Position numbers and translations under genes: made by a program. Positions 1 to 64,000 of a stretch of 64,000 nucleotides of DNA are shown piece after piece. Position 1 is the first letter of the stretch. Each line of letters starts with the position of its first letter. The DNA comes from Candidatus Hydrogenedentota bacterium (GTDB lineage Bacteria; Hydrogenedentota; Hydrogenedentia; Hydrogenedentales; SLHB01): assembly GCA_029552745.1 (NCBI GenBank), contig JAKPDK010000167.1, positions 261,973-325,972 on the forward strand. The letters are read 5' to 3'. The notes under the pieces were generated by a model. The model ran no database searches, had not been told where the DNA came from, and worked only from the letters and a program-made list of their open reading frames with translations.

Positions 1-1
1 T

Positions 2-415
2 GAATATGGCTGGCCAATTTTCTCGCGCGCGGTACTCGGTTTGAAAGCCTATCCCTTATTCTTGTATCGCGAGAAAAACGACGGATGCGGCGATTCGGAC
101 TTGATCTATGGTGCCGGCGCAGGGATCTGTGCGCGTATTTACGCCAAGCGTGATGCGCGGACGGGGCTCTTTGCGGAAGTAAGTATATCGCCCATATGGC
201 ATAGTGACTACTTAGAAGGTAACGGTTCCCGGGTCAATTTTTTGAGTGAAGTGGGGCTGGGGTACGACTTCGACAACGAATGGCATGTGGCGTTGAAATG
301 GGAACATTTTTCCAACGCCCGTCTGAACGGGGATAATGCGGGGGTAAATGGGATTGCTTTGGCAGTCGGTTATCGATTCCGACGAAATCAAGAAACGGTT
401 GCCTTCTCGAAATAA
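2..415 (+). CDS. PagL-like lipid A deacylase, 3' fragment
   Basis: The frame is open to the left edge, so the gene begins outside the window; 137 residues are visible. The C-terminal part reads as an outer-membrane beta barrel with alternating polar and hydrophobic residues, ending in the strand GIALAVGYRF. The segment EHFSNARLNGDNAG resembles the PagL (lipid A 3-O-deacylase, acyloxyacyl hydrolase) active-site strand, in which a His and a Ser two residues later are catalytic; these would be His102 and Ser104 of the visible fragment. Members remove the 3-position acyl chain of lipid A in the outer membrane. The gene converges on the HEAT lipoprotein with 2 bases between stops. The family call rests on this one motif and the barrel pattern, so it is moderately sure. 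Confidence 0.6.
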   Translation, partial: EYGWPIFSRAVLGLKAYPLFLYREKNDGCGDSDLIYGAGAGICARIYAKRDARTGLFAEVSISPIWHSDYLEGNGSRVNFLSEVGLGYDFDNEWHVALKWEHFSNARLNGDNAGVNGIALAVGYRFRRNQETVAFSK

Positions 416-417
416 AT

Positions 418-1257
418 CTAGGGCGTCTGAGTCGGCGGATTTAGCCGATTCTTGATGGCTTCTATAGCACCCTCAGCGGCTCCTCGAATATCTTCTGGCG
501 TGTCAGGGGTTGCGGCGATGCGCTGCAGTAATTCGAGTTCCGGTTTCGTGCCAATGTGGCCCAGCGTGACAGCAGCCAGGGCGCGCAACGCCGGTGGCAA
601 CGAGTTGTCGAACAATGCCTCCGCAAAAATGGGGATATCGGACGATAAGGGTCTTCTGGCGAGTTCTAACAGAATACGGTTTCGCTGGGTCTCCGTGGGT
701 TTTGTATTGCGGTACAGGTTTACCAGTTCGTCGTGTGCTGTCTGGTCACCAAAACGCGCCAGCGCGCACAACGCGGCAAGCCGAACACGGGGCTCTTCAT
801 CAGAGGCATAAGGTCGAATAAGCTCCGCCAACGAGGTGTTTTCGGTAAGGGCAAGCAACTCAATAGCGCAGGCGCGCACCATGGGATCATGGCCGGGTTC
901 CACTAGCGGTTTAAGAGCCGGCACGATGACCTCACCGTCCTTGTCGGTTACCACGACGGCTTTGAGAGACTCATGCGCCATTAAGCGCACCTTGGGTGGC
1001 GTATCTGGGTTGGAAAACAGGTCGAGTATCGGAATGAACGCGTCGGGACGGATGGATATCATTTCAGCGACGAGTTGCAGAGGGCGGGAACTCTGAAGGC
1101 TCTCATCGGGATTCTGGGCAAGGGCAAGCCATTCGTCCAGCCGTGCACGAACTGCGGCTTCTTGCTGTCGTTCCGGGGACGGCTTCCAGCAACCGCCCAG
1201 GATGAAGCCACTCAAGATGCCCAAACAAAGTACCCATGAAAGCCGCATGCGTGTCAT
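418..1257 (-). CDS. HEAT-repeat lipoprotein
   Basis: A 279-residue protein with a short basic N-terminus, a hydrophobic stretch and a lipobox ending LGGC at Cys23, so it should be exported and lipid-anchored. The rest is a run of helical repeats of about 35 residues, for example around VRLMAHESLKAV, VRACAIELLAL, VRLAALCALARFGD and LRALAAVTLGHIG, which is the HEAT or PBS-lyase-like repeat pattern. Such folds act as protein-binding scaffolds; no catalytic motif is visible. ATG at residue 1 or residue 4 are both possible starts. It is transcribed alone and divergently from nothing nearby; the transporter operon ends 67 bases upstream on the same strand. Its partner and function are unknown. Confidence 0.7.
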   Translation of the reverse strand: MTRMRLSWVLCLGILSGFILGGCWKPSPERQQEAAVRARLDEWLALAQNPDESLQSSRPLQLVAEMISIRPDAFIPILDLFSNPDTPPKVRLMAHESLKAVVVTDKDGEVIVPALKPLVEPGHDPMVRACAIELLALTENTSLAELIRPYASDEEPRVRLAALCALARFGDQTAHDELVNLYRNTKPTETQRNRILLELARRPLSSDIPIFAEALFDNSLPPALRALAAVTLGHIGTKPELELLQRIAATPDTPEDIRGAAEGAIEAIKNRLNPPTQTP

Positions 1258-1324
1258 TTCCTAATGATGGTATATGGCGCAAATCGGAAGCATCATACCA
1301 GGAAGAATCAAGAAGGTAAAACCT

Positions 1325-2356
1325 TCAGCCCTCCCAATCTACAAAGCGCCGTTTCGTCAATAGGTATAAGAAGAAGGGCCCGCCGAAAAGCGCCGTGATA
1401 ATGCCAATGGGAGTCTCGCCAACAAATGTCTTGCGTGCAATGATATCGCACATACAGAGAAACACACCGCCGGCAAACAGGCTGATAGGCATGAGCAACC
1501 GGTGCCGAGACCCTGTCAAGGCACGCACGGAGTGAGGCACAATCAAGCCGACAAATCCAATCGGTCCCACCGTAGACACAACAATGGCGGTCGCTAAAGA
1601 GCCCACGATGAACGTGACGGCCTGTAAGCGGCGCACATTGATTCCCCGTCCTGCAGCGAGTTCCACGTCAAACCCAATTTGATCCAATTTGGCGGCTTGC
1701 AGAAGTAAAACCAAGGCACATGGAATCGTGCCTACAGCCAACGTCTTGATATCGCGGTATCCAATAACGTCTACCCCACCCATAAGCCAACGGTCCATCA
1801 CCACCAGCATGTTGGGTTTTGCGAGGTATCGGAGAAATAGAATGCCGGCGTTCGCCAACATGCCCAGCGTCACTCCTGTAAGAAGCAACACCGCGGGTGA
1901 CATACGCGGATGACGTGCCGCCATCGCATAAATCGCCGCCATATCCAACAGGGCACATAGAAATGCTGCAAGCTGCACTCCCGAAATACCTACAATCCCG
2001 ATGCGCGCTGCCGCCCCTTCCATCAAGACCGTCGCGGCAAAAGCGCCAAAAGCGCCCGCTCCCGCAACCCCTAACGTGTAAGGAGTCGCGAGCGGATTGC
2101 GTAGCAAGGCTTGGAAGGCACAGCCCACCAAGGCCAACGTACCGCCCGCCAACAAGGCGGCGAGTGTGCGGGGAATCCGTTGGTTGATCAAAATGCTTAA
2201 GGCGGGACATTGCGTAATGGGTTTGCCGCTGCGCCATTCTGCTTGGATCTGTTCCCACCGAAGAGACTCCGCACCTATCCAAAGGCTCACCAGCACGATC
2301 CCCGCACTGATCAACACAAGTAATGCGATCCGGCCTAACGTGATTCGCGAAGTCAT
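1325..2356 (-). CDS. FecCD/BtuC-family ABC transporter permease
   Basis: An integral membrane permease of about 343 residues with roughly ten hydrophobic segments, matching the FecCD family that imports vitamin B12, haem or ferric siderophores. The diagnostic segment VGPIGFVGLIVPHSVR is present at about residues 265-280; in the family this is the loop and helix that couples to the ATPase. I start it at the ATG at 2356, which overlaps the TGA of the upstream ATPase gene as ATGA; a longer reading frame exists upstream but would run through the ATPase gene and has no membrane character. It is the last gene of a binding protein, ATPase, permease operon. The substrate cannot be fixed from sequence; cobalamin or a corrinoid is most likely. 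Confidence 0.9.
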   Translation of the reverse strand: MTSRITLGRIALLVLISAGIVLVSLWIGAESLRWEQIQAEWRSGKPITQCPALSILINQRIPRTLAALLAGGTLALVGCAFQALLRNPLATPYTLGVAGAGAFGAFAATVLMEGAAARIGIVGISGVQLAAFLCALLDMAAIYAMAARHPRMSPAVLLLTGVTLGMLANAGILFLRYLAKPNMLVVMDRWLMGGVDVIGYRDIKTLAVGTIPCALVLLLQAAKLDQIGFDVELAAGRGINVRRLQAVTFIVGSLATAIVVSTVGPIGFVGLIVPHSVRALTGSRHRLLMPISLFAGGVFLCMCDIIARKTFVGETPIGIITALFGGPFFLYLLTKRRFVDWEG

Positions 2357-3150
2357 GGATACCGCTCCGCATCCAGTACCGTTACCAACGGCGTTCCCGT
2401 GATCGGGTGTGGGCACACTTTGACTTCTGTCTCGTACACCTCGGAGAGGATTGATTCTTGAAGAACCTCGGACGGTGTCCCTTCGGCTTTCACACCGTGA
2501 ACAGAAGATGATAGCAAGAGCATGTGGTCGCAAAACCGTGCGGCGGTATTCAAGTCGTGCGTCACGACAGCGACACCATATCCTTCCCTGGTCAAGCGCT
2601 TCAACAAGGAAAAGACTTCTATCTGGTGGTGAAGGTCCAGCAACGACGTTGGCTCATCTAGTAAGAGAATATCGGGCTCCTGAGCCAGGATCGCTGCAAT
2701 CAACACCCGCTGGCGTTCACCCCCAGAAAGCTCACTGAAATCCCTCGCTCGTAACGCATCACAGCGCGTCTCTTGCAAACAGCGCAACACCACATCGTGG
2801 TCCTTTTGCCGCATCGTCCGAAGCGCACCCACATGGGGATATCTCCCCAAACAAACTACCTCAAAGACACTCAAAGAAAACGTAGGATTAACCGCCTGGG
2901 GCAAAAAGGCCACACGCCGCGCCCTTTCCAAAGACGAAAGCGAAAACAGCGAAGCGCCATCAAATTCGACCTTGCCGCGTTGAGGTCGCATCAACCCGCA
3001 CATAACACGCAACAGCGTGCTCTTGCCCGCTCCGTTCGGTCCGACAAGCGCCAGCAGTTTCCCGCATGCGACTTGGGCATTTACATCCACCAAGATGGGA
3101 GGACCCGATGCGTACGCAAATGTGATATGCGAAGCCACAAGCTCGTGCAT
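2353..3150 (-). CDS. ABC transporter ATPase, BtuD/FecE/FhuC type
   Basis: A 265-residue cytoplasmic ATPase that powers the neighbouring permease. Walker A GPNGAGKST is at residues 37-45, the signature LSGGERQR at 141-148, Walker B ILLLDEP at 161-167 and the switch histidine in VTHD at residue 198. All residues needed for ATP hydrolysis are present and the length is normal for the family. The segment FSVFEVVCLGRYPH-like near residue 95-106 (VFEVVCLGRYPHVG) is typical of siderophore and B12 importers. Its ATG directly follows the TAA of the binding-protein gene with no gap, and its stop overlaps the permease start by four bases, so the three genes are translationally coupled. Confidence 0.93.
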   Translation of the reverse strand: MHELVASHITFAYASGPPILVDVNAQVACGKLLALVGPNGAGKSTLLRVMCGLMRPQRGKVEFDGASLFSLSSLERARRVAFLPQAVNPTFSLSVFEVVCLGRYPHVGALRTMRQKDHDVVLRCLQETRCDALRARDFSELSGGERQRVLIAAILAQEPDILLLDEPTSLLDLHHQIEVFSLLKRLTREGYGVAVVTHDLNTAARFCDHMLLLSSSVHGVKAEGTPSEVLQESILSEVYETEVKVCPHPITGTPLVTVLDAERYP

Positions 3151-4092
3151 TTAGGAACGTTCCGCTGCGGTGAATCGTTCGGGATGCAGACAACGCGCCA
3201 GAATACGCGCAATTTCCGCTATGCGGGGACCGGGACGTAATGCGTGGGATTCCATAACCAAATAAATCCGATTTTGTTGCACCGCCGGCAAAGAAGCAAA
3301 GGTCTGCCAATCCTCACGAAATCGTTGTTGGTCCTCTTCGGAAAGTTTTTCACCGGCATGAAATTCGATGATCACTTCCGGCGCCCGTGCCACAACCGAT
3401 TCTTTGGAAGCCTCCAAATACGCTTGATGAGCATCGTGAAAAATGTTCTCGCCCCCGGCAATCTCCAATAGCTCCGAGATAAACGATGCCCCACCCAGGG
3501 TATATAGATTATTCATGTCGTGCGTGAGTCGCGTTGTAATGACCAACACCCGAAGCTTAGGAAGTTGTTCGGTCTCTTTTCGCAATGCGGCTAGCTCCGA
3601 TTGGATGCGACTCCGCAATTGATCGGCTTCTTCTTTCCGATGCAGGGTCTCGCCGATGATCCGAATCCCTTCATCAATAGTATCCAGCGTGTCCATGTTG
3701 ACACGCACGATCGGAATGTGGTTTTGCTCTGCAAACGTCGCCACTTTTTCATGAAGCCCTTGCACAAAGATGAGGTCCGGTTTCAACATCGCCACCGTTT
3801 CGAGGTCCGGATTGATATGTCCGCCCACACGCTTAATCGTGGCTACTTCCGGCGGGTAATCACAAAAATCTGTTACGCCAACCAGCCGATCGCCACAGCC
3901 CAACGCAAACACCGTTTCTGTAATATTGGGCGCGAACGAGATGATCCGTTGTGGTTGCGACAAAATTTCAGGAGATACCTTCGTCTCCTCCCCTTTCTGA
4001 GGTCGACATCCTAGCGCCACAAGAACATAAACTGTTAGGAAAAAAACCAGCCTGAAAAAATGAGACGGCTTTCTAGTGACCGAATGAAACAT
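3151..4092 (-). CDS. BtuF-like substrate-binding lipoprotein
   Basis: A 313-residue exported binding protein. The N-terminus has basic residues, a hydrophobic core and a lipobox VALGC with Cys29 as the lipid-attachment site. The mature part starts with QRIISFAPNITETVFALG, then DRLVGVTDFCDYPPE and NPDLETVAMLKPDLIF, the classic pattern of the periplasmic binding fold of BtuF and FepB/FhuD-like proteins. It is the first gene of the operon and would capture the ligand and hand it to the permease. BtuF (cobalamin) is the best match by eye, but iron chelates cannot be excluded. I could not find a convincing cobalamin riboswitch in its leader. Confidence 0.88.
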   Translation of the reverse strand: MFHSVTRKPSHFFRLVFFLTVYVLVALGCRPQKGEETKVSPEILSQPQRIISFAPNITETVFALGCGDRLVGVTDFCDYPPEVATIKRVGGHINPDLETVAMLKPDLIFVQGLHEKVATFAEQNHIPIVRVNMDTLDTIDEGIRIIGETLHRKEEADQLRSRIQSELAALRKETEQLPKLRVLVITTRLTHDMNNLYTLGGASFISELLEIAGGENIFHDAHQAYLEASKESVVARAPEVIIEFHAGEKLSEEDQQRFREDWQTFASLPAVQQNRIYLVMESHALRPGPRIAEIARILARCLHPERFTAAERS

Positions 4093-4348
4093 CTGACGAA
4101 TTCTCCGGAAGAATGTCCTATTGTGTCATTCTGAGTCCTTGCCGTGCAACGTATTGTAGAGGTTCCATACCTTTGGCAGTTTCTGTTGGTTCTTGAGAGC
4201 AATTTCTGAGAGCACTTTCCGGTAAAGTCATCACGAAAATGCACGGGGCACCGCTGCCACAGGTCTGGCTCAGTTATTTACAAATCTCTTCGGGTACCCG
4301 CGCATTCCTTGATCGTTTCACTTCGTTGCCTTGCGCTGCATACCACTT

Positions 4349-4498
4349 GTCATTGCGAGGAATGCCGACAGGCACGACGTGGCAATCCCCTTAGGAATCA
4401 GGGGAACAACCCGGAGTCTGCCTTCTGCACGGTCCTCTTGCGCGACGGGGTTGAGGGGATTGCTTCATCGTTCTGGGACTCGCTCCTCGCAATGACAA
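4349..4498. repeat. 150-bp inverted-repeat element, copy A
   Basis: The ends are inverted copies of each other: TGTCATTGCGAGGA on the left and CTCGCAATGACA on the right. An inner inverted pair, GCAATCCCC and GGGGATTGC, lies between them. The same architecture occurs four more times in this window. The element carries no reading frame of its own and looks like a non-autonomous palindromic element (MITE- or REP-like). Confidence 0.85.
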
Positions 4499-4742
4499 CC
4501 AGGCGTTTAACCCCAGGTCTACCCCCTAACGCAGTGCCAAAGGTTTGTCAACTTATGCGCTCCCCGTATCCGAATGCTTGCCGTCAACATCTTGACTTTG
4601 AAGATATGGTAGATACGACGCCTCAAGTTCATCCATTTGGGAGTGGGCTACCCTCAACATGATATAAAGGTTCATCTATCTTTGACATGGTAGAAGTCTT
4701 CTTGATTGGGTTAATGAATTCGTGACGATATTCACAAAACAC

Positions 4743-4772
4743 TTGAAATGTAGGACTAGCTTATGTTAAACT
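4743..4772 (+). promoter_or_regulatory. Candidate sigma-70 promoter of the hyd operon
   Basis: TTGAAA at 4743-4748 and TAAACT at 4767-4772 are separated by 18 bases. Both are reasonable matches to the -35 and -10 hexamers. The site lies about 135 bases upstream of the first gene of the operon and directly upstream of the Rex-like palindrome. Assigned by eye only. Confidence 0.45.
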
Positions 4773-4781
4773 AGAGAGCGT

Positions 4782-4805
4782 TAATCGTGATTTTTTTCAC
4801 GATTA
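4782..4805. promoter_or_regulatory. Rex-type operator palindrome
   Basis: A perfect 9-base inverted repeat, TAATCGTGA and TCACGATTA, flanks six T residues. The core has the GTGA-N6-TCAC geometry of known Rex operators (consensus TTGTGAA-N4-TTCACAA). It begins 10 bases after the candidate -10 hexamer, a position where a bound repressor would block transcription. The last gene of the downstream operon encodes a Rex protein, so autoregulation by the NADH/NAD+ ratio is likely. A factor-independent terminator is unlikely because the T-run is inside the loop. Confidence 0.65.
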
Positions 4806-4908
4806 CGCCCGCCAATAAGGTCTCGCCCTGTAGGTTGGTGTGGTCTTACATGGTTACCTGTCCAAGCGGGAAAAATATGCGGTGTAGTCTTTTTGAAAGG
4901 AGCAAATT

Positions 4909-5289
4909 ATGGCAAAGATTTTAGTGGTTGACGACGACCCGGACGTCACCGAAGCGTGCTCGCTGTTTTTGAAAAAAGCGGGTCACACGGTGGCATGTGC
5001 CCACAGTCGCATGGAAGGAATGCGAAAGGTCGAAGAAGAAAAGCCCGACCTGCTCATCCTGGATGTGATGATGGAGCAGCCCGACGATGGTATGGCGATG
5101 GCGCAGGATTTGCGGCGCATGAACTTCAAGAAACCCATCTTGATGCTGACCAGTATCAGCAAAGTCACGGGGCTTTCCTACGGCGGAGACGAGGCGGTCG
5201 TCCCGGTTGACGAATTTGTGGAAAAACCCGTGGAACCGGCTGTGCTTGTAGCCAAGGTCGACGAGTTGCTCAAGAAGGCGGAGGGTTAA
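4909..5289 (+). CDS. Single-domain response regulator (CheY-like)
   Basis: A 126-residue receiver domain with no output domain. The acidic pocket is Asp8, Asp9 and Asp10, the phospho-acceptor is Asp52 in LLILDVMM, the switch residue is Thr81 and the conserved Lys is Lys106 in VEKPV, so it should be phosphorylatable. A good Shine-Dalgarno sequence, AAAGGAG, lies 7 bases before the ATG. It is the first gene of the hydrogenase operon, three bases before hydC, and a histidine kinase is encoded further down the same operon. Without an output domain it must act by protein contact or phosphotransfer. Its target is not evident from sequence. Confidence 0.92.
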   Translation: MAKILVVDDDPDVTEACSLFLKKAGHTVACAHSRMEGMRKVEEEKPDLLILDVMMEQPDDGMAMAQDLRRMNFKKPILMLTSISKVTGLSYGGDEAVVPVDEFVEKPVEPAVLVAKVDELLKKAEG

Positions 5290-5292
5290 GGC

Positions 5293-5814
5293 ATGTTGGT
5301 AACAGAACGCGACCGCGTAAAAGAGGATATTGTCCGCTGGGTCGAACAGTACGGCGGCAATCGCAGCGCCCTTATTCCTACGTTGCAAGAACTGCAGCGC
5401 AAGTATTCCCAGATCACCGATTTTGCCATGCAAGTTGTCGCGGATGCCCTTGACATTCACCCCGCGGAAGTGTATGGCGTGGTGTCCTTTTACAGTTTTC
5501 TTGACCATCGGCCGAAAGGCAAGTTCGTCATTCGTCTGTGCCGCACCTTGTCGTGCGATATGCAAGGCAAAGACCGTGTAGCACGTCAACTGGAAAACGA
5601 CCTGGGGATTCGTTTTGGTGAGACGACCCCCGACGGCAAATTCACACTGGAATGGGCAAATTGTATCGGCATGTGTGACCAAGGGCCGGCGCTGCTGGTT
5701 AACGAACAGGTATTCACACGGGTGACGCCGGAAAAGGTTCACGACATTCTGGAAGGGTGTCGCCGTACGTTTGGCGTCTATGCCTTAGAGCAAAAGGAGG
5801 AGCATCTCGTATGA
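5293..5814 (+). CDS. hydC: [FeFe]-hydrogenase subunit HydC (NuoE-like, 2Fe-2S)
   Basis: A 173-residue thioredoxin-like ferredoxin of the NuoE/HoxE family. The four ligands of its [2Fe-2S] cluster are Cys83 and Cys88 (CRTLSC) and Cys124 and Cys128 (CIGMC). The N-terminal helical bundle ends in HPAEVYGVVSFYSF, a family hallmark. In trimeric HydABC hydrogenases this subunit passes electrons between the flavin subunit and the hydrogenase subunit in the cytoplasm. The start at 5293 lies 3 bases after the response regulator stop with GGAGG inside that gene's end. Its TGA overlaps the hydB ATG as ATGA, indicating translational coupling. Confidence 0.93.
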   Translation: MLVTERDRVKEDIVRWVEQYGGNRSALIPTLQELQRKYSQITDFAMQVVADALDIHPAEVYGVVSFYSFLDHRPKGKFVIRLCRTLSCDMQGKDRVARQLENDLGIRFGETTPDGKFTLEWANCIGMCDQGPALLVNEQVFTRVTPEKVHDILEGCRRTFGVYALEQKEEHLV

Positions 5815-7013
5815 ACGGCACATTAGTAGGTCCTTTGACCTTCGGTTCGGTGGAGCCGAACTCGGGTTTGAAGAACGCTTTGGGCAAAAACCGCGCCGAT
5901 GTCATCGCAGACATCAGTGCATCGGGTATCAAAGGTCGCGGCGGTGCGGGTTTCCCTACCGGCGTAAAATGGAACTTGGCGGCGGCGGCAAAAGACGACC
6001 GGAAATTTGTGGTATGCAATGCCGATGAAGGGGAACCGGGTACCTTCAAGGATCGCGTTATTCTTTCTGAATATGCCGACCTGGTGTTTGAGGGGATGAC
6101 GATCGCGGGCTATGCCATCGGCGCCACCCAAGGCATCGTGTATCTCCGCGGCGAGTACAGCTACCTGCGTGCTCTGTTGGAGGCGGTTCTGGAGAAACGC
6201 CGCCAACAAAATCTTCTTGGTGAAGACATCCTGAAGAAAAAAGGCTTTCATTTTGACATTGCCATCCGGATGGGCTCGGGCGCTTACGTATGCGGTGAAG
6301 AGACCGCCCTCATCGAGTCGTTGGAAGGTCATCGGGGCGAGCCGCGCAACCGTCCACCCTTCCCCGTAGACACGGGTTTTATGGGTCATCCTACCGTCGT
6401 CAACAACGTAGAGACATTGGCGTGGGCGGCATGTATTTTGGCGAAGGGTCCCGAGTGGTTCAAGAAAATCGGTACGGAAAAATCCACCGGGTTGAAACTA
6501 TTCAGTGTTTCCGGCGATTGTGCTCGCCCTGGCGTGTATGAATTCCCGATGGGCATTACGATCGCTCAACTCTTGAAAGAGGTCGGAGGGGAAAACGCCA
6601 AAGCCGTACAAGTGGGCGGCGCATCCGGGCGCATCGTTCCTGCAAAGGAATTTGAGCGCACCCTCGCTTATGAAGACATCCCGACGGGTGGATCCATTAT
6701 CGTGTTGGGTCCCCAACGCGACATGCTCCATGTCGCACGCAATTTTATGGAATTTTTCGTTGAAGAGTCCTGCGGACAATGCACCCCATGTCGCGAAGGC
6801 ACCCAAAAATTACTGGAGGGGATTGAACTCTTGGAGCAAGGCAAATGCTCAACCCGATACTTGCATGAATTATGTGCCTTGGGCGAAACCATGCAGTTGG
6901 CATCCAAATGCGGCTTAGGACAATCCGCTCCGAACGCCTTCTTGTCGATCGTGCAGCATTTCCGCGAAGAACTTATGGGACGTAATAACCTTATCCCGGC
7001 TGGGAAGGAGTGA
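5811..7013 (+). CDS. hydB: [FeFe]-hydrogenase flavin subunit HydB (NuoF-like)
   Basis: A 400-residue NADH-binding flavoprotein. GRGGAGFPTG at 42-51 and GAYVCGEETALIESLEG at 158-173 form the NADH and FMN sites; Cys321, Cys324, Cys327 (CGQCTPC) and Cys367 bind a [4Fe-4S] cluster. The protein stops soon after that cluster. Longer HydB proteins, such as that of Thermotoga maritima (about 620 residues), carry an extra N-terminal thioredoxin-like domain and a C-terminal two-cluster ferredoxin domain; neither is here. That matters for whether the complex can bifurcate electrons. I start it at the ATG at 5811, which overlaps the hydC stop; an in-frame extension upstream lies inside hydC and has no Shine-Dalgarno. 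Confidence 0.93.
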   Translation: MNGTLVGPLTFGSVEPNSGLKNALGKNRADVIADISASGIKGRGGAGFPTGVKWNLAAAAKDDRKFVVCNADEGEPGTFKDRVILSEYADLVFEGMTIAGYAIGATQGIVYLRGEYSYLRALLEAVLEKRRQQNLLGEDILKKKGFHFDIAIRMGSGAYVCGEETALIESLEGHRGEPRNRPPFPVDTGFMGHPTVVNNVETLAWAACILAKGPEWFKKIGTEKSTGLKLFSVSGDCARPGVYEFPMGITIAQLLKEVGGENAKAVQVGGASGRIVPAKEFERTLAYEDIPTGGSIIVLGPQRDMLHVARNFMEFFVEESCGQCTPCREGTQKLLEGIELLEQGKCSTRYLHELCALGETMQLASKCGLGQSAPNAFLSIVQHFREELMGRNNLIPAGKE

Positions 7014-7016
7014 TCT

Positions 7017-8948
7017 ATGGCTCAGAAACATACGATTCAGTTTGACGCTTCACGTGCCCCGGTCAGTCAACGGGGACATCGGGTTTTGGCCGATGATACC
7101 GAGGGTAAGATCGGTGGTACGATTACGGTTGAAATCGACGGCAAAGAAGTCAAGGTCCCCATGGGCACCACGATTCTGGAAGCCGCGAAAAAGATCGGCG
7201 TGCGCATCCCCACCCTATGCTATCACGAAGACCTCTGTATTGCGGGCGTATGCCGTGTGTGTTCCGTGGAAGTGGAAGGACAACGCACGCTGCAAGCCGC
7301 GTGTGCTTTCCCGATCACGGCGCCCATTAAAGTGAAAACGCATACTCGCAAAGTGCGTCAGGCACGTCGTCATATCATTGACTTGCTATTAGCGAATCAT
7401 TACGGGGAGTGCTATGCCTGCGCCCGTAACAATAACTGCGAATTACAATCCCTCGCCAAGGAATACGGTGTGGATTATTTCCGTTTCGGGCATCCTGAAG
7501 CGCCTCGCTACAAGATGGATACATCCAGTCACTCTGTATTCCGCGACATGAACAAGTGCGTACTGTGTCGGCGTTGCGTTCGCACCTGTATTGACTTACA
7601 GGAAGTCGGCGTGCTTGATGTTCAAGGTAGAGGGCACGATTCCAAAATCGTCACGTTCATGGATAAACCCCTTGCTGAAGTGGTGTGCATTAACTGCGGT
7701 CAATGCATCAACCGGTGTCCCACAGGCGCCTTGCGAGCGAACGACCCAACCGATGACGTTTGGGCGGCAATCGATGACCCCACAAAGCACGTCGTCATCC
7801 AGACGGCTCCCAGCCCTCGCGCCGGTATCGGCGAATGTTTTGGGTTGGAACCGGGTCATCCGCTCACGTTCCAAATGAATACCGCCTTACGGCTGTGCGG
7901 ATTCGACAAAGTATTCGACACCAACTTTTCGGCAGACCTGACAATCATCGAGGAAGGGACCGAGCTGATTTTGCGGCTCTATAAAGCGCTGGTGAAGGGT
8001 GATAAGTCGGTGGCATTTCCGCAATTCACCAGTTGCTCGCCGGGTTGGGTGAAATATCTCGAACATTTTTATCCCGAAATGATCCCGAATTTGTCTTCGG
8101 CGAAAAGCCCGCAGCAAATGTTCGGGGCAGTCATTAAGACGTATTACGCGAAGCTGAACAACATCGATCCGAAAGACATTGTAACGGTCGCCCTGATGCC
8201 GTGTTCGGCGAAGAAGTTCGAGTGCAACCGCCCGGAAATGTGCGACAGCGGGTACAAAGACATCGACTACGGTTTGACGACGCGCGAACTCGCCAAGATG
8301 ATTAGCGAAGCCGGTATTTACCTGCCTGACATGCCGAAGTCGGATTTTGACGAACCCTTCGGTACGGCGACGGGGTCGGGTGTGATTTTCGGAGCGACCG
8401 GCGGTGTGATGGAAGCCGCCCTGCGTACGGTCATCGAATTGGTTACGGGCAAGAAAGTAGAGAACTTCTACGAACACGCCGACATCATCCCCGTGCGTGG
8501 GTTTGAAGGCGTGCGGTACGCGGAAATCCCCATCACCGAAGTCGGTCCTGTGCCCGACCTAATTGCCCATCTTGTGCCAGACTGGAATTGGCTAAAAGGC
8601 GCCACGCTTAAAGTCGGCGTAGCCCATGGCACAGCCAACGCGAAAAAGGTGTTGGACGATATCAAAGCCGGCGGCAAATTCAGCGAATGTCACTTCATCG
8701 AGTTTATGGCGTGTCCAGGCGGGTGCCTCGGCGGCGGCGGGCAACCCATTCCGACGAGCCCGGCCATTCGTGCCGCACGGGCGAAGGCGATTTACTCGGA
8801 AGACGCCTCGTACGAGGTGCGTAAGTCTCACGAGAATCCGGCAGTGGTGAGGCTGTATCAGGAGTTCTTGACCGATGGTCCGTGTGGCCACATCAGTCAT
8901 AAACTGCTGCATACCCATTACACCCCACGCGGAAAATACATTGTATAA
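7017..8948 (+). CDS. hydA: [FeFe]-hydrogenase catalytic subunit HydA
   Basis: A 643-residue cytoplasmic hydrogenase that interconverts H2 with protons and electrons. In order: a 2Fe-2S domain with Cys68, Cys79, Cys82 and Cys96; a His-ligated [4Fe-4S] site with His128, Cys132, Cys135 and Cys141; two [4Fe-4S] motifs at Cys181-191 and Cys224-234; then the H-cluster motifs TSCSPGW (Cys340), MPCSAKKFE (Cys396) and FMACPGGCLGGGGQP (Cys566, Cys570). Length and layout match HydA of trimeric hydrogenases. The residue after Cys340 is Ser341, where the Clostridium pasteurianum enzyme has the proton-relay cysteine. The ATG follows GGAAGGAG and sits 3 bases after hydB, so the subunits are made together. 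Confidence 0.96.
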   Translation: MAQKHTIQFDASRAPVSQRGHRVLADDTEGKIGGTITVEIDGKEVKVPMGTTILEAAKKIGVRIPTLCYHEDLCIAGVCRVCSVEVEGQRTLQAACAFPITAPIKVKTHTRKVRQARRHIIDLLLANHYGECYACARNNNCELQSLAKEYGVDYFRFGHPEAPRYKMDTSSHSVFRDMNKCVLCRRCVRTCIDLQEVGVLDVQGRGHDSKIVTFMDKPLAEVVCINCGQCINRCPTGALRANDPTDDVWAAIDDPTKHVVIQTAPSPRAGIGECFGLEPGHPLTFQMNTALRLCGFDKVFDTNFSADLTIIEEGTELILRLYKALVKGDKSVAFPQFTSCSPGWVKYLEHFYPEMIPNLSSAKSPQQMFGAVIKTYYAKLNNIDPKDIVTVALMPCSAKKFECNRPEMCDSGYKDIDYGLTTRELAKMISEAGIYLPDMPKSDFDEPFGTATGSGVIFGATGGVMEAALRTVIELVTGKKVENFYEHADIIPVRGFEGVRYAEIPITEVGPVPDLIAHLVPDWNWLKGATLKVGVAHGTANAKKVLDDIKAGGKFSECHFIEFMACPGGCLGGGGQPIPTSPAIRAARAKAIYSEDASYEVRKSHENPAVVRLYQEFLTDGPCGHISHKLLHTHYTPRGKYIV

Positions 8949-9003
8949 TTTAGTAAAGGATAGTCTCCTGCGGCTGACGGCGTAGGAGAAGAGAAAGATG
9001 GTA

Positions 9004-9033
9004 GCAAGCCGGGGGAAGAATCTTCCGGCTTGC
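9004..9033 (+). promoter_or_regulatory. Strong hairpin between hydA and the kinase gene
   Basis: GCAAGCCGG at 9004-9012 pairs with CCGGCTTGC at 9025-9033, and the inner AAGA/TCTT extends the stem past a GGG bulge. There is no clear run of T after it. It lies in the only sizeable gap (120 bases) in the first half of the operon, so it may be a leaky terminator or an RNA-processing or stability element separating abundant structural genes from regulatory and maturation genes. Confidence 0.5.
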
Positions 9034-9068
9034 ACCGTTTAGACAACCTTTTGGGAAAAGGCTGAATC

Positions 9069-10403
9069 GTGAACGAACAGCATTCTTCTCCACCTTTACT
9101 GGAATTCGTGGACCCTGCGCGGCTAGAAATAAAACCGGCTGATTTTTCACCCCGCGAATACCGTGTGTTAGAAGAAGTGAATCGCAGAGTCGCTTCGGGC
9201 GAGACCTTGCACCAAGTGATGGATTTTGTCTTTGAAACGACTCGTGACCTTTTCCCGTGCGATCGAATCGGGCTAGCGTTTTTACAGGACAATGCCCAGC
9301 GGGTTGTCGCCCATTGGGCTCGAGCAGACTACGAGCCTCTGATGCTAACCAAAGGATATGCTCAAGACCTTCGCGGCAGCTCCCTCTACGCAGTGCTCAA
9401 GACGAACCGCGTACGGATTATCAATGATTTGGAGGTGTACTTACGCCGCAAACCCCATAGCGAATCCACTGCGCTTTTGGTCCAAGAAGGGGTCCGTTCT
9501 AGTATGACCTGTCCACTTCTGGTGGAAAACCGTCCCATCGGTTTTCTGTTCCGTAGCTCGCGCAAACCGTATGCCTACTCCCACCGTGAGACGGCGCTGC
9601 ATTTGGCTATGGCGGAACGACTCAGCCAAGCGGTGGAAAAGGCGTATCGGATTGAAGAATTGGAGGCGGCAAACCGTGCCTATTTTGAGATGCTCGGGTT
9701 TGTGAGCCATGAGCTGAAGAGTCCGCTGGCTTCTGTTTTTATGGACGCCCAAGTTCTTTCTGAGGGTTATCTTGGCGAACTGTCGCCAAAACAAAAAGAA
9801 AAAACAAAACAGATCACAAAAAAAGTGGAATATCTGTTGAACCTGGTACGCGAGTATCTTGACTTAGCCAGAATAGAAGGCGGCGAAATTCGTTTGAACG
9901 CGAAACCGGTGGATTTTCAAAAAGCCGTCGTGGAACCCTCGTTCGAAATCATTCGAGCCCAAATAGAAGCCAAAAACATACAGTTTGAAAACCAATTTCC
10001 AGCCGATGCCCCGCCCATCGAATGCGACCCGGATCTCATGAAGATTGTAATGGTGAATCTTTTGGGTAATGGCGTAAAATATGGTTTTGAGAACGGTTCA
10101 TTACGGGTGAAAGGTGAAATAAATCAAGGTCGATTGTGTGTTACTGTAAGGAACAGCGGACCCGGGTTTCCCCCCGAAGAGCGCCAACGTCTGTTCCGGA
10201 AATTTTCAAGGATTCCGACGCCGGAATTAATGAAACAGAAAGGCACAGGCGTGGGATTGTACACGACATGGCAAATTATCCAACGACACGGAGGAACCAT
10301 TACGGCTTCCTCTGCGCCGGGTGAATGGGCGGAATTCGTGTTCGAGATCCCCCTGCATAGGGAGAGTTCCACCGAAGATGCCCAGGAGGTAGGCCAAAAA
10401 TGA
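9069..10403 (+). CDS. GAF-domain sensor histidine kinase
   Basis: A 444-residue kinase with no membrane segment, so it is probably cytoplasmic. A GAF domain spans about residues 35-190 (LFPCDRIGLAFL, VRSSMTCPLLVENRPIGFLF). The dimerisation domain carries the phospho-acceptor His214 in FVSHELKSPL. The ATPase domain has the N box MVNLLGNGVKYG and the G box GTGVGLYTTW. The start is GTG at 9069. The GAF ligand cannot be read from the sequence. Its location between hydA and hydG, with a lone receiver as the first gene, suggests a two-component pair tuned to hydrogenase function. The stop overlaps hydG by four bases. Confidence 0.9.
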   Translation: MNEQHSSPPLLEFVDPARLEIKPADFSPREYRVLEEVNRRVASGETLHQVMDFVFETTRDLFPCDRIGLAFLQDNAQRVVAHWARADYEPLMLTKGYAQDLRGSSLYAVLKTNRVRIINDLEVYLRRKPHSESTALLVQEGVRSSMTCPLLVENRPIGFLFRSSRKPYAYSHRETALHLAMAERLSQAVEKAYRIEELEAANRAYFEMLGFVSHELKSPLASVFMDAQVLSEGYLGELSPKQKEKTKQITKKVEYLLNLVREYLDLARIEGGEIRLNAKPVDFQKAVVEPSFEIIRAQIEAKNIQFENQFPADAPPIECDPDLMKIVMVNLLGNGVKYGFENGSLRVKGEINQGRLCVTVRNSGPGFPPEERQRLFRKFSRIPTPELMKQKGTGVGLYTTWQIIQRHGGTITASSAPGEWAEFVFEIPLHRESSTEDAQEVGQK

Positions 10404-11803
10404 GTCACAAAACACTAGCAACGACGATTCCCATTGACCACGAGTCCATCGAGACAGCCTTGACTTACGGCGCGCAAAAAGATGCGGCGCGCGTGCGGGA
10501 TGTCCTCGCCAAGGCACTGACCCTTAAAGGCTTGGATATGCCCGATGTCGCCGTGTTGGCGAGCGTAAGCGATCCGGAACTGCTTGCCGAAATGTTCGAC
10601 ACGGCAAAGAAGGTGAAGGAAGAGATATACGGGCGACGGTTGGTGCTTTTTGCGCCCCTCTATGTCTCGAACCTTTGCGCCAACGAATGTCTGTATTGTG
10701 CGTTTCGCAAGAGTAACCGATTAGTACGGCGGCGCGCCCTGACACAAGAAGAAATTGCCCGTGAGGTCGAGATTTTGGTGTCACAAGGGCACAAACGCAT
10801 TTTGTTGGTTGCGGGAGAGTCATATCCGGTCGAGGGGTTTCCGTACATTCTGAAATCTATCGAGACTATCTACAGCGTGAAGAAAGGCAACGGCGAAATA
10901 CGCCGGGTGAATGTCAACGTGGCTCCGTTGACGCTGGAAGAATTCCGGGAACTGAAAGCCGCTCGGATCGGCACCTATCAATTATTCCAAGAGACGTACC
11001 ACCGAGACACGTACATGAAGGTACATGTTGATGGCAAAAAGCGGGATTTTGATTGGCGCATCACGGCAATGGACCGCGCCATGGAAGCCGGTATCGACGA
11101 TGTGGGCGTCGGAATTCTGTTTGGTCTTTTTGATTGGCGGTTTGAAGTCCTCGCTCTGATGCAGCATATCCGGCATTTGGAACAAACCTTCGGCGTGGGA
11201 CCGCACACCATTAGCGTACCGCGTCTGGAACCTGCGTGCGGATCGGACATCGCCACGCAACCGCCTTATCCCGTGTCGGACGTTGATTTCCGAAAGATTG
11301 TGGCAATTCTACGCATGGCCGTTCCGTACACGGGGATCATCATGTCCACGCGCGAGACGCCCAATATTCGACGGGAAACGTTTGCCCTCGGTGTGAGCCA
11401 AATTTCCGCGGGTAGCCGCACGAACCCCGGGGGATACCTGGAAGATGAACAAGAAGATATGAGCCAGTTTTCCCTGGGCGATCACCGTCCTTTGGATGAA
11501 GTCATTCGGGATGTGGCATCACTAGGGTATATCCCCTCGTTCTGCACAGCGTGCTATCGGCTCGGCAGAACGGGGCAGGATTTTATGGACCTCGCAAAAC
11601 CGGGGAAAATCAAAGACCATTGTGACGTAAACGCACTAACGACGTTTATGGAATACCTGATAGATTATGCCTCACCCGAGACGCGTAGCGTTGGGGAAAA
11701 ATGCATTCAAGAATCCTTAAAGCGCATGACTCCGGAACGACGGCGCACCGCAAAGATTTTGATAGAACAAGTGAAAGCCGGTTCCCGCGACGTCTTTGTG
11801 TGA
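10400..11803 (+). CDS. hydG: [FeFe]-hydrogenase maturase HydG
   Basis: A radical SAM enzyme of 467 residues that in characterised bacteria cleaves tyrosine to supply the CO and CN ligands of the H-cluster. The SAM-binding cluster motif is Cys93, Cys97, Cys100 (CANECLYC). The C-terminal motif unique to HydG, CX2CX22C, is exact: Cys382, Cys385 and Cys408, which hold the auxiliary cluster with the labile iron. These two motifs together distinguish it from ThiH. Its ATG overlaps the kinase stop as ATGA. Full length, no defect seen. Confidence 0.96.
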   Translation: MSHKTLATTIPIDHESIETALTYGAQKDAARVRDVLAKALTLKGLDMPDVAVLASVSDPELLAEMFDTAKKVKEEIYGRRLVLFAPLYVSNLCANECLYCAFRKSNRLVRRRALTQEEIAREVEILVSQGHKRILLVAGESYPVEGFPYILKSIETIYSVKKGNGEIRRVNVNVAPLTLEEFRELKAARIGTYQLFQETYHRDTYMKVHVDGKKRDFDWRITAMDRAMEAGIDDVGVGILFGLFDWRFEVLALMQHIRHLEQTFGVGPHTISVPRLEPACGSDIATQPPYPVSDVDFRKIVAILRMAVPYTGIIMSTRETPNIRRETFALGVSQISAGSRTNPGGYLEDEQEDMSQFSLGDHRPLDEVIRDVASLGYIPSFCTACYRLGRTGQDFMDLAKPGKIKDHCDVNALTTFMEYLIDYASPETRSVGEKCIQESLKRMTPERRRTAKILIEQVKAGSRDVFV

Positions 11804-11883
11804 AGCATCGTATTATAAAGGGGAAATTCGCGCGTAAACGCGTGCATGTAGGCAAAACACATAGATAAGGAGGAAGAGGGAAA

Positions 11884-12165
11884 ATGACTATGTCCACTGG
11901 TAAGAAACACATCATCCTGGGTATTCACATCCTGGACCGCATGAAGGACGCAGTGGAAGTACAGAAACTTTTTACGAAATACGGCTCTCATATCAAAACA
12001 CGCCTCGGGTTGCACGAGGTCAGCGGTGATTTCTGCGCCCCGGGCGGTATTGTGATTTTAGAGATGCACGGGGAAGAGACGGTTTGCCGTGAATTGGGGC
12101 AAAAACTTCAAGCTATCGATGGCATTGAAGTGAAAGAAATGATCTTCACGCATCCGGAGGTGTAA
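11884..12165 (+). CDS. TM1266-family iron-only hydrogenase regulator
   Basis: A 93-residue protein with alternating beta strands and helices of an ACT-like or ferredoxin-like fold, resembling the TM1266 family, which is found beside [FeFe]-hydrogenase maturation genes and is annotated as a putative regulator. Landmarks are HIILGIHILDRMKDA at the start and GGIVILEMHGEE in the middle. A strong Shine-Dalgarno AGGAGG lies at 11870; ATG codons at 11884 and 11890 are both usable. It sits between hydG and aspA. There is no DNA-binding motif, so a ligand-sensing or protein-contact role is more likely. The family function is not experimentally settled as far as I know. Confidence 0.8.
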   Translation: MTMSTGKKHIILGIHILDRMKDAVEVQKLFTKYGSHIKTRLGLHEVSGDFCAPGGIVILEMHGEETVCRELGQKLQAIDGIEVKEMIFTHPEV

Positions 12166-12167
12166 CT

Positions 12168-13634
12168 ACGCATCCAACTCCGAAGCCAGGATATCGGATC
12201 GAACAGGATCTGTTAGGCGAGCGCGAGGTCCCGGAGGGGGCTTACTATGGCATCCACACGGTGCGCGCAATAGAGAACTTTCCCTTATCCGACAGGCATG
12301 TACACCCCGAATTGATCCGTGCGTACGGCGCCGTCAAACATGCTTGCGCCTTGACCAATCAATCCCTGGGCGTTTGGGATGATGATCCTGCCAAGGGGGA
12401 GGCGATCGTGCGGGCATGCCGTGAGTTGGCGAACGGCGAAGGCATGGAGCATATCGTCGTTGATGCGCTTCAGGGCGGTGCCGGAACCAGCACCAACATG
12501 AATGTGAACGAAGTGCTGGCAAACCGCGCGTTGGAAATCCTGGGCGGGCCACGGGGTGATTACAAACGGGTCTCGCCTCTGGACGACATAAACCGGCATC
12601 AATCGACGAACGACACGTACCCGACAGCGCTGAAACTTGCCGCCATCAGACTCTTGCGTCGGCTTGAGGAAAAATTGGTGGCGGTGCAGGAAGCGTTTCA
12701 ACAGAAAGAAAAAGATTTGGCGCACGTCGTCAAGGTTGGCAGAACGCAACTGCAAGATGCCGTGCTGGTCACGCTTGGCAGAGAAATGGGCGCCTATTCA
12801 GAAGCCTTTTCGCGTGATCGGTGGCGTGTCTACAAGTGCGAAGAACGTTTACGAGTAGTCAACTTGGGCGGGACTGCCATTGGCACGGGGTTGGGCGCCC
12901 CGCGGCAATACATCTTCTTGGTTGTAGAGACGTTACGGGAAATAACCGGCATCGGATTTGCCCGTGCCGAAAACTTAATTGACATTACCCAGAACCAGGA
13001 TGTGTTTGTTGAGGTCTCGGGTATTCTCAAAGCCTGCGCCACGTCGTTATTAAAGGTCAGTACCGATCTGCGGTTGCTGTCTTCCGGTCCCGACGCAGGA
13101 TTCGGCGAAATACGATTGCCTGCGGTTCAAGCCGGATCGTCCATTATGCCGGGCAAGGTGAATCCCGTCATACCGGAGGCAGTCAGTCAAGCGGCGATGC
13201 TGGTGATGGGATATGATCAGACAATCGCTGCGGCGTGCGCTGCGGGCAATTTAGAACTAAATCCTTTTCTGCCGTTGGTGGCGCACTGTCTATTAGACAG
13301 TATAGATATTTTGGCGAATGCCTGTGAAATCTTGCGGACGCGATGTGTCGAGTCGCTCCAGGCGGATGAAGAACGATGCCGGGCACATGTTCACGGTTCG
13401 ACGGCTATCGTGACGGCATTGGTGCCGGCAATCGGATATGAAAATGCGTGCGCCCTTGCGCGCCGGACAAAGGAAACCAGCAAATCAATCCGCGACCTCT
13501 GCGTCGAGGAAGGCTGGCTGGACGAGGCAACGTTTGACCATCTGATCAAGCCGGAAGCGGTGTGTCGATTGGGCATGCCCGATTCGTTTCCGCTTCAGAG
13601 TCGAGCGCATACACAACATGAGGAGCAACCATGA
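12168..13634 (+). CDS. aspA: Aspartate ammonia-lyase, probable non-canonical ACG start
   Basis: Member of the aspartase/fumarase superfamily; converts aspartate to fumarate plus ammonia. The signature GSSIMPGKVNP and the motif HQSTNDTYPTA are present. The first canonical start in frame is GTG at 12261, but the 31 codons before it encode conserved family sequence (GYRIEQDLLGEREVPEGAYY, then GIHT). No ATG, GTG or TTG precedes these codons. A Shine-Dalgarno GGAGG at 12156-12160 sits 7 bases before an ACG at 12168, giving a 488-residue protein, close to the 478 of E. coli AspA. Either ACG is the start or an ATG was miscalled. aspA genes are known inside other hydrogenase-maturation operons, perhaps linked to amine supply. 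Its stop overlaps hydF as ATGA. Confidence 0.85.
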   Translation, partial: THPTPKPGYRIEQDLLGEREVPEGAYYGIHTVRAIENFPLSDRHVHPELIRAYGAVKHACALTNQSLGVWDDDPAKGEAIVRACRELANGEGMEHIVVDALQGGAGTSTNMNVNEVLANRALEILGGPRGDYKRVSPLDDINRHQSTNDTYPTALKLAAIRLLRRLEEKLVAVQEAFQQKEKDLAHVVKVGRTQLQDAVLVTLGREMGAYSEAFSRDRWRVYKCEERLRVVNLGGTAIGTGLGAPRQYIFLVVETLREITGIGFARAENLIDITQNQDVFVEVSGILKACATSLLKVSTDLRLLSSGPDAGFGEIRLPAVQAGSSIMPGKVNPVIPEAVSQAAMLVMGYDQTIAAACAAGNLELNPFLPLVAHCLLDSIDILANACEILRTRCVESLQADEERCRAHVHGSTAIVTALVPAIGYENACALARRTKETSKSIRDLCVEEGWLDEATFDHLIKPEAVCRLGMPDSFPLQSRAHTQHEEQP

Positions 13635-14935
13635 CAAACGGAGCGCCAAAGTCGTTTCGTCTGCACATTGGATTGTTTGGCAGGCGCAATGTTGGCAAGT
13701 CCAGCTTATTAAACGCCATCACGAGACAGCAGACGTCCATTGTGTCAGATATCGCGGGCACCACCACGGATCCCGTTGAAAAACCGATGGAACTGCTGCC
13801 ACTGGGACCCGTGCTATTTATTGACACGGCAGGTATTGACGACGTAGGGGCTTTGGGTGAGTTGCGTATTCAAAAAACGCGGCAAGTTTTTGATCGCACT
13901 GACCTAGGGGTTCTGGTGGCGGAAGCCGGCGTTTGGACCGATTTCGAAGAACAGGTGCTGAACGAACTGATGCAACGGCACGTACCGATCGTGGTGGTAT
14001 TTAACAAATCCGACATGGGGCGACCCGATGCCGCGCTAAAAGACCGACTTCAGGAACAAGAGATCCGTACCGTGTTTACGGTCGCCAGCAGTGGGAAGGG
14101 CATTCTGGATTTTCGACAAGCCCTGCTCGACACAGCCCCGGAGGATTTCATCAATAATCCGGCGATCTTGTCGGATTTGGTAGGTCCCGGGGAAATGGCG
14201 GTGCTCGTTATCCCGATAGATAAAGAAGCCCCCAAAGGGCGGCTTATCATGCCGCAGGTGCAGTCCATCCGCGACCTGCTCGATGGCGATGCCTATTGCC
14301 TTGTGGTGAAAGAACGGGAGCTCCGTAGCGCACTGGAACGGCTGAAAACACCGCCAAAACTCGTTGTGACGGATTCGCAAGCTTTCCTGAAAGTAGCTGC
14401 GGATACGCCGCGGAACGTGATGCTCACCAGTTTCTCGATTCTGTTTTCACGGTTTCGTGGGAATCTCGTCGAGCAGGTGAAAGGTACGCTCGCTATAGAA
14501 GACTTGAAAGCGGGTGACTGCATTCTTGTCGCCGAATCCTGTAGCCATCACCCGATCGGCGAAGATATCGGACGAGTAAAAATACCTCGGTGGCTCATGC
14601 AATACGTCGGTGGCAAACTCCATTTTGATACCGTACAAGGACACGACTTCCCACAAGATTTGTCCTCGTATAAACTCGTCATTCACTGTGGGGCATGCAC
14701 CACAAACCGACGGGAAGTCCTTAGTCGGTTGATGCGGTGCAAAGAAGCCGGCGTGCCCATGACCAACTACGGTTTGACCATCGCTTACAGCCTCGGGATC
14801 TTTGAACGGGCATTGGAACCCTTTCCGGCGGCTTTGGCGGTCTATCGGGAAGCACAACGTGCCCGCCGCCGTAAGCCATCCCCTTCCGCTGCCGAAGCGA
14901 TCTCCGCCCCTGCCGGATCAACGGAGGAACTATGA
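13631..14935 (+). CDS. hydF: [FeFe]-hydrogenase maturation GTPase HydF
   Basis: A 434-residue scaffold on which the di-iron subcluster is assembled before transfer to HydA. The N-terminal GTPase has Walker A GRRNVGKSS (17-25), TTT for switch I near 44-46, DTAG at 65-68 and NKSD at 125-128. The C-terminal cluster-binding part has Cys304-x-His306 and, about 45 residues later, HCGAC with Cys353 and Cys356, matching the CxH...HCxxC pattern of HydF. Four-base overlaps couple it to aspA before and hydE after. The C-terminal tail is basic and low in complexity. No defect seen. Confidence 0.96.
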   Translation: MTNGAPKSFRLHIGLFGRRNVGKSSLLNAITRQQTSIVSDIAGTTTDPVEKPMELLPLGPVLFIDTAGIDDVGALGELRIQKTRQVFDRTDLGVLVAEAGVWTDFEEQVLNELMQRHVPIVVVFNKSDMGRPDAALKDRLQEQEIRTVFTVASSGKGILDFRQALLDTAPEDFINNPAILSDLVGPGEMAVLVIPIDKEAPKGRLIMPQVQSIRDLLDGDAYCLVVKERELRSALERLKTPPKLVVTDSQAFLKVAADTPRNVMLTSFSILFSRFRGNLVEQVKGTLAIEDLKAGDCILVAESCSHHPIGEDIGRVKIPRWLMQYVGGKLHFDTVQGHDFPQDLSSYKLVIHCGACTTNRREVLSRLMRCKEAGVPMTNYGLTIAYSLGIFERALEPFPAALAVYREAQRARRRKPSPSAAEAISAPAGSTEEL

Positions 14936-16053
14936 CCCTACTGGACGATAAGACATCCCATACTGTAAAAATTAGTCCGTCTCTCGACGAGATCGAAGCT
15001 TGGTTGCGGGAAGAGGACCCCAAAAAATTAACGAAACTTTGGCATGCCGCAGACCAAACACGCAAACGCTATGTGGGCGATGACGTTCATCTCCGCGGCC
15101 TGATCGAAATCTCAAACTACTGTTGTCGTCAATGCGCCTATTGCGGGCTCCGTGCCGGCAACACCCGCCTGGAACGTTATCGGCTCACCGAAGAAGAGAT
15201 CATGGGATGTGTTCAACAGGCGGTGCGGTTTGGGTATGGTACAGTCGTTCTTCAATCCGGTGAAGACTACGGCATCGAGCGCGAGTGGCTCGCAAACATC
15301 GTCCGCCGTATCAAGACAGAAACCCCTCTTGCTGTCACGTTAAGTCTTGGCGAACGCCCCGACGAGGACTTGATAGCATGGCGCGAGGCAGGTGCGGACC
15401 GGTATCTGCTCCGATTTGAAACGTCTGACCCGGAGCTCTACCGCCTTATTCACCCGGCAGGACCGCACCGCCGGGAAGGCAACCGAATTGAAATCCTGAA
15501 GTTTTTGAGATCGCTGGGATACGAGATCGGCAGCGGAGTCATGGTGGGCATTCCTGGACAAACCTACCAGTCGTTGGCAAATGACATTGATACGTTTCGG
15601 GCTCTTGACCTCGACATGGTTGGCGTTGGACCTTATATTGGGCACCCGGACACGCCGTTGGGTGCGCGTGTCGAGATTCGGGTGGTCCCCCGGGAAAACC
15701 AAGTGCCAAATACAGAACTGATGACCTATAAAGTTGTGGCGCTCACACGACTCGTTTGCCCACAGGCAAACATCCCGAGTACGACGGCGCTGGCGACCTT
15801 GAATCGCGCCTTGGGACGGGAACTGGGACTTCAGCGCGGCGCAAATGTTGTCATGCCGAACCTGACCCCGCCTCAATATCGCGTGAAATATGAAATTTAC
15901 CCTGCTAAAGTATGTATCGACGAGACAGCCGACCAGTGCCATATGTGCATGCGCGCCCGCATCATGCGGATAGGACGCAGCGTAGGGAGTGGCCAGGGCG
16001 GCAGAAAACGTTCAGAGCCGATGGCAAACAACCAGGGGAAGACTTATACGTAG
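14932..16053 (+). CDS. hydE: [FeFe]-hydrogenase maturase HydE
   Basis: A 373-residue radical SAM protein. Cys64, Cys68 and Cys71 (CCRQCAYC) bind the SAM cluster. The sequence LIEISNYCCRQCAYCGLR and later GSGVMVGIPGQTYQSLA are HydE hallmarks, seen also in the related PylB and BioB. In current models HydE acts on the Fe(CO)2(CN)-cysteine synthon made by HydG. The C-terminus carries two more cysteines (CHMC) followed by a polar tail. The ATG overlaps the hydF stop as ATGA, and rex begins one base after its stop. Confidence 0.95.
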   Translation: MTLLDDKTSHTVKISPSLDEIEAWLREEDPKKLTKLWHAADQTRKRYVGDDVHLRGLIEISNYCCRQCAYCGLRAGNTRLERYRLTEEEIMGCVQQAVRFGYGTVVLQSGEDYGIEREWLANIVRRIKTETPLAVTLSLGERPDEDLIAWREAGADRYLLRFETSDPELYRLIHPAGPHRREGNRIEILKFLRSLGYEIGSGVMVGIPGQTYQSLANDIDTFRALDLDMVGVGPYIGHPDTPLGARVEIRVVPRENQVPNTELMTYKVVALTRLVCPQANIPSTTALATLNRALGRELGLQRGANVVMPNLTPPQYRVKYEIYPAKVCIDETADQCHMCMRARIMRIGRSVGSGQGGRKRSEPMANNQGKTYT

Positions 16054-16054
16054 T

Positions 16055-16711
16055 ATGGGCAGAAAAACACAGGGGGAACTGTTGAAGCACGTTCTGCTAG
16101 AACGTCTGATGCACTATTACTATTTTCTTGGAGAACGCCCCGGGGAGGATAGCCCCGAAACGGTTTCCAGCGGGCAAATCGCGAAATTCCTGAACATGGA
16201 TGACACGCTCGTGCGTAAAGATCTTGCGGCTTTGGGTGTTCGTGGGCATCCCCGCATCGGTTTCAAAACACACGAGGTGCTTGCTGCGATCCGCAATGTA
16301 TTAGGTTTTGAGAAGACAAACAAAGCCATCGTGGTAGGCGCCGGAAGATTAGGGGGAGCCCTCGCGGCATACTCGGGATTTTCCAAATGCAGCCTTTTCA
16401 TCGTTGCGGCATTTGATAGCGATCCGCAGAAACAGGGTTCGGTCCTTGCGGGCACGGTAGTGCAACCGATGGAAAACCTCGAAGCGGTGATCCAACGGCA
16501 CAATGTGCGTCTGGCGATTCTGACGGTGCCTGCTGACCCTGCGCAGGAGATTGCCGATCGACTTGTCCGAGCGGGCATCCGAGCCATCTGGAACTTTGCA
16601 CCCAAGGCATTGGTGGTACCTTCGGGTGTGGTCGTTCGGCATGAGCATATTGTGGCGGGTTTGGCGGAACTTGCCTACCACCTCAAAAATATCGCAGAAC
16701 AAGAGACGTAA
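16055..16711 (+). CDS. rex: Redox-sensing transcriptional repressor Rex
   Basis: A 218-residue DNA-binding protein, the usual length for Rex. The winged helix covers about residues 10-75 with VSSGQIAKFLNMDDTLVRKDL as the recognition region. The Rossmann fold starts with VVGAGRLGGALAAY (GxGxxG at 95-100), followed by AAFDSDPQKQG, ILTVPADPAQE and IWNFAPKALVVP, all family hallmarks. Rex releases DNA when NADH rises relative to NAD+. The start at 16055 is chosen because it fits family length and follows the hydE stop by one base; an in-frame extension overlapping hydE is possible but not needed. The palindrome at 4782-4805 is its likely operator. Confidence 0.93.
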   Translation: MGRKTQGELLKHVLLERLMHYYYFLGERPGEDSPETVSSGQIAKFLNMDDTLVRKDLAALGVRGHPRIGFKTHEVLAAIRNVLGFEKTNKAIVVGAGRLGGALAAYSGFSKCSLFIVAAFDSDPQKQGSVLAGTVVQPMENLEAVIQRHNVRLAILTVPADPAQEIADRLVRAGIRAIWNFAPKALVVPSGVVVRHEHIVAGLAELAYHLKNIAEQET

Positions 16712-16732
16712 CAAGTTTTTCGGCTTCTTTTT

Positions 16733-17998
16733 CTAACCTTGATGCGCAACGATCTGTCCCTGTCCGGAGGCGGTAGGAAGGACATTGCAGATTCGCAGTG
16801 TTCCGTCGTTCTCAACAAAGAGATACCAAGCTGAACCGTCGAAGGAATGAAGTCGGATGCATCCGGGAGCGCTCGTACCGGAACCCTGGACCGCCGCAAT
16901 GACACCGCGTTGGGAATCGGCTATGCCGCTTTCAATCGTTCCCCCGAGAACCGAGAGGCCACCCGCAATCACCTGATTTTGAAATGTTGGCACTAGTTCC
17001 GTGGAAAGCAAATAGAATGCGCGCACTTCGTCTGCGGTGAGCGCCCGTTTCCACACGGCAGTTTCGTCGAGTATCCCCGAGAAGAATTGGGCGGCGCCGT
17101 TTGCAGACGCCACGTAGAAATAGCTCGCACAGGCAGAGGTGGCTGTCCGCGTGTCAACGCCGGATCCATCAAGTGCGCCATCCACGTATACACTCACCGT
17201 GCCCGCTGTATTCCACGCGGGAATTACGCTGACAAGATGATGCCACAAGCCGTCATCGATACGGGAGGTTCCTTCGACAATCATGGCAGGGGTGCTGCTG
17301 TTGCCGTGTAAACGCACTTGCGCTTTGCCGGAAACAATAGCAAGACGAGCGTACGGATAATAGGGCGCGTCCCCAACAAAACCCATAATAACTTGGGGAT
17401 CCGTTGCGAAGGTTGTAGTCTTAACCCACGCCGAAAAAGTAATGTCGCCGCCACCATAGGTTTCCGCCAACTGGGTGTTTGCGGTTCGCGCGAACCCGCC
17501 AGTACCTTGAAACTCTACTCCCCTGCCATATTTGCCGGCACATGTGTTGCCCTGGGTGTATACTTTTAAATGCTGGTTACTGCCGCTCCAGTCCAAAAAG
17601 GTATCTGCTACCACAGAAGTATTAACTGTCTTTGTTGACTCGAAATGACACAAAAAAACAAGGTCTTCGGTGGACACGCCCGCAGCACGATTGTGTCCGG
17701 TGAACCCGCCGTCGGCGCACAGAGTTCCTTTGAGATAAAGGGAGCCGAGTGAATACGTGTCGTTAGAGTCTAGTTGCGACGCCCGGACAGTGCCCGTTTG
17801 AATTCGTGCCCCGTTTAGTTCCCCTTGAGGATTGGTAAGAGTTTGCGGCGGATCCCCCGCGGCAATAACGCCACGTAACAGAATATCTCCGTCTGTGGTT
17901 AAGTCGCCATTGGACTCAATATTCATGCCGCCGTTTTTGGGATCCCCGTATCCGCCACCAATGCAAAGACGTTCTATATAGCGAGGAGGATTCGTCAT
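16733..17998 (-). CDS. LamG/concanavalin-like domain protein, tail-fibre-like
   Basis: A 421-residue protein without a signal peptide or membrane segment. The first 110 residues are Gly/Asn/Thr-rich repeats (SNGDLTTDGDILLRGVIAAGD) like those of phage tail-fibre or structural proteins. The middle, about 115-330, is a LamG-like jelly roll: LVFLCHFES, GRGVEFQG, FTFSAWVK-like (ITFSAWVKTTT), GLWHHLVSV, VYVDGALDGSG and ILDETAVWKRALTADEVRAFY. The C-terminal part returns to short beta repeats. LamG folds bind sugars or proteins. No other phage gene is nearby, so it is either a domesticated fibre-like gene or a surface protein with an unusual export route. It converges on the rex gene. Confidence 0.6.
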   Translation of the reverse strand: MTNPPRYIERLCIGGGYGDPKNGGMNIESNGDLTTDGDILLRGVIAAGDPPQTLTNPQGELNGARIQTGTVRASQLDSNDTYSLGSLYLKGTLCADGGFTGHNRAAGVSTEDLVFLCHFESTKTVNTSVVADTFLDWSGSNQHLKVYTQGNTCAGKYGRGVEFQGTGGFARTANTQLAETYGGGDITFSAWVKTTTFATDPQVIMGFVGDAPYYPYARLAIVSGKAQVRLHGNSSTPAMIVEGTSRIDDGLWHHLVSVIPAWNTAGTVSVYVDGALDGSGVDTRTATSACASYFYVASANGAAQFFSGILDETAVWKRALTADEVRAFYLLSTELVPTFQNQVIAGGLSVLGGTIESGIADSQRGVIAAVQGSGTSAPGCIRLHSFDGSAWYLFVENDGTLRICNVLPTASGQGQIVAHQG

Positions 17999-18236
17999 GA
18001 CTGGTATACCTTCCTTTTGGAACCGTTTCTAAAAAGATCGTGGAAACGTTGCACTTCTAGACAAACCGTGAAAAGGTAGTTTCCTCTGGTTTTTATTGAT
18101 CAAAAGGGATTCCTCCAGGAAAAACGCCCGGTGTGCGGTACGGCTGTTTTTTTGACGCAGAACATAAAGTCGGGTAGTGTAGTGAAGTTTACCGAGAGTG
18201 AAGCCAAGAAAAACGGTTAGAGGAGATGGATTCACC

Positions 18237-19268
18237 ATGAAACGCTTCAAACAAGCAAAAGACATTAAAGTAGGTGTGATTGGATATGGCGGGGCATTCA
18301 ATATGGGGCGAGGACACCTGCGCGAAATGATGCATGCGGGTATGACACCTACAGCGGTTGTGGATGTGGATAAGGAGCGGCTCAAGGTGGCACAAGAGGA
18401 TTTCCCTGGCATAGAAACCTATGCTTCTGTCTCTGAAATGTTGCGGAAATCGGACGTGCACCTTTTGGCGATCATTACTCCCCACAATACGCATGCCAAG
18501 CTCGCCATTCAATGTCTCAACGCTGGGCGCCATGTAGTGTGCGAAAAGCCTTTCGCTATCACAACGGCGGAATGCGACGCCATGATAGCGGCAGCAAAAA
18601 AGAACAAGGTGATGTTGTCTACCTATCATAACCGCCACTGGGACGGCTGCATTCTGCAGGCGTTGAAAACAATCCGTTCGGGAGCAATCGGTGATGTGGT
18701 GCGCGTGGAAGCTCATGGGGGAGGTTACGGCAAACCGGGCGACTGGTGGCGCTCGAGCAAATCTATTTCGGGTGGCATTCTGTATGATTGGGGCGTCCAC
18801 ATGCTGGAATACATGCTCCAGATAGTAAATTCGGAGATAGTGGAAGTGACGGGATTCGCCAAGACGGGTTTTTGGGCGCCCCAAACTGCTTGGAAAGAGG
18901 ATACGAACGAAGATGAAGGGTTTGCTGTCATCCGATTCAAAAACGGGACGTGGGGGTCGCTTTGCATCACGCAGATTGATTCCAACCCAAAACGCGGCAT
19001 GATCGAAGTGACAGGAACAAAAGGTTCCTACTTATTCGACGGGGGCTGGTTCGAGGTCTATACCCATTCAGGTAAGGACACCGTCATCCGTAAAGGGCAG
19101 AACCCGCCTTCGGAATGGTGGGCGTTTTATCAGAACATAGCAGAGCATCTGACGAAAGGCACTCCGCTAGTGATCACACCGGAATGGGCTCGACGTCCGA
19201 TCCACATTTTGGACCTGGCAAACCAAAGCGCCAGAAAAGGAAAAGCCTTGCCGGCGAAATACCGGTGA
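18237..19268 (+). CDS. Gfo/Idh/MocA-family oxidoreductase
   Basis: A cytoplasmic NAD(P)-dependent oxidoreductase of 343 residues acting on a sugar, inositol or related polyol. The Rossmann start is KVGVIGYGGAFNMGRGHL, a little looser than the usual GxGxxG. The cofactor and catalytic motif VCEKPFA holds the conserved Lys of the EKP triplet, and GGILYDWGVHMLE supplies the conserved Asp and His of the active site. The ATG at 18237 is preceded by AGAGGAG; a longer frame begins 39 bases earlier but lacks a ribosome site. It is followed by an unrelated TrkA_C protein. The exact substrate cannot be told from sequence. Confidence 0.88.
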   Translation: MKRFKQAKDIKVGVIGYGGAFNMGRGHLREMMHAGMTPTAVVDVDKERLKVAQEDFPGIETYASVSEMLRKSDVHLLAIITPHNTHAKLAIQCLNAGRHVVCEKPFAITTAECDAMIAAAKKNKVMLSTYHNRHWDGCILQALKTIRSGAIGDVVRVEAHGGGYGKPGDWWRSSKSISGGILYDWGVHMLEYMLQIVNSEIVEVTGFAKTGFWAPQTAWKEDTNEDEGFAVIRFKNGTWGSLCITQIDSNPKRGMIEVTGTKGSYLFDGGWFEVYTHSGKDTVIRKGQNPPSEWWAFYQNIAEHLTKGTPLVITPEWARRPIHILDLANQSARKGKALPAKYR

Positions 19269-19326
19269 AGCGCGGAGTCTACCCGGAAAAAGCTACGACG
19301 GTTATTGGTAGGAGGTATCGGGATAT

Positions 19327-20172
19327 ATGAGTGCACTGGCGGGAATCATCACCCTATTGAGTACGGTGGGGCTGGGTCTACTCATCACCCGTATTGCAAC
19401 CGTCGCTCTGATGTTCACCGGCGTTTCCAAAGATTTGGCTCGGTTCCAAGCGCGTTCAGCATTTACTTGCTGCGGCTTCACCACGTCTGAGTCGGAACGC
19501 CTGATGGATCACCCGGTACGTCGGCGCATCGTCATGCTGCTGATGCTTCTCGGTAACGGCGTCGTCGTGATGGCAATTTCCTCCCTGATTCCCGTATTTC
19601 TTGACACGGGACAAGAAGGCTTCCGAACCCAAGAATTAGCCGCTCGAATTTTATTGTTGATGGCGGGTATCGCGGTGATTTGGGCAATTTCGATTAGTAA
19701 ATGGATCGATAAGCGGCTTTCAGCCATCATCGCCTGGGCATTGCGAAAATTCACCCATCTCGATGTGCAAGATTACCATTCCTTGCTGCGTCTCTCGGAA
19801 GGCTACTCGGTCACAGAGCTCTCCGCTCGAGAAGGTGCATGGATGGTGGGCAAAAGTTTGAGCACCTTGCGCCTTGCTGATGAAGGAGTTCAAGTGTTGG
19901 GTATCCGGCGCTCAAGCGGCGAATATGTGGGGACACCCACGGGCACGACCTACATTCGTAACGGAGACACGCTGCTGGTATACGGACGGGCTGACCAACT
20001 GGTCGAGTTAGAAAATCGCAAAGCTGGCCCAGAAGGTGATCAAGAACATGAGCGGCGAAGGTTGCAGCAGCAAGCGGCCATCGAAGAACAACAGAACCAA
20101 GACAGGCGAAGAGGGCGAAACGCCACGCCGACAACACCAACGAATTCAATGGAAGAACCCTCAGTCGGCTGA
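19327..20172 (+). CDS. Membrane protein with TrkA_C (RCK_C) domain
   Basis: A 281-residue protein. The N-terminal third has about three transmembrane helices (LAGIITLLSTVGLGLLI, MLLMLLGNGVVVMAISSLIP, ARILLLMAGIAVIWAI). Residues about 150-230 form a TrkA_C/RCK_C-type domain (VTELSAREGAWMVGKSL, YIRNGDTLLVYGRADQLVEL), a ligand-binding module of potassium channels and transporters. The last 45 residues are highly charged and Gln/Arg-rich. The ATG follows AGGAGG by about ten bases. It lacks a pore-forming domain, so it may be a regulatory subunit or a stand-alone sensor. The 3' end overlaps the convergent hydrolase gene by 12 bases. Confidence 0.75.
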   Translation: MSALAGIITLLSTVGLGLLITRIATVALMFTGVSKDLARFQARSAFTCCGFTTSESERLMDHPVRRRIVMLLMLLGNGVVVMAISSLIPVFLDTGQEGFRTQELAARILLLMAGIAVIWAISISKWIDKRLSAIIAWALRKFTHLDVQDYHSLLRLSEGYSVTELSAREGAWMVGKSLSTLRLADEGVQVLGIRRSSGEYVGTPTGTTYIRNGDTLLVYGRADQLVELENRKAGPEGDQEHERRRLQQQAAIEEQQNQDRRRGRNATPTTPTNSMEEPSVG

Positions 20173-20952
20173 TCGGAGTTGCGCTAACAGACCATACAGT
20201 TCGGGACGACGATCCGCAAGATGGTTGTCGTCCCGGGCTTTTTCTAAATCAATATCCACGATCAATACGCCCAGCTCATCGGACCGCTCTTGAGCGATAA
20301 TATGCCCGGCTGGATCGGTGACGAGACTTAAGCGGGGATGCGCGAACGCGATAAAACACTGGTTTTCGAAGGCACGCGTCCGCATCATGGCTTCATTAAG
20401 ACTGTTGTAGAAACCATAGGTGGGGTTCAGAATAAGTCGCGCTCCTTGAAGTCGCAACACGCGCGCGGTCTCGGGCCAACGCCGATCAGCGCAAATCATT
20501 ATGCCCACAGGACCCCAGGGCGTTTGCCATACGGGGAGCTTATCGCCCGGCGTGTATTGTAAATCGTGCTTTTGAAGGTGGGTCTTATGGTAGATGCCTA
20601 TGCGAGCCCCGTCGGCGCCCCACAGCCCCGCAGCATTATATATTTTTCCATTCTCTAATGATGTAAAACCGAAACAAAGATGCAGACCTTGTTCCTTCGC
20701 GACGTTTGCCACCCGTCGAAGGAAAAGGCTGTCGTCGAGTTGCTGCGCGACGCTGCGCAAGCGCTCCACGGTGGACTCCGGATCGGCTGCCGCGTATCCG
20801 TCGAGCCAACATTCCGGCGTTACCAAGATATCCGGCGAATGCGGTGCTGCTCTTTGAACGGCTTCCACAAATGTCTTCAGGTTTTCTTCGAGATTCCATT
20901 TTTGTGGAATCCCATGTATGAGCCCAAGGCGAACAACTTGAGTCGGAGCCAT
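20161..20952 (-). CDS. Carbon-nitrogen hydrolase (nitrilase superfamily)
   Basis: A 263-residue cytoplasmic amidohydrolase. The catalytic Glu lies in ILVTPECWLDGY, the Lys in YHKTHLQKHD and the nucleophilic Cys in VGIMICADRRWPE, the complete Glu-Lys-Cys triad of the superfamily. The order and spacing are normal and the length is typical of single-domain members such as omega-amidases and N-carbamoyl hydrolases. The substrate is not predictable by eye. It overlaps the 3' end of the TrkA_C gene and lies downstream of a repeat-rich spacer, so it is probably expressed from its own promoter. Confidence 0.88.
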   Translation of the reverse strand: MAPTQVVRLGLIHGIPQKWNLEENLKTFVEAVQRAAPHSPDILVTPECWLDGYAAADPESTVERLRSVAQQLDDSLFLRRVANVAKEQGLHLCFGFTSLENGKIYNAAGLWGADGARIGIYHKTHLQKHDLQYTPGDKLPVWQTPWGPVGIMICADRRWPETARVLRLQGARLILNPTYGFYNSLNEAMMRTRAFENQCFIAFAHPRLSLVTDPAGHIIAQERSDELGVLIVDIDLEKARDDNHLADRRPELYGLLAQLRSAD

Positions 20953-21093
20953 AATGAATGATCTCCCGATGCTACAGGTGTACGCATCATGTTATATCTC
21001 TTTGCCTTGAGTTCTCATCTTCTGACCGACAAACAGAGAGGAACGTGAAGACAATATAGAAGCGAGGAATTCTCTTGTGCTGGGTCCCCAGCC

Positions 21094-21240
21094 TGTCATT
21101 GCGAGGAGTGCCCCGAGGCACGACGCGGCAGTCCCCTCGGGGAGCCGGAGACAACCGCCCCGATGCCCGAGGCAATCTTGCGCTGCGCGGATGAGGGGAT
21201 TGCTTCGTCGCGTCGAAGACTCCGCTCTTCGTAATGACAA
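21094..21240. repeat. 147-bp inverted-repeat element, copy B
   Basis: Starts TGTCATTGCGAGGAG and ends with the inverted form TCTTCGTAATGACA; the inner pair GCAGTCCCC and GGGGATTGC is also present, in a slightly diverged form. Same family as the copies at 4349, 33908, 52303 and 54873. Confidence 0.85.
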
Positions 21241-21278
21241 CCCGGGGCTATGCGGGGAAAGAGGATAAGGAGGGCGTG

Positions 21279-21368
21279 GCATGCCTCGCCCCTACGAGGG
21301 AAAGACCTTGAACGTGGCGGGCAAAAAAGGAAATCAAAATGCATGCCTCGGGCCTACGGGGAAAGACC
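21279..21368. repeat. Imperfect direct repeat pair
   Basis: GCATGCCTCGCCCCTACGAG at 21279 and GCATGCCTCGGGCCTACGGG at 21341, each followed by GGAAAGACC or a close variant, form a direct repeat with a period of about 62 bases. It abuts repeat copy B and may be a remnant of another small mobile or palindromic element. Confidence 0.6.
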
Positions 21369-21422
21369 AGGGGCGATGGGCGGGAGGGGCAGGTCCTGTA
21401 CAGGGAAGTGGCTGGCTTTGCC

Positions 21423-22823
21423 TTAGGTAGTCGGCTTTTCTTGCCGAGGATTTTGTTTATCTACCGAATTGCTTTCGTTCTGCGATTTGGACGGCTTTTC
21501 CATCGTCTCACGTCTAGCTCGGAAAGTTTCCAGTCTCTTTTTGAACTCCAATTCTTTTCCGCGGTCGGTTGGATGGTAATACGTACCGGGTGGAACTCCG
21601 TAGTCCTGTACCACAAAACCGTCATCATAATTATGTGCATATTGGTAGCCTTGCCCACGACCCAACCGCGTTGCTCCGGGATAGTGCGCATCTTGCAGAT
21701 GCACCGGCACAGCGACCGTTTTACCTTCTTGCACATCCTTTCGCGCAGCAGCAATACCCGCATAAGCCGCGTTACTCTTTGGGGCACATGCCACGTATGT
21801 GGTGGCGTGAGCCAAGATAATTTGCGCTTCAGGCATACCCACCAATTCGCAGGCTTGAAATGCCGCCGTAGCAACAACAAGCGCCATGGGATCCGCATTA
21901 CCGACGTCTTCGGACGCCGCAATACAGATCCGACGGGCAATAAAACGAGGGTCTTCGCCCGCCTCGAGCATATAAGCCAACCAATACAACGCCGAATCCG
22001 GATCGGTCCCACGCATACTTTTGATGAACGCCGATGCCGCGTCGTAATGTTCATCCCCCGTACCGTCATAATGCACCAGTTTGCGGGGAAGCGATTCCAC
22101 GGCGGTCGCCAGGTCAATATGAATTTTGTTTTCACACGGTGGCGTAGTCAGCATGGCGATTTCCAAGGCGTTCAGGGCGCGGCGCGCATCGCCCTCCGCG
22201 TACACCGCGAAATGACGCAACGCGTCATCATCCGCGGTGACTTCAATTTCTGGAAGTCCCCGTTGCGGATGGGTCAATGCCCGTTTCAGTAAAACGACCA
22301 ACGTGTCTTCATCGAGACGTTTTAACTCAAAAACCTGGGAACGGGACAACAACGGCGCCGTGACGGAGAAAAATGGGTTTTGCGTGGTGGCGCCGATCAG
22401 GACGATGTTTCCATTCTCTACGTCCGGCAACAATGCGTCTTGTTGGGCACGGTTAAACCGATGGATTTCATCGATAAAAACGATCGTCCTGCGATTTTCC
22501 AGCGCGCGGCGTTGTCTTGCCGCTTCTGTTAGCCGCCGTATGTCGGCAACACCGGACATGACAGCATTGAGCGTTTCAAATGCCGCATGGGTATGGAGTG
22601 CAATGATACGTGCTAATGCCGTTTTCCCCGATCCGGGGGGTCCATAAAGGATCAATGAGGTGAGGCGATCGGCTTCGATGGCACGTCGAAGCACTTTTCC
22701 CTTGCCAAGAATATGGTCTTGGCCAAGAAGTTCGTCCAGGGTACGGGGCGCAACCCGACGTGCCAATGGGGCATCTTTTCGAGCCCGATCACTGGCCGCA
22801 TGTTGAAAGAGGTCATCCGTCAT
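21423..22823 (-). CDS. rarA: RarA/MgsA replication-associated AAA+ ATPase
   Basis: A cytoplasmic AAA+ ATPase of 466 residues acting at stalled replication forks. It begins PLARRVAPRTLDELLGQDHILG, the family signature. Walker A is YGPPGSGKTAL, Walker B is VFIDEIHRFN and sensor 1 is GATTQNPFF; the C-terminal tetramerisation part includes the typical AYMLEAGEDPRFIARR and YPGATRLGRGQGYQYAHN. The last 40 residues are a polar, Lys/Gln-rich tail. I use the ATG at 22823; a TTG 18 bases upstream in frame is possible. Its neighbour upstream is the symporter gene on the same strand, 45 bases away. Confidence 0.94.
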   Translation of the reverse strand: MTDDLFQHAASDRARKDAPLARRVAPRTLDELLGQDHILGKGKVLRRAIEADRLTSLILYGPPGSGKTALARIIALHTHAAFETLNAVMSGVADIRRLTEAARQRRALENRRTIVFIDEIHRFNRAQQDALLPDVENGNIVLIGATTQNPFFSVTAPLLSRSQVFELKRLDEDTLVVLLKRALTHPQRGLPEIEVTADDDALRHFAVYAEGDARRALNALEIAMLTTPPCENKIHIDLATAVESLPRKLVHYDGTGDEHYDAASAFIKSMRGTDPDSALYWLAYMLEAGEDPRFIARRICIAASEDVGNADPMALVVATAAFQACELVGMPEAQIILAHATTYVACAPKSNAAYAGIAAARKDVQEGKTVAVPVHLQDAHYPGATRLGRGQGYQYAHNYDDGFVVQDYGVPPGTYYHPTDRGKELEFKKRLETFRARRETMEKPSKSQNESNSVDKQNPRQEKPTT

Positions 22824-22868
22824 ACCTCTATGGTACTTCAAAATGGGCTGAGAGTCACGACGAATACT

Positions 22869-24461
22869 TCATCCCAAGGGGACATTGTCTTGTGTCCAGA
22901 CAGTAAGATTTGTCAAAGATTGTGGACGACGGGAGAGTCCCAACGCCACGACATAACCCACAACAAAAAACAGCAAGTGTCCCGCGACGCCCGTGTAGTA
23001 CGTGTTCAAAGGCAATCGAAGAAACGACGGTATCTGGAGAAACGCCGGAAGCGTCTTATCCAACTCCTGCCATGTCGCATAGGTTGTCCAGAGGGCTGTA
23101 AAAACGATCGCGACGATGACAGCACGTTCATCAACCCGCGTTGTGAAAAACCCTAGGAAATACAGTCCCAACATGCCGCCGGCCATAAGCGCCCCAATCT
23201 TTACCGAGGCATCCGACAGAGTTTCCCCGCCCGAGTACAGAAATACCCACGCCCCGACAATCATCAACACCGATGCGGCAATGGATATCCAACGCGCCAC
23301 GCGGAGGTAGTGGGTATCATCGCGTTTTTTCACTAAGTGCCTGCGATAAAGGTCAACCACCGAAACGGTGGCTATTGCGTTGATACTGGAGTCGAGCGAA
23401 GACATCGCGGCGGCAAAAATGGCTGCTAGAATCAGCCCCACCAATCCGGGTGGCATACAAGTGGCAATGAAATGAGGGAGTATGGCTTCCGCCTTTTCGC
23501 CGCCAGTCAACATTGCCAGAGCCCTATCGTCTGGAAATGCTTTGTAATAGACATAAAGCGCCGTACCAAGCACACGGAAGAAGGTCCAAATGAACATGCT
23601 GCCTACTAGACAAATGAAGATGGCTTTTCTTGCTTCGCGTGCGGTACTGGAGGCGCAGTAACGTTGCACCACGTTTTGGTTGCAGGCATATTCGGTCAGA
23701 TAATGCGTCAGACCTACAAAAAAAATCATCAACCCCGTTTTCTCTGTGATGGAAAATCGCCAAGCATTGTCCGCAACACTACCATCTTTTAGCAGATCTA
23801 CAAAGGCAAACTTGTGGTCTGCCCACCCCACAGAAAACACTTGGAAGATACCCCCAGGTAGAGCCGAAACCACCGCCATGAAACACAAGACCGCACCGAC
23901 TCCAAGAAGGACTGTCTGAATAACATCGGTCCAAACGACCGCCTCGATACCACCCGCCACTGTGTACGCCGCAACCACGACCCCGCAAACAAATACGGCC
24001 CATATGGGAGAAATTCCTGTCACTGTCGCCATCATTACCCCCAACAGATAAAGAATCATTGCGAGACGGGTTACTTGGGAAATTAGGAACGCGACTGCAC
24101 CATAAACCCGGGTAAAAGGTCCAAACCGATGTTCCAAATACTCAAATGCGGATGTGGTGCGTGTACGCCGGTAAAAGGCTAGAAAGATATAAGCGCCTGC
24201 AAACGCTGCAAAGGGTAAACCAAGTCCAAACGTATACCGCATCCACGTAGTTTTGTACGCGTCCGCTGGCATGGCCAAGAACGACTGCGAGCTGATCGAC
24301 GTACCCACCAAAGAGAGACCTATCGCCCAACCCGGCATTTGACGGTTTCCCACAAAATACTCTTCCGTCGAGGTGTTTCGCTTGGCAAAATAGGCCCCCA
24401 TCCACGTCATACCGGCAAAATAGGCAATTATGACAGCCCAATCCCAACCGCTAATCTGCAT
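22869..24461 (-). CDS. Sodium:solute symporter (SSS family)
   Basis: An integral membrane carrier of 530 residues with about 13-14 hydrophobic helices, the LeuT-like layout of the SSS family. Recognisable parts are STEEYFVGNRQMPGWAIGLSLVGTSISS in helix 1-2, AYTVAGGIEAVVWTDVIQ and the conserved LILAAIFAAAMSSLDSSINA near the second sodium site with its Ser residues. It would couple sodium inflow to uptake of a sugar, amino acid, nucleoside or organic acid; eukaryote-like SGLT/SMVT-type members are the closest by eye. GAGGG lies 8 bases before the ATG. The substrate is open. Confidence 0.92.
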   Translation of the reverse strand: MQISGWDWAVIIAYFAGMTWMGAYFAKRNTSTEEYFVGNRQMPGWAIGLSLVGTSISSQSFLAMPADAYKTTWMRYTFGLGLPFAAFAGAYIFLAFYRRTRTTSAFEYLEHRFGPFTRVYGAVAFLISQVTRLAMILYLLGVMMATVTGISPIWAVFVCGVVVAAYTVAGGIEAVVWTDVIQTVLLGVGAVLCFMAVVSALPGGIFQVFSVGWADHKFAFVDLLKDGSVADNAWRFSITEKTGLMIFFVGLTHYLTEYACNQNVVQRYCASSTAREARKAIFICLVGSMFIWTFFRVLGTALYVYYKAFPDDRALAMLTGGEKAEAILPHFIATCMPPGLVGLILAAIFAAAMSSLDSSINAIATVSVVDLYRRHLVKKRDDTHYLRVARWISIAASVLMIVGAWVFLYSGGETLSDASVKIGALMAGGMLGLYFLGFFTTRVDERAVIVAIVFTALWTTYATWQELDKTLPAFLQIPSFLRLPLNTYYTGVAGHLLFFVVGYVVALGLSRRPQSLTNLTVWTQDNVPLG

Positions 24462-24797
24462 TTATTTGTCCCTCCCGCGACGGTGAATGATAACAACTTG
24501 GGTTACATCCGCCTTGTGTGACTTTCATAGACAATGTTGTGTCGCTTGATTGTAAAAAAATAGCTGCAAAGGACTACACAATGCCCCTTACGTGCAACTG
24601 TATCAATATTCGCCTCTATGCATCAATAAGATGTTGTGTGTACTAACCTTTCGCATTTATTGGGTGGAAGAAAGAAGCTGTATGCGTGAGTTAGTTACGT
24701 TGATCTGGAGAAAAAATTTGACTTTACGTAATTCGTATCTCTCGCTATAATAGCAGTGGGGCAAAAGTGCTCAAACAGGCTGGGAGGAGTTTGTGTA
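24462..24797. other. Intergenic region before the pilus ATPase gene
   Basis: 336 bases between two divergent genes. The only assignable element is the promoter at 24723-24751. The remainder is moderately A/T-rich and shows no gene, hairpin or repeat that I can support. Confidence 0.5.
24723..24751 (+). promoter_or_regulatory. Sigma-70 promoter of the gspE/pilB gene
   Basis: A perfect -10 hexamer TATAAT (24746-24751) with a weaker -35 TTTACG (24723-24728) at the optimal 17-base spacing. It lies 46 bases upstream of the start codon of the following gene, whose Shine-Dalgarno is GGGAGGAG. Confidence 0.6.
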
Positions 24798-26804
24798 ATG
24801 AAAAAGAAGCAAACATCAGATATCCCAATTCTCGATGCCGGCGAGGAACTTGTCAAACGGGATATCATCACCCGTGAAGAACTGGATGAGGCACGGCGTA
24901 AAGAGCAAGTGAGCGGTGTGCCTTGGTACCGGCAGCTCCTTCAAACACATCGCATCGGTTTTGACCTTCTGGACGACATTCTTCATCACGAGTTTCACCC
25001 AAGATCCAAACGGGAAGAACATGAGCGTTTGGGCGCCACCTTACTTGCGATGAAAGCGATTACAGAAAATGATCTGAAAGAAGCACTGAAAGAACAAAAT
25101 CGTACCGGGCGTTTATTGGGGAACATTCTATTGGACTCCGGTAAGATTACTCGCCGTACGATCGTCATGGCGCTAGCAAAACAGAACGGCCTAGAGTATG
25201 CCGACGTAGAGAAGACCCCCAGCCAGCGTGCAGCAATCGAGGCGGTGCCTGAAAGTGTCGCACGTCGTAATCAAATGATTCCCGTTCGGTTAGAGGGTGA
25301 CCGTTTGACGGTTCTTATTGCGGACCCGGGCTTGAGACAAAACTTGAAGGAGACTTCGATCTTGCTGGGTCTACGCATTTACCCTATGCTCACTACGATT
25401 GAAAACATAAAAGAAGAGATTGCAAAACGCTACCGTGGGGAAAATCTAAGTGAAAAACCGCCTACTCCATCGTCAGCGAAGGAAGAAAAGGTTGCCGCTC
25501 CAATTACAAAGTCAGAAACAATATCTGTAAAGGAAGAAAGTAAACAAACAGAAAAAAAGAAAGGGAAGAAAACCATGGCTACTCCACAAGAACCTTCCGT
25601 CACAACTGCTGAGCAAGAAAAGCCGAAACTTCGGTTTGAAGAGCTTGCGCGGGAAGCGTCCGGAATGCCGGTAGTCAAACTAGTTCAGACCATTATCGAA
25701 GGAGCAGCAAAAGCGGGCGCAACCGATATTCATCTTGATCCTCAAGAACCGGAAATGCGCGTTCGTTATCGTATAGATGGCATTCTTCATGATGTGATGA
25801 GCATTGCACGAGAAATTGAACCTGCCGTTATTTCACGTATCAAAATCATGTCCGATCTGGACATAACAGAAACACGACGACCACAAGATGGACACATTAG
25901 TTTGGAAGTCGCGGGAAATGAATACGACATCCGCGTGGCAACGTTACCGACCTATTTGGGTGAACGCGTAGTTCTTCGTATGCTTGACCAATCTTCCGTG
26001 CTTCAGGGAATAAAGGACTTGGGGCTCGAACCAGAGGACGAAGAAACGCTGTTGCGGCTAATCGAACAGCCCTATGGAATGATTCTTGTCACAGGTCCAA
26101 CAGGAAGCGGAAAAACCACGACACTATATGCCGCATTGAACCAGAAAAACGTTGTGGAGGAGAGCATTGTCACCCTTGAGGACCCCGTAGAGTATCAGCT
26201 ATCCGGTATCAACCAAGTCCAGATTGATCCTGATATTGATATGACTTTTGCGAACGTGCTGCGCGCGGCGCTTCGACAAGACATTGACGTACTTCTCGTA
26301 GGGGAGATACGTGATCCCGAAACGGCTCGAATTGCTATACGTGCAGCGATGACCGGGCATTTGGTATTTAGCACCATGCACACAAACGACGCTCCCGAGG
26401 CGATCAGTACATTAAGAAATATGGGTGTGCCTTCTTATTTGATTGCCAGTGCTTTGACTGCTGTACTGGCACAGCGATTGGTACGGAAAATCTGTCTAAA
26501 CTGTAAGCAAGAGTTCAAACCCGACAAGATGCTGCTCCAATCCGTCGGCTTACCACCGACCGTCAAACAGTTGTGGCGCGGAAAAGGCTGCGATGTGTGT
26601 TACCATACAGGAAATAAAGGGCGGACAGGGATCTTCGAAATAATTGAGGTCACTCCAGAAATAAGAAAGATGATCGCCGAAGATCGGCCTGTCGACGAGA
26701 TTGCAAAAGCGGCTAAGTTAAAGACAATGGCGGATCGGTGTCGTCTTAAGATGAAAGCAGGTATTGTAGCGCCGGAGGAATTTCTGCGGGTTATTCGGAC
26801 ATAA
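24798..26804 (+). CDS. GspE/PilB-type assembly ATPase
   Basis: A 668-residue hexameric motor ATPase of type II secretion or type IV pilus assembly. The N-terminus has MshEN-like segments (LGATLLAMKAITENDLKEAL, LGNILLDSGKITRRTIV), followed by a Lys/Glu-rich linker near residues 215-270. The motor has Walker A TGPTGSGKTTT at about 433-443, Walker B LLVGEIRDPE, the His box GHLVFSTMHTNDA and a zinc site CLNC...CDVC. I start at the ATG at 24798 after GGGAGGAG; an earlier in-frame ATG has no ribosome site. No pilin or secretin genes are adjacent. GC content drops here compared with the left half of the window. Confidence 0.92.
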   Translation: MKKKQTSDIPILDAGEELVKRDIITREELDEARRKEQVSGVPWYRQLLQTHRIGFDLLDDILHHEFHPRSKREEHERLGATLLAMKAITENDLKEALKEQNRTGRLLGNILLDSGKITRRTIVMALAKQNGLEYADVEKTPSQRAAIEAVPESVARRNQMIPVRLEGDRLTVLIADPGLRQNLKETSILLGLRIYPMLTTIENIKEEIAKRYRGENLSEKPPTPSSAKEEKVAAPITKSETISVKEESKQTEKKKGKKTMATPQEPSVTTAEQEKPKLRFEELAREASGMPVVKLVQTIIEGAAKAGATDIHLDPQEPEMRVRYRIDGILHDVMSIAREIEPAVISRIKIMSDLDITETRRPQDGHISLEVAGNEYDIRVATLPTYLGERVVLRMLDQSSVLQGIKDLGLEPEDEETLLRLIEQPYGMILVTGPTGSGKTTTLYAALNQKNVVEESIVTLEDPVEYQLSGINQVQIDPDIDMTFANVLRAALRQDIDVLLVGEIRDPETARIAIRAAMTGHLVFSTMHTNDAPEAISTLRNMGVPSYLIASALTAVLAQRLVRKICLNCKQEFKPDKMLLQSVGLPPTVKQLWRGKGCDVCYHTGNKGRTGIFEIIEVTPEIRKMIAEDRPVDEIAKAAKLKTMADRCRLKMKAGIVAPEEFLRVIRT

Positions 26805-27381
26805 CAGGGTGAAGAAGTTGTGGAAAACTTGTGGAAATGTGAGACAAAAAATTCATTGTCTTAACTGAAAACCACAATATATAGTACAGGAAAACTAGAA
26901 TACACAAGAAAAGAAAAATGATATTTCATATTTAAGTAATTGTTATATAAATACTTATAACGTCATTGCCTTATAGGAAGAAAGAAAGAGAACGGAACAG
27001 CTTAAACAACTGGATATTAACACATTCACGAAATGGTGCTTGTGGAAAACTTATCTCCAGAGATCTAAAAAAAAGGGAAACTGAAATCTGTTAGTTTTCA
27101 GTGGAAAAGATCTGTATAATGACATAGGTTTTCCACAATGCAACTCAGTTGGTAATAGTATAAGAGAAGCATAGAAACGCCATCTCTGGAGAGATGGGGA
27201 AAGAAAAACAACTTTTCAACAAAGTTTTACAGTAGCTAACTTTTTAAAAAGAAAGTGCTTACAGAATTTTCCCCACTTTTCACAACACTTATGAAGACTT
27301 ATATGAGTCTTATACTTAGAACAATAGTTTAATAAAAAAAGATTTGAACAAACACAAGAGTACAATGGGAGAGAGATTTCA
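26805..27381. other. Candidate replication origin (oriC) upstream of dnaN
   Basis: 577 bases of markedly A/T-rich DNA without a gene lie directly before dnaN. DnaA-box-like 9-mers TTTTCCACA occur at 26819-26827 (minus), 27041-27049 (minus) and 27129-27137 (plus), with ATTTCCACA at 26830-26838 (minus). All differ by one or two bases from TTATCCACA. Long A/T tracts at 26870-26960 and 27240-27350 could serve for unwinding. Many bacterial origins lie next to dnaA or dnaN. No dnaA gene is in the window and no perfect box was found, so this is a candidate only. Confidence 0.45.
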
Positions 27382-28527
27382 ATGAAGGTCCGCGTTACAC
27401 GAAGTGAACTATTTGATGCTGTAAACAAGGCAAGAACAATTGTTACGAAGAAGACGGTTCTGCCTATTCTCTCGCACTTCTTATTAGAAGCTAAGCAACA
27501 GGACAGTGGGTCTTTGTTGAAGATTACATCCTCTGATCTTCGCGTAAACATTGAGTGTTCTCTTCCATGTGAGATAGAAGAAGAGGGCTTGATTACCCTC
27601 AGTGCGGAGCGTCTTTCTTCCGTTATGGCTAGTTTTCCCGAAGAGGAAGTGGTGATCAGCTTAGGGGAAAATAGGGTCGTCGATATTCGATGTGCCAAAA
27701 TCCGTATGAAATTGTTTAGTATGTCTCCTGATGATTTCCCACCGGTTAGGACCTTTGAAGGTATTGAACCGATTGTATTGCCGCAAAAAGATCTGCGTGA
27801 TCTTTTCATTAAGACATCTTTTGCGATTTGTACGGATCAGGCACGCTATAATCTGACAGGTCTGCTCTTTGAGTTAAGTGATAACAAGATTACGTGTGTG
27901 TCGACGGATGGGCGTCGGATGAGTTTGTGTAGGTACCAGAGTGATTCTTTTGACAGCAGGTTGCGTAGAAAAGTGACGATTCCTGGAAAAGTAATTACAG
28001 AAGTAGAGCGTCTGTTACAAGATGAGGGGAATGTAGAGGTCTTCTTGGATGAGAATCAGGTAGCGTTTTCAATTGGACCGGTTACTTTAACGAGTGCGTT
28101 GATAGAAGGGTCTTTTCCAAACTATGAGATGGTCATTCCTAAAAAGCACGATAAAGAAGTGATTGTAGATAAAGCCGTTTTCCAAGAATCGGTCACTCGT
28201 GCTAAAGCGATGACTAATGAGAAGTTTAATTCGGTGCGACTTTATATCGCTGGCAATCAGATTGTTCTGCGTGTTAGTACGCCGGATGTAGGAGAATACG
28301 AAGAAGAGATCCCGGCTGAGTACGAAGGGGAAGAAATAGAGATCGCTTTCAATCCAGACTTTATCCTAGATGTCCTTCGTGCGCTAGAGACGAAAGAGCT
28401 AGCATTCATTTTAAAAGACGCTACAAGTCCCGGTGTAATCAAACCCGTTTTAGAAGATGACGCAGGAAATAAAGTTGGCAGAATATCGGATGATCAGATT
28501 CATGTGATTATGCCAATTCGGATTTAA
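27382..28527 (+). CDS. dnaN: DNA polymerase III sliding clamp (beta subunit)
   Basis: A 381-residue clamp subunit, the typical bacterial length, built of three similar domains. It begins MKVRVTRSELFDAVNKARTIVTKKTVLPILSHFLLEA and ends HVIMPIRI, close to the conserved M/LPMRL-type C-terminus. TCVSTDGRRMSLCR marks the second domain boundary and EEIPAEYEGEEIEIAFNPDFILDVLRAL the third. It tethers DNA polymerase to DNA. A weak ribosome site, GGGAGAGAG, precedes the ATG. Neighbours are unusual: two secretion ATPases rather than dnaA, recF and gyrB. Confidence 0.96.
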   Translation: MKVRVTRSELFDAVNKARTIVTKKTVLPILSHFLLEAKQQDSGSLLKITSSDLRVNIECSLPCEIEEEGLITLSAERLSSVMASFPEEEVVISLGENRVVDIRCAKIRMKLFSMSPDDFPPVRTFEGIEPIVLPQKDLRDLFIKTSFAICTDQARYNLTGLLFELSDNKITCVSTDGRRMSLCRYQSDSFDSRLRRKVTIPGKVITEVERLLQDEGNVEVFLDENQVAFSIGPVTLTSALIEGSFPNYEMVIPKKHDKEVIVDKAVFQESVTRAKAMTNEKFNSVRLYIAGNQIVLRVSTPDVGEYEEEIPAEYEGEEIEIAFNPDFILDVLRALETKELAFILKDATSPGVIKPVLEDDAGNKVGRISDDQIHVIMPIRI

Positions 28528-28549
28528 ATAACGTAGTCATTGTTTTCTT

Positions 28550-30418
28550 GTGACTGACTTACCTACATCTAAACTTGGAGAGGCCCTGGTCAAAGAGGGG
28601 ATCCTTACGCCCGAACAGTTGGCTCATGCCCTTCGTATTCAGAAGTATTTAGAGCAGCCGAAGCCTCTCGGTGCCATTGTTGTAGAACTTGGTTATACGA
28701 CAAAGCGCCGGGTAGCAGAGGTTCTCAAAAAATATGGCTCTGGTATGCGTCTTGGGGAGATGTTACTGGAGCAAGGGCTCATTACTTCGGAAGGATTGGA
28801 ACAAGCCCTCCGCATTCAAAAAGAACAAAATCTGAAACTTGGAGAAGCCCTGGTCCAACTGGGCATTCTTAATGAACGTACTCTTCTCCAAAATCTTGCT
28901 CACCAAGCCGGTATCCCCTATGTTGAGCCTCAGCTCGGTATGATTGATCCGACGCTTCTCACTGGTCTCTCGCCAGAGTATTTAGAAAAGTACCTTTTTG
29001 TGCCGTTTACTCGCGATGATGAGGGTACCCCGGTCGTTGTTGTGCATGAACTAAATGAACAAACTACGAGCCAAGCCATTCAAGACCTTTACAAAGGTAG
29101 GTATAAGCTTGCTCTCGGTCCTCTAGACGCTATCAAACAAACGATCCAAGACTTTCGTTCATTTAAACAGAACCTAGGTAAGAAAGATAAGCAACGAAGC
29201 GTAGAGGAAGATTCGATTGTTCAGCTGGTAAACCAGATTATCTCTACCGGCATAGATGAGCGAGCTAGCGACATTCATATCGAACCCATGTCGGATGTAA
29301 TTCGCCTGAGATATCGCGTTGATGGTGTTTTGGTGTACAAGATGGACTTACCAAAAGATTTGTTACCACGGATCAGTTCTCGAATTAAGATCATGGCTGA
29401 TTGCAATATAGCCGAACACCAACACCATCAGGGAGGACGTATTCTCTTTAACCACCGTGGACAAGATTTTGATCTTCGCCTTTCTATTTATATCACCGTA
29501 CACGGTGAGTGTATGGTTTTGCGGATTCTTAATAAGCAGACCGGGCTAATCGATCTTGAAGAACTTGGCATGAATCGTCTTATGCTCGACCGGTACCGTA
29601 CAGAAGTGTTAGATACGCCGACGGGTGTCGTGCTAATTACAGGACCTACAGGTTCCGGCAAAACAACGACGCTTTATAGTAGTCTACACTACTGCAATAC
29701 CGTTGATCGGAAGATTATAACGGCTGAAGATCCCGTCGAATATATGATAGATGGTCTTATCCAATGCTCCATTTACGACAAGATTGGAAGAACATTTGAG
29801 GCAACCCTACGAGAAATTGTCCGTCAGGATCCTGACATCATCGTACTGGGTGAAATTCGGGACAAAACTTCCGCAGAAACGGCTATCCAAGCAGCGCTCA
29901 CGGGGCACAAAGTTTATTCTACTTTCCATACGGAGGATACAATTGGCGGCCTCTTACGATTAATTGACATGGATATCGAGACATTTCTTATCTCTTCGAC
30001 GGTTATCTCCGTAGTGGCTCAGCGACTCTTGCGGCGAATTTGTGATCAATGCGCTGCACCCTACACACCATCCCCTGTAGAACTGGACCGTTTGGGTATC
30101 AAACCTGCCGAAGTGAGGGAATTTGATTTTCGAAAAGGAAAGGGATGTAAACACTGTAACCACACCGGTTATCGAGGTAGGATTGCATGCTACGAACTCC
30201 TTATTCTAAACGAAGACGTTAAAGAGGCTATTCTCCAAAAAAGAGCGTCCTATGCCATTCGGCAAATTTGCGTCGAATCAACAGGGTTAATCAGTATGCG
30301 CGAGGACGGTATTTCCAAGGTCATACGAGGAGATACGACATTCTCCGAAGTTCTCCGAAGCACTCCGAGAACAGTTTTCATGCGTCCCGTGCAACAGATA
30401 CTCGCGATGACCCAATAG
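28550..30418 (+). CDS. Second GspE/PilB-type ATPase
   Basis: A 622-residue motor ATPase starting with GTG at 28550, 22 bases after dnaN. The N-terminal part has two short MshEN-like repeats (LGEALVKEGILTPEQLAHALRIQ and LGEALVQLGILNERTLLQNL), which in some relatives bind cyclic di-GMP. The motor has Walker A TGPTGSGKTTT at about 363-373, Walker B IVLGEIRDKTSA, the His box GHKVYSTFHTED and a zinc site CDQC...CKHC. It differs clearly from the ATPase before dnaN, for example Phe for Met in the His box and Lys in GEIRDK, so it is not a recent duplicate. The following HDOD gene starts 10 bases after its stop. Confidence 0.9.
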   Translation: MTDLPTSKLGEALVKEGILTPEQLAHALRIQKYLEQPKPLGAIVVELGYTTKRRVAEVLKKYGSGMRLGEMLLEQGLITSEGLEQALRIQKEQNLKLGEALVQLGILNERTLLQNLAHQAGIPYVEPQLGMIDPTLLTGLSPEYLEKYLFVPFTRDDEGTPVVVVHELNEQTTSQAIQDLYKGRYKLALGPLDAIKQTIQDFRSFKQNLGKKDKQRSVEEDSIVQLVNQIISTGIDERASDIHIEPMSDVIRLRYRVDGVLVYKMDLPKDLLPRISSRIKIMADCNIAEHQHHQGGRILFNHRGQDFDLRLSIYITVHGECMVLRILNKQTGLIDLEELGMNRLMLDRYRTEVLDTPTGVVLITGPTGSGKTTTLYSSLHYCNTVDRKIITAEDPVEYMIDGLIQCSIYDKIGRTFEATLREIVRQDPDIIVLGEIRDKTSAETAIQAALTGHKVYSTFHTEDTIGGLLRLIDMDIETFLISSTVISVVAQRLLRRICDQCAAPYTPSPVELDRLGIKPAEVREFDFRKGKGCKHCNHTGYRGRIACYELLILNEDVKEAILQKRASYAIRQICVESTGLISMREDGISKVIRGDTTFSEVLRSTPRTVFMRPVQQILAMTQ

Positions 30419-30428
30419 GAATTTTGTC

Positions 30429-31475
30429 ATGGTTTCGTGTATTTATTGTTCCACGCCGTTCGAACGGGTACCTTCAGCACCACCGAACTCCGCCATCATG
30501 GCTTGCAAAAATTGCCTAAATCCGTGTGTCCTATTTTTCGACGGGACTGCTTGGAAGTCTGAAATACCGCGGGGCTGGCAGGATTTGCGCACTGTAAGTG
30601 CGAACGAGTCCATTGGGCTCCAGGTATTGAGTGCCGCGTTGAAGGCGAGTGAACAGTTGCCCGTACTTCCTGCCGTGGCACACCGTATTATGGAAATGGT
30701 ACGGGACCCAGATGTTGTCATTGGGGACATCACCGAGTTAATCAGAACAGATGCCGTCATAGCCATGAAAATCCTTCGGCTTGCAAATAGTCCTTTGTAT
30801 GCAGGCCTATCAGAGATCAAGGATTTGCATGCAGCATGTGTACGACTTGGAATGAAAACCGTTGCAGGTGTGGTGCATGCGATTGCCAATGGCCGCCTAT
30901 ATGTTACACGCGATCCCCATTATCAAGAGATGATGCAGACCTTATGGCAACACGCCCTTGCAACAGCATACTGTGCTAGCGAACTTTCTATGATGTTGGC
31001 ACAGCCCCAGAAGGACGTGTACTTTATCGCAGGTTTGGTCCACGACGTGGGGAAAGTGGTCTTGTTAGATCTTGTTTCTAATGTTCTTCCTAGAGACGAA
31101 GCACCTGTAATACGGACCCTGCGGCAATCCAGAGACCTGCTCCTAGAAGTAATGGATATTTATCATCCTCTGATAGGACTTCATGTGGTACAGCAGTGGA
31201 ACTTACCTTCTGATTTCGGTATTGCCACGTTCTTTCACGAACAACCGGATTTTGCTCCAAACGAGGCGTGGCTGATGTTGAGCCATATCATCGCATTTTC
31301 TTCCGCTGTCGCCACGGTTTCAGGGTTTGGTTTGAAAAACGAAAACATTTCTCTGTTGAGCCTTCCCAGTACCAAGTTTCTCGGACTCAGCGATATCAAA
31401 ATCGCATCGCTGCGTGTTAACCTAGAAGACAAGGTCAAAACGTTATTGGAAGTTGCCCCACCGTCTGCCGCATAA
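30429..31475 (+). CDS. HDOD-domain protein with N-terminal zinc ribbon
   Basis: A 348-residue cytoplasmic signalling protein. Two CxxC pairs (CIYC near residue 4 and CKNC near residue 26) suggest a small zinc ribbon. An HDOD domain follows (LPVLPAVAHRIMEMVRDPDV, IKDLHAACVRLGMKTVAGVV) with an intact HDVGK motif near residue 205, although many HDOD proteins have lost catalysis. HDOD proteins act in two-component and cyclic-di-GMP-linked control of motility and pili, which fits its position right after a pilus-type ATPase. The 10-base gap suggests one transcript. Its enzymatic activity, if any, is unknown. Confidence 0.85.
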   Translation: MVSCIYCSTPFERVPSAPPNSAIMACKNCLNPCVLFFDGTAWKSEIPRGWQDLRTVSANESIGLQVLSAALKASEQLPVLPAVAHRIMEMVRDPDVVIGDITELIRTDAVIAMKILRLANSPLYAGLSEIKDLHAACVRLGMKTVAGVVHAIANGRLYVTRDPHYQEMMQTLWQHALATAYCASELSMMLAQPQKDVYFIAGLVHDVGKVVLLDLVSNVLPRDEAPVIRTLRQSRDLLLEVMDIYHPLIGLHVVQQWNLPSDFGIATFFHEQPDFAPNEAWLMLSHIIAFSSAVATVSGFGLKNENISLLSLPSTKFLGLSDIKIASLRVNLEDKVKTLLEVAPPSAA

Positions 31476-31505
31476 CCGATTCACCGTAAAGCCTGTTGAA
31501 GATGG

Positions 31506-33665
31506 TTAGTCGTTCTTATTGATGGATTCAAGAGTTTCCCGGGCTTTTTCGAATTTGGGGTCTATCTGGAGTGCTCTTTCCAAATGTTTTCGGGCATTGG
31601 CGGGGTCCCCTTGTCGCAAGTAAACGTGAGCCATATTGTAATGCACTGATGCATTGTCCGGTTGGTATTTCAGGGCTTCCTCAAAGTGCTGAAGTGCCTC
31701 TTCGTACTGGCCCTGTCGGGCGCGGATGTTAGCGAGATTGTTATGCGCTTCAACACTTCGGGGATCGTTTCGCAGTATGTGAAGGTAGATCGTCGCGGCT
31801 TCATCGAACTTTCCTTCCGACGCCAGGGCACGCGCCCGGTTGATCTGGCCTTTCTTGCCTTTCGATAGTCCTTCGGCAGCTTCGGGACCGCCATATTTGA
31901 GCGCCAAGCTGTGGTGAATGGCGGCTTCTCGTGAGTTGCCTAGCTTATCCAGGACTCGGCTTAATTCCTCGTGGAGCATGGGGTTTTCGGGATGCTGTTC
32001 TATGCCCAGCTGGAGGTTTTTCAGCGCTTCGTCGAGGCGCCCTAGGTCGGTAAGTATAGCACCTCGTTTGTAACGCGCCAAGGGATGGTCAGGAGTGATC
32101 TCCAGGACTTTTTCATAATAGCGTAACGCGTCCTCGAGTCGGCGTTGCATCAGACAGACATCGCCCATACCGTAGTATCCCAAGTCATTATAGGGTGAGA
32201 TTTCCATTACCTTTTGAAAATGTTCTTTTGCTTCGTCGATTTTTCCTTGTTCCAGTAAAACACCTCCAAGGTTGGTATGAGCAACGTAATTGTCTTCCGT
32301 CACTGCAAGGGCACGGCGAAACAAGGTTTCATCATTTTTCCAGAACCGAAGCTGAAATAACGTGATACCGGATAATAGGACAAGAACAACCACTGCTAAT
32401 GCAGCCAGCGCAATCCTGCCCAGGCGGGTTTTGCCTAAAATATCCCAAGTTCCCCAAGTGATTATGATGAAGATACCGGTCAGAGGGACATAGGTATATC
32501 GGTCGGCGAGCGCTTGGCTTCCCACTTGGACAATACCAATCACAGGCAACAGTGTACCGATGTACCAAAACCAGCCCATGAACAGGTAAGGTTTTTTCTT
32601 AGCAAGGACGAGCACAAGGATGGTCACCACCAATAGGATGAAGGCGGAAACAACCACGGCTGAGAACTGTAGCTTGTGTAAGGGGTGTGGATAAAAGACC
32701 GCAAGAGGGATGGGATAAACCATGAGATAAAGGTATTTCACATAGGAGACGATGGCATTGCCAACGGATTGGTACGTGGAGAGGAGCTCGCCCATTACGC
32801 GGCTTCCACCACTTCGTTGAAATGCAAGCGTGATGATCGAGGATACGATGGACATTACAAAAAGAGGTATTTTTTCAACCGTACGTTGCCACCAAGCGAG
32901 AAGGTCCTCTTTGGTATAAAAGGTGCCGCGAAGTCTCTCTAGAGGCCAAACGTCAATCAAAAGGAAGGTGAAAGGCAAGGTGACCAGCATCGGTTTTGCC
33001 ATCAAGCCCAGGGCGAACCACAACGCAGTAAACGTATAATCGCGGTGAGACAAGGTTCGGGTGTAGCGAACGTACGCTTTCGTGGAAAGTAACCAAAAAA
33101 TGGTGCTCAGCACGTCTTTACGCTCGGCTATCCATGCGACAGATTGGACGTGCAAAGGGTGTAAGGCAAACAGTGCCGCTACAAAGGCGCTTTTCCAAAG
33201 GGATGTGGTAACCTGAAAGAGCAGCAGAAACAACAAGACCGTGTTCGCCACATGGAACACGACGTTGACAATGTGGTGTGCGCCCGCATTCACCCCGAAC
33301 AGGGATACATCGAGCATATGCGATATGAGGGTAAGGGGATGCCAATTGGCGGCGACTTCTGCCGTGAGCGCCCAACGGAGGTTTTCGAAAGTCAGTCCTT
33401 GCCGAACGTGAGGATTATCCGCGACATATAAAGAATCGTCATAATTCCAAATGAATTCATAGTCAGCAACAGGCGAATAAACGGCAAACGTGGCACAAGC
33501 TAACGCAAGAGCAACGATTACCTCCGTGCGTTTTAAGTGGGCAATAAAACGGTGGCGGATCGCGGACAGAGTAGTACCTTGTGATTTTTCGCGTTCTGTT
33601 GCAGGTTTTGCTTTGCCGGTGTTTTGTGCGGTTTCTCTTTTGGTCCTAGATGCTTTTTTTGACAT
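31506..33665 (-). CDS. TMTC-like membrane protein with TPR repeats
   Basis: A 719-residue polytopic protein. The first 60 residues are polar and basic; about ten transmembrane helices follow up to residue 450, and the C-terminal 250 residues are tandem TPR repeats (AHTNLGGVLLEQGKIDEAKEHFQKVMEISP and similar, about seven units). The sequence DYEFIWNYDDSLYVADNP in the first periplasmic loop carries the acidic pair expected of GT-C glycosyltransferases, and HPLHVQSVAWIAERKDVL is typical of TMTC and related bacterial proteins. It may transfer a sugar from a lipid carrier to protein. The donor and acceptor are unknown. It is monocistronic and converges on the HDOD gene. Confidence 0.78.
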   Translation of the reverse strand: MSKKASRTKRETAQNTGKAKPATEREKSQGTTLSAIRHRFIAHLKRTEVIVALALACATFAVYSPVADYEFIWNYDDSLYVADNPHVRQGLTFENLRWALTAEVAANWHPLTLISHMLDVSLFGVNAGAHHIVNVVFHVANTVLLFLLLFQVTTSLWKSAFVAALFALHPLHVQSVAWIAERKDVLSTIFWLLSTKAYVRYTRTLSHRDYTFTALWFALGLMAKPMLVTLPFTFLLIDVWPLERLRGTFYTKEDLLAWWQRTVEKIPLFVMSIVSSIITLAFQRSGGSRVMGELLSTYQSVGNAIVSYVKYLYLMVYPIPLAVFYPHPLHKLQFSAVVVSAFILLVVTILVLVLAKKKPYLFMGWFWYIGTLLPVIGIVQVGSQALADRYTYVPLTGIFIIITWGTWDILGKTRLGRIALAALAVVVLVLLSGITLFQLRFWKNDETLFRRALAVTEDNYVAHTNLGGVLLEQGKIDEAKEHFQKVMEISPYNDLGYYGMGDVCLMQRRLEDALRYYEKVLEITPDHPLARYKRGAILTDLGRLDEALKNLQLGIEQHPENPMLHEELSRVLDKLGNSREAAIHHSLALKYGGPEAAEGLSKGKKGQINRARALASEGKFDEAATIYLHILRNDPRSVEAHNNLANIRARQGQYEEALQHFEEALKYQPDNASVHYNMAHVYLRQGDPANARKHLERALQIDPKFEKARETLESINKND

Positions 33666-33840
33666 GACGCGGAAGAAGATATCTCATGTTTATTACGTCA
33701 AGGTGTTGACTAGATTACCCGCTTTTCGAAGGGTAAACAAGTGTTTAGGTCCCATGTCTTTGGCATGGAATCCTACCTTTTTGTGATTCATTCCAGAATA
33801 TAGGTTCCCGATAGTATATTAGGGTGACGCCGTTCCCGTA

Positions 33841-33897
33841 TGCGGCAATCCCCGTGGGAAGCCGAGGATGACCTTGTCCCAAGTCTTCTTGCGCTAC
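33841..33897. repeat. Degenerate partial copy of the inverted-repeat element
   Basis: The stretch beginning GCGGCAATCCCCGTGGGAA (33842 onward) matches the inner left part of the complete copy that starts 11 bases further on, including the later AAGTCTTCTTGCGCTACG versus AAGTCTTCTAGCGCTGCG. Its outer ends are missing. Confidence 0.6.
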
Positions 33898-33907
33898 GTG
33901 CCTGGTC

Positions 33908-34046
33908 TGTCATTGCGAGGAGCCCCGAAGGGGCGACGCGGCAATCCCCGTGGGAATTCGGAGACACCCTTGCTTTAAGTCTTCTAGCGCTGCGCGGTTG
34001 AGGGGATTGCTTCGTCGCTTCGAAGACTCGCTCCTCGCAATGACAA
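33908..34046. repeat. 139-bp inverted-repeat element, copy C
   Basis: TGTCATTGCGAGGAG at the left and CTCCTCGCAATGACA at the right are perfect inverted repeats, and GCAATCCCC and GGGGATTGC form the inner pair. This is the best preserved copy at its termini. Confidence 0.88.
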
Positions 34047-34238
34047 CCAGGGGCGTGTGTGGGACGGGGTTGTCCGCGGCGTGCGCTGGTTAGGGCGCAA
34101 CGCGTTGCGCGCCTACAACAGGTAGTCATATAAGACCTGGCTGAATCGACAAAGACAGTTGCGCTGTGTGGAACATTAAGGATACGATTACGACATGAGA
34201 ACGTTGCAACCTGGATGGCGGGGAAGAGGATGACACAA

Positions 34239-35489
34239 ATGGTTATGTTGTGCCGTATGACAAAAACTGTGTGGTTTGTTCTTTTGGTGTTTGCGTCGTG
34301 TGTGGTCGCTCACGGAGAGGGCGCTCGTACATCCGTTGGCGTTGGCGACGATGTTATTTCAGTCGTTGTGGTTAAAGGGACCCCCTATGAGATGGGCTAT
34401 GCGTTTGGGTCGCTGATGCGGGAAGAAGCTCGCGCCTTGCTGACACATTATCTCGAAGCAGCACGTACGTTGGGTGACCGTTACACCAACGAGACACTCG
34501 ATGCGGCATGGGAGTCCGTCAAACCCCACACGGATAAAAGGTTTGAGGAAGAAGTGCGAGGTCTCGCGGACGGCTGTGGTTTACCTTTTCAGGACATTAT
34601 TCGGGCACACATGGTGCCTGTGGTTTCGGATTATGCCTGCAGTGGGGTGGCTGCCTGGGGAGAAGCGACCGCTAACGGTCATTTGTACCAATTCCGCAAC
34701 TTGGATTTCACCACCAGGGCTGGATTACAGGACCATCCAGCCATTGTCGTTTACCTCCCGAACGAGGGAATACCTCATGCCAACATCACCTTTGCGGGAT
34801 ATGTCGGGTGTCATACGGGTATCAACGCGAAAGGTGTTGTGCTTGGCGAAAAAGGCGAGACACCCAAACGCGATTATCCTTTTGACTTAAACGGTACGCA
34901 TTTTAGCACGCTATATCGGACTATTCTCTACGACGCCGGAAGTCTTGACGATGCGCTGGACATCCTGAAAAAAACCAGACTTATTAAGAAATACTACTTT
35001 TATTTTGGCGATGGTCAGTCGAAAAAAGCCGCAAAAATAAAGGTCGAAGCCCCGTCAGCGCGAATTTGGTTTGATGACGATCCGGCGGATGAACTCCAAC
35101 CCAATGTTTTTAAAAACATCATTTACCATACTATGAACAATGAAGTCGCCTATCAGCAATTGAAAGAGAACTATGGCAAACATGACCACACCACCCTTAT
35201 CAAACTGTCCAAGGCAGTCGCTTCCAAGAACGGCAATCTCGTTAACGTCGTGTACGACGCCACCGCTTTGGAACTCTGGGTGGGATATGCTCAGGGCCAA
35301 GACGACGCGTCTACGCGCCCGTACGTGCCGGTAAAATTAAAAGACTATTTTAATTTTGATTTCGCCGCGGCCCAACAATCCGGCATGCCGACCGTGACAC
35401 ATACGCAAAAGAGTAATCCTATTGTGTGGGTGAGCATTGCTGTCATCATTGTGGCGGTCGCCATTGCCATCTGGGTTTGGAAACGATGA
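34239..35489 (+). CDS. Secreted C45-like Ntn-hydrolase
   Basis: A 416-residue exported hydrolase. The N-terminus is a signal sequence (TKTVWFVLLVFASCVVAHG). The body starts VVVKGTPYEMGYAFGSLMREEA, the opening motif of the C45 family (acyl-CoA:6-aminopenicillanate acyltransferase-like), and the predicted autocatalytic nucleophile is Cys134 in YACSGVAAWG, followed by GHLYQFRNLDFT. A C-terminal hydrophobic helix (IVWVSIAVIIVAVAIAIWVW) then a short basic end would anchor it in the membrane. I choose the ATG at 34239 because AGAGG is 9 bases before it; ATGs at 34215 and 34230 are alternatives. Its TGA overlaps the next gene as ATGA. The substrate is unknown; amide or N-acyl bonds are typical. Confidence 0.8.
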   Translation: MVMLCRMTKTVWFVLLVFASCVVAHGEGARTSVGVGDDVISVVVVKGTPYEMGYAFGSLMREEARALLTHYLEAARTLGDRYTNETLDAAWESVKPHTDKRFEEEVRGLADGCGLPFQDIIRAHMVPVVSDYACSGVAAWGEATANGHLYQFRNLDFTTRAGLQDHPAIVVYLPNEGIPHANITFAGYVGCHTGINAKGVVLGEKGETPKRDYPFDLNGTHFSTLYRTILYDAGSLDDALDILKKTRLIKKYYFYFGDGQSKKAAKIKVEAPSARIWFDDDPADELQPNVFKNIIYHTMNNEVAYQQLKENYGKHDHTTLIKLSKAVASKNGNLVNVVYDATALELWVGYAQGQDDASTRPYVPVKLKDYFNFDFAAAQQSGMPTVTHTQKSNPIVWVSIAVIIVAVAIAIWVWKR

Positions 35490-36181
35490 AGAAAAGGTTT
35501 GCCGGTATTCTTCTATTTGCTGTTTCTGTGCTAGTGGCGCCCGTGTTTCCTCCGGCACGGCAACAAGGCGAAAAGCCCAAGCCGGCGCCGAATACTAAAG
35601 AAGCATTGGAACAAATCGCTAAGGTTGGCGTAGAGACAGTACTTTCTTTTTTGCTTGACACCCAGACTACCGTAAGCGCCGTACGACTAGATCTCGAAAA
35701 TCAACGATTGGAAATTCAGGGACTAGCCATTGCCAATCCAAAAGGGTTTAATACCGAAAATGCGGCGTTTTCTGCCGAGCGTGTCCTTGTGGAAGCCGAC
35801 CCTTTGGTCTTATTCTCACCGACGGCTACCGTTCGACTCATCGAAGTGGAGGGTGCGGCTGTGCACGCCGAATCGCAGCTGGGCAGGGGGTTTAATCTCA
35901 AGAAACTTTTGGACAACGTAAACCGGTTCAAGGGACCACGCCCAAGGGATGAAAAAAGGTGGGTGCTTGAGAAAGGCTTGTTGAAAGGTTGTATCTTTCG
36001 GTTTTCTTCAGATATTCCCAATAGGAAACTGGAGTATCCGCTTGATACGTTAGAGTTTTCCATGAAAGGTCCCCACGGGGAAGGTGTGACAGCAGACAAG
36101 ATTGTGGCCGAAGTTCTGACGAAATTGATCGACGAATTTCAGAAGGGCAATCGGGACACGTTAGGGGACGCGCTGCGCTAA
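35486..36181 (+). CDS. Exported AsmA-like protein, function unknown
   Basis: A 231-residue protein with a signal peptide (RFAGILLFAVSVLVAPVFP). The mature part has the beta pattern of AsmA-like proteins: VSAVRLDLENQRLEIQGLAIANPKGF, AAFSAERVLVEADP, VRLIEVEGAAVHAE. AsmA-type proteins act in the cell envelope, some in lipid transport, but this short form is uncharacterised. The ATG at 35486 overlaps the stop of the C45 gene, so the two are coupled; an in-frame extension to 35426 lies inside that gene and is unlikely. It is followed by the ceramidase fusion 64 bases later. Confidence 0.65.
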   Translation: MKKRFAGILLFAVSVLVAPVFPPARQQGEKPKPAPNTKEALEQIAKVGVETVLSFLLDTQTTVSAVRLDLENQRLEIQGLAIANPKGFNTENAAFSAERVLVEADPLVLFSPTATVRLIEVEGAAVHAESQLGRGFNLKKLLDNVNRFKGPRPRDEKRWVLEKGLLKGCIFRFSSDIPNRKLEYPLDTLEFSMKGPHGEGVTADKIVAEVLTKLIDEFQKGNRDTLGDALR

Positions 36182-36245
36182 ATACTGGGCGGGTAAATGT
36201 TCTGAGGAAACGGCGTCTGGCAAGGCCATGGGGTGATCTGCGATA

Positions 36246-38693
36246 ATGGCTACTTCCAAATCTAGAGAACTGACCGAAATGCTACGTTTTTTTGTTTCTA
36301 TGCGGCTTTTTCTGAAGAATTACCCGCTATTATTGTCGGTACTATTTTTCTCTTTTGTTGTTCTTATCGGCGCATCCGCAACCGCCTATGAAGCCGGCGC
36401 ATCGAAAGTGGATATCACGCCGCCTTTGGGTGTGCCCCTCAATGGTTATTTGGACCGCTGGGGCCGGGGCGCGTTACAAATACACGACCCGATTTGGGCA
36501 CGGTGTCTTTACATTAACGACGGCTCCACAGGTGTTTTCTGGGTTGTTACTGACCTCTGTGTGATCAATCGGGAATTGCGCGAACGCGTCTTGGAACTTC
36601 TCCCCGAAGAGCTAAAATCCATGCCGGTTATTCTATCCGCTACCCATAATCATAGTGGACAGGGCGGCATGATAAAACATATTCTGTTTCGGACCGTCTC
36701 CGGACGTTATATGCCCGAAGTGCTGGAACAAACCGCCAGTGGTATTGTTCAAGCTATCCAAAACGCTTATGCTGCGCGGAAAAGAGCCGTCATTGGGTAC
36801 ACCACGTTCGTTCAGACAGACCTTTCCACCAACCGAAGATTTGCCAATGGTCCTATGGATACACAGGTGGGGGTGATCCGCGTGGAAGACCCTGATGGCG
36901 TCCCCATTGCGATCTTGGCAAATTTCGCAGCTCATCCCACGTCCATCGGAGGAGATGATTTATTCACGATTTCTGCGGACTACCCCGGTTTTTATTACAC
37001 GGAATTAGAGCAGTTGGCGGGGAATTCGTGTGTGGCGATGTTTACAAACGGGGCCGAAGGCAATCAAACCTGTACAAATCCTACCAACGCCTTGAGCTGG
37101 GAGCGTACGGCAGCGGTGGGAAAGATACTCGCGCAGCGCGTATTCGAAGCCGCAAAAGGGATAACGTGTAAGGAAATGCCCCTGCGGTACGCCGTTTCAG
37201 AGCCGCAGTTACCGCCAGTTATCGCCGAAGCCTTTTTCCCAAAGCAGACATCTCTTCAAGTGCTCGAAATCGGCGATCTTGTTCTGACATTTTTTCCAGG
37301 CGAACCTTGCGTGGAAATAGGTTTGGAGATGCGACGTCAAGCTCTCCAGCGAGGGTATGCCGCCCAGTTTACGGTTGGGGTCTCCAACGACTACCTCTTG
37401 TATTTCGTGCCACGTTCCTTATACCCAAAGATGATTTACGAAAGCGGCATGAACTTCTACGGTCCTGGTATTGAAGACTGGTTCTATAGGGAATTCGGTA
37501 ACCTATTCAGTCGAGGCGTTTCCGCTCCCGTCTCCGGGGAATTCATTCCTCCACCAAAGGAAACCCTTGACGGGGGGACCTATGTCGCATTTGCCGGCAC
37601 TCCTCACGAAATCGGGAGGCAACGAGGCTCCGTATTTCAAGAAGAGATCCAACGCGCTTATCAAGAACTTGTTGTTCAGCCGTGCGCCGACGGGCGCCTG
37701 ATCCCGGACACGGGTCTGTGGCGTTTAGCGCCACCTTTTCTCGATCTTACCCCTTCTGCTTTGATTCGTCTCGCCATTGGCGTGAGACCTTTGCTTGAAA
37801 ACATTTCCCCTGAGACCTTTGCCGAACTCGAAGCTACCGCCGAAGCTTGCCACCTCCCGTTCGACGCGGTGTGGCTGCTTCAATGTTTGCCCCAACTCAC
37901 CAACGCCGGTTATAAGGAAGAGTTATATCGCTCTCCCTTCTGCACTTTGTTTGCGGTGACCGGCGAAAAAGCAGGGGCGGATGGTATCTTGGTCGGTAGA
38001 ACGTTCGATGCCGGTAATGCGCACCCGTTGACAATAAACACAGTTGCACCCCAAAGCGGGCGTACCTTCATGATCATTTCCTATCCGTGGTCGTTAGGTG
38101 GTTTTTCGGGGATGAACAACGCCGGCGTGGTCGTAAGTGTGGAAAGCGCGCCGGAGCTTGGACGTCCTGCGCTCGAGGATCCCCCCGTCGAGTTGATCGT
38201 CAGAGAACTCCTGGAACGTGCTGGGACATTGGACGAAGCCGCAAGCCTCTTATTGGAAAAGACTAATATTCACGGATATCGCTTCTTGCTTGCCGCTCCA
38301 CCCCACAGTGGAAACAACAAAGTCACAACTCCTGCAAAAGACACGGCACGAATCGTATCTTGCGGTTTGGTACCCGAAATACGCTTGCCCCAAGATGGGA
38401 TCCTATTGGGCGGCGACACAAACCCGGAAACTCAAGACTTAGAAACACGTTCGCGGTACCAGCGCACCGAAGTCTTACTCAAAAACGAGCGCATTGTGTC
38501 GCCGGAGGAGATACGCGCAATCTTGCTGGATGACGAAGGTCCTCCTGAAGGGCGTGCCCGCATCTGCAACTCAGATACGCGCTATGTCCTTGTATTCGAG
38601 CCGAAGGCATTACGTGTTTCCGTTTCCTTGCGACGCGACCAAGGAACGATGAGCGACTACAAAACCTTCACTCTGGAGAAGGGGAAACCATGA
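36246..38693 (+). CDS. Ceramidase-like domain fused to C45 Ntn-hydrolase domain
   Basis: An 815-residue exported protein with two hydrolase modules. A hydrophobic segment at about residues 27-46 is the export signal. Residues about 50-430 match the neutral/alkaline ceramidase N-terminal fold: AGASKVDITPPLGVPLNGYLDR, SATHNHSG (His134, His136), NFAAHPTSIGG and TNGAEGNQT, with His residues that bind zinc in the family. Residues about 440-800 form a C45-type domain: VAFAGTPHEIGRQRG, nucleophile Cys566 in SPFCTLFAVTGE, VGRTFDAG and FSGMNNAGVVVSVESAP. Both modules cleave amide bonds. The order suggests two steps on one lipid or peptide substrate. The stop overlaps the next start as ATGA. I have not seen this pairing described. 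Confidence 0.82.
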   Translation: MATSKSRELTEMLRFFVSMRLFLKNYPLLLSVLFFSFVVLIGASATAYEAGASKVDITPPLGVPLNGYLDRWGRGALQIHDPIWARCLYINDGSTGVFWVVTDLCVINRELRERVLELLPEELKSMPVILSATHNHSGQGGMIKHILFRTVSGRYMPEVLEQTASGIVQAIQNAYAARKRAVIGYTTFVQTDLSTNRRFANGPMDTQVGVIRVEDPDGVPIAILANFAAHPTSIGGDDLFTISADYPGFYYTELEQLAGNSCVAMFTNGAEGNQTCTNPTNALSWERTAAVGKILAQRVFEAAKGITCKEMPLRYAVSEPQLPPVIAEAFFPKQTSLQVLEIGDLVLTFFPGEPCVEIGLEMRRQALQRGYAAQFTVGVSNDYLLYFVPRSLYPKMIYESGMNFYGPGIEDWFYREFGNLFSRGVSAPVSGEFIPPPKETLDGGTYVAFAGTPHEIGRQRGSVFQEEIQRAYQELVVQPCADGRLIPDTGLWRLAPPFLDLTPSALIRLAIGVRPLLENISPETFAELEATAEACHLPFDAVWLLQCLPQLTNAGYKEELYRSPFCTLFAVTGEKAGADGILVGRTFDAGNAHPLTINTVAPQSGRTFMIISYPWSLGGFSGMNNAGVVVSVESAPELGRPALEDPPVELIVRELLERAGTLDEAASLLLEKTNIHGYRFLLAAPPHSGNNKVTTPAKDTARIVSCGLVPEIRLPQDGILLGGDTNPETQDLETRSRYQRTEVLLKNERIVSPEEIRAILLDDEGPPEGRARICNSDTRYVLVFEPKALRVSVSLRRDQGTMSDYKTFTLEKGKP

Positions 38694-40300
38694 GCGAAGT
38701 GCTTCGAACGTTCGAGCCGGGTCCTGGTGTTCAAAAACGCCGCTATTCCGGTTCACGTGCTAAGACGAGACGGCGCGTCTGGCGCAGCGTGGTTTGGTTT
38801 GTGATATTGGCTACGGGCGCTTTCTTCTGGTTCACGCGTGATTCTGTTCCTCTTGCCACATTTGTGCCAAAAGATATCGCCTACCAGATTGTCTTCCCAA
38901 GACCATTCGCCGAGACTGGTGTGATGAGCGATTCGCCTGTCTGGTCGTTATTGCCCGAAAAATGGAGTTTTCCGGCACAAGTTAAGGCTCTTGGGGACCA
39001 TGCTGATATGCCCGACTGGCTGGCGCAGAATCTGACGGGAAGCCTGTGTCACATCTCAGGCAACGATATGACCCATTTCTCCGACGCGATCGTGATCTGT
39101 CAAATGACACGTGTCGGAAAACTTGTTGAAGGGGCACACTGGTTTTTCCCAAAGGTCATTGCGAACGACGTCGCCGGTGGGCTCCGCTTGCGCGACGTAC
39201 TCAACGGTACCCTGTATTACACCGTACGTGGCCGTCTCCTCATCATGAGCATGTCACGTGACGCCCTTATCCGTCGCCTGGTGCTTCAGCCTGCGGAACG
39301 TATCTCAGAAGAACAAATCAATGAATTGCTCAAAGATCCAGGCTCTTCCAGTCTAAGAGGGTTGATGACTCCGCGAGCCGCCGACACCTTTAGCACAATC
39401 GTGGACTGGGCAGGATTCGCAGGAGTGGCAGGCGAGTACGGAGCGCATCTCAAGTTTCGAGTTACTTTAGCGCCTCCGACATATGAGCGTTTCGCGGAAC
39501 TACTCGAAGGGGCTTCTCCGGCACCCTTGATGCTCCCGCCGGAAGCGATTCTTGAGGTCTCGGCAAACTTTAACAAGCCTCTTGGCACCGTTTTGCAAAC
39601 TATACAGAAGTTGTGGACACATGAAACCGCCGGTGATATGGGCGCTCCCGAAAATCCGAATGGACTACCTGATATTACCAAACAATTGGAACCTTTTTTG
39701 CAGATGCTCGGTCCCGGATTTCGCATTGGGTGGTACGGAATCGACCCCAACGAAATGTTCCCCGTGCCGGAAATCGCCGGTTATTTCGACGGCGACCCGA
39801 CTGCTTTGGAAGGGTTATTCCAAATAATTCCGCCCTTACCGCCTAATGCCCATCCATGGGACCCTATTCTGCAATACGACAAGGACACGCGCCGCGCAAA
39901 ACTCCCGTTAATTGGTGGACCCAGCATTGAACCCACTTTTGTCATACACGGCAATGGACTGCTTGCCTCCACCAGCGCTCCGCTGGCGGACAAGCTCCTC
40001 GCTTTACCAGCGTCACAAAACGAATCCCCAAAAAGCGGCAACCTATTTATCCGGTTCAGGCCGAAGGCTTGTTACCATACACTGGTGCCTGTCGGAGAAC
40101 TTCTCGCTGAACAAGGGCTGTTGAAAAACGCCACGAAAGAATCGTTCCGAGATATCGCCGAAAAATGGAAAAAGAAAACGGATCCCGTCGAAGAAATTGT
40201 TCTGGTGCTTCAAGTCGATGGAACTACAATTACAGGCGACCTGACCGCCACGTTCGTACAGACATCCAGTAAACAGGAATCGGAAACAACGGGAACATAA
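38690..40300 (+). CDS. Membrane-anchored protein of unknown function
   Basis: A 536-residue protein with a basic cytoplasmic N-terminus (about 30 residues), one transmembrane helix (SVVWFVILATGAFFWF) and a large periplasmic part of mixed alpha/beta character. Motifs such as LRDVLNGTLYYTVRGRLLIMSMSRDALIRRLV and GDPTALEGLFQIIP recall DUF3352-like proteins, but I cannot make a firm match. It is coupled by a four-base overlap to the ceramidase fusion gene, so it probably belongs to the same envelope process. No catalytic motif was seen. Confidence 0.6.
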   Translation: MSEVLRTFEPGPGVQKRRYSGSRAKTRRRVWRSVVWFVILATGAFFWFTRDSVPLATFVPKDIAYQIVFPRPFAETGVMSDSPVWSLLPEKWSFPAQVKALGDHADMPDWLAQNLTGSLCHISGNDMTHFSDAIVICQMTRVGKLVEGAHWFFPKVIANDVAGGLRLRDVLNGTLYYTVRGRLLIMSMSRDALIRRLVLQPAERISEEQINELLKDPGSSSLRGLMTPRAADTFSTIVDWAGFAGVAGEYGAHLKFRVTLAPPTYERFAELLEGASPAPLMLPPEAILEVSANFNKPLGTVLQTIQKLWTHETAGDMGAPENPNGLPDITKQLEPFLQMLGPGFRIGWYGIDPNEMFPVPEIAGYFDGDPTALEGLFQIIPPLPPNAHPWDPILQYDKDTRRAKLPLIGGPSIEPTFVIHGNGLLASTSAPLADKLLALPASQNESPKSGNLFIRFRPKACYHTLVPVGELLAEQGLLKNATKESFRDIAEKWKKKTDPVEEIVLVLQVDGTTITGDLTATFVQTSSKQESETTGT

Positions 40301-40341
40301 AACCAAGATGTACTATCTGATCGATACAAATGGTGGGTGGC

Positions 40342-41157
40342 ATGACCAATGAAGAAGCAAAAGTAAACCAGCAAACCGATGGGACTTCGGACGGTTTTAT
40401 TCTTGATGAAGCCACCGACGAAGTCCTTCGATTGCATCTGGATAAATTCCAGGGTCCTCTGGAAGTGTTGCTGTATCTCATCAAAGCACAAGAAATAGAT
40501 ATCTTTGATATCCCGATCGTAAAAATCACCGAGCAATACCTCAAATTCCTGGAACTGATGCGGGAAGAAAACCTGGACGTAACCGCGGAGTTCTTGGTTA
40601 TGGCTGCGACCCTCTTGGACATTAAATCTCGCATGCTGTTGCCCGAAGAACCTTTGGCCGAAGAAGAGGAGGGCATTGAAGAGGAAGACCCCCGCCTCGA
40701 ACTGGTAGAGAAACTCCTGGAATACCGCAAATATCGGGACATTGCTTCCCTTCTGGAAACCCTGGAAAAGGCACGGGAGGATTGGTTCGCCCGCACCGCA
40801 ACGGTTGAGCTGCCACCGGAAGAACAAGACCAACAAGAATTACTCGAAGTGACACTGTACGACCTGTTGGAAGCCTTCCGGGGCGTCTTGCGCTTTTTTT
40901 CCGACGATCTTTTCCATACGGTCGCGGCAGAAACCGCATCCGTAGATGAAAAAATTGAGTACATCCAAGAGCGCCTCGCGCGAGAACCGAGCATCGCGTG
41001 TACCGAACTCTTCCAATCCTGCCAAAACCGTGTCGAATTAGTATGCTGTTTCCTTGCAATTTTGGAGCTCTGTCGCATGGGGAAAATCAAAGTCCATCAG
41101 AGCAAAACCTTCGGTGAAATTAGACTTTTTGCAGCCGCCGAGGGAGTGCCTGCGTGA
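40342..41157 (+). CDS. scpA: Segregation and condensation protein ScpA
   Basis: The kleisin subunit of the SMC-ScpAB complex that compacts and segregates the chromosome. The family start LHLDKFQGPLEVLLYLIKAQEIDIFDIPIVKI is present near residue 32, followed by TAEFLVMAATLLDIKSRMLLP, an acidic stretch, and a C-terminal winged helix (VCCFLAILELCRMGKIKVHQSKTFGEIRL). The protein has about 271 residues, a normal length. ATGs at 40330 and 40342 are possible starts; the second has GGTGG 5 bases upstream. Its stop overlaps the next gene as GTGA. No scpB is in the window. Confidence 0.93.
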   Translation: MTNEEAKVNQQTDGTSDGFILDEATDEVLRLHLDKFQGPLEVLLYLIKAQEIDIFDIPIVKITEQYLKFLELMREENLDVTAEFLVMAATLLDIKSRMLLPEEPLAEEEEGIEEEDPRLELVEKLLEYRKYRDIASLLETLEKAREDWFARTATVELPPEEQDQQELLEVTLYDLLEAFRGVLRFFSDDLFHTVAAETASVDEKIEYIQERLAREPSIACTELFQSCQNRVELVCCFLAILELCRMGKIKVHQSKTFGEIRLFAAAEGVPA

Positions 41158-41531
41158 TCCTTCGTCTTTTCCGTCGACTTTCCTTGGGGGAACGCGGAGA
41201 ACGATTTGCTGCCCGCCAACTTCGCCGTTGGGGTTTTCGGATACTCCATCGCAATGCCCGGTTAGGCAACTACGAAATCGACATCATTGCCCGCGAGGGG
41301 AACGTCGTGGCTTTCGTCGAAGTGAAAACACGCCGGAGTACGGAAGTAGCTACCCCTGAGCAAAATGTCACGTACACAAAACGACGCCACCTTCGTATCG
41401 CGGCACGTCGTTACATCGCCCGTTATGGCGAACCGAATACCTATTACCGTTTTGACGTCGTCTCCGTCGTCATGCCTGAACACGGCAAACCACAAGCAAC
41501 CCTCATCCGCGACGCCTTCCCGGAAAGATGA
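41154..41531 (+). CDS. YraN-family (UPF0102) endonuclease-like protein
   Basis: A 125-residue protein of the UPF0102/YraN family. It has the family order GERGERFAARQLRRWGFRILHRNAR, NYEIDIIAREGNVVAFVEVKTRRS, in which Glu, Asp and the ExK pair form a Holliday-junction-resolvase-like nuclease site. The start is GTG at 41154, overlapping scpA by four bases, and the length is typical. The cellular role of YraN proteins is not settled; DNA repair or uptake has been suggested for the fold. It is the last gene of this short operon. Confidence 0.92.
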   Translation: MILRLFRRLSLGERGERFAARQLRRWGFRILHRNARLGNYEIDIIAREGNVVAFVEVKTRRSTEVATPEQNVTYTKRRHLRIAARRYIARYGEPNTYYRFDVVSVVMPEHGKPQATLIRDAFPER

Positions 41532-41580
41532 GGTGGTCTTGATGCTTTTCGAGCCGTGAGCATGATGTAAAAAAAATATC

Positions 41581-41609
41581 TTGACAAGAGGTTTGTTTCA
41601 TAGTATGAT
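41581..41609 (+). promoter_or_regulatory. Sigma-70 promoter of the LacI-type regulator gene
   Basis: A perfect -35 TTGACA (41581-41586), a 17-base spacer and -10 TATGAT (41604-41609). It is the best promoter match in the window and is followed at once by an operator palindrome. Confidence 0.78.
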
Positions 41610-41627
41610 TGCTTTATCGATTAAGCA
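41610..41627. promoter_or_regulatory. LacI-family operator 1 (autoregulatory)
   Basis: TGCTTTATCGATTAAGCA is an 18-base near-palindrome with the central CG typical of LacI-family sites. It begins directly after the -10 hexamer of the regulator promoter, so binding would repress the regulator gene. It shares the outer TGCTT and AGCA arms, length and centre with the site at 42722. Confidence 0.7.
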
Positions 41628-41672
41628 TAGCCGCTGAGGTTAAATTAACTATTGCCGGGGTCAGACAAGAGA

Positions 41673-42695
41673 ATGCCTAACCGGGTGACACTGGATAGAA
41701 TCGCTAAACTGGCTGGGGTCTCCAAAGCCGCGGTTTCTTACGTCCTGAGCGGTCGGGAGCGCGAGTACCGCATTGCGGAGGAGACCGCAAAGCGCATTCG
41801 GGAGATCGCTGCAGAAATGGAATATATCCCGAATCGTGCCGCGGCGCTGCTCCGAAAAGGGCGGCATCATCTGATTGCGCTGATTGCTCCCCATGTGGCG
41901 GATTTCTATGCGGGGCTCGTATCGGCTATTGAGGCGGAGGCAGAGCAGCGCGATTACCAGATGCTTTTGGGGAGTACGTTCGACAATATTGAGCGCGAAC
42001 GGACTTATCTTACGGCTCTGATTGCTCGTCGGGTGGAGGGCGTTATTATATTGCCGGTGGATATCCATCAACCTCACCTAGACATTTTAACGAAGCGGCG
42101 TATCCCCACGGTGTTTTTCCGACGTCGCGCCGATTCGGAAGCGCGGCATATGTTTATGACCTTTGACGACTTTGAGGTGGGACGTCTTGCGGTAAAGCAT
42201 CTGGTTTCTCGGGGGTGTCGCAGGCTGTTATTCGTTTCAGCGCCTGCTTTTATGGATTACGATTATCTGCGCATCATCCATCAAGCCCGTTTTTCCGGTT
42301 ATGCGGAGGCGCTTCAGGGGTGTGGGTATCCTTCTTTCGAAAAAGCATTTTTGCTCAACTTCGAAAATCATGCCGTGTGCGGGGAATTGATTCAGATTAT
42401 CTCCAGCAAGGAAATTGACGGTTTGGTATGTCTTTCTGACGAGGTTGCGGCTCAAACGTTACAGGTGCTGCGCCGTGCGAATATTGCCGTACCGGGACAA
42501 GTCCGCGTCGTGGGATGCGACGATTCGCTCATTGCCCGTTATACCAGTCCACCGCTGACGTCTCTGAGACTGCCCAAGGGGGAACTGGGTAAGGCGATGG
42601 TGGACTCGTTGTTTCAGATGATTGACGAGGAAAAGCAGGAAAGCGGCGAGAAACTTTTTTCTCCATGTTTGGTGGAACGGGAGTCGACCGCGTAG
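41673..42695 (+). CDS. LacI-family transcriptional regulator
   Basis: A 340-residue repressor. The helix-turn-helix VTLDRIAKLAGVSKAAVSYVLSG is at the N-terminus, followed by the hinge helix IPNRAAALLRKG and a periplasmic-binding-like effector domain (LIALIAPHVADFYAGLVSAIEAEAEQRDYQMLLG, VVGCDDSLIARYTSPPLTSLRLP). The ATG at 41673 is preferred; a TTG 21 bases upstream is in frame. The effector is most likely a sugar or derivative. It controls, by operator placement, itself and the downstream pseudopilin and transport genes. The gene is transcribed in the same direction as its likely targets. Confidence 0.93.
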   Translation: MPNRVTLDRIAKLAGVSKAAVSYVLSGREREYRIAEETAKRIREIAAEMEYIPNRAAALLRKGRHHLIALIAPHVADFYAGLVSAIEAEAEQRDYQMLLGSTFDNIERERTYLTALIARRVEGVIILPVDIHQPHLDILTKRRIPTVFFRRRADSEARHMFMTFDDFEVGRLAVKHLVSRGCRRLLFVSAPAFMDYDYLRIIHQARFSGYAEALQGCGYPSFEKAFLLNFENHAVCGELIQIISSKEIDGLVCLSDEVAAQTLQVLRRANIAVPGQVRVVGCDDSLIARYTSPPLTSLRLPKGELGKAMVDSLFQMIDEEKQESGEKLFSPCLVERESTA

Positions 42696-43000
42696 TGGGT
42701 ATTTCTAGTTTTTTACATTTTTGCTTAAACGGTTTAGCAAAAATGAATGGATGGCAAAGGCAGTTTAAAAAGGAAACGGAATAAGAAGAAAGGAGGTGGT
42801 CTTGGCAGGACAGGTAATTTTGCTGTACATGCGACAAGGAGACCGGACGGGCATCGTGCTTTTCCGGAAAGTGTGTGCACGACGGCGATGCACACGGCTT
42901 TTGTCCATGAAAACAGGAGCGTCTTCGCCGAGCCATTGAAGTGTGACTGAGTTGTGAATTTACGAAGCTAGTTTATTTTACCGATTAGGAGGAAAGAAAC
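42696..43000. other. Spacer between regulator and pseudopilin genes
   Basis: 305 bases with the second operator at 42722-42739. The rest contains a purine-rich stretch (AGAAGAAAGGAGGTGG at 42784-42799), which looks like a ribosome site but is followed by no supportable gene, and the Shine-Dalgarno AGGAGG of the next gene near 42987. Confidence 0.55.
42722..42739. promoter_or_regulatory. LacI-family operator 2
   Basis: TGCTTAAACGGTTTAGCA is an 18-base palindrome with central CG, flanked by runs of T and A. It matches the arms and size of operator 1 and resembles the general LacI-family consensus around AAACG-TTT. It lies between the regulator gene and the pseudopilin gene, as expected for control of the downstream operon. 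Confidence 0.72.
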
Positions 43001-44086
43001 ATGAAAAGGCACGTAAAAGGCTTCACGCTGATCGAGTTGCTGGTCGTGATTGCCATTATTGCGATTCTCGCAGCCATTCTTTTGCCGGCATTGGCGCGGG
43101 CACGCGAGGCAGCACGCCGGGCAAGCTGTCAAAACAACCTCAAGCAGTGGGGGTTGATCTTCAAGATGTTTTCTTCGGAAAGTCGCGGCGGGAAATTTCC
43201 GGGCGGTGGTGGTCCCAAACCCAACGCTTGGGGTTGGTGGCGCGGAGTGGACAGCACGGACCTGTATCCCGAATATTGGACGGATCCCAACTTAATGATC
43301 TGCCCGTCTGATCCCCGCGCGGACTGGGCTGGGGCGGATTCCGTCGGTTTTGGTACGCCTTTCCCTGGTTTCCAGCAAGACATCGCGGCACAAGTGGCGA
43401 ACATTAAAGACGATGTGAACCCGACTGTTGCAAGGCTTGTGAGACATGCGATTCTGTCTTTCCCAATTTCGTATGTGTACAATCCGTATGCGACGCGCAC
43501 GAGCACTCAAACCATGGCGGTGTTTCACGCGTGCAGCATAAATCCCTGGCCTGGATATGCGTGGGCAGTGGGAAGCGGCATCAAAGAGGAAACTTGGGAC
43601 CCGGCGGCGATCGCGGCGGTGGGTGGACCCTCAAACTGGATCTGCATCGTCGACTTTAATGGCAACGCCGAGGATGACATCAATGACCTCTTTGCCATAA
43701 TGCCATGGTGGAGTACTGCCTTAGACGACGACGGCGTCAGCATCGTACCGAAAAAGTACAATCGTTTGAAGGAGGGGATTGAGCGGTTCTTCATCACGGA
43801 CATTAATAATCCGGGTGGCAGCGCCACCGCGCAAAGCACGTTGCCGATCATGTGGGATGCCTATGGTCGAAATGACAACTGGGATGCGGCGGCTCAAGGA
43901 CGTGGCGCGATCCTGTTCTTCAACCATCTTCCCGGCGGTGTAAACGTGTTGTACATGGACGGGCATGTCGAATTTAAGCGTTACGATCGGCATGGTGGGG
44001 TTCCGTTTGATGCGCCCGACAAACCGGGCTGGATTCCTGGTAAAGACTTCAGCATGTGGTCCCACGTCTGCGGCGGCATGGGTTGA
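43001..44086 (+). CDS. Type II/IV pseudopilin with H-X9-DG-like motif
   Basis: A 361-residue protein with a classical prepilin start: [35 protein letters not shown], with cleavage after the Gly before Phe and Glu at mature position 5. The C-terminal segment [17 protein letters not shown] resembles the H-X9-DG domain that marks large families of such proteins in planctomycetes and relatives, here with one extra residue between His and Asp. The Shine-Dalgarno AGGAGG stands before the ATG. These proteins are exported by type II secretion-like machinery and are abundant and diverse, perhaps surface or substrate-binding. It precedes the transport genes and lies behind the second LacI-type operator. 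Confidence 0.9.
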
Positions 44087-44105
44087 TCGGAAGTTGTATC
44101 GCAGG

Positions 44106-44135
44106 GCTGCGGTGACATGTTCTCGTCACCGCAGC
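44106..44135 (+). terminator. Hairpin after the pseudopilin gene
   Basis: GCTGCGGTGAC (44106-44116) and GTCACCGCAGC (44125-44135) are an 11-base perfect inverted repeat with an 8-base loop, followed by CTCTTTATC. The U-run is short, so it may be a partial terminator that lowers expression of the transport genes relative to the pseudopilin. Confidence 0.65.
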
Positions 44136-44217
44136 CTCTTTATCATGACTTACTTCTTGTTGGGCAAACCTCTCGGCCTTCGTGTTAAGATTCATCAGGT
44201 CTTCTTGTAGGTGCGAT

Positions 44218-47200
44218 GTGTTTCAGCGCAGTTTTGGGTACAGCGTAGGGACGGTGATTGTCCTCATGGGTTGTTTGGCGGCGATTGTTGCCGTAACACC
44301 GAGGGAAAAGCCGTATACCGAACTCTCTCCGGCTTCGCGCTTGATTCATCAGGGTCTGGACTACCTGGACGTTGATGTCAATACCCCGTTTGATTGTGAC
44401 TCCGCGGTGGAACGATTCGCCTCCGCCTGCGCTGCCGAAGCTGCCACGAGGGAGGAGGTCGTTACTGCCGATTTTCTGCGGTGCTGGGCGGAGTGGGTGC
44501 GCCCGACAGTCGATTTTGAGGAAGTACGTCGAGGGCTCAGAAGCCATTTGGAGAAATATCCAGATTCACCCTATCGGCTTGAATCTCACTATATCCTTGG
44601 GTTGGTTGAACTTCATGACCTATTTCATGGTGATGCGACCCGTGCCGTAGAACATCTCACCGAGGTCTATAAAACGGGGCGGGACAGTTTTCTTGTTCCG
44701 CTGGCTGCCACAGCACTGCCGGGAATATATCTTCACCTCTTACGAGACCCTGAACAAGCCGCCCACTGGTATGGTGTCGCATTTGATGCTACCGGGGACA
44801 CCCACACCACCGATGAACGGCTCGGATTTTTATATGTTCAGGCGAAACTCTATCAGCAGTTGGGTAAAACCGACGCGGCAAAGGAGATATATCGGCGGAT
44901 ACTTGACTTGACCCGGAACGGAACAAATACCTGGACGCCGCGTGTGTTGGATCGTTTGGACGAACTGGGAGAGCACCTGGGTGATCAGTATTTCAAGGGG
45001 TTAGACACGACGCCGCTGCCTGTAACGGATTACCATTTTGTTTCGGAAAAGCCGGTAGAACTCTCCGTGAGTTTTTGGATTCTTGAAAAACCGGGGATGC
45101 GTCGGGGCATTGAGACAATTGCTCGCAACTACGAGGCGCGTAGTTCCGGCGTAAAGATACGTCTAATCGACCTGCCGTACCGGGGCTATCACGACTGGCT
45201 TCAGAGTCAAATTCTAGGTCAGGAAATTCCGGACATCGTGATGATCGATAACGGCACGGCGATTCGTTACGGCGCGCAACAAGGAAAACTGGTCGATATG
45301 ACGCCGTTCTTGGGAGAGACCAATCCCTATACGGGCATGCGTTGGGCGGACATGTATTACCCGCAGTTTATTTTGAACGCGCGCGATCCTGTTTACCGCA
45401 GAAACTGGATCATTTCCTGGGCGAGCGAGAATACGGCGTGTTTCTATAATAAGGACGCTTTTCGAAAGGCAGGTATTATAAAACGTCATGAGGACGGAAC
45501 CCCCGTTTTGGGCGAGGATGGCAAGCCGGAGGTTGCCGAGCCGAAGACGTGGCGGGAGCTCATGGCGGCGTTTGAAGCGCTTCGCAGGGTGGGAATCTAT
45601 GGGGAAGTTGTAAACTTTCACCCCGATCCGGCGCCTATCATATGGCAATTGCCTTACTACCGAAAGCAACTCTACTTTGATCTCATTCCGACTTTCGATA
45701 CTTATACTCCTGATGATTACCCCGATGCGTTCGAGATCGCAGAAGCCATGCTGCGAGGCACAATGGACCTCCGTAACCCATCGCTGGCTGAACCGTGGCG
45801 GCTTCTTTACGAGAAGAGCGAATACTGGATGCCGGGGGCGTCCGCTATGGACATCCAGCAGGGCTTTGAGGCGTTTGCGTCAGGGCGCGCTGCCACCCTT
45901 TTTTGGGTCAGCACAGACATGTCGAGCTTCGAGGAGATGTGCAATTTCGATCTAGGGGTTTTTCCTTTTCCGCTTCTAGTGGATTCCCCTTACTATGACG
46001 GCGAGTATTCCGAAGAGTTCAGTTTGTCCGCTTTTGAATGCAGTGTGCCTTTGGCGACGCGCGCGCGCGGGAATCTTGACGCCGCGGTGGACTTTTTGAG
46101 GTATTTCACTTCGCCAGAGGCGCAGGAGATTCTGAGCCGTGAGGCGGTGTGCCTGTCTCCTATTCGCGGCGTGCGGGCGCCTGAAAAACTGGAGCCGTTT
46201 TTACGGCGTATGAACCGTCGCGGGACGTTTCTCTTCTATTTTGATCCCTATGCCTTAAGCATTTGGCACGAACCGTATTGGTCGGACGCGCGCGACAAAT
46301 TGTGGAGCGAGCTCACGAATTTGCTGGGCAGTATTCCCAACTATGATTATTATCGTCGACTGACAGGTGGCACGGAGACAGAATACCAAGAATGGCGTGA
46401 GCGACGGTTTGACCAGTTTCTCGAAGGGCTTCAAAAGTATTTCGGCTTTGCCTATAACCGTCTTGTTCGAGAATACTCGCTCCATACCAGGCGTGAATTG
46501 AAACGGACTCAAAATCGCTGGATCCATCTATTCCGGCAACGACATGCAGCGCTGCCGGGCGACGGTTCCGTTGATTCGGCAACGCTGGAAAAACAAATCG
46601 GTGAATGTTGGCGATCGGTGACGGACAACTGGGGCGTTATCGCGCGATGCGAACGTATGCTCCCGTCGGGAGAGCAGCGGGCGCGTTACACCAGCCAGAC
46701 GATCAGTTATCAGGAACAAAAGCGGATCGCGTATCTCTTGAAGATTGCGCTTATTCTCCTAACTGGCCTTGGGGCGCTTCTTTTTATGTGGTCGGGTGCG
46801 TTGTTGCGCGTGGTGCGAGATTGGGGTTACATCCGTGTATTACTACCCACTGCCGTGTTGTTGGCGTTATTTTCTTACACCCCTGCCTTATCTGCGATTT
46901 ACCATTCGTTTTTCCGTTGGGATGGCGGCGCGGTTTCTGAGTTTGTGGGTCTGGAGAATTTTCGTGCCCTGTTCCATGATGAAGTGCTTTTCCAGGCGGT
47001 CAAGGTGCTCGGCGTTTTCCTGGTTGCGAACCTATTGAAGTTTGTTCCGACCCTCGTGGTCGCGGTAGTGCTATTTCATCTTGCAAGCGCACGGCTTCAG
47101 TACGCGTTTCGGGTGATTTATGTGCTTCCCATGGCGATTCCCGGCATGGTGGGCATTTTGATCTGGAAGTATTTTTATCGGATGGATGGGGGGGTGTTGA

Positions 47201-47679
47201 ATTGGCTTTTGCTAAACCTGGGGGTAATTCGCGCGCCGATAAACTGGCTAGGCACGGAGGAGACGGTGGTGCCGGCACTCATTTTCTTGGGATTTCCCTG
47301 GGTATCAACCATCGGCGTGCTTATTCTGCTTGCGGGACTTCAGAGCATAGATCCGTCCGTGTTTGAAGCGGCTTTACTGGATGGATGCGGCGTGTTCCGA
47401 AGATTTCGGACGATAGAACTTCCTTTGATCATGGGTCAGGTAAAACTGAACGTTGTTTTGGTGACGTTGGGCACGATACAGGATTTTGGCTTACCGCTGG
47501 TGTTGACGCGGGGTGGCCCCAACAACGCTTCTATGTTACCGGGGCTTTGGATGTATTTGAGCGCCTTCAGTCATGGGAAAATGGGATACGCCGCAGCGCT
47601 GGGTGTGGTGATGTTTTTGGTCATGCTTTCCCTTACCTACATAAATATGCGAATGATTAAGACAGATCAGGCAAATTGA
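44218..47679 (+). CDS. TPR plus solute-binding plus MalF-type permease fusion
   Basis: A 1153-residue fusion of modules that are normally separate. A signal anchor is at about 9-29; TPR-like helices run to about 260 (LYQQLGKTDAAKEIYRRILDL); a family 1 solute-binding domain spans about 278-660 (VSFWILEKPGMRRGIETIARNYEARSSGVKI, NTACFYNKDAFRKAGI, FLRYFTSPEAQEIL); a helical linker follows; a transmembrane helix at about 842-862 returns the chain to the cytoplasm; and a MalF-like permease ends it, with the EAA loop FEAALLDGCGVFRRFRTIELPLI near 1050. The topology is consistent. I choose GTG at 44218 after AGGTG; GTG at 44182 is an alternative. The ATPase must be encoded elsewhere. Confidence 0.88.
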   Translation: MFQRSFGYSVGTVIVLMGCLAAIVAVTPREKPYTELSPASRLIHQGLDYLDVDVNTPFDCDSAVERFASACAAEAATREEVVTADFLRCWAEWVRPTVDFEEVRRGLRSHLEKYPDSPYRLESHYILGLVELHDLFHGDATRAVEHLTEVYKTGRDSFLVPLAATALPGIYLHLLRDPEQAAHWYGVAFDATGDTHTTDERLGFLYVQAKLYQQLGKTDAAKEIYRRILDLTRNGTNTWTPRVLDRLDELGEHLGDQYFKGLDTTPLPVTDYHFVSEKPVELSVSFWILEKPGMRRGIETIARNYEARSSGVKIRLIDLPYRGYHDWLQSQILGQEIPDIVMIDNGTAIRYGAQQGKLVDMTPFLGETNPYTGMRWADMYYPQFILNARDPVYRRNWIISWASENTACFYNKDAFRKAGIIKRHEDGTPVLGEDGKPEVAEPKTWRELMAAFEALRRVGIYGEVVNFHPDPAPIIWQLPYYRKQLYFDLIPTFDTYTPDDYPDAFEIAEAMLRGTMDLRNPSLAEPWRLLYEKSEYWMPGASAMDIQQGFEAFASGRAATLFWVSTDMSSFEEMCNFDLGVFPFPLLVDSPYYDGEYSEEFSLSAFECSVPLATRARGNLDAAVDFLRYFTSPEAQEILSREAVCLSPIRGVRAPEKLEPFLRRMNRRGTFLFYFDPYALSIWHEPYWSDARDKLWSELTNLLGSIPNYDYYRRLTGGTETEYQEWRERRFDQFLEGLQKYFGFAYNRLVREYSLHTRRELKRTQNRWIHLFRQRHAALPGDGSVDSATLEKQIGECWRSVTDNWGVIARCERMLPSGEQRARYTSQTISYQEQKRIAYLLKIALILLTGLGALLFMWSGALLRVVRDWGYIRVLLPTAVLLALFSYTPALSAIYHSFFRWDGGAVSEFVGLENFRALFHDEVLFQAVKVLGVFLVANLLKFVPTLVVAVVLFHLASARLQYAFRVIYVLPMAIPGMVGILIWKYFYRMDGGVLNWLLLNLGVIRAPINWLGTEETVVPALIFLGFPWVSTIGVLILLAGLQSIDPSVFEAALLDGCGVFRRFRTIELPLIMGQVKLNVVLVTLGTIQDFGLPLVLTRGGPNNASMLPGLWMYLSAFSHGKMGYAAALGVVMFLVMLSLTYINMRMIKTDQAN

Positions 47680-47691
47680 GCTGAAAGCGAT

Positions 47692-48585
47692 ATGAGAGCT
47701 GTAACGCATGCAAAACCATTGGAACTGCTCAAGTTGGGCGTACTGGGTGCGGTAGCGATATTTGCGCTGTTGCCGGTGTATTTCATGGTCGTTATCAGTT
47801 TCAAAGATATGGTGCAATTTACGAATCATCCCTACCTTCCAACATGGCCGCTGCACTTTTCCAACTACGTTCGCGCGTGGGGGTACGTGGGACCGTACAT
47901 CGGTCGGACCTTGTTCGTTGCCGCAATTGCCACGGTGACTACTCTCTTCCTGGGTTCGTTGTGCGCCTTCTATCTTGCCCAGTTCCGATTTGCGGGAAAA
48001 GAAGTGTTCTTCTATTACGTCATTATTCTGATGATGGTGCCCGGAATTCTGAATCTTGTTCCTTTATACGTGTTGGTCACCCAGTTGGACAACGTGTTGC
48101 GCGGCTTAAGTCGCATGCTGAACGAACAGTTCCCGGGCGTGCAGGTTGACTTGCGGATGTTGAATACCTTATGGGCGCTAATTTTGCCCGCAATTGCCGG
48201 CGGCCAAATCATGATGATTTTTATTCTGCGCCAGTTTTTCGAAGCGCAACCCGCTGCGTTGGTGGAAGCGGCCCGGATAGACGGTGCGTCTCATTTCCAG
48301 ATCTATCGCCATGTAGCGTTACCTTTGGCAAAGCCGATCATTGCGACGCTCACGGTCATCAATGTGGTGGCGATTTGGAACGACTTTGTCTGGCCGCTGG
48401 TTGTGCTACAACGAGACCATTACACCGTGTCGGTCGGATTGCGGTTTTTGGAGGGGCAAAACTATGTGGAATACGGACCGTTGATGGCGGGGTATACGCT
48501 AGCCGCTGTGCCTCTTGTCATTATGTTTTTGTTTTCGATGAAGTTGTTTATCGAAGGAATCGCTTCGGGCGCCATCAAGATGTAG
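47692..48585 (+). CDS. MalG-type ABC sugar permease
   Basis: A 297-residue integral membrane permease of the CUT1 family with about six helices. The EAA loop VEAARIDGASHFQIYRHVALPLAKP, which docks the ATPase, is intact. A longer insert than usual (VLRGLSRMLNEQFPGVQVDLRML, about residues 125-155) lies in one periplasmic loop. It would pair with the permease part of the preceding fusion protein to form the channel. It starts 12 bases after the fusion gene, so the two are in one operon. The substrate is probably an oligosaccharide or sugar derivative. Confidence 0.92.
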   Translation: MRAVTHAKPLELLKLGVLGAVAIFALLPVYFMVVISFKDMVQFTNHPYLPTWPLHFSNYVRAWGYVGPYIGRTLFVAAIATVTTLFLGSLCAFYLAQFRFAGKEVFFYYVIILMMVPGILNLVPLYVLVTQLDNVLRGLSRMLNEQFPGVQVDLRMLNTLWALILPAIAGGQIMMIFILRQFFEAQPAALVEAARIDGASHFQIYRHVALPLAKPIIATLTVINVVAIWNDFVWPLVVLQRDHYTVSVGLRFLEGQNYVEYGPLMAGYTLAAVPLVIMFLFSMKLFIEGIASGAIKM

Positions 48586-48621
48586 GCGTCCCTTTGGCGA
48601 TAGGTCAGGGAAGGTAAAAAT

Positions 48622-51192
48622 ATGGCTCATCCATTATTCGCGGCGATCGTCTTGTGCCTTGCGTGCTGCGTGGTGCCGTGTTTTTTGGCGGTGGCGGCGC
48701 CCGCATCTACCGAAAAGGCATCGGGGCGGTCGCTGTTATCTACGGAGCTGGCGCCGTACTACCAAACATGGTTTTCCCAACCCGGCGCGATGCTGAGCGT
48801 ATTGGGTAATGCGTCGGACCTTGGGGCTTGTGCCGAACGGGTTAAGGCAAACGCCTCGTATATTATTCTCATGTTGCCGATTCCGCTGGTGCCCGATCCG
48901 AGCTCTCCTTGTGGAGTGGTGGTGAAGCCCGATTTCATTTTGTTAGAACAGTTCTTTGCATTTGCGGAACCGCGCGGTTTTCAAGTGGAAATTGCGTTAG
49001 GGGAACACAACAACCCATTTTTTGCGTATTATCCTCGCGAGTTTATTCAAAAAAACATGGGCTCTTTTATGCAAGACATGGAGGGCAAGTTGATCATCCT
49101 GAACGGCAGGGATGTCTCTGACCCCAACGCACGGCTTGTGCCGGCGATTTGCGATTCCGTTATTTCTCGATTGGCGTCAGAATATATACGGATTCAAGTA
49201 AAAGCGATTCGACATCTCACGTCTGTCCGCAATTGGGTAATCGGCTCCGAGACGATGTACCCCGACCTGTTTGGCATTCTTCCAATGGGTGATTTTCGCC
49301 CCGCGTTTGTCAGGCAGTTTAACTTGTGGCTGAAGGAGCAGGGCATTCACGTTTCACATGGTGATTTCAAGCCGATTCTTGCAGAAAAGATGAACCCACT
49401 ACAAGCTGCCTGGTTCCGTTTTCGCGAGCAAGCCATGGCAGACCGCGCCGCATGGTATTACATCAGTTTCTTAACATCCGACGAAGGAAAACGTCCCATC
49501 TTGTTTCCCACGCATGGCCATCCGTTTGCCAAAAGGATGCGTCGAGGTTTGGGTTTGTCGCCAGGTTTGATGGCCGGGGCCTCCGACGGTTTTGAAATGG
49601 GACAGATTACGATCAATACGGACGAGGACAACCTCAATTTGTTATACATTACCGCGCTTTCTAGCTATGGCGTACCGGTGATTGTACCTCGATTGGCGAA
49701 CAAGACCTTGGATCCGAAAGCGCGCGGTGGTGGACGCACCTTCACGCCCGTCATGATTCGGCGAGCCGTTTACGAGTGCTTGGGGATGGGTGTCAATCAC
49801 ATCGGCCCAATCGATTGGCAACGGTCCCTTCCCGACGGCGAGTGGTTTATCAAAGGCACTCCAGCCGAAACGGAACTGGCGAAAGTTTTTGGCGAGATCC
49901 GCAACGCGGCGCCTTATCTTAAAGGTATGGCACGGCTCCAACCGCGAGTAGGCCTGTTTGTTGCCGATGACACGTGGCGCAACAATTGGGATCCGCGTTG
50001 GACAGGCTTCTTTCAAGATGCTCGCAAACATCATTGGAATGTCGCACTCGTGGGAGACGCCCTCGTAGATGCTCGGCTCGCGGAAAAGATTCCGATATTG
50101 GTGAGTCTAGATAATGCGCTCGTTGATGAAGGGACGATGCGTCGGTTCGCATCGTATCTTGACGCGGGCGGTATGGTCGTTTCTTGGCGATCTTTCGGCG
50201 AGCAAAACGCCTTCGGCGAACCGATGCCGGAGCAAACGCATTTGTCTGTGGTACGCCACAAGCAATTCTTTGTTGTACCTTCTGAACGTGAAGGGGAACC
50301 ACGCCGATTAGTTAACCGATTTTCGACCGACCAGGGGGCGTGGGAAATGCCGCACACTTTCCGTGCGGCGCCTTTTGACGCCATAGCATCTGTGATCAGG
50401 GAAAAAGTGGGTGGCGATGTACCGTGCCCGATAAAGGTGCAAGGAGTTTCCTCAAACGGGGATGTCACGGTGTTGCCCCTGACGGACGGGATTTCTCTGG
50501 TAGCCGTGATGGTAAACAACTCCGATCAGGCAGCAAATGTGCAGTTGTCTCCTGCTGTTGTGCCTCTGACATCGGCTGAATGGTCGGCGTATGATCTTCT
50601 CACAGGCGCACGTTTGCCGATGCCGAGTTCTGGAACCGCAGAACGGACACTGCCGCCTCACGCCACGGCGCTGGTGTGGTTTGTGCCGGAGGTCTCTCCG
50701 GAGAAGATCTCCGAAACTATTGAACGCGCCCAAAAAGCTTTTCGAGTCTGGGAGGATTGCGGCGCGCAAACGGATTTTCTAAAAATCCACAAAGACACGC
50801 TTCAGGAGCCTCCTGCAGAGGGACTCTTACGGTTGAAGGCGTATTGTCTAGCTCAGCGCGTTTTATCTTCGTTGGTTCTTGCTCCATCCCTTGCACAGAC
50901 AGCCGAAGGTGGCATCGTCGCAACCGCCCGCGTGTTTGATGCCGACGGAAAATCGGTTGTCGACGCGAGCGTGCGCTTGCGGGCGGTGCCCGACACCTTT
51001 GCCTGGCGGGACATGCAAAGAGACGGCGACGCATATCAACTGGAGATACCGCCTGACGGTTTTGGTGTTTTTTACGATCCCATACAGGGTAAGTATACTT
51101 ACAGAGCGGAAGCGCGACGGTTTGTGTTTTCAGCAACACGCGGCACATCGAGCGGTGGCGCCGGTGTAACCTTTGGAACAACAACTCGGTAA
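48622..51192 (+). CDS. Exported glycosidase-like protein (GH42-like fold)
   Basis: An 856-residue protein with a signal peptide (AAIVLCLACCVVPCFLAVAAPAS). The middle contains a TIM-barrel-like region (SVRNWVIGSETMYPDLFG with a Glu after a strand, GADGFEMGQITINTDEDN-type end strand at AGASDGFEMGQ) followed by a flavodoxin-like region (PRVGLFVADDTWRNNW, IPILVSLDNALVDEGTMRRFASYLDAGGMVV) as in the trimerisation domain of GH42 beta-galactosidases. A beta domain closes the chain. The candidate acid/base is the Glu in GSETM. Its place between a sugar permease and a nucleoside hydrolase supports a carbohydrate role. The specific family is uncertain. Confidence 0.6.
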   Translation: MAHPLFAAIVLCLACCVVPCFLAVAAPASTEKASGRSLLSTELAPYYQTWFSQPGAMLSVLGNASDLGACAERVKANASYIILMLPIPLVPDPSSPCGVVVKPDFILLEQFFAFAEPRGFQVEIALGEHNNPFFAYYPREFIQKNMGSFMQDMEGKLIILNGRDVSDPNARLVPAICDSVISRLASEYIRIQVKAIRHLTSVRNWVIGSETMYPDLFGILPMGDFRPAFVRQFNLWLKEQGIHVSHGDFKPILAEKMNPLQAAWFRFREQAMADRAAWYYISFLTSDEGKRPILFPTHGHPFAKRMRRGLGLSPGLMAGASDGFEMGQITINTDEDNLNLLYITALSSYGVPVIVPRLANKTLDPKARGGGRTFTPVMIRRAVYECLGMGVNHIGPIDWQRSLPDGEWFIKGTPAETELAKVFGEIRNAAPYLKGMARLQPRVGLFVADDTWRNNWDPRWTGFFQDARKHHWNVALVGDALVDARLAEKIPILVSLDNALVDEGTMRRFASYLDAGGMVVSWRSFGEQNAFGEPMPEQTHLSVVRHKQFFVVPSEREGEPRRLVNRFSTDQGAWEMPHTFRAAPFDAIASVIREKVGGDVPCPIKVQGVSSNGDVTVLPLTDGISLVAVMVNNSDQAANVQLSPAVVPLTSAEWSAYDLLTGARLPMPSSGTAERTLPPHATALVWFVPEVSPEKISETIERAQKAFRVWEDCGAQTDFLKIHKDTLQEPPAEGLLRLKAYCLAQRVLSSLVLAPSLAQTAEGGIVATARVFDADGKSVVDASVRLRAVPDTFAWRDMQRDGDAYQLEIPPDGFGVFYDPIQGKYTYRAEARRFVFSATRGTSSGGAGVTFGTTTR

Positions 51193-51244
51193 CTGGTGGG
51201 TGAGGTTTTTTAACTCGTAGAACCACAATCAGGGAGGAATTAAG

Positions 51245-52168
51245 GTGCAATATCCAAGTCTTTCGGAGTGTAAACGGCTGGAACGGTTGCAAGGACCGAG
51301 ACGTAAAGTACGCATGATATTGGACACCGACACATACAACGAGATTGACGACCAATTTGCCGTGGTGTACGCCCTTCTTTCACCAGAATCGATGAGTGTA
51401 GAAGCCATTTATGCCGCGCCGTTTTGGAACAAGAAATCCGAAGGTCCAGCCGATGGGATGTATAAGAGTTACGAAGAAATCTTGCGGTTGCTTCAGCGGT
51501 TAAATGTGTCGCCGGAAGGATTTGTATTTCAAGGCTCGCCGGGATTTCTCGGCAACGGTGTCACCGCGTATGATACGGACGCCGCGCGAGACCTCATCCG
51601 CCGAGCCCTGAAGTCTCCCGAAGACGATCCTCTATATGTGGTTGCTATCGGCGCCATCACCAATGTGGCGTCGGCTATTCTATTGGAACCGGAGATCATA
51701 AAACATATTGTGGTTGTTTGGTTGGGCGGCCAGCCCTGGCATTGGCCCGACACCTGTGAATTCAACCTGGGACAAGACATCTGTGCAGCAAGGGTGGTGT
51801 TTGATAGCGGCGTGCCTCTGGTTCAGATCCCCTGTTCGGGAGTGGCTTCTCATTTGCTCACCACCGTGCCCGAACTGGAACGACACGTAAAAGGCAAAGG
51901 GGCAATCGGAGATTATCTTTTCCAAATATTTACCGACTATCATGCCGACCATTATGCTTGGGCGAAAGAAATCTGGGATATTTCCGCTGTGGCATGGCTC
52001 ATAAATAGCGACTGGCTGCCGTCGGAATTGGTGCACAGTCCTATCGTAACGGATCAAAAGACCTATAGCCTAGACCATCGCCGCCATTTCATTCGCATGG
52101 TTCGTATGTTATACCGTAACCCAATTTTCGCCGACTTGTTCCGCAAGCTCGAAAAATTCGCTGGGTGA
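51245..52168 (+). CDS. Nucleoside hydrolase (IUNH family)
   Basis: A 307-residue cytoplasmic enzyme that cleaves the N-glycosidic bond of nucleosides or related N-glycosides. The calcium-binding motif is DTDTYNEIDD (Asp27, Asp29, Asp35, Asp36), close to the family DxDxxxDD pattern. The conserved TNVASAILLEPEI and the later WDISAVAWLI segments follow. The start is GTG at 51245, eight bases after GGGAGGA. It is 52 bases from the exported glycosidase gene and probably in the same operon. Because it follows sugar import genes, its substrate may be a ribonucleoside or other imported glycoside. Confidence 0.88.
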   Translation: MQYPSLSECKRLERLQGPRRKVRMILDTDTYNEIDDQFAVVYALLSPESMSVEAIYAAPFWNKKSEGPADGMYKSYEEILRLLQRLNVSPEGFVFQGSPGFLGNGVTAYDTDAARDLIRRALKSPEDDPLYVVAIGAITNVASAILLEPEIIKHIVVVWLGGQPWHWPDTCEFNLGQDICAARVVFDSGVPLVQIPCSGVASHLLTTVPELERHVKGKGAIGDYLFQIFTDYHADHYAWAKEIWDISAVAWLINSDWLPSELVHSPIVTDQKTYSLDHRRHFIRMVRMLYRNPIFADLFRKLEKFAG

Positions 52169-52229
52169 CTCGGCTGGCACTTCATGCCCGCCATTTTCTG
52201 GCACTGGACATTCCCGTTGTCATTGCGAC

Positions 52230-52251
52230 GGGCAACCACAGGGGGTTGCCC
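52230..52251. repeat. GGGCAACC/GGTTGCCC hairpin
   Basis: GGGCAACC at 52230-52237 and GGTTGCCC at 52244-52251 flank six bases. A short piece just before it (GTTGTCATTGCGACG) resembles the left end of the larger repeat family, so it may be a chimeric remnant. It could act as a terminator for the nucleoside hydrolase gene, but there is no T-run. Confidence 0.55.
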
Positions 52252-52302
52252 CTACAACGTTTCTTTTTGGGTAACTCCCTTGTGCTCATTGTCCCCTTTG
52301 GT

Positions 52303-52447
52303 GCTATTGCGAGGAGCGAGTCTTCGACGCGACGAAGCCATCCCCTTACCCGCGTCGCGCAAGAGGACCAAGGGCAAAGTCAGGGCTATCCTCGGACGCC
52401 CGAGGGGATTACCACGTCGCGCCTGAGGGCACTCCTCGCAGTGACAA
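52303..52447. repeat. 145-bp inverted-repeat element, copy D
   Basis: Left end GCTATTGCGAGGAGCGAG, right end CTCCTCGCAGTGACAA, with the inner pair ATCCCC and GGGGAT. The middle (CGCAAGAGGACCAAGGGCAA and on to GGCTATCCTCGGACGCCC) is almost identical to that of copy E at 54873, indicating a recent common origin. Confidence 0.85.
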
Positions 52448-52726
52448 GGGTTGGGGCATGGCGTTAGAGGACGTAGGCCGGAAACGGGCACGACCCCACC
52501 AAACGATGAAGGGAATCATAGGTAACTCAGAAGTAACTCCCGAGGCTCCGTCCTGGTGCCCTTCCGTTATAACCTCAATGGAAAATCTTTGTTTAATTCC
52601 TTATTCAAAAGAACGAAAGGTCCGAAGATACTGAACTTATGCCTGTTTTTGAACCGATGTGTCCGCTGGTTTAGAATTCGGGTGTTCTTATTTTGACATC
52701 CCAAAGATAAGAGAAGGAGTACCCTT

Positions 52727-54196
52727 ATGGAGGAAGCCCGTCTGCGCGAGTTGCTGGCGAAGTTTGACCGTGCACGTGTTCTTGTTGTTGGCGATATTTA
52801 CTTGGATCAGTACACATTTGGCGCCATGACTGGGATTAGCTTAGAGGCGCCTATTCCCATATACGAAGTTCATCGGCGCCGTCATAATCCGGGGGCGGCG
52901 GGGAATGCTGCGTGCAACGTAGCGGCGCTGGGTGCGAAGACCTACATGATTGGCTACGTGGGCGACGATGCGAATGCGGACATCGTTCGGAAAGAGTTTG
53001 CCGTGCGGCATGTTGATACCTCGGGGGTTGTGGTGCATCCGACGCGTCCGACGAACACGTACGGGAAGATGATAGCGGGCGGATTCAACATACCTGAGCA
53101 GGAAGTGCTGCGCGTGGATACGCCGAAACCGACTTTTATCGAACCAGAAATCGAGGAACAGATCATTCGCAATATTCAAGCGCGGGCTTCCGAAGTGGAC
53201 GCCATTGTTGTGGTGGATCAAGTGTCTTCGGTTGCAACCGAACGCGTCATTGCTGCTGTCGTTGAATGTGCAAAGAAACATGGATTGATCACAGTAGGCG
53301 ACAGTCGGGAACGGGCGGGGGCATTAATCGGTATGGATGCGCTGGTACCAAACGATCGGGAAGCAGGTATTGGCGCCGGCATACCCGTAACCGATGAAAA
53401 GACGCTTCATCAGGCAGGCAAAAAATTGCTGCAAATATGTAAGAACGCGGTCATAACACGTGGCGCCAAGGGGATCACCGTGTTCAAGGAGTCTGGGGAG
53501 ACAGTCGATTTCCCCGTTACCGTGATGCCGCACGAAGTCGTGGATGTCACCGGTGCGGGGGACACGGTGACGGCTGCCGTGGCGGTTACACTGACCGTCG
53601 GCGGTAGCATCGAAGAGGCGGCGTACATTGGAAATGCTGCGGCGGGTGTCGCGGTGAAGAAGCCGGGGGTTGTGACTGTGCCACGCGCGGAACTGGAACA
53701 GGCTCTTTTTGGCAAAGGGGGTCCCTCCAAATTGAAAACGCTTGACGAGCTGAAAGAAATTGTTGCGCGGTTTAAAGCAGAAGGCAAACGGGTGGTCTGG
53801 ACAAACGGGTGTTTCGATATCATTCATATTGGCCACATCATATATCTTCAGCGGGCTGCCGCGGAGGGCGATGTCCTGATTGTGGGATTGAACAGCGACG
53901 CGTCCGTTCGCAAAAACAAGGGACCTGAGCGTCCCATCGTTCCCGAGAACGAGCGTGCTTTGGTGCTGGCGGCATTGGAATCCGTGGATTACATCATTCT
54001 GTTTGACGATCTTACGACCGTGCCTATTCTGCAGGTGTTGAAGCCCGACGTCTACGCCAAGGGCGGGGATTACACGATCGAAACGATTGTGCAGGAAGAA
54101 CGCCGAGTGGTTGAAGGATACGGTGGCCGTATCGCCATTATTCCCGGTGTGGAAGGATATTCTACGACCAACCTGATTGCGCGGCTGCGAAAATAG
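52727..54196 (+). CDS. hldE: Bifunctional heptose-P kinase/adenylyltransferase HldE
   Basis: A 489-residue two-domain cytoplasmic enzyme of LPS heptose precursor synthesis. The N-terminal PfkB/ribokinase domain covers about 1-320 (VLVVGDIYLDQY, NPGAAGNAACNVAALGA and DVTGAGDTVTAAVA with the catalytic Asp). The C-terminal nucleotidyltransferase covers about 345-489 (VVWTNGCFDIIHIGHIIYLQ with the HxGH motif, GLNSDASVRKNKGPERPI). The arrangement matches E. coli HldE (477 residues). AGAAGGAG precedes the ATG. This argues for an LPS-bearing outer membrane. Separate-enzyme versions exist in other bacteria, so the fused form is informative. Confidence 0.94.
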   Translation: MEEARLRELLAKFDRARVLVVGDIYLDQYTFGAMTGISLEAPIPIYEVHRRRHNPGAAGNAACNVAALGAKTYMIGYVGDDANADIVRKEFAVRHVDTSGVVVHPTRPTNTYGKMIAGGFNIPEQEVLRVDTPKPTFIEPEIEEQIIRNIQARASEVDAIVVVDQVSSVATERVIAAVVECAKKHGLITVGDSRERAGALIGMDALVPNDREAGIGAGIPVTDEKTLHQAGKKLLQICKNAVITRGAKGITVFKESGETVDFPVTVMPHEVVDVTGAGDTVTAAVAVTLTVGGSIEEAAYIGNAAAGVAVKKPGVVTVPRAELEQALFGKGGPSKLKTLDELKEIVARFKAEGKRVVWTNGCFDIIHIGHIIYLQRAAAEGDVLIVGLNSDASVRKNKGPERPIVPENERALVLAALESVDYIILFDDLTTVPILQVLKPDVYAKGGDYTIETIVQEERRVVEGYGGRIAIIPGVEGYSTTNLIARLRK

Positions 54197-54214
54197 ACGA
54201 GTGGATTTTTTGAT

Positions 54215-54754
54215 TCAGTCGTCAAGCGTTTCCACGGTAAGGTGGGTGTTGGTGTAAATACAAATGCCCGCGGCGATCATCAACGATTCTCGAACAACTT
54301 CGGGAGCGCTCAACTGCGAATGCTTCATCAGCGCGCGTGCCGCCGCCAAGGCGTAAGGACCGCCCGACCCGATCGCAATGATTCCGTCGTCCGGTTCAAT
54401 TACTTCGCCGCTGCCCGAAATAAGCAGGCTTTTTTCCCGATCGCACACAGCCAGTAAGGCTTCCAGATTTTTCAAATATTTGTCTGTCCGCCACTGTTTG
54501 CCCAATTCCACGGCGGCACGTGGCAGGTTTCCATGAAACTCTTTCAGTTTTCCTTCAAAACGTTCAAACAACGTGAACGCATCGGAAACCGAACCACTGA
54601 ACCCCGCCAACACCCGCCCCTCGGCAAGGCGGCGCACTTTCACGGCTTTCTCCTTCATGACGGTAGCCCCGATGGTCACCTGCCCGTCCGCGCCTAATGC
54701 GACCTTGTTATCTCTACGCACACACACCACGGTGGTACCACGCATTTCTGCCAT
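54215..54754 (-). CDS. hslV: ATP-dependent protease peptidase subunit HslV
   Basis: A proteasome-like threonine protease, 179 residues from the ATG at 54754. The sequence [25 protein letters not shown] is the family start; the first Thr of TTVV, six residues in, is the expected nucleophile after removal of a short propeptide. [17 protein letters not shown] and [15 protein letters not shown] follow. Family members form a double ring with the ATPase HslU. No hslU gene is in the window; the upstream gap holds repeat copy E and the gene downstream is hldE, convergent. A longer reading frame to 54796 is possible, but the ATG chosen has AGGAG upstream and fits family length. Confidence 0.93.
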
Positions 54755-55127
54755 CCTGAAATTGACTCCTATTAGTTGGACCACGTCACGTGGCAAATTA
54801 GCACAACCTGGTTATCACGTCAACTCTTGTGGTGCGTTTCTCCTCGTCTGTTTACGGGACTATACGTCAGTGTTGTCATTGCGAGGAGCGGAGTCTTCGA
54901 AGCGACGAAGCAATCCCCTTACCCGCGCAGCGCAAGAGGACCAAGGGCAAAGTCAGGGCTATCCTCGGACGCCCGGGGGGATTGCCGCGTCGTGCCTGGC
55001 GGCACTCCTTGCAATGACAACAGGGGGAGAAGGTGGGGCCGCAAACGTTCATGGGGGAAAGCCGTAGAATTGTTTTCATTGTCTTAAGAGAAAGTAGTAT
55101 CCTTTGCTGACGTCAACTGGAGGTGAA
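54755..55127. other. Intergenic region with repeat copy E
   Basis: 373 bases between divergent hslV and the sugar isomerase gene, dominated by the repeat at 54873-55020. Promoters for both genes should be here; none was recognised with confidence. Confidence 0.55.
54873..55020. repeat. 148-bp inverted-repeat element, copy E
   Basis: TTGTCATTGCGAGGAG on the left and CTCCTTGCAATGACAA on the right; inner pair GCAATCCCC and GGGGATTGC. The core is nearly the same as copy D about 2.6 kb away. Confidence 0.88.
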
Positions 55128-55970
55128 ATGGTGTGTAACGAAACGGAACCGAAGGCCTTTTCTGACTTATCTCGGTTAGGTATCCATACGATTACAACCA
55201 AGCCCTGGTCCCTGCAAGAGTGCATTTTTGAATATGAGCGAGTTGGCGTGCGAGGGATTACGGTGTGGAGAGATTGTTTGCACGCTGCGGGAATCCCGGA
55301 GGCGCGAAGGATGCTCGAACAGTCGGGGCTGGAGGTGATAAGTCTTTGTCGAGGGGGATTCTTTCCTGGGGCGACGAAAGGCGAACGGCAAAAAGCCATA
55401 GACGAGAATCGTACGATCATCGAAGAGGCGGCGGCGATAGGCGCCCCCCTCATTGTGCTGGTGTGCGGGGCGCAGCCGGGTATACCACTTGCCGATGCAC
55501 GGCGCCAAATCCAAGAAGGGATTGCAACGGTTTTGCCTGATGCGGCAGCAGCTAACGTCAAGCTTGCCATAGAACCCTTGCATCCGATGTACGCGGACTC
55601 CCGCTCCGCCATAAACACCCTGCGACAAGCGAATGATATGGTGGAAGCCTTGGCGGATCCGCACGTCGGTGTCACCGTAGACGTTTATCATCTCTGGTGG
55701 GATCCGGAGTTGAAGGAAGAAATTGGTCGTGCCCGGTCCTGGTTATTTTCGTTTCACGTGAGCGATTGGCGGACTCCGACACGGGACCTCTTGAATGATC
55801 GCACGCTGATGGGCAAAGGATGCATTCCTCTTCGTCAGATTCGAGGCTGGGTGGAACAGGCTGGCTTTACGGGCTTTGTTGAGGTAGAAATCTTTTCAAA
55901 CGAGTATTGGTCATGGGATCAGCGCGAGTTTCTCCGCGAAATTTACAGCGCGTATCTCACATACTGTTGA
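55128..55970 (+). CDS. Sugar phosphate isomerase/epimerase-like TIM barrel
   Basis: A 280-residue member of the xylose isomerase-like (AP endonuclease 2) TIM-barrel superfamily. The strands are recognisable in order: VRGITVWRDC, LEVISLCRGGFF, GAPLIVLVCGAQPG, VKLAIEPLHPMY with the metal-binding Glu, VGVTVDVYHLWWD with Asp and His, FSFHVSDWRTP and GFVEVEIFSNEYW. These residues bind a divalent metal. ATG at 55128 follows GGAGG by four bases; a TTG 24 bases upstream is in frame but poor. It lies 24 bases before the heparinase-like gene and is probably co-transcribed, so it may act on a product of that enzyme. Confidence 0.85.
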   Translation: MVCNETEPKAFSDLSRLGIHTITTKPWSLQECIFEYERVGVRGITVWRDCLHAAGIPEARRMLEQSGLEVISLCRGGFFPGATKGERQKAIDENRTIIEEAAAIGAPLIVLVCGAQPGIPLADARRQIQEGIATVLPDAAAANVKLAIEPLHPMYADSRSAINTLRQANDMVEALADPHVGVTVDVYHLWWDPELKEEIGRARSWLFSFHVSDWRTPTRDLLNDRTLMGKGCIPLRQIRGWVEQAGFTGFVEVEIFSNEYWSWDQREFLREIYSAYLTYC

Positions 55971-55994
55971 TGGGTTATCTTAAGGAGCCCCTTT

Positions 55995-58820
55995 ATGAGA
56001 CTTGAAAGGTTGATGGCGTTGGTACTTGCTGTTGGATTCGTGGCGACATTCGCGAGCTGGGGGCAGGAGCCTATGGAACAGACATCTTTAGTCAAAACCC
56101 AAAGTGCCTTTTATCCGTTGGAAATTGTCGAACGAGCGCGAAAAAACGCCGAGCAATATGAGTGGGCTGCGGCGATGAAGAAAGATATTCTTCAAGCGGC
56201 TGAACCTTGGCGTGCCCTCTCGAATGATGAGTTGTGGGCGATGATTTTTGGTCCGACGATTACGCGGTCTTGGATGGTATGGTCGAATGGTTATTGCCCG
56301 GCATGTAAAAAGGATGTTCGGATGTATGCCTGGGAGATTGATCCTTTTAAGCACCCCTGGAAGGTGAGGTGTCCGAATTGTGGGGAATTCTTCCCCAAGA
56401 ACGATTTTGCCGCGTTCTATCAAAGTGGCATGGACGAGCACGGCATTTTTCAGCCGTCCCGTGCGGATCGATCCTTGCTGTTCAACACCGAACATCCTGA
56501 TCCCAACGATCCGTTGCATCTGTTTGGTGTAGACGATGGCGAGGGCTACGTTGCGGAGGGGCATCGCTGGCGTTTTATAGGATGTTATCTGATTTACGGT
56601 CAATGGAAAAAACTGATTTGGAGTGGTTTGGTCAATTTGAGCGCCGCTTACTTGGTGACGGGGGAGCCTGAATATGCCGTCAAAACAACCATTTTACTTG
56701 ACCGTCTTGCTGATATTTTCCCCCAGTACGATTTTAGTAAACAAGGCGAAGTGTACGAAGATCCCAAATTGGCGCGCGGACAGATCACGCAATGGCACGA
56801 TGCGTGTAGTGAGATGTTTAGGGTGGCGCTGGCATACGATCGGGTTTTTGAAGAGGCGCGAAAAGCCGAAGCCGAGTGTGTGGCTTTTCTGTCTGAAAAA
56901 GCGGCTCGCTACGGCATAGAAAACCCAAAACGGTGTTGGGCAGATATTCAGCGGAATATCGAACAGGGGCTTTTTCATGAAACCCTGGCGCACCGTAACC
57001 GCATCGAGTCCAACTACCCGTGGACAGATATCACGATGATCACACTGAAAACAGTGCTCGCCTGGCCTACGAATCGGGAGGAGATTTACAAAGCCCTCAA
57101 CGAAGTGTTGTTAAAAGCAACCGCGGTCGATGGCGTGAGCGGAGAAAAGGGTTTGGACGGCTATGGCCGTATCGCGCCAAACGCCATGGCATCGTGGCTG
57201 GGACTGTTCACCCGGCTCGAGCCAACGTTTCTGAAGATGGTCTATGAACAGTGTCCTGCGCTGCACGATATGTATCGGTTTCATTTGGATACATGGTGCA
57301 TGGACGAATGGTACCCCCGCAGCGGCGATACAGGTACTTTTGGGAAAAAGAATCCAAACTATGCCGGCGTGGCATTTAGTAAAACGCCTGGAGTTGAGCC
57401 TTCTATGGCGACTTTTCTATGGGACTTGTACTCCGTTACGAATGATGTCGCGTTTGCTCAGTTGATATACAAACTAAACGACCATAGCGTGGACGGTCTA
57501 CCGTATGACCTTTTCTGCGCGGATCCAGCGGTGTTCCAAGAACAGCTCCAAAAAATCATCGAGGAACGCGGCGCCGAGATTCCCCGAGACAGCATCAACA
57601 AACAGGCATGGCATCTCGCGATTTTGCGAAGCGGACAAGGGGAACATCAGCGAGCGCTCTGGTTGGACTACGATTCGTACGGTTCTCACGGGCATGCGGA
57701 TGCGCTGAATTTGGGGCTCTACGCCAAAGGTCTTGATTTGATGCCGGATTTCGGCTATCCGCCGGTCGGTTACGGTGGATGGACTGCACCCAAAGCTGTC
57801 TGGTACAAAATACCTGCCTCTCATAACACTGTTGTGGTGGATGGAAAAGACCAGGCACGCCAAGCGGCAGGTACGTGCACGCTTTGGGCACTTGGGGAAC
57901 GGTTCCGCGCCGTGCGTGCTGCGTGTCCGGATGCGGTGGAGGGCTGCGAGCAATTTGAACGTACCGCGATTTTAATTGATGTGAGTCCGGAAGACTTTTA
58001 TGTCATTGATGCTTTATTCGTTGTTGGCGGCAAACAACACACCAAGTTTTTCCACTCGTTTTTCGGGGAACTCACCATCGACGGTTTGCAGCTGCAACCA
58101 TGTGAGCCTTACAACTACGAGGCGGAGATGCGCAACTACCGGGGAGACATGTCTCCTGCCGTGGGTTGGTCGGTCGACTGGCGCCTTTCCGATCCCTACG
58201 GGTACTTATCTCCGGGACGAGAAATACATGTGCGATATACGGACTTGACTCCGAAGTGTTCCGCCGGGACAGCGGAGGCATGGATTGAAACCACTCTGTA
58301 CGGGCAAGGGCAGGAAACGTGGATTCCTCGAGTGTGGATTCAACGAAATGCCGACACGCCGCCGTTGAGAAGCGCCTTCGTCAGTGTCATTGAGCCTTAC
58401 GAAACGAAACGATTCATCAGCCAAATCCATCGGCTTTCGCTCGAAACGCCCGGCAACAGACCTTTGCCCGAAGATTTCGTGGGCATAGAGATTTCGCGGG
58501 CTGACGGGGGCGCCGATGTGTGTTTGCTTGTGGACGGTCGCGGACCGGCGGACATATTGGAACCCCAACACGACATCGAATTCCGCGGCGAGATCGCCTG
58601 GATATCTTATGACAAGGAAGGTCTGGACCGTCTCGTTGTTTGCAAGGGAGACCGAATACGCGCGGGTAAATACCACATTTCCGGTGCGTCACTCAATGAT
58701 TTCGTAGAACTTGTGTTCCTTCCGGACGGTGTGCATGTTGTTGCCGGCAAGGGGGACACACCGCCGTACATCGTTTACAACGGCGATGCGGTGCCTGTCG
58801 TAGACGACCGAAGATCCTGA
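55995..58820 (+). CDS. Secreted heparinase II/III-like polysaccharide lyase
   Basis: A 941-residue exported protein with a signal peptide (ALVLAVGFVATFASWG). An alpha-toroid-like helical domain covers about 25-520 and a beta-sandwich domain of the heparinase II/III type follows (WLDYDSYGSHGHADALNLGLYAKG, with the His-rich catalytic strand). Two CxxC pairs near residues 101-104 and 126-129 (YCPACKKDV, RCPNCGEFF) form a zinc ribbon, an unusual insertion, although zinc-binding has been seen in some heparinase II relatives. Members cleave uronic-acid polysaccharides. It converges on the aminotransferase gene with four bases between stops. Confidence 0.8.
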   Translation: MRLERLMALVLAVGFVATFASWGQEPMEQTSLVKTQSAFYPLEIVERARKNAEQYEWAAAMKKDILQAAEPWRALSNDELWAMIFGPTITRSWMVWSNGYCPACKKDVRMYAWEIDPFKHPWKVRCPNCGEFFPKNDFAAFYQSGMDEHGIFQPSRADRSLLFNTEHPDPNDPLHLFGVDDGEGYVAEGHRWRFIGCYLIYGQWKKLIWSGLVNLSAAYLVTGEPEYAVKTTILLDRLADIFPQYDFSKQGEVYEDPKLARGQITQWHDACSEMFRVALAYDRVFEEARKAEAECVAFLSEKAARYGIENPKRCWADIQRNIEQGLFHETLAHRNRIESNYPWTDITMITLKTVLAWPTNREEIYKALNEVLLKATAVDGVSGEKGLDGYGRIAPNAMASWLGLFTRLEPTFLKMVYEQCPALHDMYRFHLDTWCMDEWYPRSGDTGTFGKKNPNYAGVAFSKTPGVEPSMATFLWDLYSVTNDVAFAQLIYKLNDHSVDGLPYDLFCADPAVFQEQLQKIIEERGAEIPRDSINKQAWHLAILRSGQGEHQRALWLDYDSYGSHGHADALNLGLYAKGLDLMPDFGYPPVGYGGWTAPKAVWYKIPASHNTVVVDGKDQARQAAGTCTLWALGERFRAVRAACPDAVEGCEQFERTAILIDVSPEDFYVIDALFVVGGKQHTKFFHSFFGELTIDGLQLQPCEPYNYEAEMRNYRGDMSPAVGWSVDWRLSDPYGYLSPGREIHVRYTDLTPKCSAGTAEAWIETTLYGQGQETWIPRVWIQRNADTPPLRSAFVSVIEPYETKRFISQIHRLSLETPGNRPLPEDFVGIEISRADGGADVCLLVDGRGPADILEPQHDIEFRGEIAWISYDKEGLDRLVVCKGDRIRAGKYHISGASLNDFVELVFLPDGVHVVAGKGDTPPYIVYNGDAVPVVDDRRS

Positions 58821-58824
58821 GGTT

Positions 58825-60000
58825 CTAAGTTTTCATCAAGTCAAGAACCCGTTGGAGTTCCTCCTCGGTGTTGTAGAAGTGTGGGGAAAATCGCAAGAAT
58901 TCTTTGCCGCTGCGGCTGCGGCGCAAGGAAAAAGCCACGCCGTGGGTTTCCAAGCGGGTGGCAAGTTCTTGGATGTCTCGACCGCGCGATTCTACGGAAA
59001 TGATCCCGGACCGTTCTTTGTCGGAGGCTTGCGGTCGGGTATCGAACTCTTCCAAATAAAGACGATACCCCAGAGAGCGCAGGCCCTCCACAAAAAACCG
59101 TCTCAAATGCAATATACGATTGGCTATGACTTCTACCCCCAAAGTGAGCAATAGTTCCATGGCGGCATGCATGCCGACGATACCCGGCAGGTTCAACGTG
59201 CCGGGTTCATAGCGGCGGGCTCCGGGATAGTAAGCAAATTTGTCTTGAGCAATGAAACCTGGCGAAACTACGTTCCACGATCCCAACAAAGTAGGCGTGA
59301 GGATGTCTTGACAGGAGCGGCGGACGTAGAAAATGCCCGCACCGCATGGTCCCAACAACCACTTGTGTGAATCGGCGCTCAAAAAGTCCACATGGTCTAC
59401 GGATACAGGAAAGGCGCCCAAACTTTGAATGCCGTCCAGACAGAATAGAATGCCGCGCTCGTGTAGATTTCTACCGATGGTGTCGATATCTATTCGATAG
59501 CCGCTCAAGAAATGGCAGGAAGCCAGAGCGACAAGCCGTGTGCTAGGTGTCAGCATCGACTCGATGTGTTCCCACGTGATAACTCCGGGATGTTCGGGCT
59601 GAAGCGGTATAAGAGTCACACCCCGCTGTTGTAACGCGCGCCACGGGTAAACGTTTGAGGGGTAATCGTCTCCATAGAAAATGACGGCGTCCCCCGGTTT
59701 CCATGGAAGGCCCTGCGCAACCAAATTTAAACCGATAGAAGTTGGTCCAAGCAAAGCGATTTCATCCGCATGGCAACCCAAAAGTCGTGCGGCAGTTTCG
59801 CGCGTTTTTTGAACGATTTCCCAAATGACCGGGTCTTCTTGGGAGCCCAACGAAGCTTGTCGCAAGAATTCCTCCATGGCTTTTACCACAACGTGAGGTA
59901 AAGCGGTCACAGCAGCGTGAGCAAGAAAGATCGTTTTGGTGGTTACCGGGAATTCCTGATTGCGAACGGGCTCCGCCAGAAGAGAAGAGATCGTCATCAT
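58825..60000 (-). CDS. Class V aminotransferase-fold PLP enzyme
   Basis: A 391-residue fold-type I PLP enzyme. The cofactor Lys is Lys213 in SADSHKWLLGPCG, with Asp189 (CLDGIQS) for the pyridine nitrogen and Gln192 stacking nearby. The sequence is closest in character to the isopenicillin-N epimerase or cysteine desulfurase group (SHKWLLGPCGAGIFYV, GTLNLPGIVGMHAAMELL). The catalytic Cys of desulfurases is not evident in the expected loop, so a desulfurase assignment is doubtful. The ATG overlaps the stop of the upstream membrane protein gene as ATGA, so the two are coupled, possibly making a sugar-modifying pair. The substrate is open. Confidence 0.85.
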   Translation of the reverse strand: MMTISSLLAEPVRNQEFPVTTKTIFLAHAAVTALPHVVVKAMEEFLRQASLGSQEDPVIWEIVQKTRETAARLLGCHADEIALLGPTSIGLNLVAQGLPWKPGDAVIFYGDDYPSNVYPWRALQQRGVTLIPLQPEHPGVITWEHIESMLTPSTRLVALASCHFLSGYRIDIDTIGRNLHERGILFCLDGIQSLGAFPVSVDHVDFLSADSHKWLLGPCGAGIFYVRRSCQDILTPTLLGSWNVVSPGFIAQDKFAYYPGARRYEPGTLNLPGIVGMHAAMELLLTLGVEVIANRILHLRRFFVEGLRSLGYRLYLEEFDTRPQASDKERSGIISVESRGRDIQELATRLETHGVAFSLRRSRSGKEFLRFSPHFYNTEEELQRVLDLMKT

Positions 60001-61673
60001 GATAAATCTCCTTTCGCGACAGGTTCGGCGCGCAATCGCCCGTTGGAAAAGAAGTACACCTGTCTTTGTCCCTCAAGATAACGGGGTGTAATGTCGACAA
60101 CGATTTCGTTGGCTTTTCCTGCAGCATTGACGCCAGAAATTTCTACCGTGCCCCAGAAGGTTGTGTGTGTCATGCCGGTCTGCAACATGCCCGTAGCCGA
60201 AGACCATTCGGGTATATCTGGAAACTCGAATCGGCTGCGGGGATCAGACAACGCGATGCGCCACACCGTATCGGATTCCCGAGTCAACGTGATGGCTCGT
60301 GGGTCATATGCAGGCGGAAGAACAACATAGGAACATACCACCGGGGATAGGTCTTGCCTGCCAATAGCCCAGCGGAGTCGAATGTCCAGCCCGAACATGT
60401 AGACCGGGATGTCTCCAATCATTCCAGGGATGCAAAGGAATATGGGAGAGTAGTTTGCTCCCGCTTGATAGGAAAACACAAAATCTTTTTCGATATTCCT
60501 GGCTGCGTTATCCGCTAGACGCCACGCATGAAATCGGTCTTTCAACTCAACACCACTTATGAGAAGGAACAGTACGGTGGCGGCAAGCGCAAATTTCCCT
60601 TTTATATTTCGTGTGGGTTGAGTCAACACCCCAAGGAGGATGCAAAATCCGATGGTCGGAACATATACACGCCAAGGATTTGCCAGAGTAGCCACGGGTA
60701 GGAACGTGAGCGCCAGCCACACCAATCCAAATAGGGCGAGGCGTTTTTTCATTCGTGGAACAAGCGGCAGGAAAACCAACACGAAACCAAGCGACAAACC
60801 AAAAAGTACTATCGGATGGATTCTTACCATTTCTTTCAACGAAATTGTCCATGGGAAAATCAATCGTCGCAGTGTCCAGAAACAATTCTGTATAACGCCT
60901 CCGGCGTGCGACGGGAAAAAAGCGTCATATCCGAATAGGTACAGGCGCGTAACGATGAAGAACAGGGCTAAAGCGGCAAACGGTGCCATTGGTTTTACTA
61001 CTGCCCAAACTTCGGAAGAAGAAAAAGAGCTTGGAAGACAGGTTACCCAGAAGCCTATCAAAATTGCTGGCAGCACCAGCGCTGTTTCCTTGCTCGCCAT
61101 GGCACACATGCCGCTAATGCAGGAAAACAGGAACGCGACACGGCTCCCACGCTGTAAAAAGATGAGGAATAACCAGACACTGCACAACATAAAAAAGGCG
61201 CACAATAGGTCACCACGTCCGGAGATCCAATTGACAGCAAGGTCGTGAAGCGGATGGACGGCGAAAAACGTCGCAGAGAGCCAAGGGAGGGCGGTTTCGT
61301 CTCGTGTTACGATTCGACGTAACAAGACATAAAGCAGCCCGGTATTTGCTAAATGAAGTATCACATTGGTCAAGTGATAGCCAAAGGGGTTGTAATCCCA
61401 AACGAAATGATCCCACGCAAATGAGAGGGCAAACAAGGGACGGTAATAGGCAGGTAAACCTGGCGCGACGGAGCCCGAGAAATGGCCGCGAAACGGCAAC
61501 AACGGATCGTGCTCAACAATTGTTCGACCGGTTTCTACGAGTACATGGTCATCTGCAAGAAATGTCGCGCCAATTCCGGGAAATGCCGAGAAGAGCGCCA
61601 GTAGCGTCGGCACGGCGAATAACGCCGCAAAAAGCAAATGGCTCGAGCGCGTATCTGGCTTATTTAAAAACAT
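59997..61673 (-). CDS. Polytopic TMTC-like GT-C-type membrane protein
   Basis: About 558 residues with ten or more hydrophobic helices. The first loop has FLADDHVLVETG, with an acidic pair like the Asp-Asp or Asp-Glu that binds the lipid-linked donor in GT-C glycosyltransferases, and FFAVHPLHDLAVNWISGRGDLLCAFFML matches the corresponding segment of the other TMTC-like protein in this window at 31506. There are no TPR repeats; instead a periplasmic beta-rich C-terminal domain of about 180 residues follows. ATG at 61673 or GTG at 61697 could be the start. A role in glycosylation of protein or envelope polymer is inferred. Confidence 0.75.
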   Translation of the reverse strand: MFLNKPDTRSSHLLFAALFAVPTLLALFSAFPGIGATFLADDHVLVETGRTIVEHDPLLPFRGHFSGSVAPGLPAYYRPLFALSFAWDHFVWDYNPFGYHLTNVILHLANTGLLYVLLRRIVTRDETALPWLSATFFAVHPLHDLAVNWISGRGDLLCAFFMLCSVWLFLIFLQRGSRVAFLFSCISGMCAMASKETALVLPAILIGFWVTCLPSSFSSSEVWAVVKPMAPFAALALFFIVTRLYLFGYDAFFPSHAGGVIQNCFWTLRRLIFPWTISLKEMVRIHPIVLFGLSLGFVLVFLPLVPRMKKRLALFGLVWLALTFLPVATLANPWRVYVPTIGFCILLGVLTQPTRNIKGKFALAATVLFLLISGVELKDRFHAWRLADNAARNIEKDFVFSYQAGANYSPIFLCIPGMIGDIPVYMFGLDIRLRWAIGRQDLSPVVCSYVVLPPAYDPRAITLTRESDTVWRIALSDPRSRFEFPDIPEWSSATGMLQTGMTHTTFWGTVEISGVNAAGKANEIVVDITPRYLEGQRQVYFFSNGRLRAEPVAKGDLS

Positions 61674-61793
61674 GTTTGATGGTCGACTTTCTTGCACGGT
61701 GGACAGGCTAACGTGTCGGCTTCGCTCGTTTACCCCAGACTAGGCAGACAACATGCCCGCATCATATTTTTATGGTAAAGAACCGCCTTGATG

Positions 61794-62459
61794 TCAGCTT
61801 TGGGACTCTTGTTTTTTACGTAGGGTCTCCAAACGTTGGCGCGCCATCATGCTGGTTTCACCCACCAACTCCGCAACCTTTTCAGCATTTACAAGGATCT
61901 CGGTTACCAACGTTTGGGCACGAGGATCGTCCTTAAAATGAAACGCCAGCATGTCCGCAGCGGCATAGAGGGCTTGCAATGGATTATTTACGGCATGCGC
62001 CAGACGTCGGATCCGCTCAAATATCGCCAGGTCATCCTCAGCGACTGTTTTATCTGCTGTGGTGGCCTGTTGCTGTAATTCTTGGATACGGAGAACCGTT
62101 TTCACCCATGTCCGCAACACCCGATCGTCAATCGGCTGAGTTAGATAACCATCGGCGCCGGTTTCAAGCCCGTTACTGATACTTTGTTCGTCTGTCCGTT
62201 GGGCGGAAATCAAAATAATGGGGATATGCGAGGTGCGGGGGTCCTGTTTCAACGTTCGGCAGACTTCAATGCCACTGATGTCAGGCAAAACCACGTCAAG
62301 GATGATCAAATCAAACGAGGGGTTTTCACGTACCATATCCAGCGCTGCCTGCCCCGTGTTTGCGGCGATCAACCCATAGCCGTCTTTCAAGAGCAATGCC
62401 CTCAAAACTTTGAGGTTCACTGGGTTATCATCTACGATTAAGATAGTTGGTTCTTCCAT
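61794..62459 (-). CDS. Receiver domain plus DHp-like domain, no ATPase domain
   Basis: A 221-residue signalling protein. The N-terminal receiver keeps Asp10, Asp11 and the phospho-acceptor Asp55 (LIILDVVLPD), but the position normally held by the conserved Lys reads LTQPI, so that residue is Gln108. From about 145 a two-helix dimerisation domain follows with His155 in RRLAHAVNNPLQALYAA, an H-box-like motif of the type HxxNNPL seen in kinases. The chain ends at 221 with no HATPase domain. It could be a phosphotransfer protein or a degenerate kinase. It is monocistronic and lies upstream of a PHP-domain gene on the other strand. Confidence 0.85.
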   Translation of the reverse strand: MEEPTILIVDDNPVNLKVLRALLLKDGYGLIAANTGQAALDMVRENPSFDLIILDVVLPDISGIEVCRTLKQDPRTSHIPIILISAQRTDEQSISNGLETGADGYLTQPIDDRVLRTWVKTVLRIQELQQQATTADKTVAEDDLAIFERIRRLAHAVNNPLQALYAAADMLAFHFKDDPRAQTLVTEILVNAEKVAELVGETSMMARQRLETLRKKQESQS

Positions 62460-62588
62460 CTCTTTGGATTACCCTCGGGCTTATGGAGTTTTCATGCTTA
62501 AGAAATTGCCTCGTTTTGCCTAAAACTATATACTAGAACACAACTACCAAGCACGCAAGTAAAACCTTTTTCCGGAACAACCCACAAC

Positions 62589-63383
62589 GTGGATATCCAA
62601 CAAGACCTGCACATTCACACTTTCCGGTCAAATTGCGGAAAGCCATCCAATACGGTTCAAGCCATCATCGAAACCCTGGAAAAGAGAAACATTCTCTTAG
62701 CTGGATTGACCGACCACATCGACACCGTCGAACAACAACCGCGTTTTCAAACGATTGCGGCTGCAAACCGAGCCGATGTTTCCGCGTCGCCTAGCCCTTG
62801 TCGTGTCCTTGTGGGAGCGGAAGCCACCATGTTGTCGCCCCAAGAATGCGCCCTGTCTTCCGAAATGGCACGACGCCTTGATTTCGTTATCGTTTCATGC
62901 AACCACTACCATTTGGCGGTTGTTGAAAAGCCAAAAAACCCCACACCGGCGAACTACGCCAGCCATCACCTTGCCATGATTCGAGGGGCAGCCCAACTCG
63001 GGTTTGTCACCATTATCGCCCACCCTTTTCTCAATGACTATTGCGATGTTCAGTTGGCAAAACAAACGATGAAAAAGTATAAAGAAAAAGAACTTGTGGA
63101 AACTTTACAGCAACTAGCCAAAGCAAGGGTTGCTCTTGAGATAAATCCATATCGCGTCGTCAATGCGCTCGGGTGGTTTAAGGACCTGGTAGTGGAAGGT
63201 AGGCGGCACGGAGTTAAGTTTTCTTTAGGTAGCGACTCTCACATGCTCGTTCGCGTGGGGTGTCCGCCAGAACCCATTGAAGATGCAAAAGGGAACTACA
63301 CCCCACAAAAGGTTTGCGACAGTATCGGCTTATCACCCGAAGACCTGATATGGCCTTTTCTCAATCCTGCTGCGGTAGCGTAA
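62589..63383 (+). CDS. PHP-domain metal-dependent phosphoesterase
   Basis: A 264-residue protein with the PHP motifs in order: DLHIHTFRS, LAGLTDHID, VGAEATML, VIVSCNHYH, TIIAHPFLND, LEINPY and SLGSDSHM, whose His and Asp/Glu residues bind a trinuclear metal site. The start is GTG at 62589. Small PHP proteins hydrolyse phosphate esters of nucleotides or histidinol phosphate; the substrate here is unclear. Convergent to the OmpA-type gene, with 50 bases between. No partner gene is obvious. Confidence 0.9.
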   Translation: MDIQQDLHIHTFRSNCGKPSNTVQAIIETLEKRNILLAGLTDHIDTVEQQPRFQTIAAANRADVSASPSPCRVLVGAEATMLSPQECALSSEMARRLDFVIVSCNHYHLAVVEKPKNPTPANYASHHLAMIRGAAQLGFVTIIAHPFLNDYCDVQLAKQTMKKYKEKELVETLQQLAKARVALEINPYRVVNALGWFKDLVVEGRRHGVKFSLGSDSHMLVRVGCPPEPIEDAKGNYTPQKVCDSIGLSPEDLIWPFLNPAAVA

Positions 63384-63433
63384 ACTGCCTCGGGAAGCAA
63401 CGGGGCCCTTATTGTGAAGAAGTGAGGGAATCT

Positions 63434-64000
63434 TTAGCGTTGGTCCGCACCGGAAACGATGACAAGCACCTCCGCTCGCCGATTTAAGTGGCGTTGAGCC
63501 GGGTCAGTAGTAACGCGGCGGCTCTCACCATAACTCACCGTTTCAATACGAGATGAATCTATACCGTGTTGGGTTAGGAATTTTTTTACGGCTTCCGCGC
63601 GGCGCATACCCAATTTTTGGTTGTAAGCGTCCGTGTATAAATCGCAACAATGGCCTTCTATTCTCACACGGACATCCGGGTGGGTCTTCATGTAGTCTAA
63701 AACCTTCTCTGCTACTGTAATGCCATCGGGTCGAAGCATGGCTTTATCTAAATCAAAGTAGATGGTGTCAAACTTGGCAGGGGCAGCTTCTTGGTACGGC
63801 GGCACCTCCGCCTTCGCAAACTTCATATAATTTCCAAAGGCTTTGCCTCGATTTCCCCACCAGACATCCGTTGCGTTGCTTACAGGGGTGGTTTTCCCTG
63901 ACTTACTACAAGTTGCTTCCTTTGTTTTGCCGTTAGGGCTTTTCTCTCCGGCATACACGCTTGGCATGCTGAATACCACCAACGCCAGAAGTCCAATACC
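63434..64000 (-). CDS. OmpA/Pal-family peptidoglycan-binding protein, 5' end missing
   Basis: The frame stays open to the right edge, so the N-terminus is outside. The first visible residues (GIGLLALVVFSMPSVYAGE) look like the end of a signal peptide. After a short linker, the C-terminal OmpA domain begins at about FDTIYFDLDKAMLRPDG and includes VRVRIEGHCCDLYTDAYNQKLGMRRAEAVKKFL, HGIDSSRIETVSYGESRR and HLNRRAEVLV, all typical; the Asp and Arg that contact peptidoglycan are present. The protein probably links outer membrane and cell wall. A Cys-Cys in the EGH segment replaces the more common TD pair in EGHTD. Confidence 0.9.
   Translation of the reverse strand, partial: GIGLLALVVFSMPSVYAGEKSPNGKTKEATCSKSGKTTPVSNATDVWWGNRGKAFGNYMKFAKAEVPPYQEAAPAKFDTIYFDLDKAMLRPDGITVAEKVLDYMKTHPDVRVRIEGHCCDLYTDAYNQKLGMRRAEAVKKFLTQHGIDSSRIETVSYGESRRVTTDPAQRHLNRRAEVLVIVSGADQR

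Follow-up and report, generated by a model that had tools for sequence, protein, structure and literature searches.

In the PAAT/OTCN importers GlnP and OpuA, solute-binding proteins (SBPs) are fused to the translocator, and since these importers are homodimeric, each transporter has two or more receptors. A natural fusion of the CUT1 type, MalE-MalF, is said to come from Bdellovibrio, and to our knowledge no TPR arm has been reported in it. By its description in PMC7756565, which cites the original characterisation (Licht et al., 2019, Res Microbiol 170:1-12), this fusion is transport-competent. Cooperativity has been noted in SBP-fused ABC importers (PMC8276074). TPR domains enter solute uptake in the TPAT systems, where the TPR lipoprotein TatT binds TatP, an SBP of TRAP transporters; the partnership is established, and the ligand is thought to be hydrophobic (PMC5812351). 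Here we describe a protein from the phylum Hydrogenedentota in which a TPR domain, an SBP and a MalF-type permease form one polypeptide. Set beside the MalE-MalF importer as described in PMC7756565, it is likewise of the CUT1 type, with the SBP fused to MalF and, as predicted, one receptor per transporter. It shares with GlnP and OpuA a receptor covalently tethered to the translocator, but those proteins belong to other importer families and have no TPR domain. With TPAT the likeness is one of analogy, an extracytoplasmic TPR domain that may work with an SBP, whereas TatT and TatP are separate polypeptides and the permease here is of the ABC type, not a TRAP-type membrane protein.

The gene lies in a stretch of 64,000 nucleotides (hereafter the window) from a Candidatus Hydrogenedentota bacterium (contig JAKPDK010000167.1). 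An uninterrupted frame on the forward strand, 44218-47679, encodes 1153 residues with no internal stop. It begins with a GTG at 44218, with a short AGG six bases 5′ of it, and an in-frame GTG at 44182 is a second possible start. From the N- to the C-terminus the protein consists of a hydrophobic anchor, an 11-helix TPR domain, an SBP, a helical linker, a return helix and a six-helix MalF-type permease. Hydropathy gives eight membrane segments: the anchor (residues 9-27, 44242-44298), the return helix (residues 837-855, 46726-46782) and the six permease helices. The anchor may be an uncleaved anchor or a signal peptide; the return helix keeps the protein tethered whether or not the N-terminal segment is cleaved. 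An N-terminus on the inside places the TPR domain, SBP and linker on the extracytoplasmic side of the membrane and leaves the EAA loop and C-terminus in the cytoplasm, which is the topology that a working importer needs.

The SBP (residues 301-642, 45118-46143) is of family 1, matching in Pfam both SBP_bac_8 (residues 301-642, 9e-16) and SBP_bac_1 (residues 301-637, 3e-15), the latter to the end of the profile. It is followed by the C-terminal SBP helices and a helical extracytoplasmic linker (residues 643-836, 46144-46725), and a Pfam scan of residues 672-862 gave no matches. The permease domain (residues 871-1153, 46828-47676) matches BPD_transp_1 at residues 957-1142 (1e-8), and its nearest NCBIfam models are GlcT, UgpA and MalF, i.e. 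CUT1, at scores under the equivalog cut-offs. It contains an EAA loop for ATPase coupling, EAALLDGCGVFRRFRTIELPLIMG (47365-47436), with the motif EAALLDGCGVFRRFRTIELP. Directly 3′ of the fusion gene is a second, MalG-type permease (47692-48585, forward strand, 297 residues; Pfam, NCBIfam, hydropathy) with its own EAA motif and ordinary spacing between its first and second membrane helices. The preliminary description had proposed a single polypeptide comprising an anchor, TPR-like helices, a complete family 1 SBP, a return helix and a MalF-type permease with EAA loop, with an internally consistent topology and a MalG-type partner. Pfam, NCBIfam, hydropathy and AlphaFold agree with that architecture, the eight segments with the N-terminus inside agree with that topology, and the partner is the adjoining gene.

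CUT1 importers often share an ATPase. The only gene for an OB_MalK-domain ATPase in the source genome (G000:C106:143073; L074:796-1908) is unlinked to the window and stands alone, with no adjoining permease gene in the stretch read. Its best match, above cut-off, is the UgpC subfamily, and this sole MalK/UgpC-type ATPase is likely shared by the CUT1 importers of the genome.

A search of related genomes for the same architecture, as had been suggested earlier, found it end to end in another genus of the same family, Candidatus Hydrogenedentes UBA6118 (L030), at 64% identity; a match in G005 looks the same as L030. Gaps in the alignment are confined to the anchor and all are in frame. Identity is 76% in the SBP and permease, 48% in the TPR domain and 50% in the linker. 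In all four parts the differences are concentrated at third codon positions, which indicates that even the TPR domain and linker are selected as protein, and by this comparison the TPR domain, SBP, linker and permease are all under purifying selection. If an error of sequencing or assembly had merged two or three genes, the same full-length frame would hardly recur in a second genus with no gaps but in-frame ones in the anchor, and we regard such a join as ruled out. Gene order is also shared (regulator, pseudopilin, fusion, MalG, large secreted protein), except that in L030 an ADP-ribosylglycohydrolase gene lies between the regulator and the pseudopilin.

The preliminary description took the receptor of such importers to be normally a free lipoprotein. 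This has to be corrected, as tethering is not exceptional: MalE-MalF is already published, in the description given in PMC7756565, and SBP-MalF fusions without a TPR domain are found in at least 30 of the 68 genomes of the phylum, a tally over the listed matches of a search with L032 that counts single matches covering both SBP and permease. The source genome alone has four SBP-MalF fusions besides the window protein; of its 14 SBP_bac_1 matches, five are in fused frames (827, 848, 852, 925 and 1176 residues). The fusions of the phylum (about 810-935 residues, e.g. L032, L033, L045, L050) resemble the window protein in having an N-terminal hydrophobic segment, SBP, linker, return helix and MalF-type permease. 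They differ in the missing TPR domain, in a permease identity of only about 30% and in their separate origin. One apparent further fusion in the source genome, of 902 residues (C102), was discarded, as stops part the SBP gene from the permease gene.

In a permease tree of 58 sequences, fused proteins are placed at several separate points, and forcing them all into one clade is rejected (p-AU 0.0002). The window protein and its L030 ortholog form one clade, far from the main fused clade of the L032 type, so that a common origin with that clade is not upheld. Outside this clade, the closest permeases are for the most part either free (L057, L071) or MalF-MalG fusions (L037, L039), and an SBP gene stands separately in most of their operons. 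The MalF-MalG pair is placed as sister with support 98/81, but long branches meet there and the SBP tree does not recover the grouping, and therefore only separateness is claimed. In the SBP tree, the neighbours of the window SBP are free SBPs, including many lipoproteins, whose genes lie just upstream of free permeases. The trees thus show several independent SBP-MalF fusions within the phylum, and we infer that the window lineage joined SBP to permease independently of the common ones. The simplest story would be that adjacent SBP and MalF genes fused in this lineage, which also gained a TPR domain. A supposed TPR-SBP intermediate of 1044 residues in G005 (L056:5867-9001) was rejected, as an upstream frame extended too far accounts for its first ~500 residues, and what the gene really encodes is a free lipoprotein SBP.

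The trees also bear on whether the protein still transports. Its long branch (stem 0.85 in the permease tree and 2.57 in the SBP tree) and an SBP score below that of most SBPs of the genome could suggest a sensor or scaffold that has lost transport. Such a loss is very improbable given the intact EAA loop, the EAA motif of the MalG partner and the conservation of the permease between genera.

Other importer proteins of the phylum are enlarged or fused in different ways. Where a common SBP-MalF fusion is paired with a MalG-type permease, the latter can have an extra ectodomain of 320-385 residues between the first and second membrane helix (L032:2534-4204, L042:1997-3670, L043:3411-5237, L044:5657-7453, L045:78-1751, L046:1623-3401, L048:4668-6359, L049:7700-9373, L050:2534-4228, L040:8196-10052). 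It has no Pfam match above cut-off among those scanned and looks like an undescribed domain that accompanies fused receptors; many of the fusions have such a partner, unlike the window protein. Two further MalG-type permeases, L035:1226-4135 (in the source genome) and L034:7773-9839, have inserts of about 600 and 400 residues with weak similarity to beta-galactosidases (GH42). A 1522-residue protein of G017 (L038:5372-9940) unites an SBP, a MalF-type permease and a MalG-type permease in one chain, and the MalF-MalG fusions L037:1977-4109 and L039:464-2728 (710 and 754 residues) each have a separate SBP gene upstream. Zinc-ribbon-like cysteine motifs lie inside the SBP domain of two SBP-MalF fusions, L034:5155-7917 (residues 255-317) and L038:5372-9940 (residues 256-319).

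The N-terminal TPR domain (residues about 38-259, 44329-44994) is the sole unusual part of the window protein, a rare addition common to two genera. Its assignment is weak by sequence, with a single TPR_8 match in Pfam (residues 205-233, 5e-4) under the curated cut-off, and weak matches to TPR and CpoB/YbgF profiles; CpoB/YbgF and BamD, both periplasmic TPR proteins, are among the nearest. The predicted structure makes it firm. An AlphaFold model of residues 28-285, with only two sequences as input, has a pLDDT of 82.9 and 11 main helices, arranged as tandem antiparallel pairs stacked into a superhelix. The best matches of this model in the PDB by Foldseek are consensus or designed TPR superhelices, BamD, LGN and MamA (E 3e-5 to 1e-3), in accord with the TPR-like helices first proposed; TatT is absent from the 50 best. 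The full-length model (pLDDT 39, again only two sequences) is too poor for use. A convincing homolog of the TPR domain is found in only one other genome, i.e. in two of the 68 genomes of the phylum with the source included, and the search of these genomes gave otherwise only a marginal third match (G015, 7e-4). A search of open-access papers found nothing relevant on fusions of a TPR domain with the SBP or permease of an ABC importer.

The main rival to a docking or handover role is that the TPR domain has no partner and serves only as a spacer or for stability. It would then form a second stalk and, together with the linker, set how high the SBP stands above the channel and how it is oriented. 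Among the extracytoplasmic parts, conservation is lowest in the TPR domain and linker, and other SBP-MalF fusions (e.g. L036, which ends at a contig end, L032, L033 and L034) have no TPR domain, which fits such a role. Yet those fusions manage without one, and an ordered domain of 220 residues exceeds what a spacer needs; we consider this reading unlikely, though to be taken seriously. The established TatT-TatP partnership makes a role in partner docking or ligand handover plausible by analogy. In its most specific form, the arm would be an in-line accessory from which the protein's own tethered receptor takes over either ligand or a partner that carries it (for example the pseudopilin or an enzyme that is secreted), as a single-polypeptide ABC counterpart of TPAT; this we hold quite tentatively, as a long shot.

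The neighbouring genes offer candidates for such a partner. Directly upstream is a pseudopilin gene (43001-44086, forward strand) with N_methyl and DUF1559 domains (Pfam), a family with matches in all the Hydrogenedentota genomes examined. By recruiting this pseudopilin, the TPR domain would couple the importer to a filament on the surface or to the machine that assembles it. An ortholog lies directly upstream of the fusion in both TPR-bearing genomes, and such a gene is found at none of the other CUT1 loci examined; the two syntenic pseudopilins are 74% identical, and the next relative at most 56%. The two loci nevertheless represent one inherited association, and with about 44 matches in the source genome a pseudopilin neighbour is not rare, so that the adjacency is only suggestive. 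The pseudopilin is thus a weak candidate, and the coupling is improbable. Further upstream is a LacI-type regulator (41652-42695, forward strand; Pfam, NCBIfam), 51% identical to its counterpart in L030. Downstream on the same strand, a predicted secreted protein of 856 residues (48622-51192) is conserved in L030 at 38% identity; comparison with the PDB and Pfam gave no informative match and hence no clue to the substrate. A nucleoside-hydrolase-like gene (51245-52168) lies further downstream and is only a hint to the ligand.

Our preferred reading, which we think probable, is of a type I (CUT1) importer in which the window protein provides the MalF half, with a receptor built in by an independent fusion and an added TPR arm, and in which MalK is shared. 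In the most likely version, the fusion would pair with the adjoining MalG and with two copies of the single MalK/UgpC-type ATPase, supplied in trans, which would leave each channel with one tethered receptor. The SBP would close on a sugar-like ligand and swing via the helical linker onto its own channel, so that delivery would be intramolecular and a free receptor pool unneeded. The TPR arm may meanwhile dock or hold another extracytoplasmic protein, or hand ligand to the SBP.

Receptors tethered to their channels have been described before and are frequent in the phylum; only the TPR arm is new, and in all else the protein is a modest extension of known designs. The CUT1 receptor-channel fusion has nonetheless arisen several times within one phylum, and one such fusion has gained what may be a protein-docking arm. 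These proteins are natural material for testing how tethering affects type I ABC import, and whether importers recruit extracytoplasmic partners.
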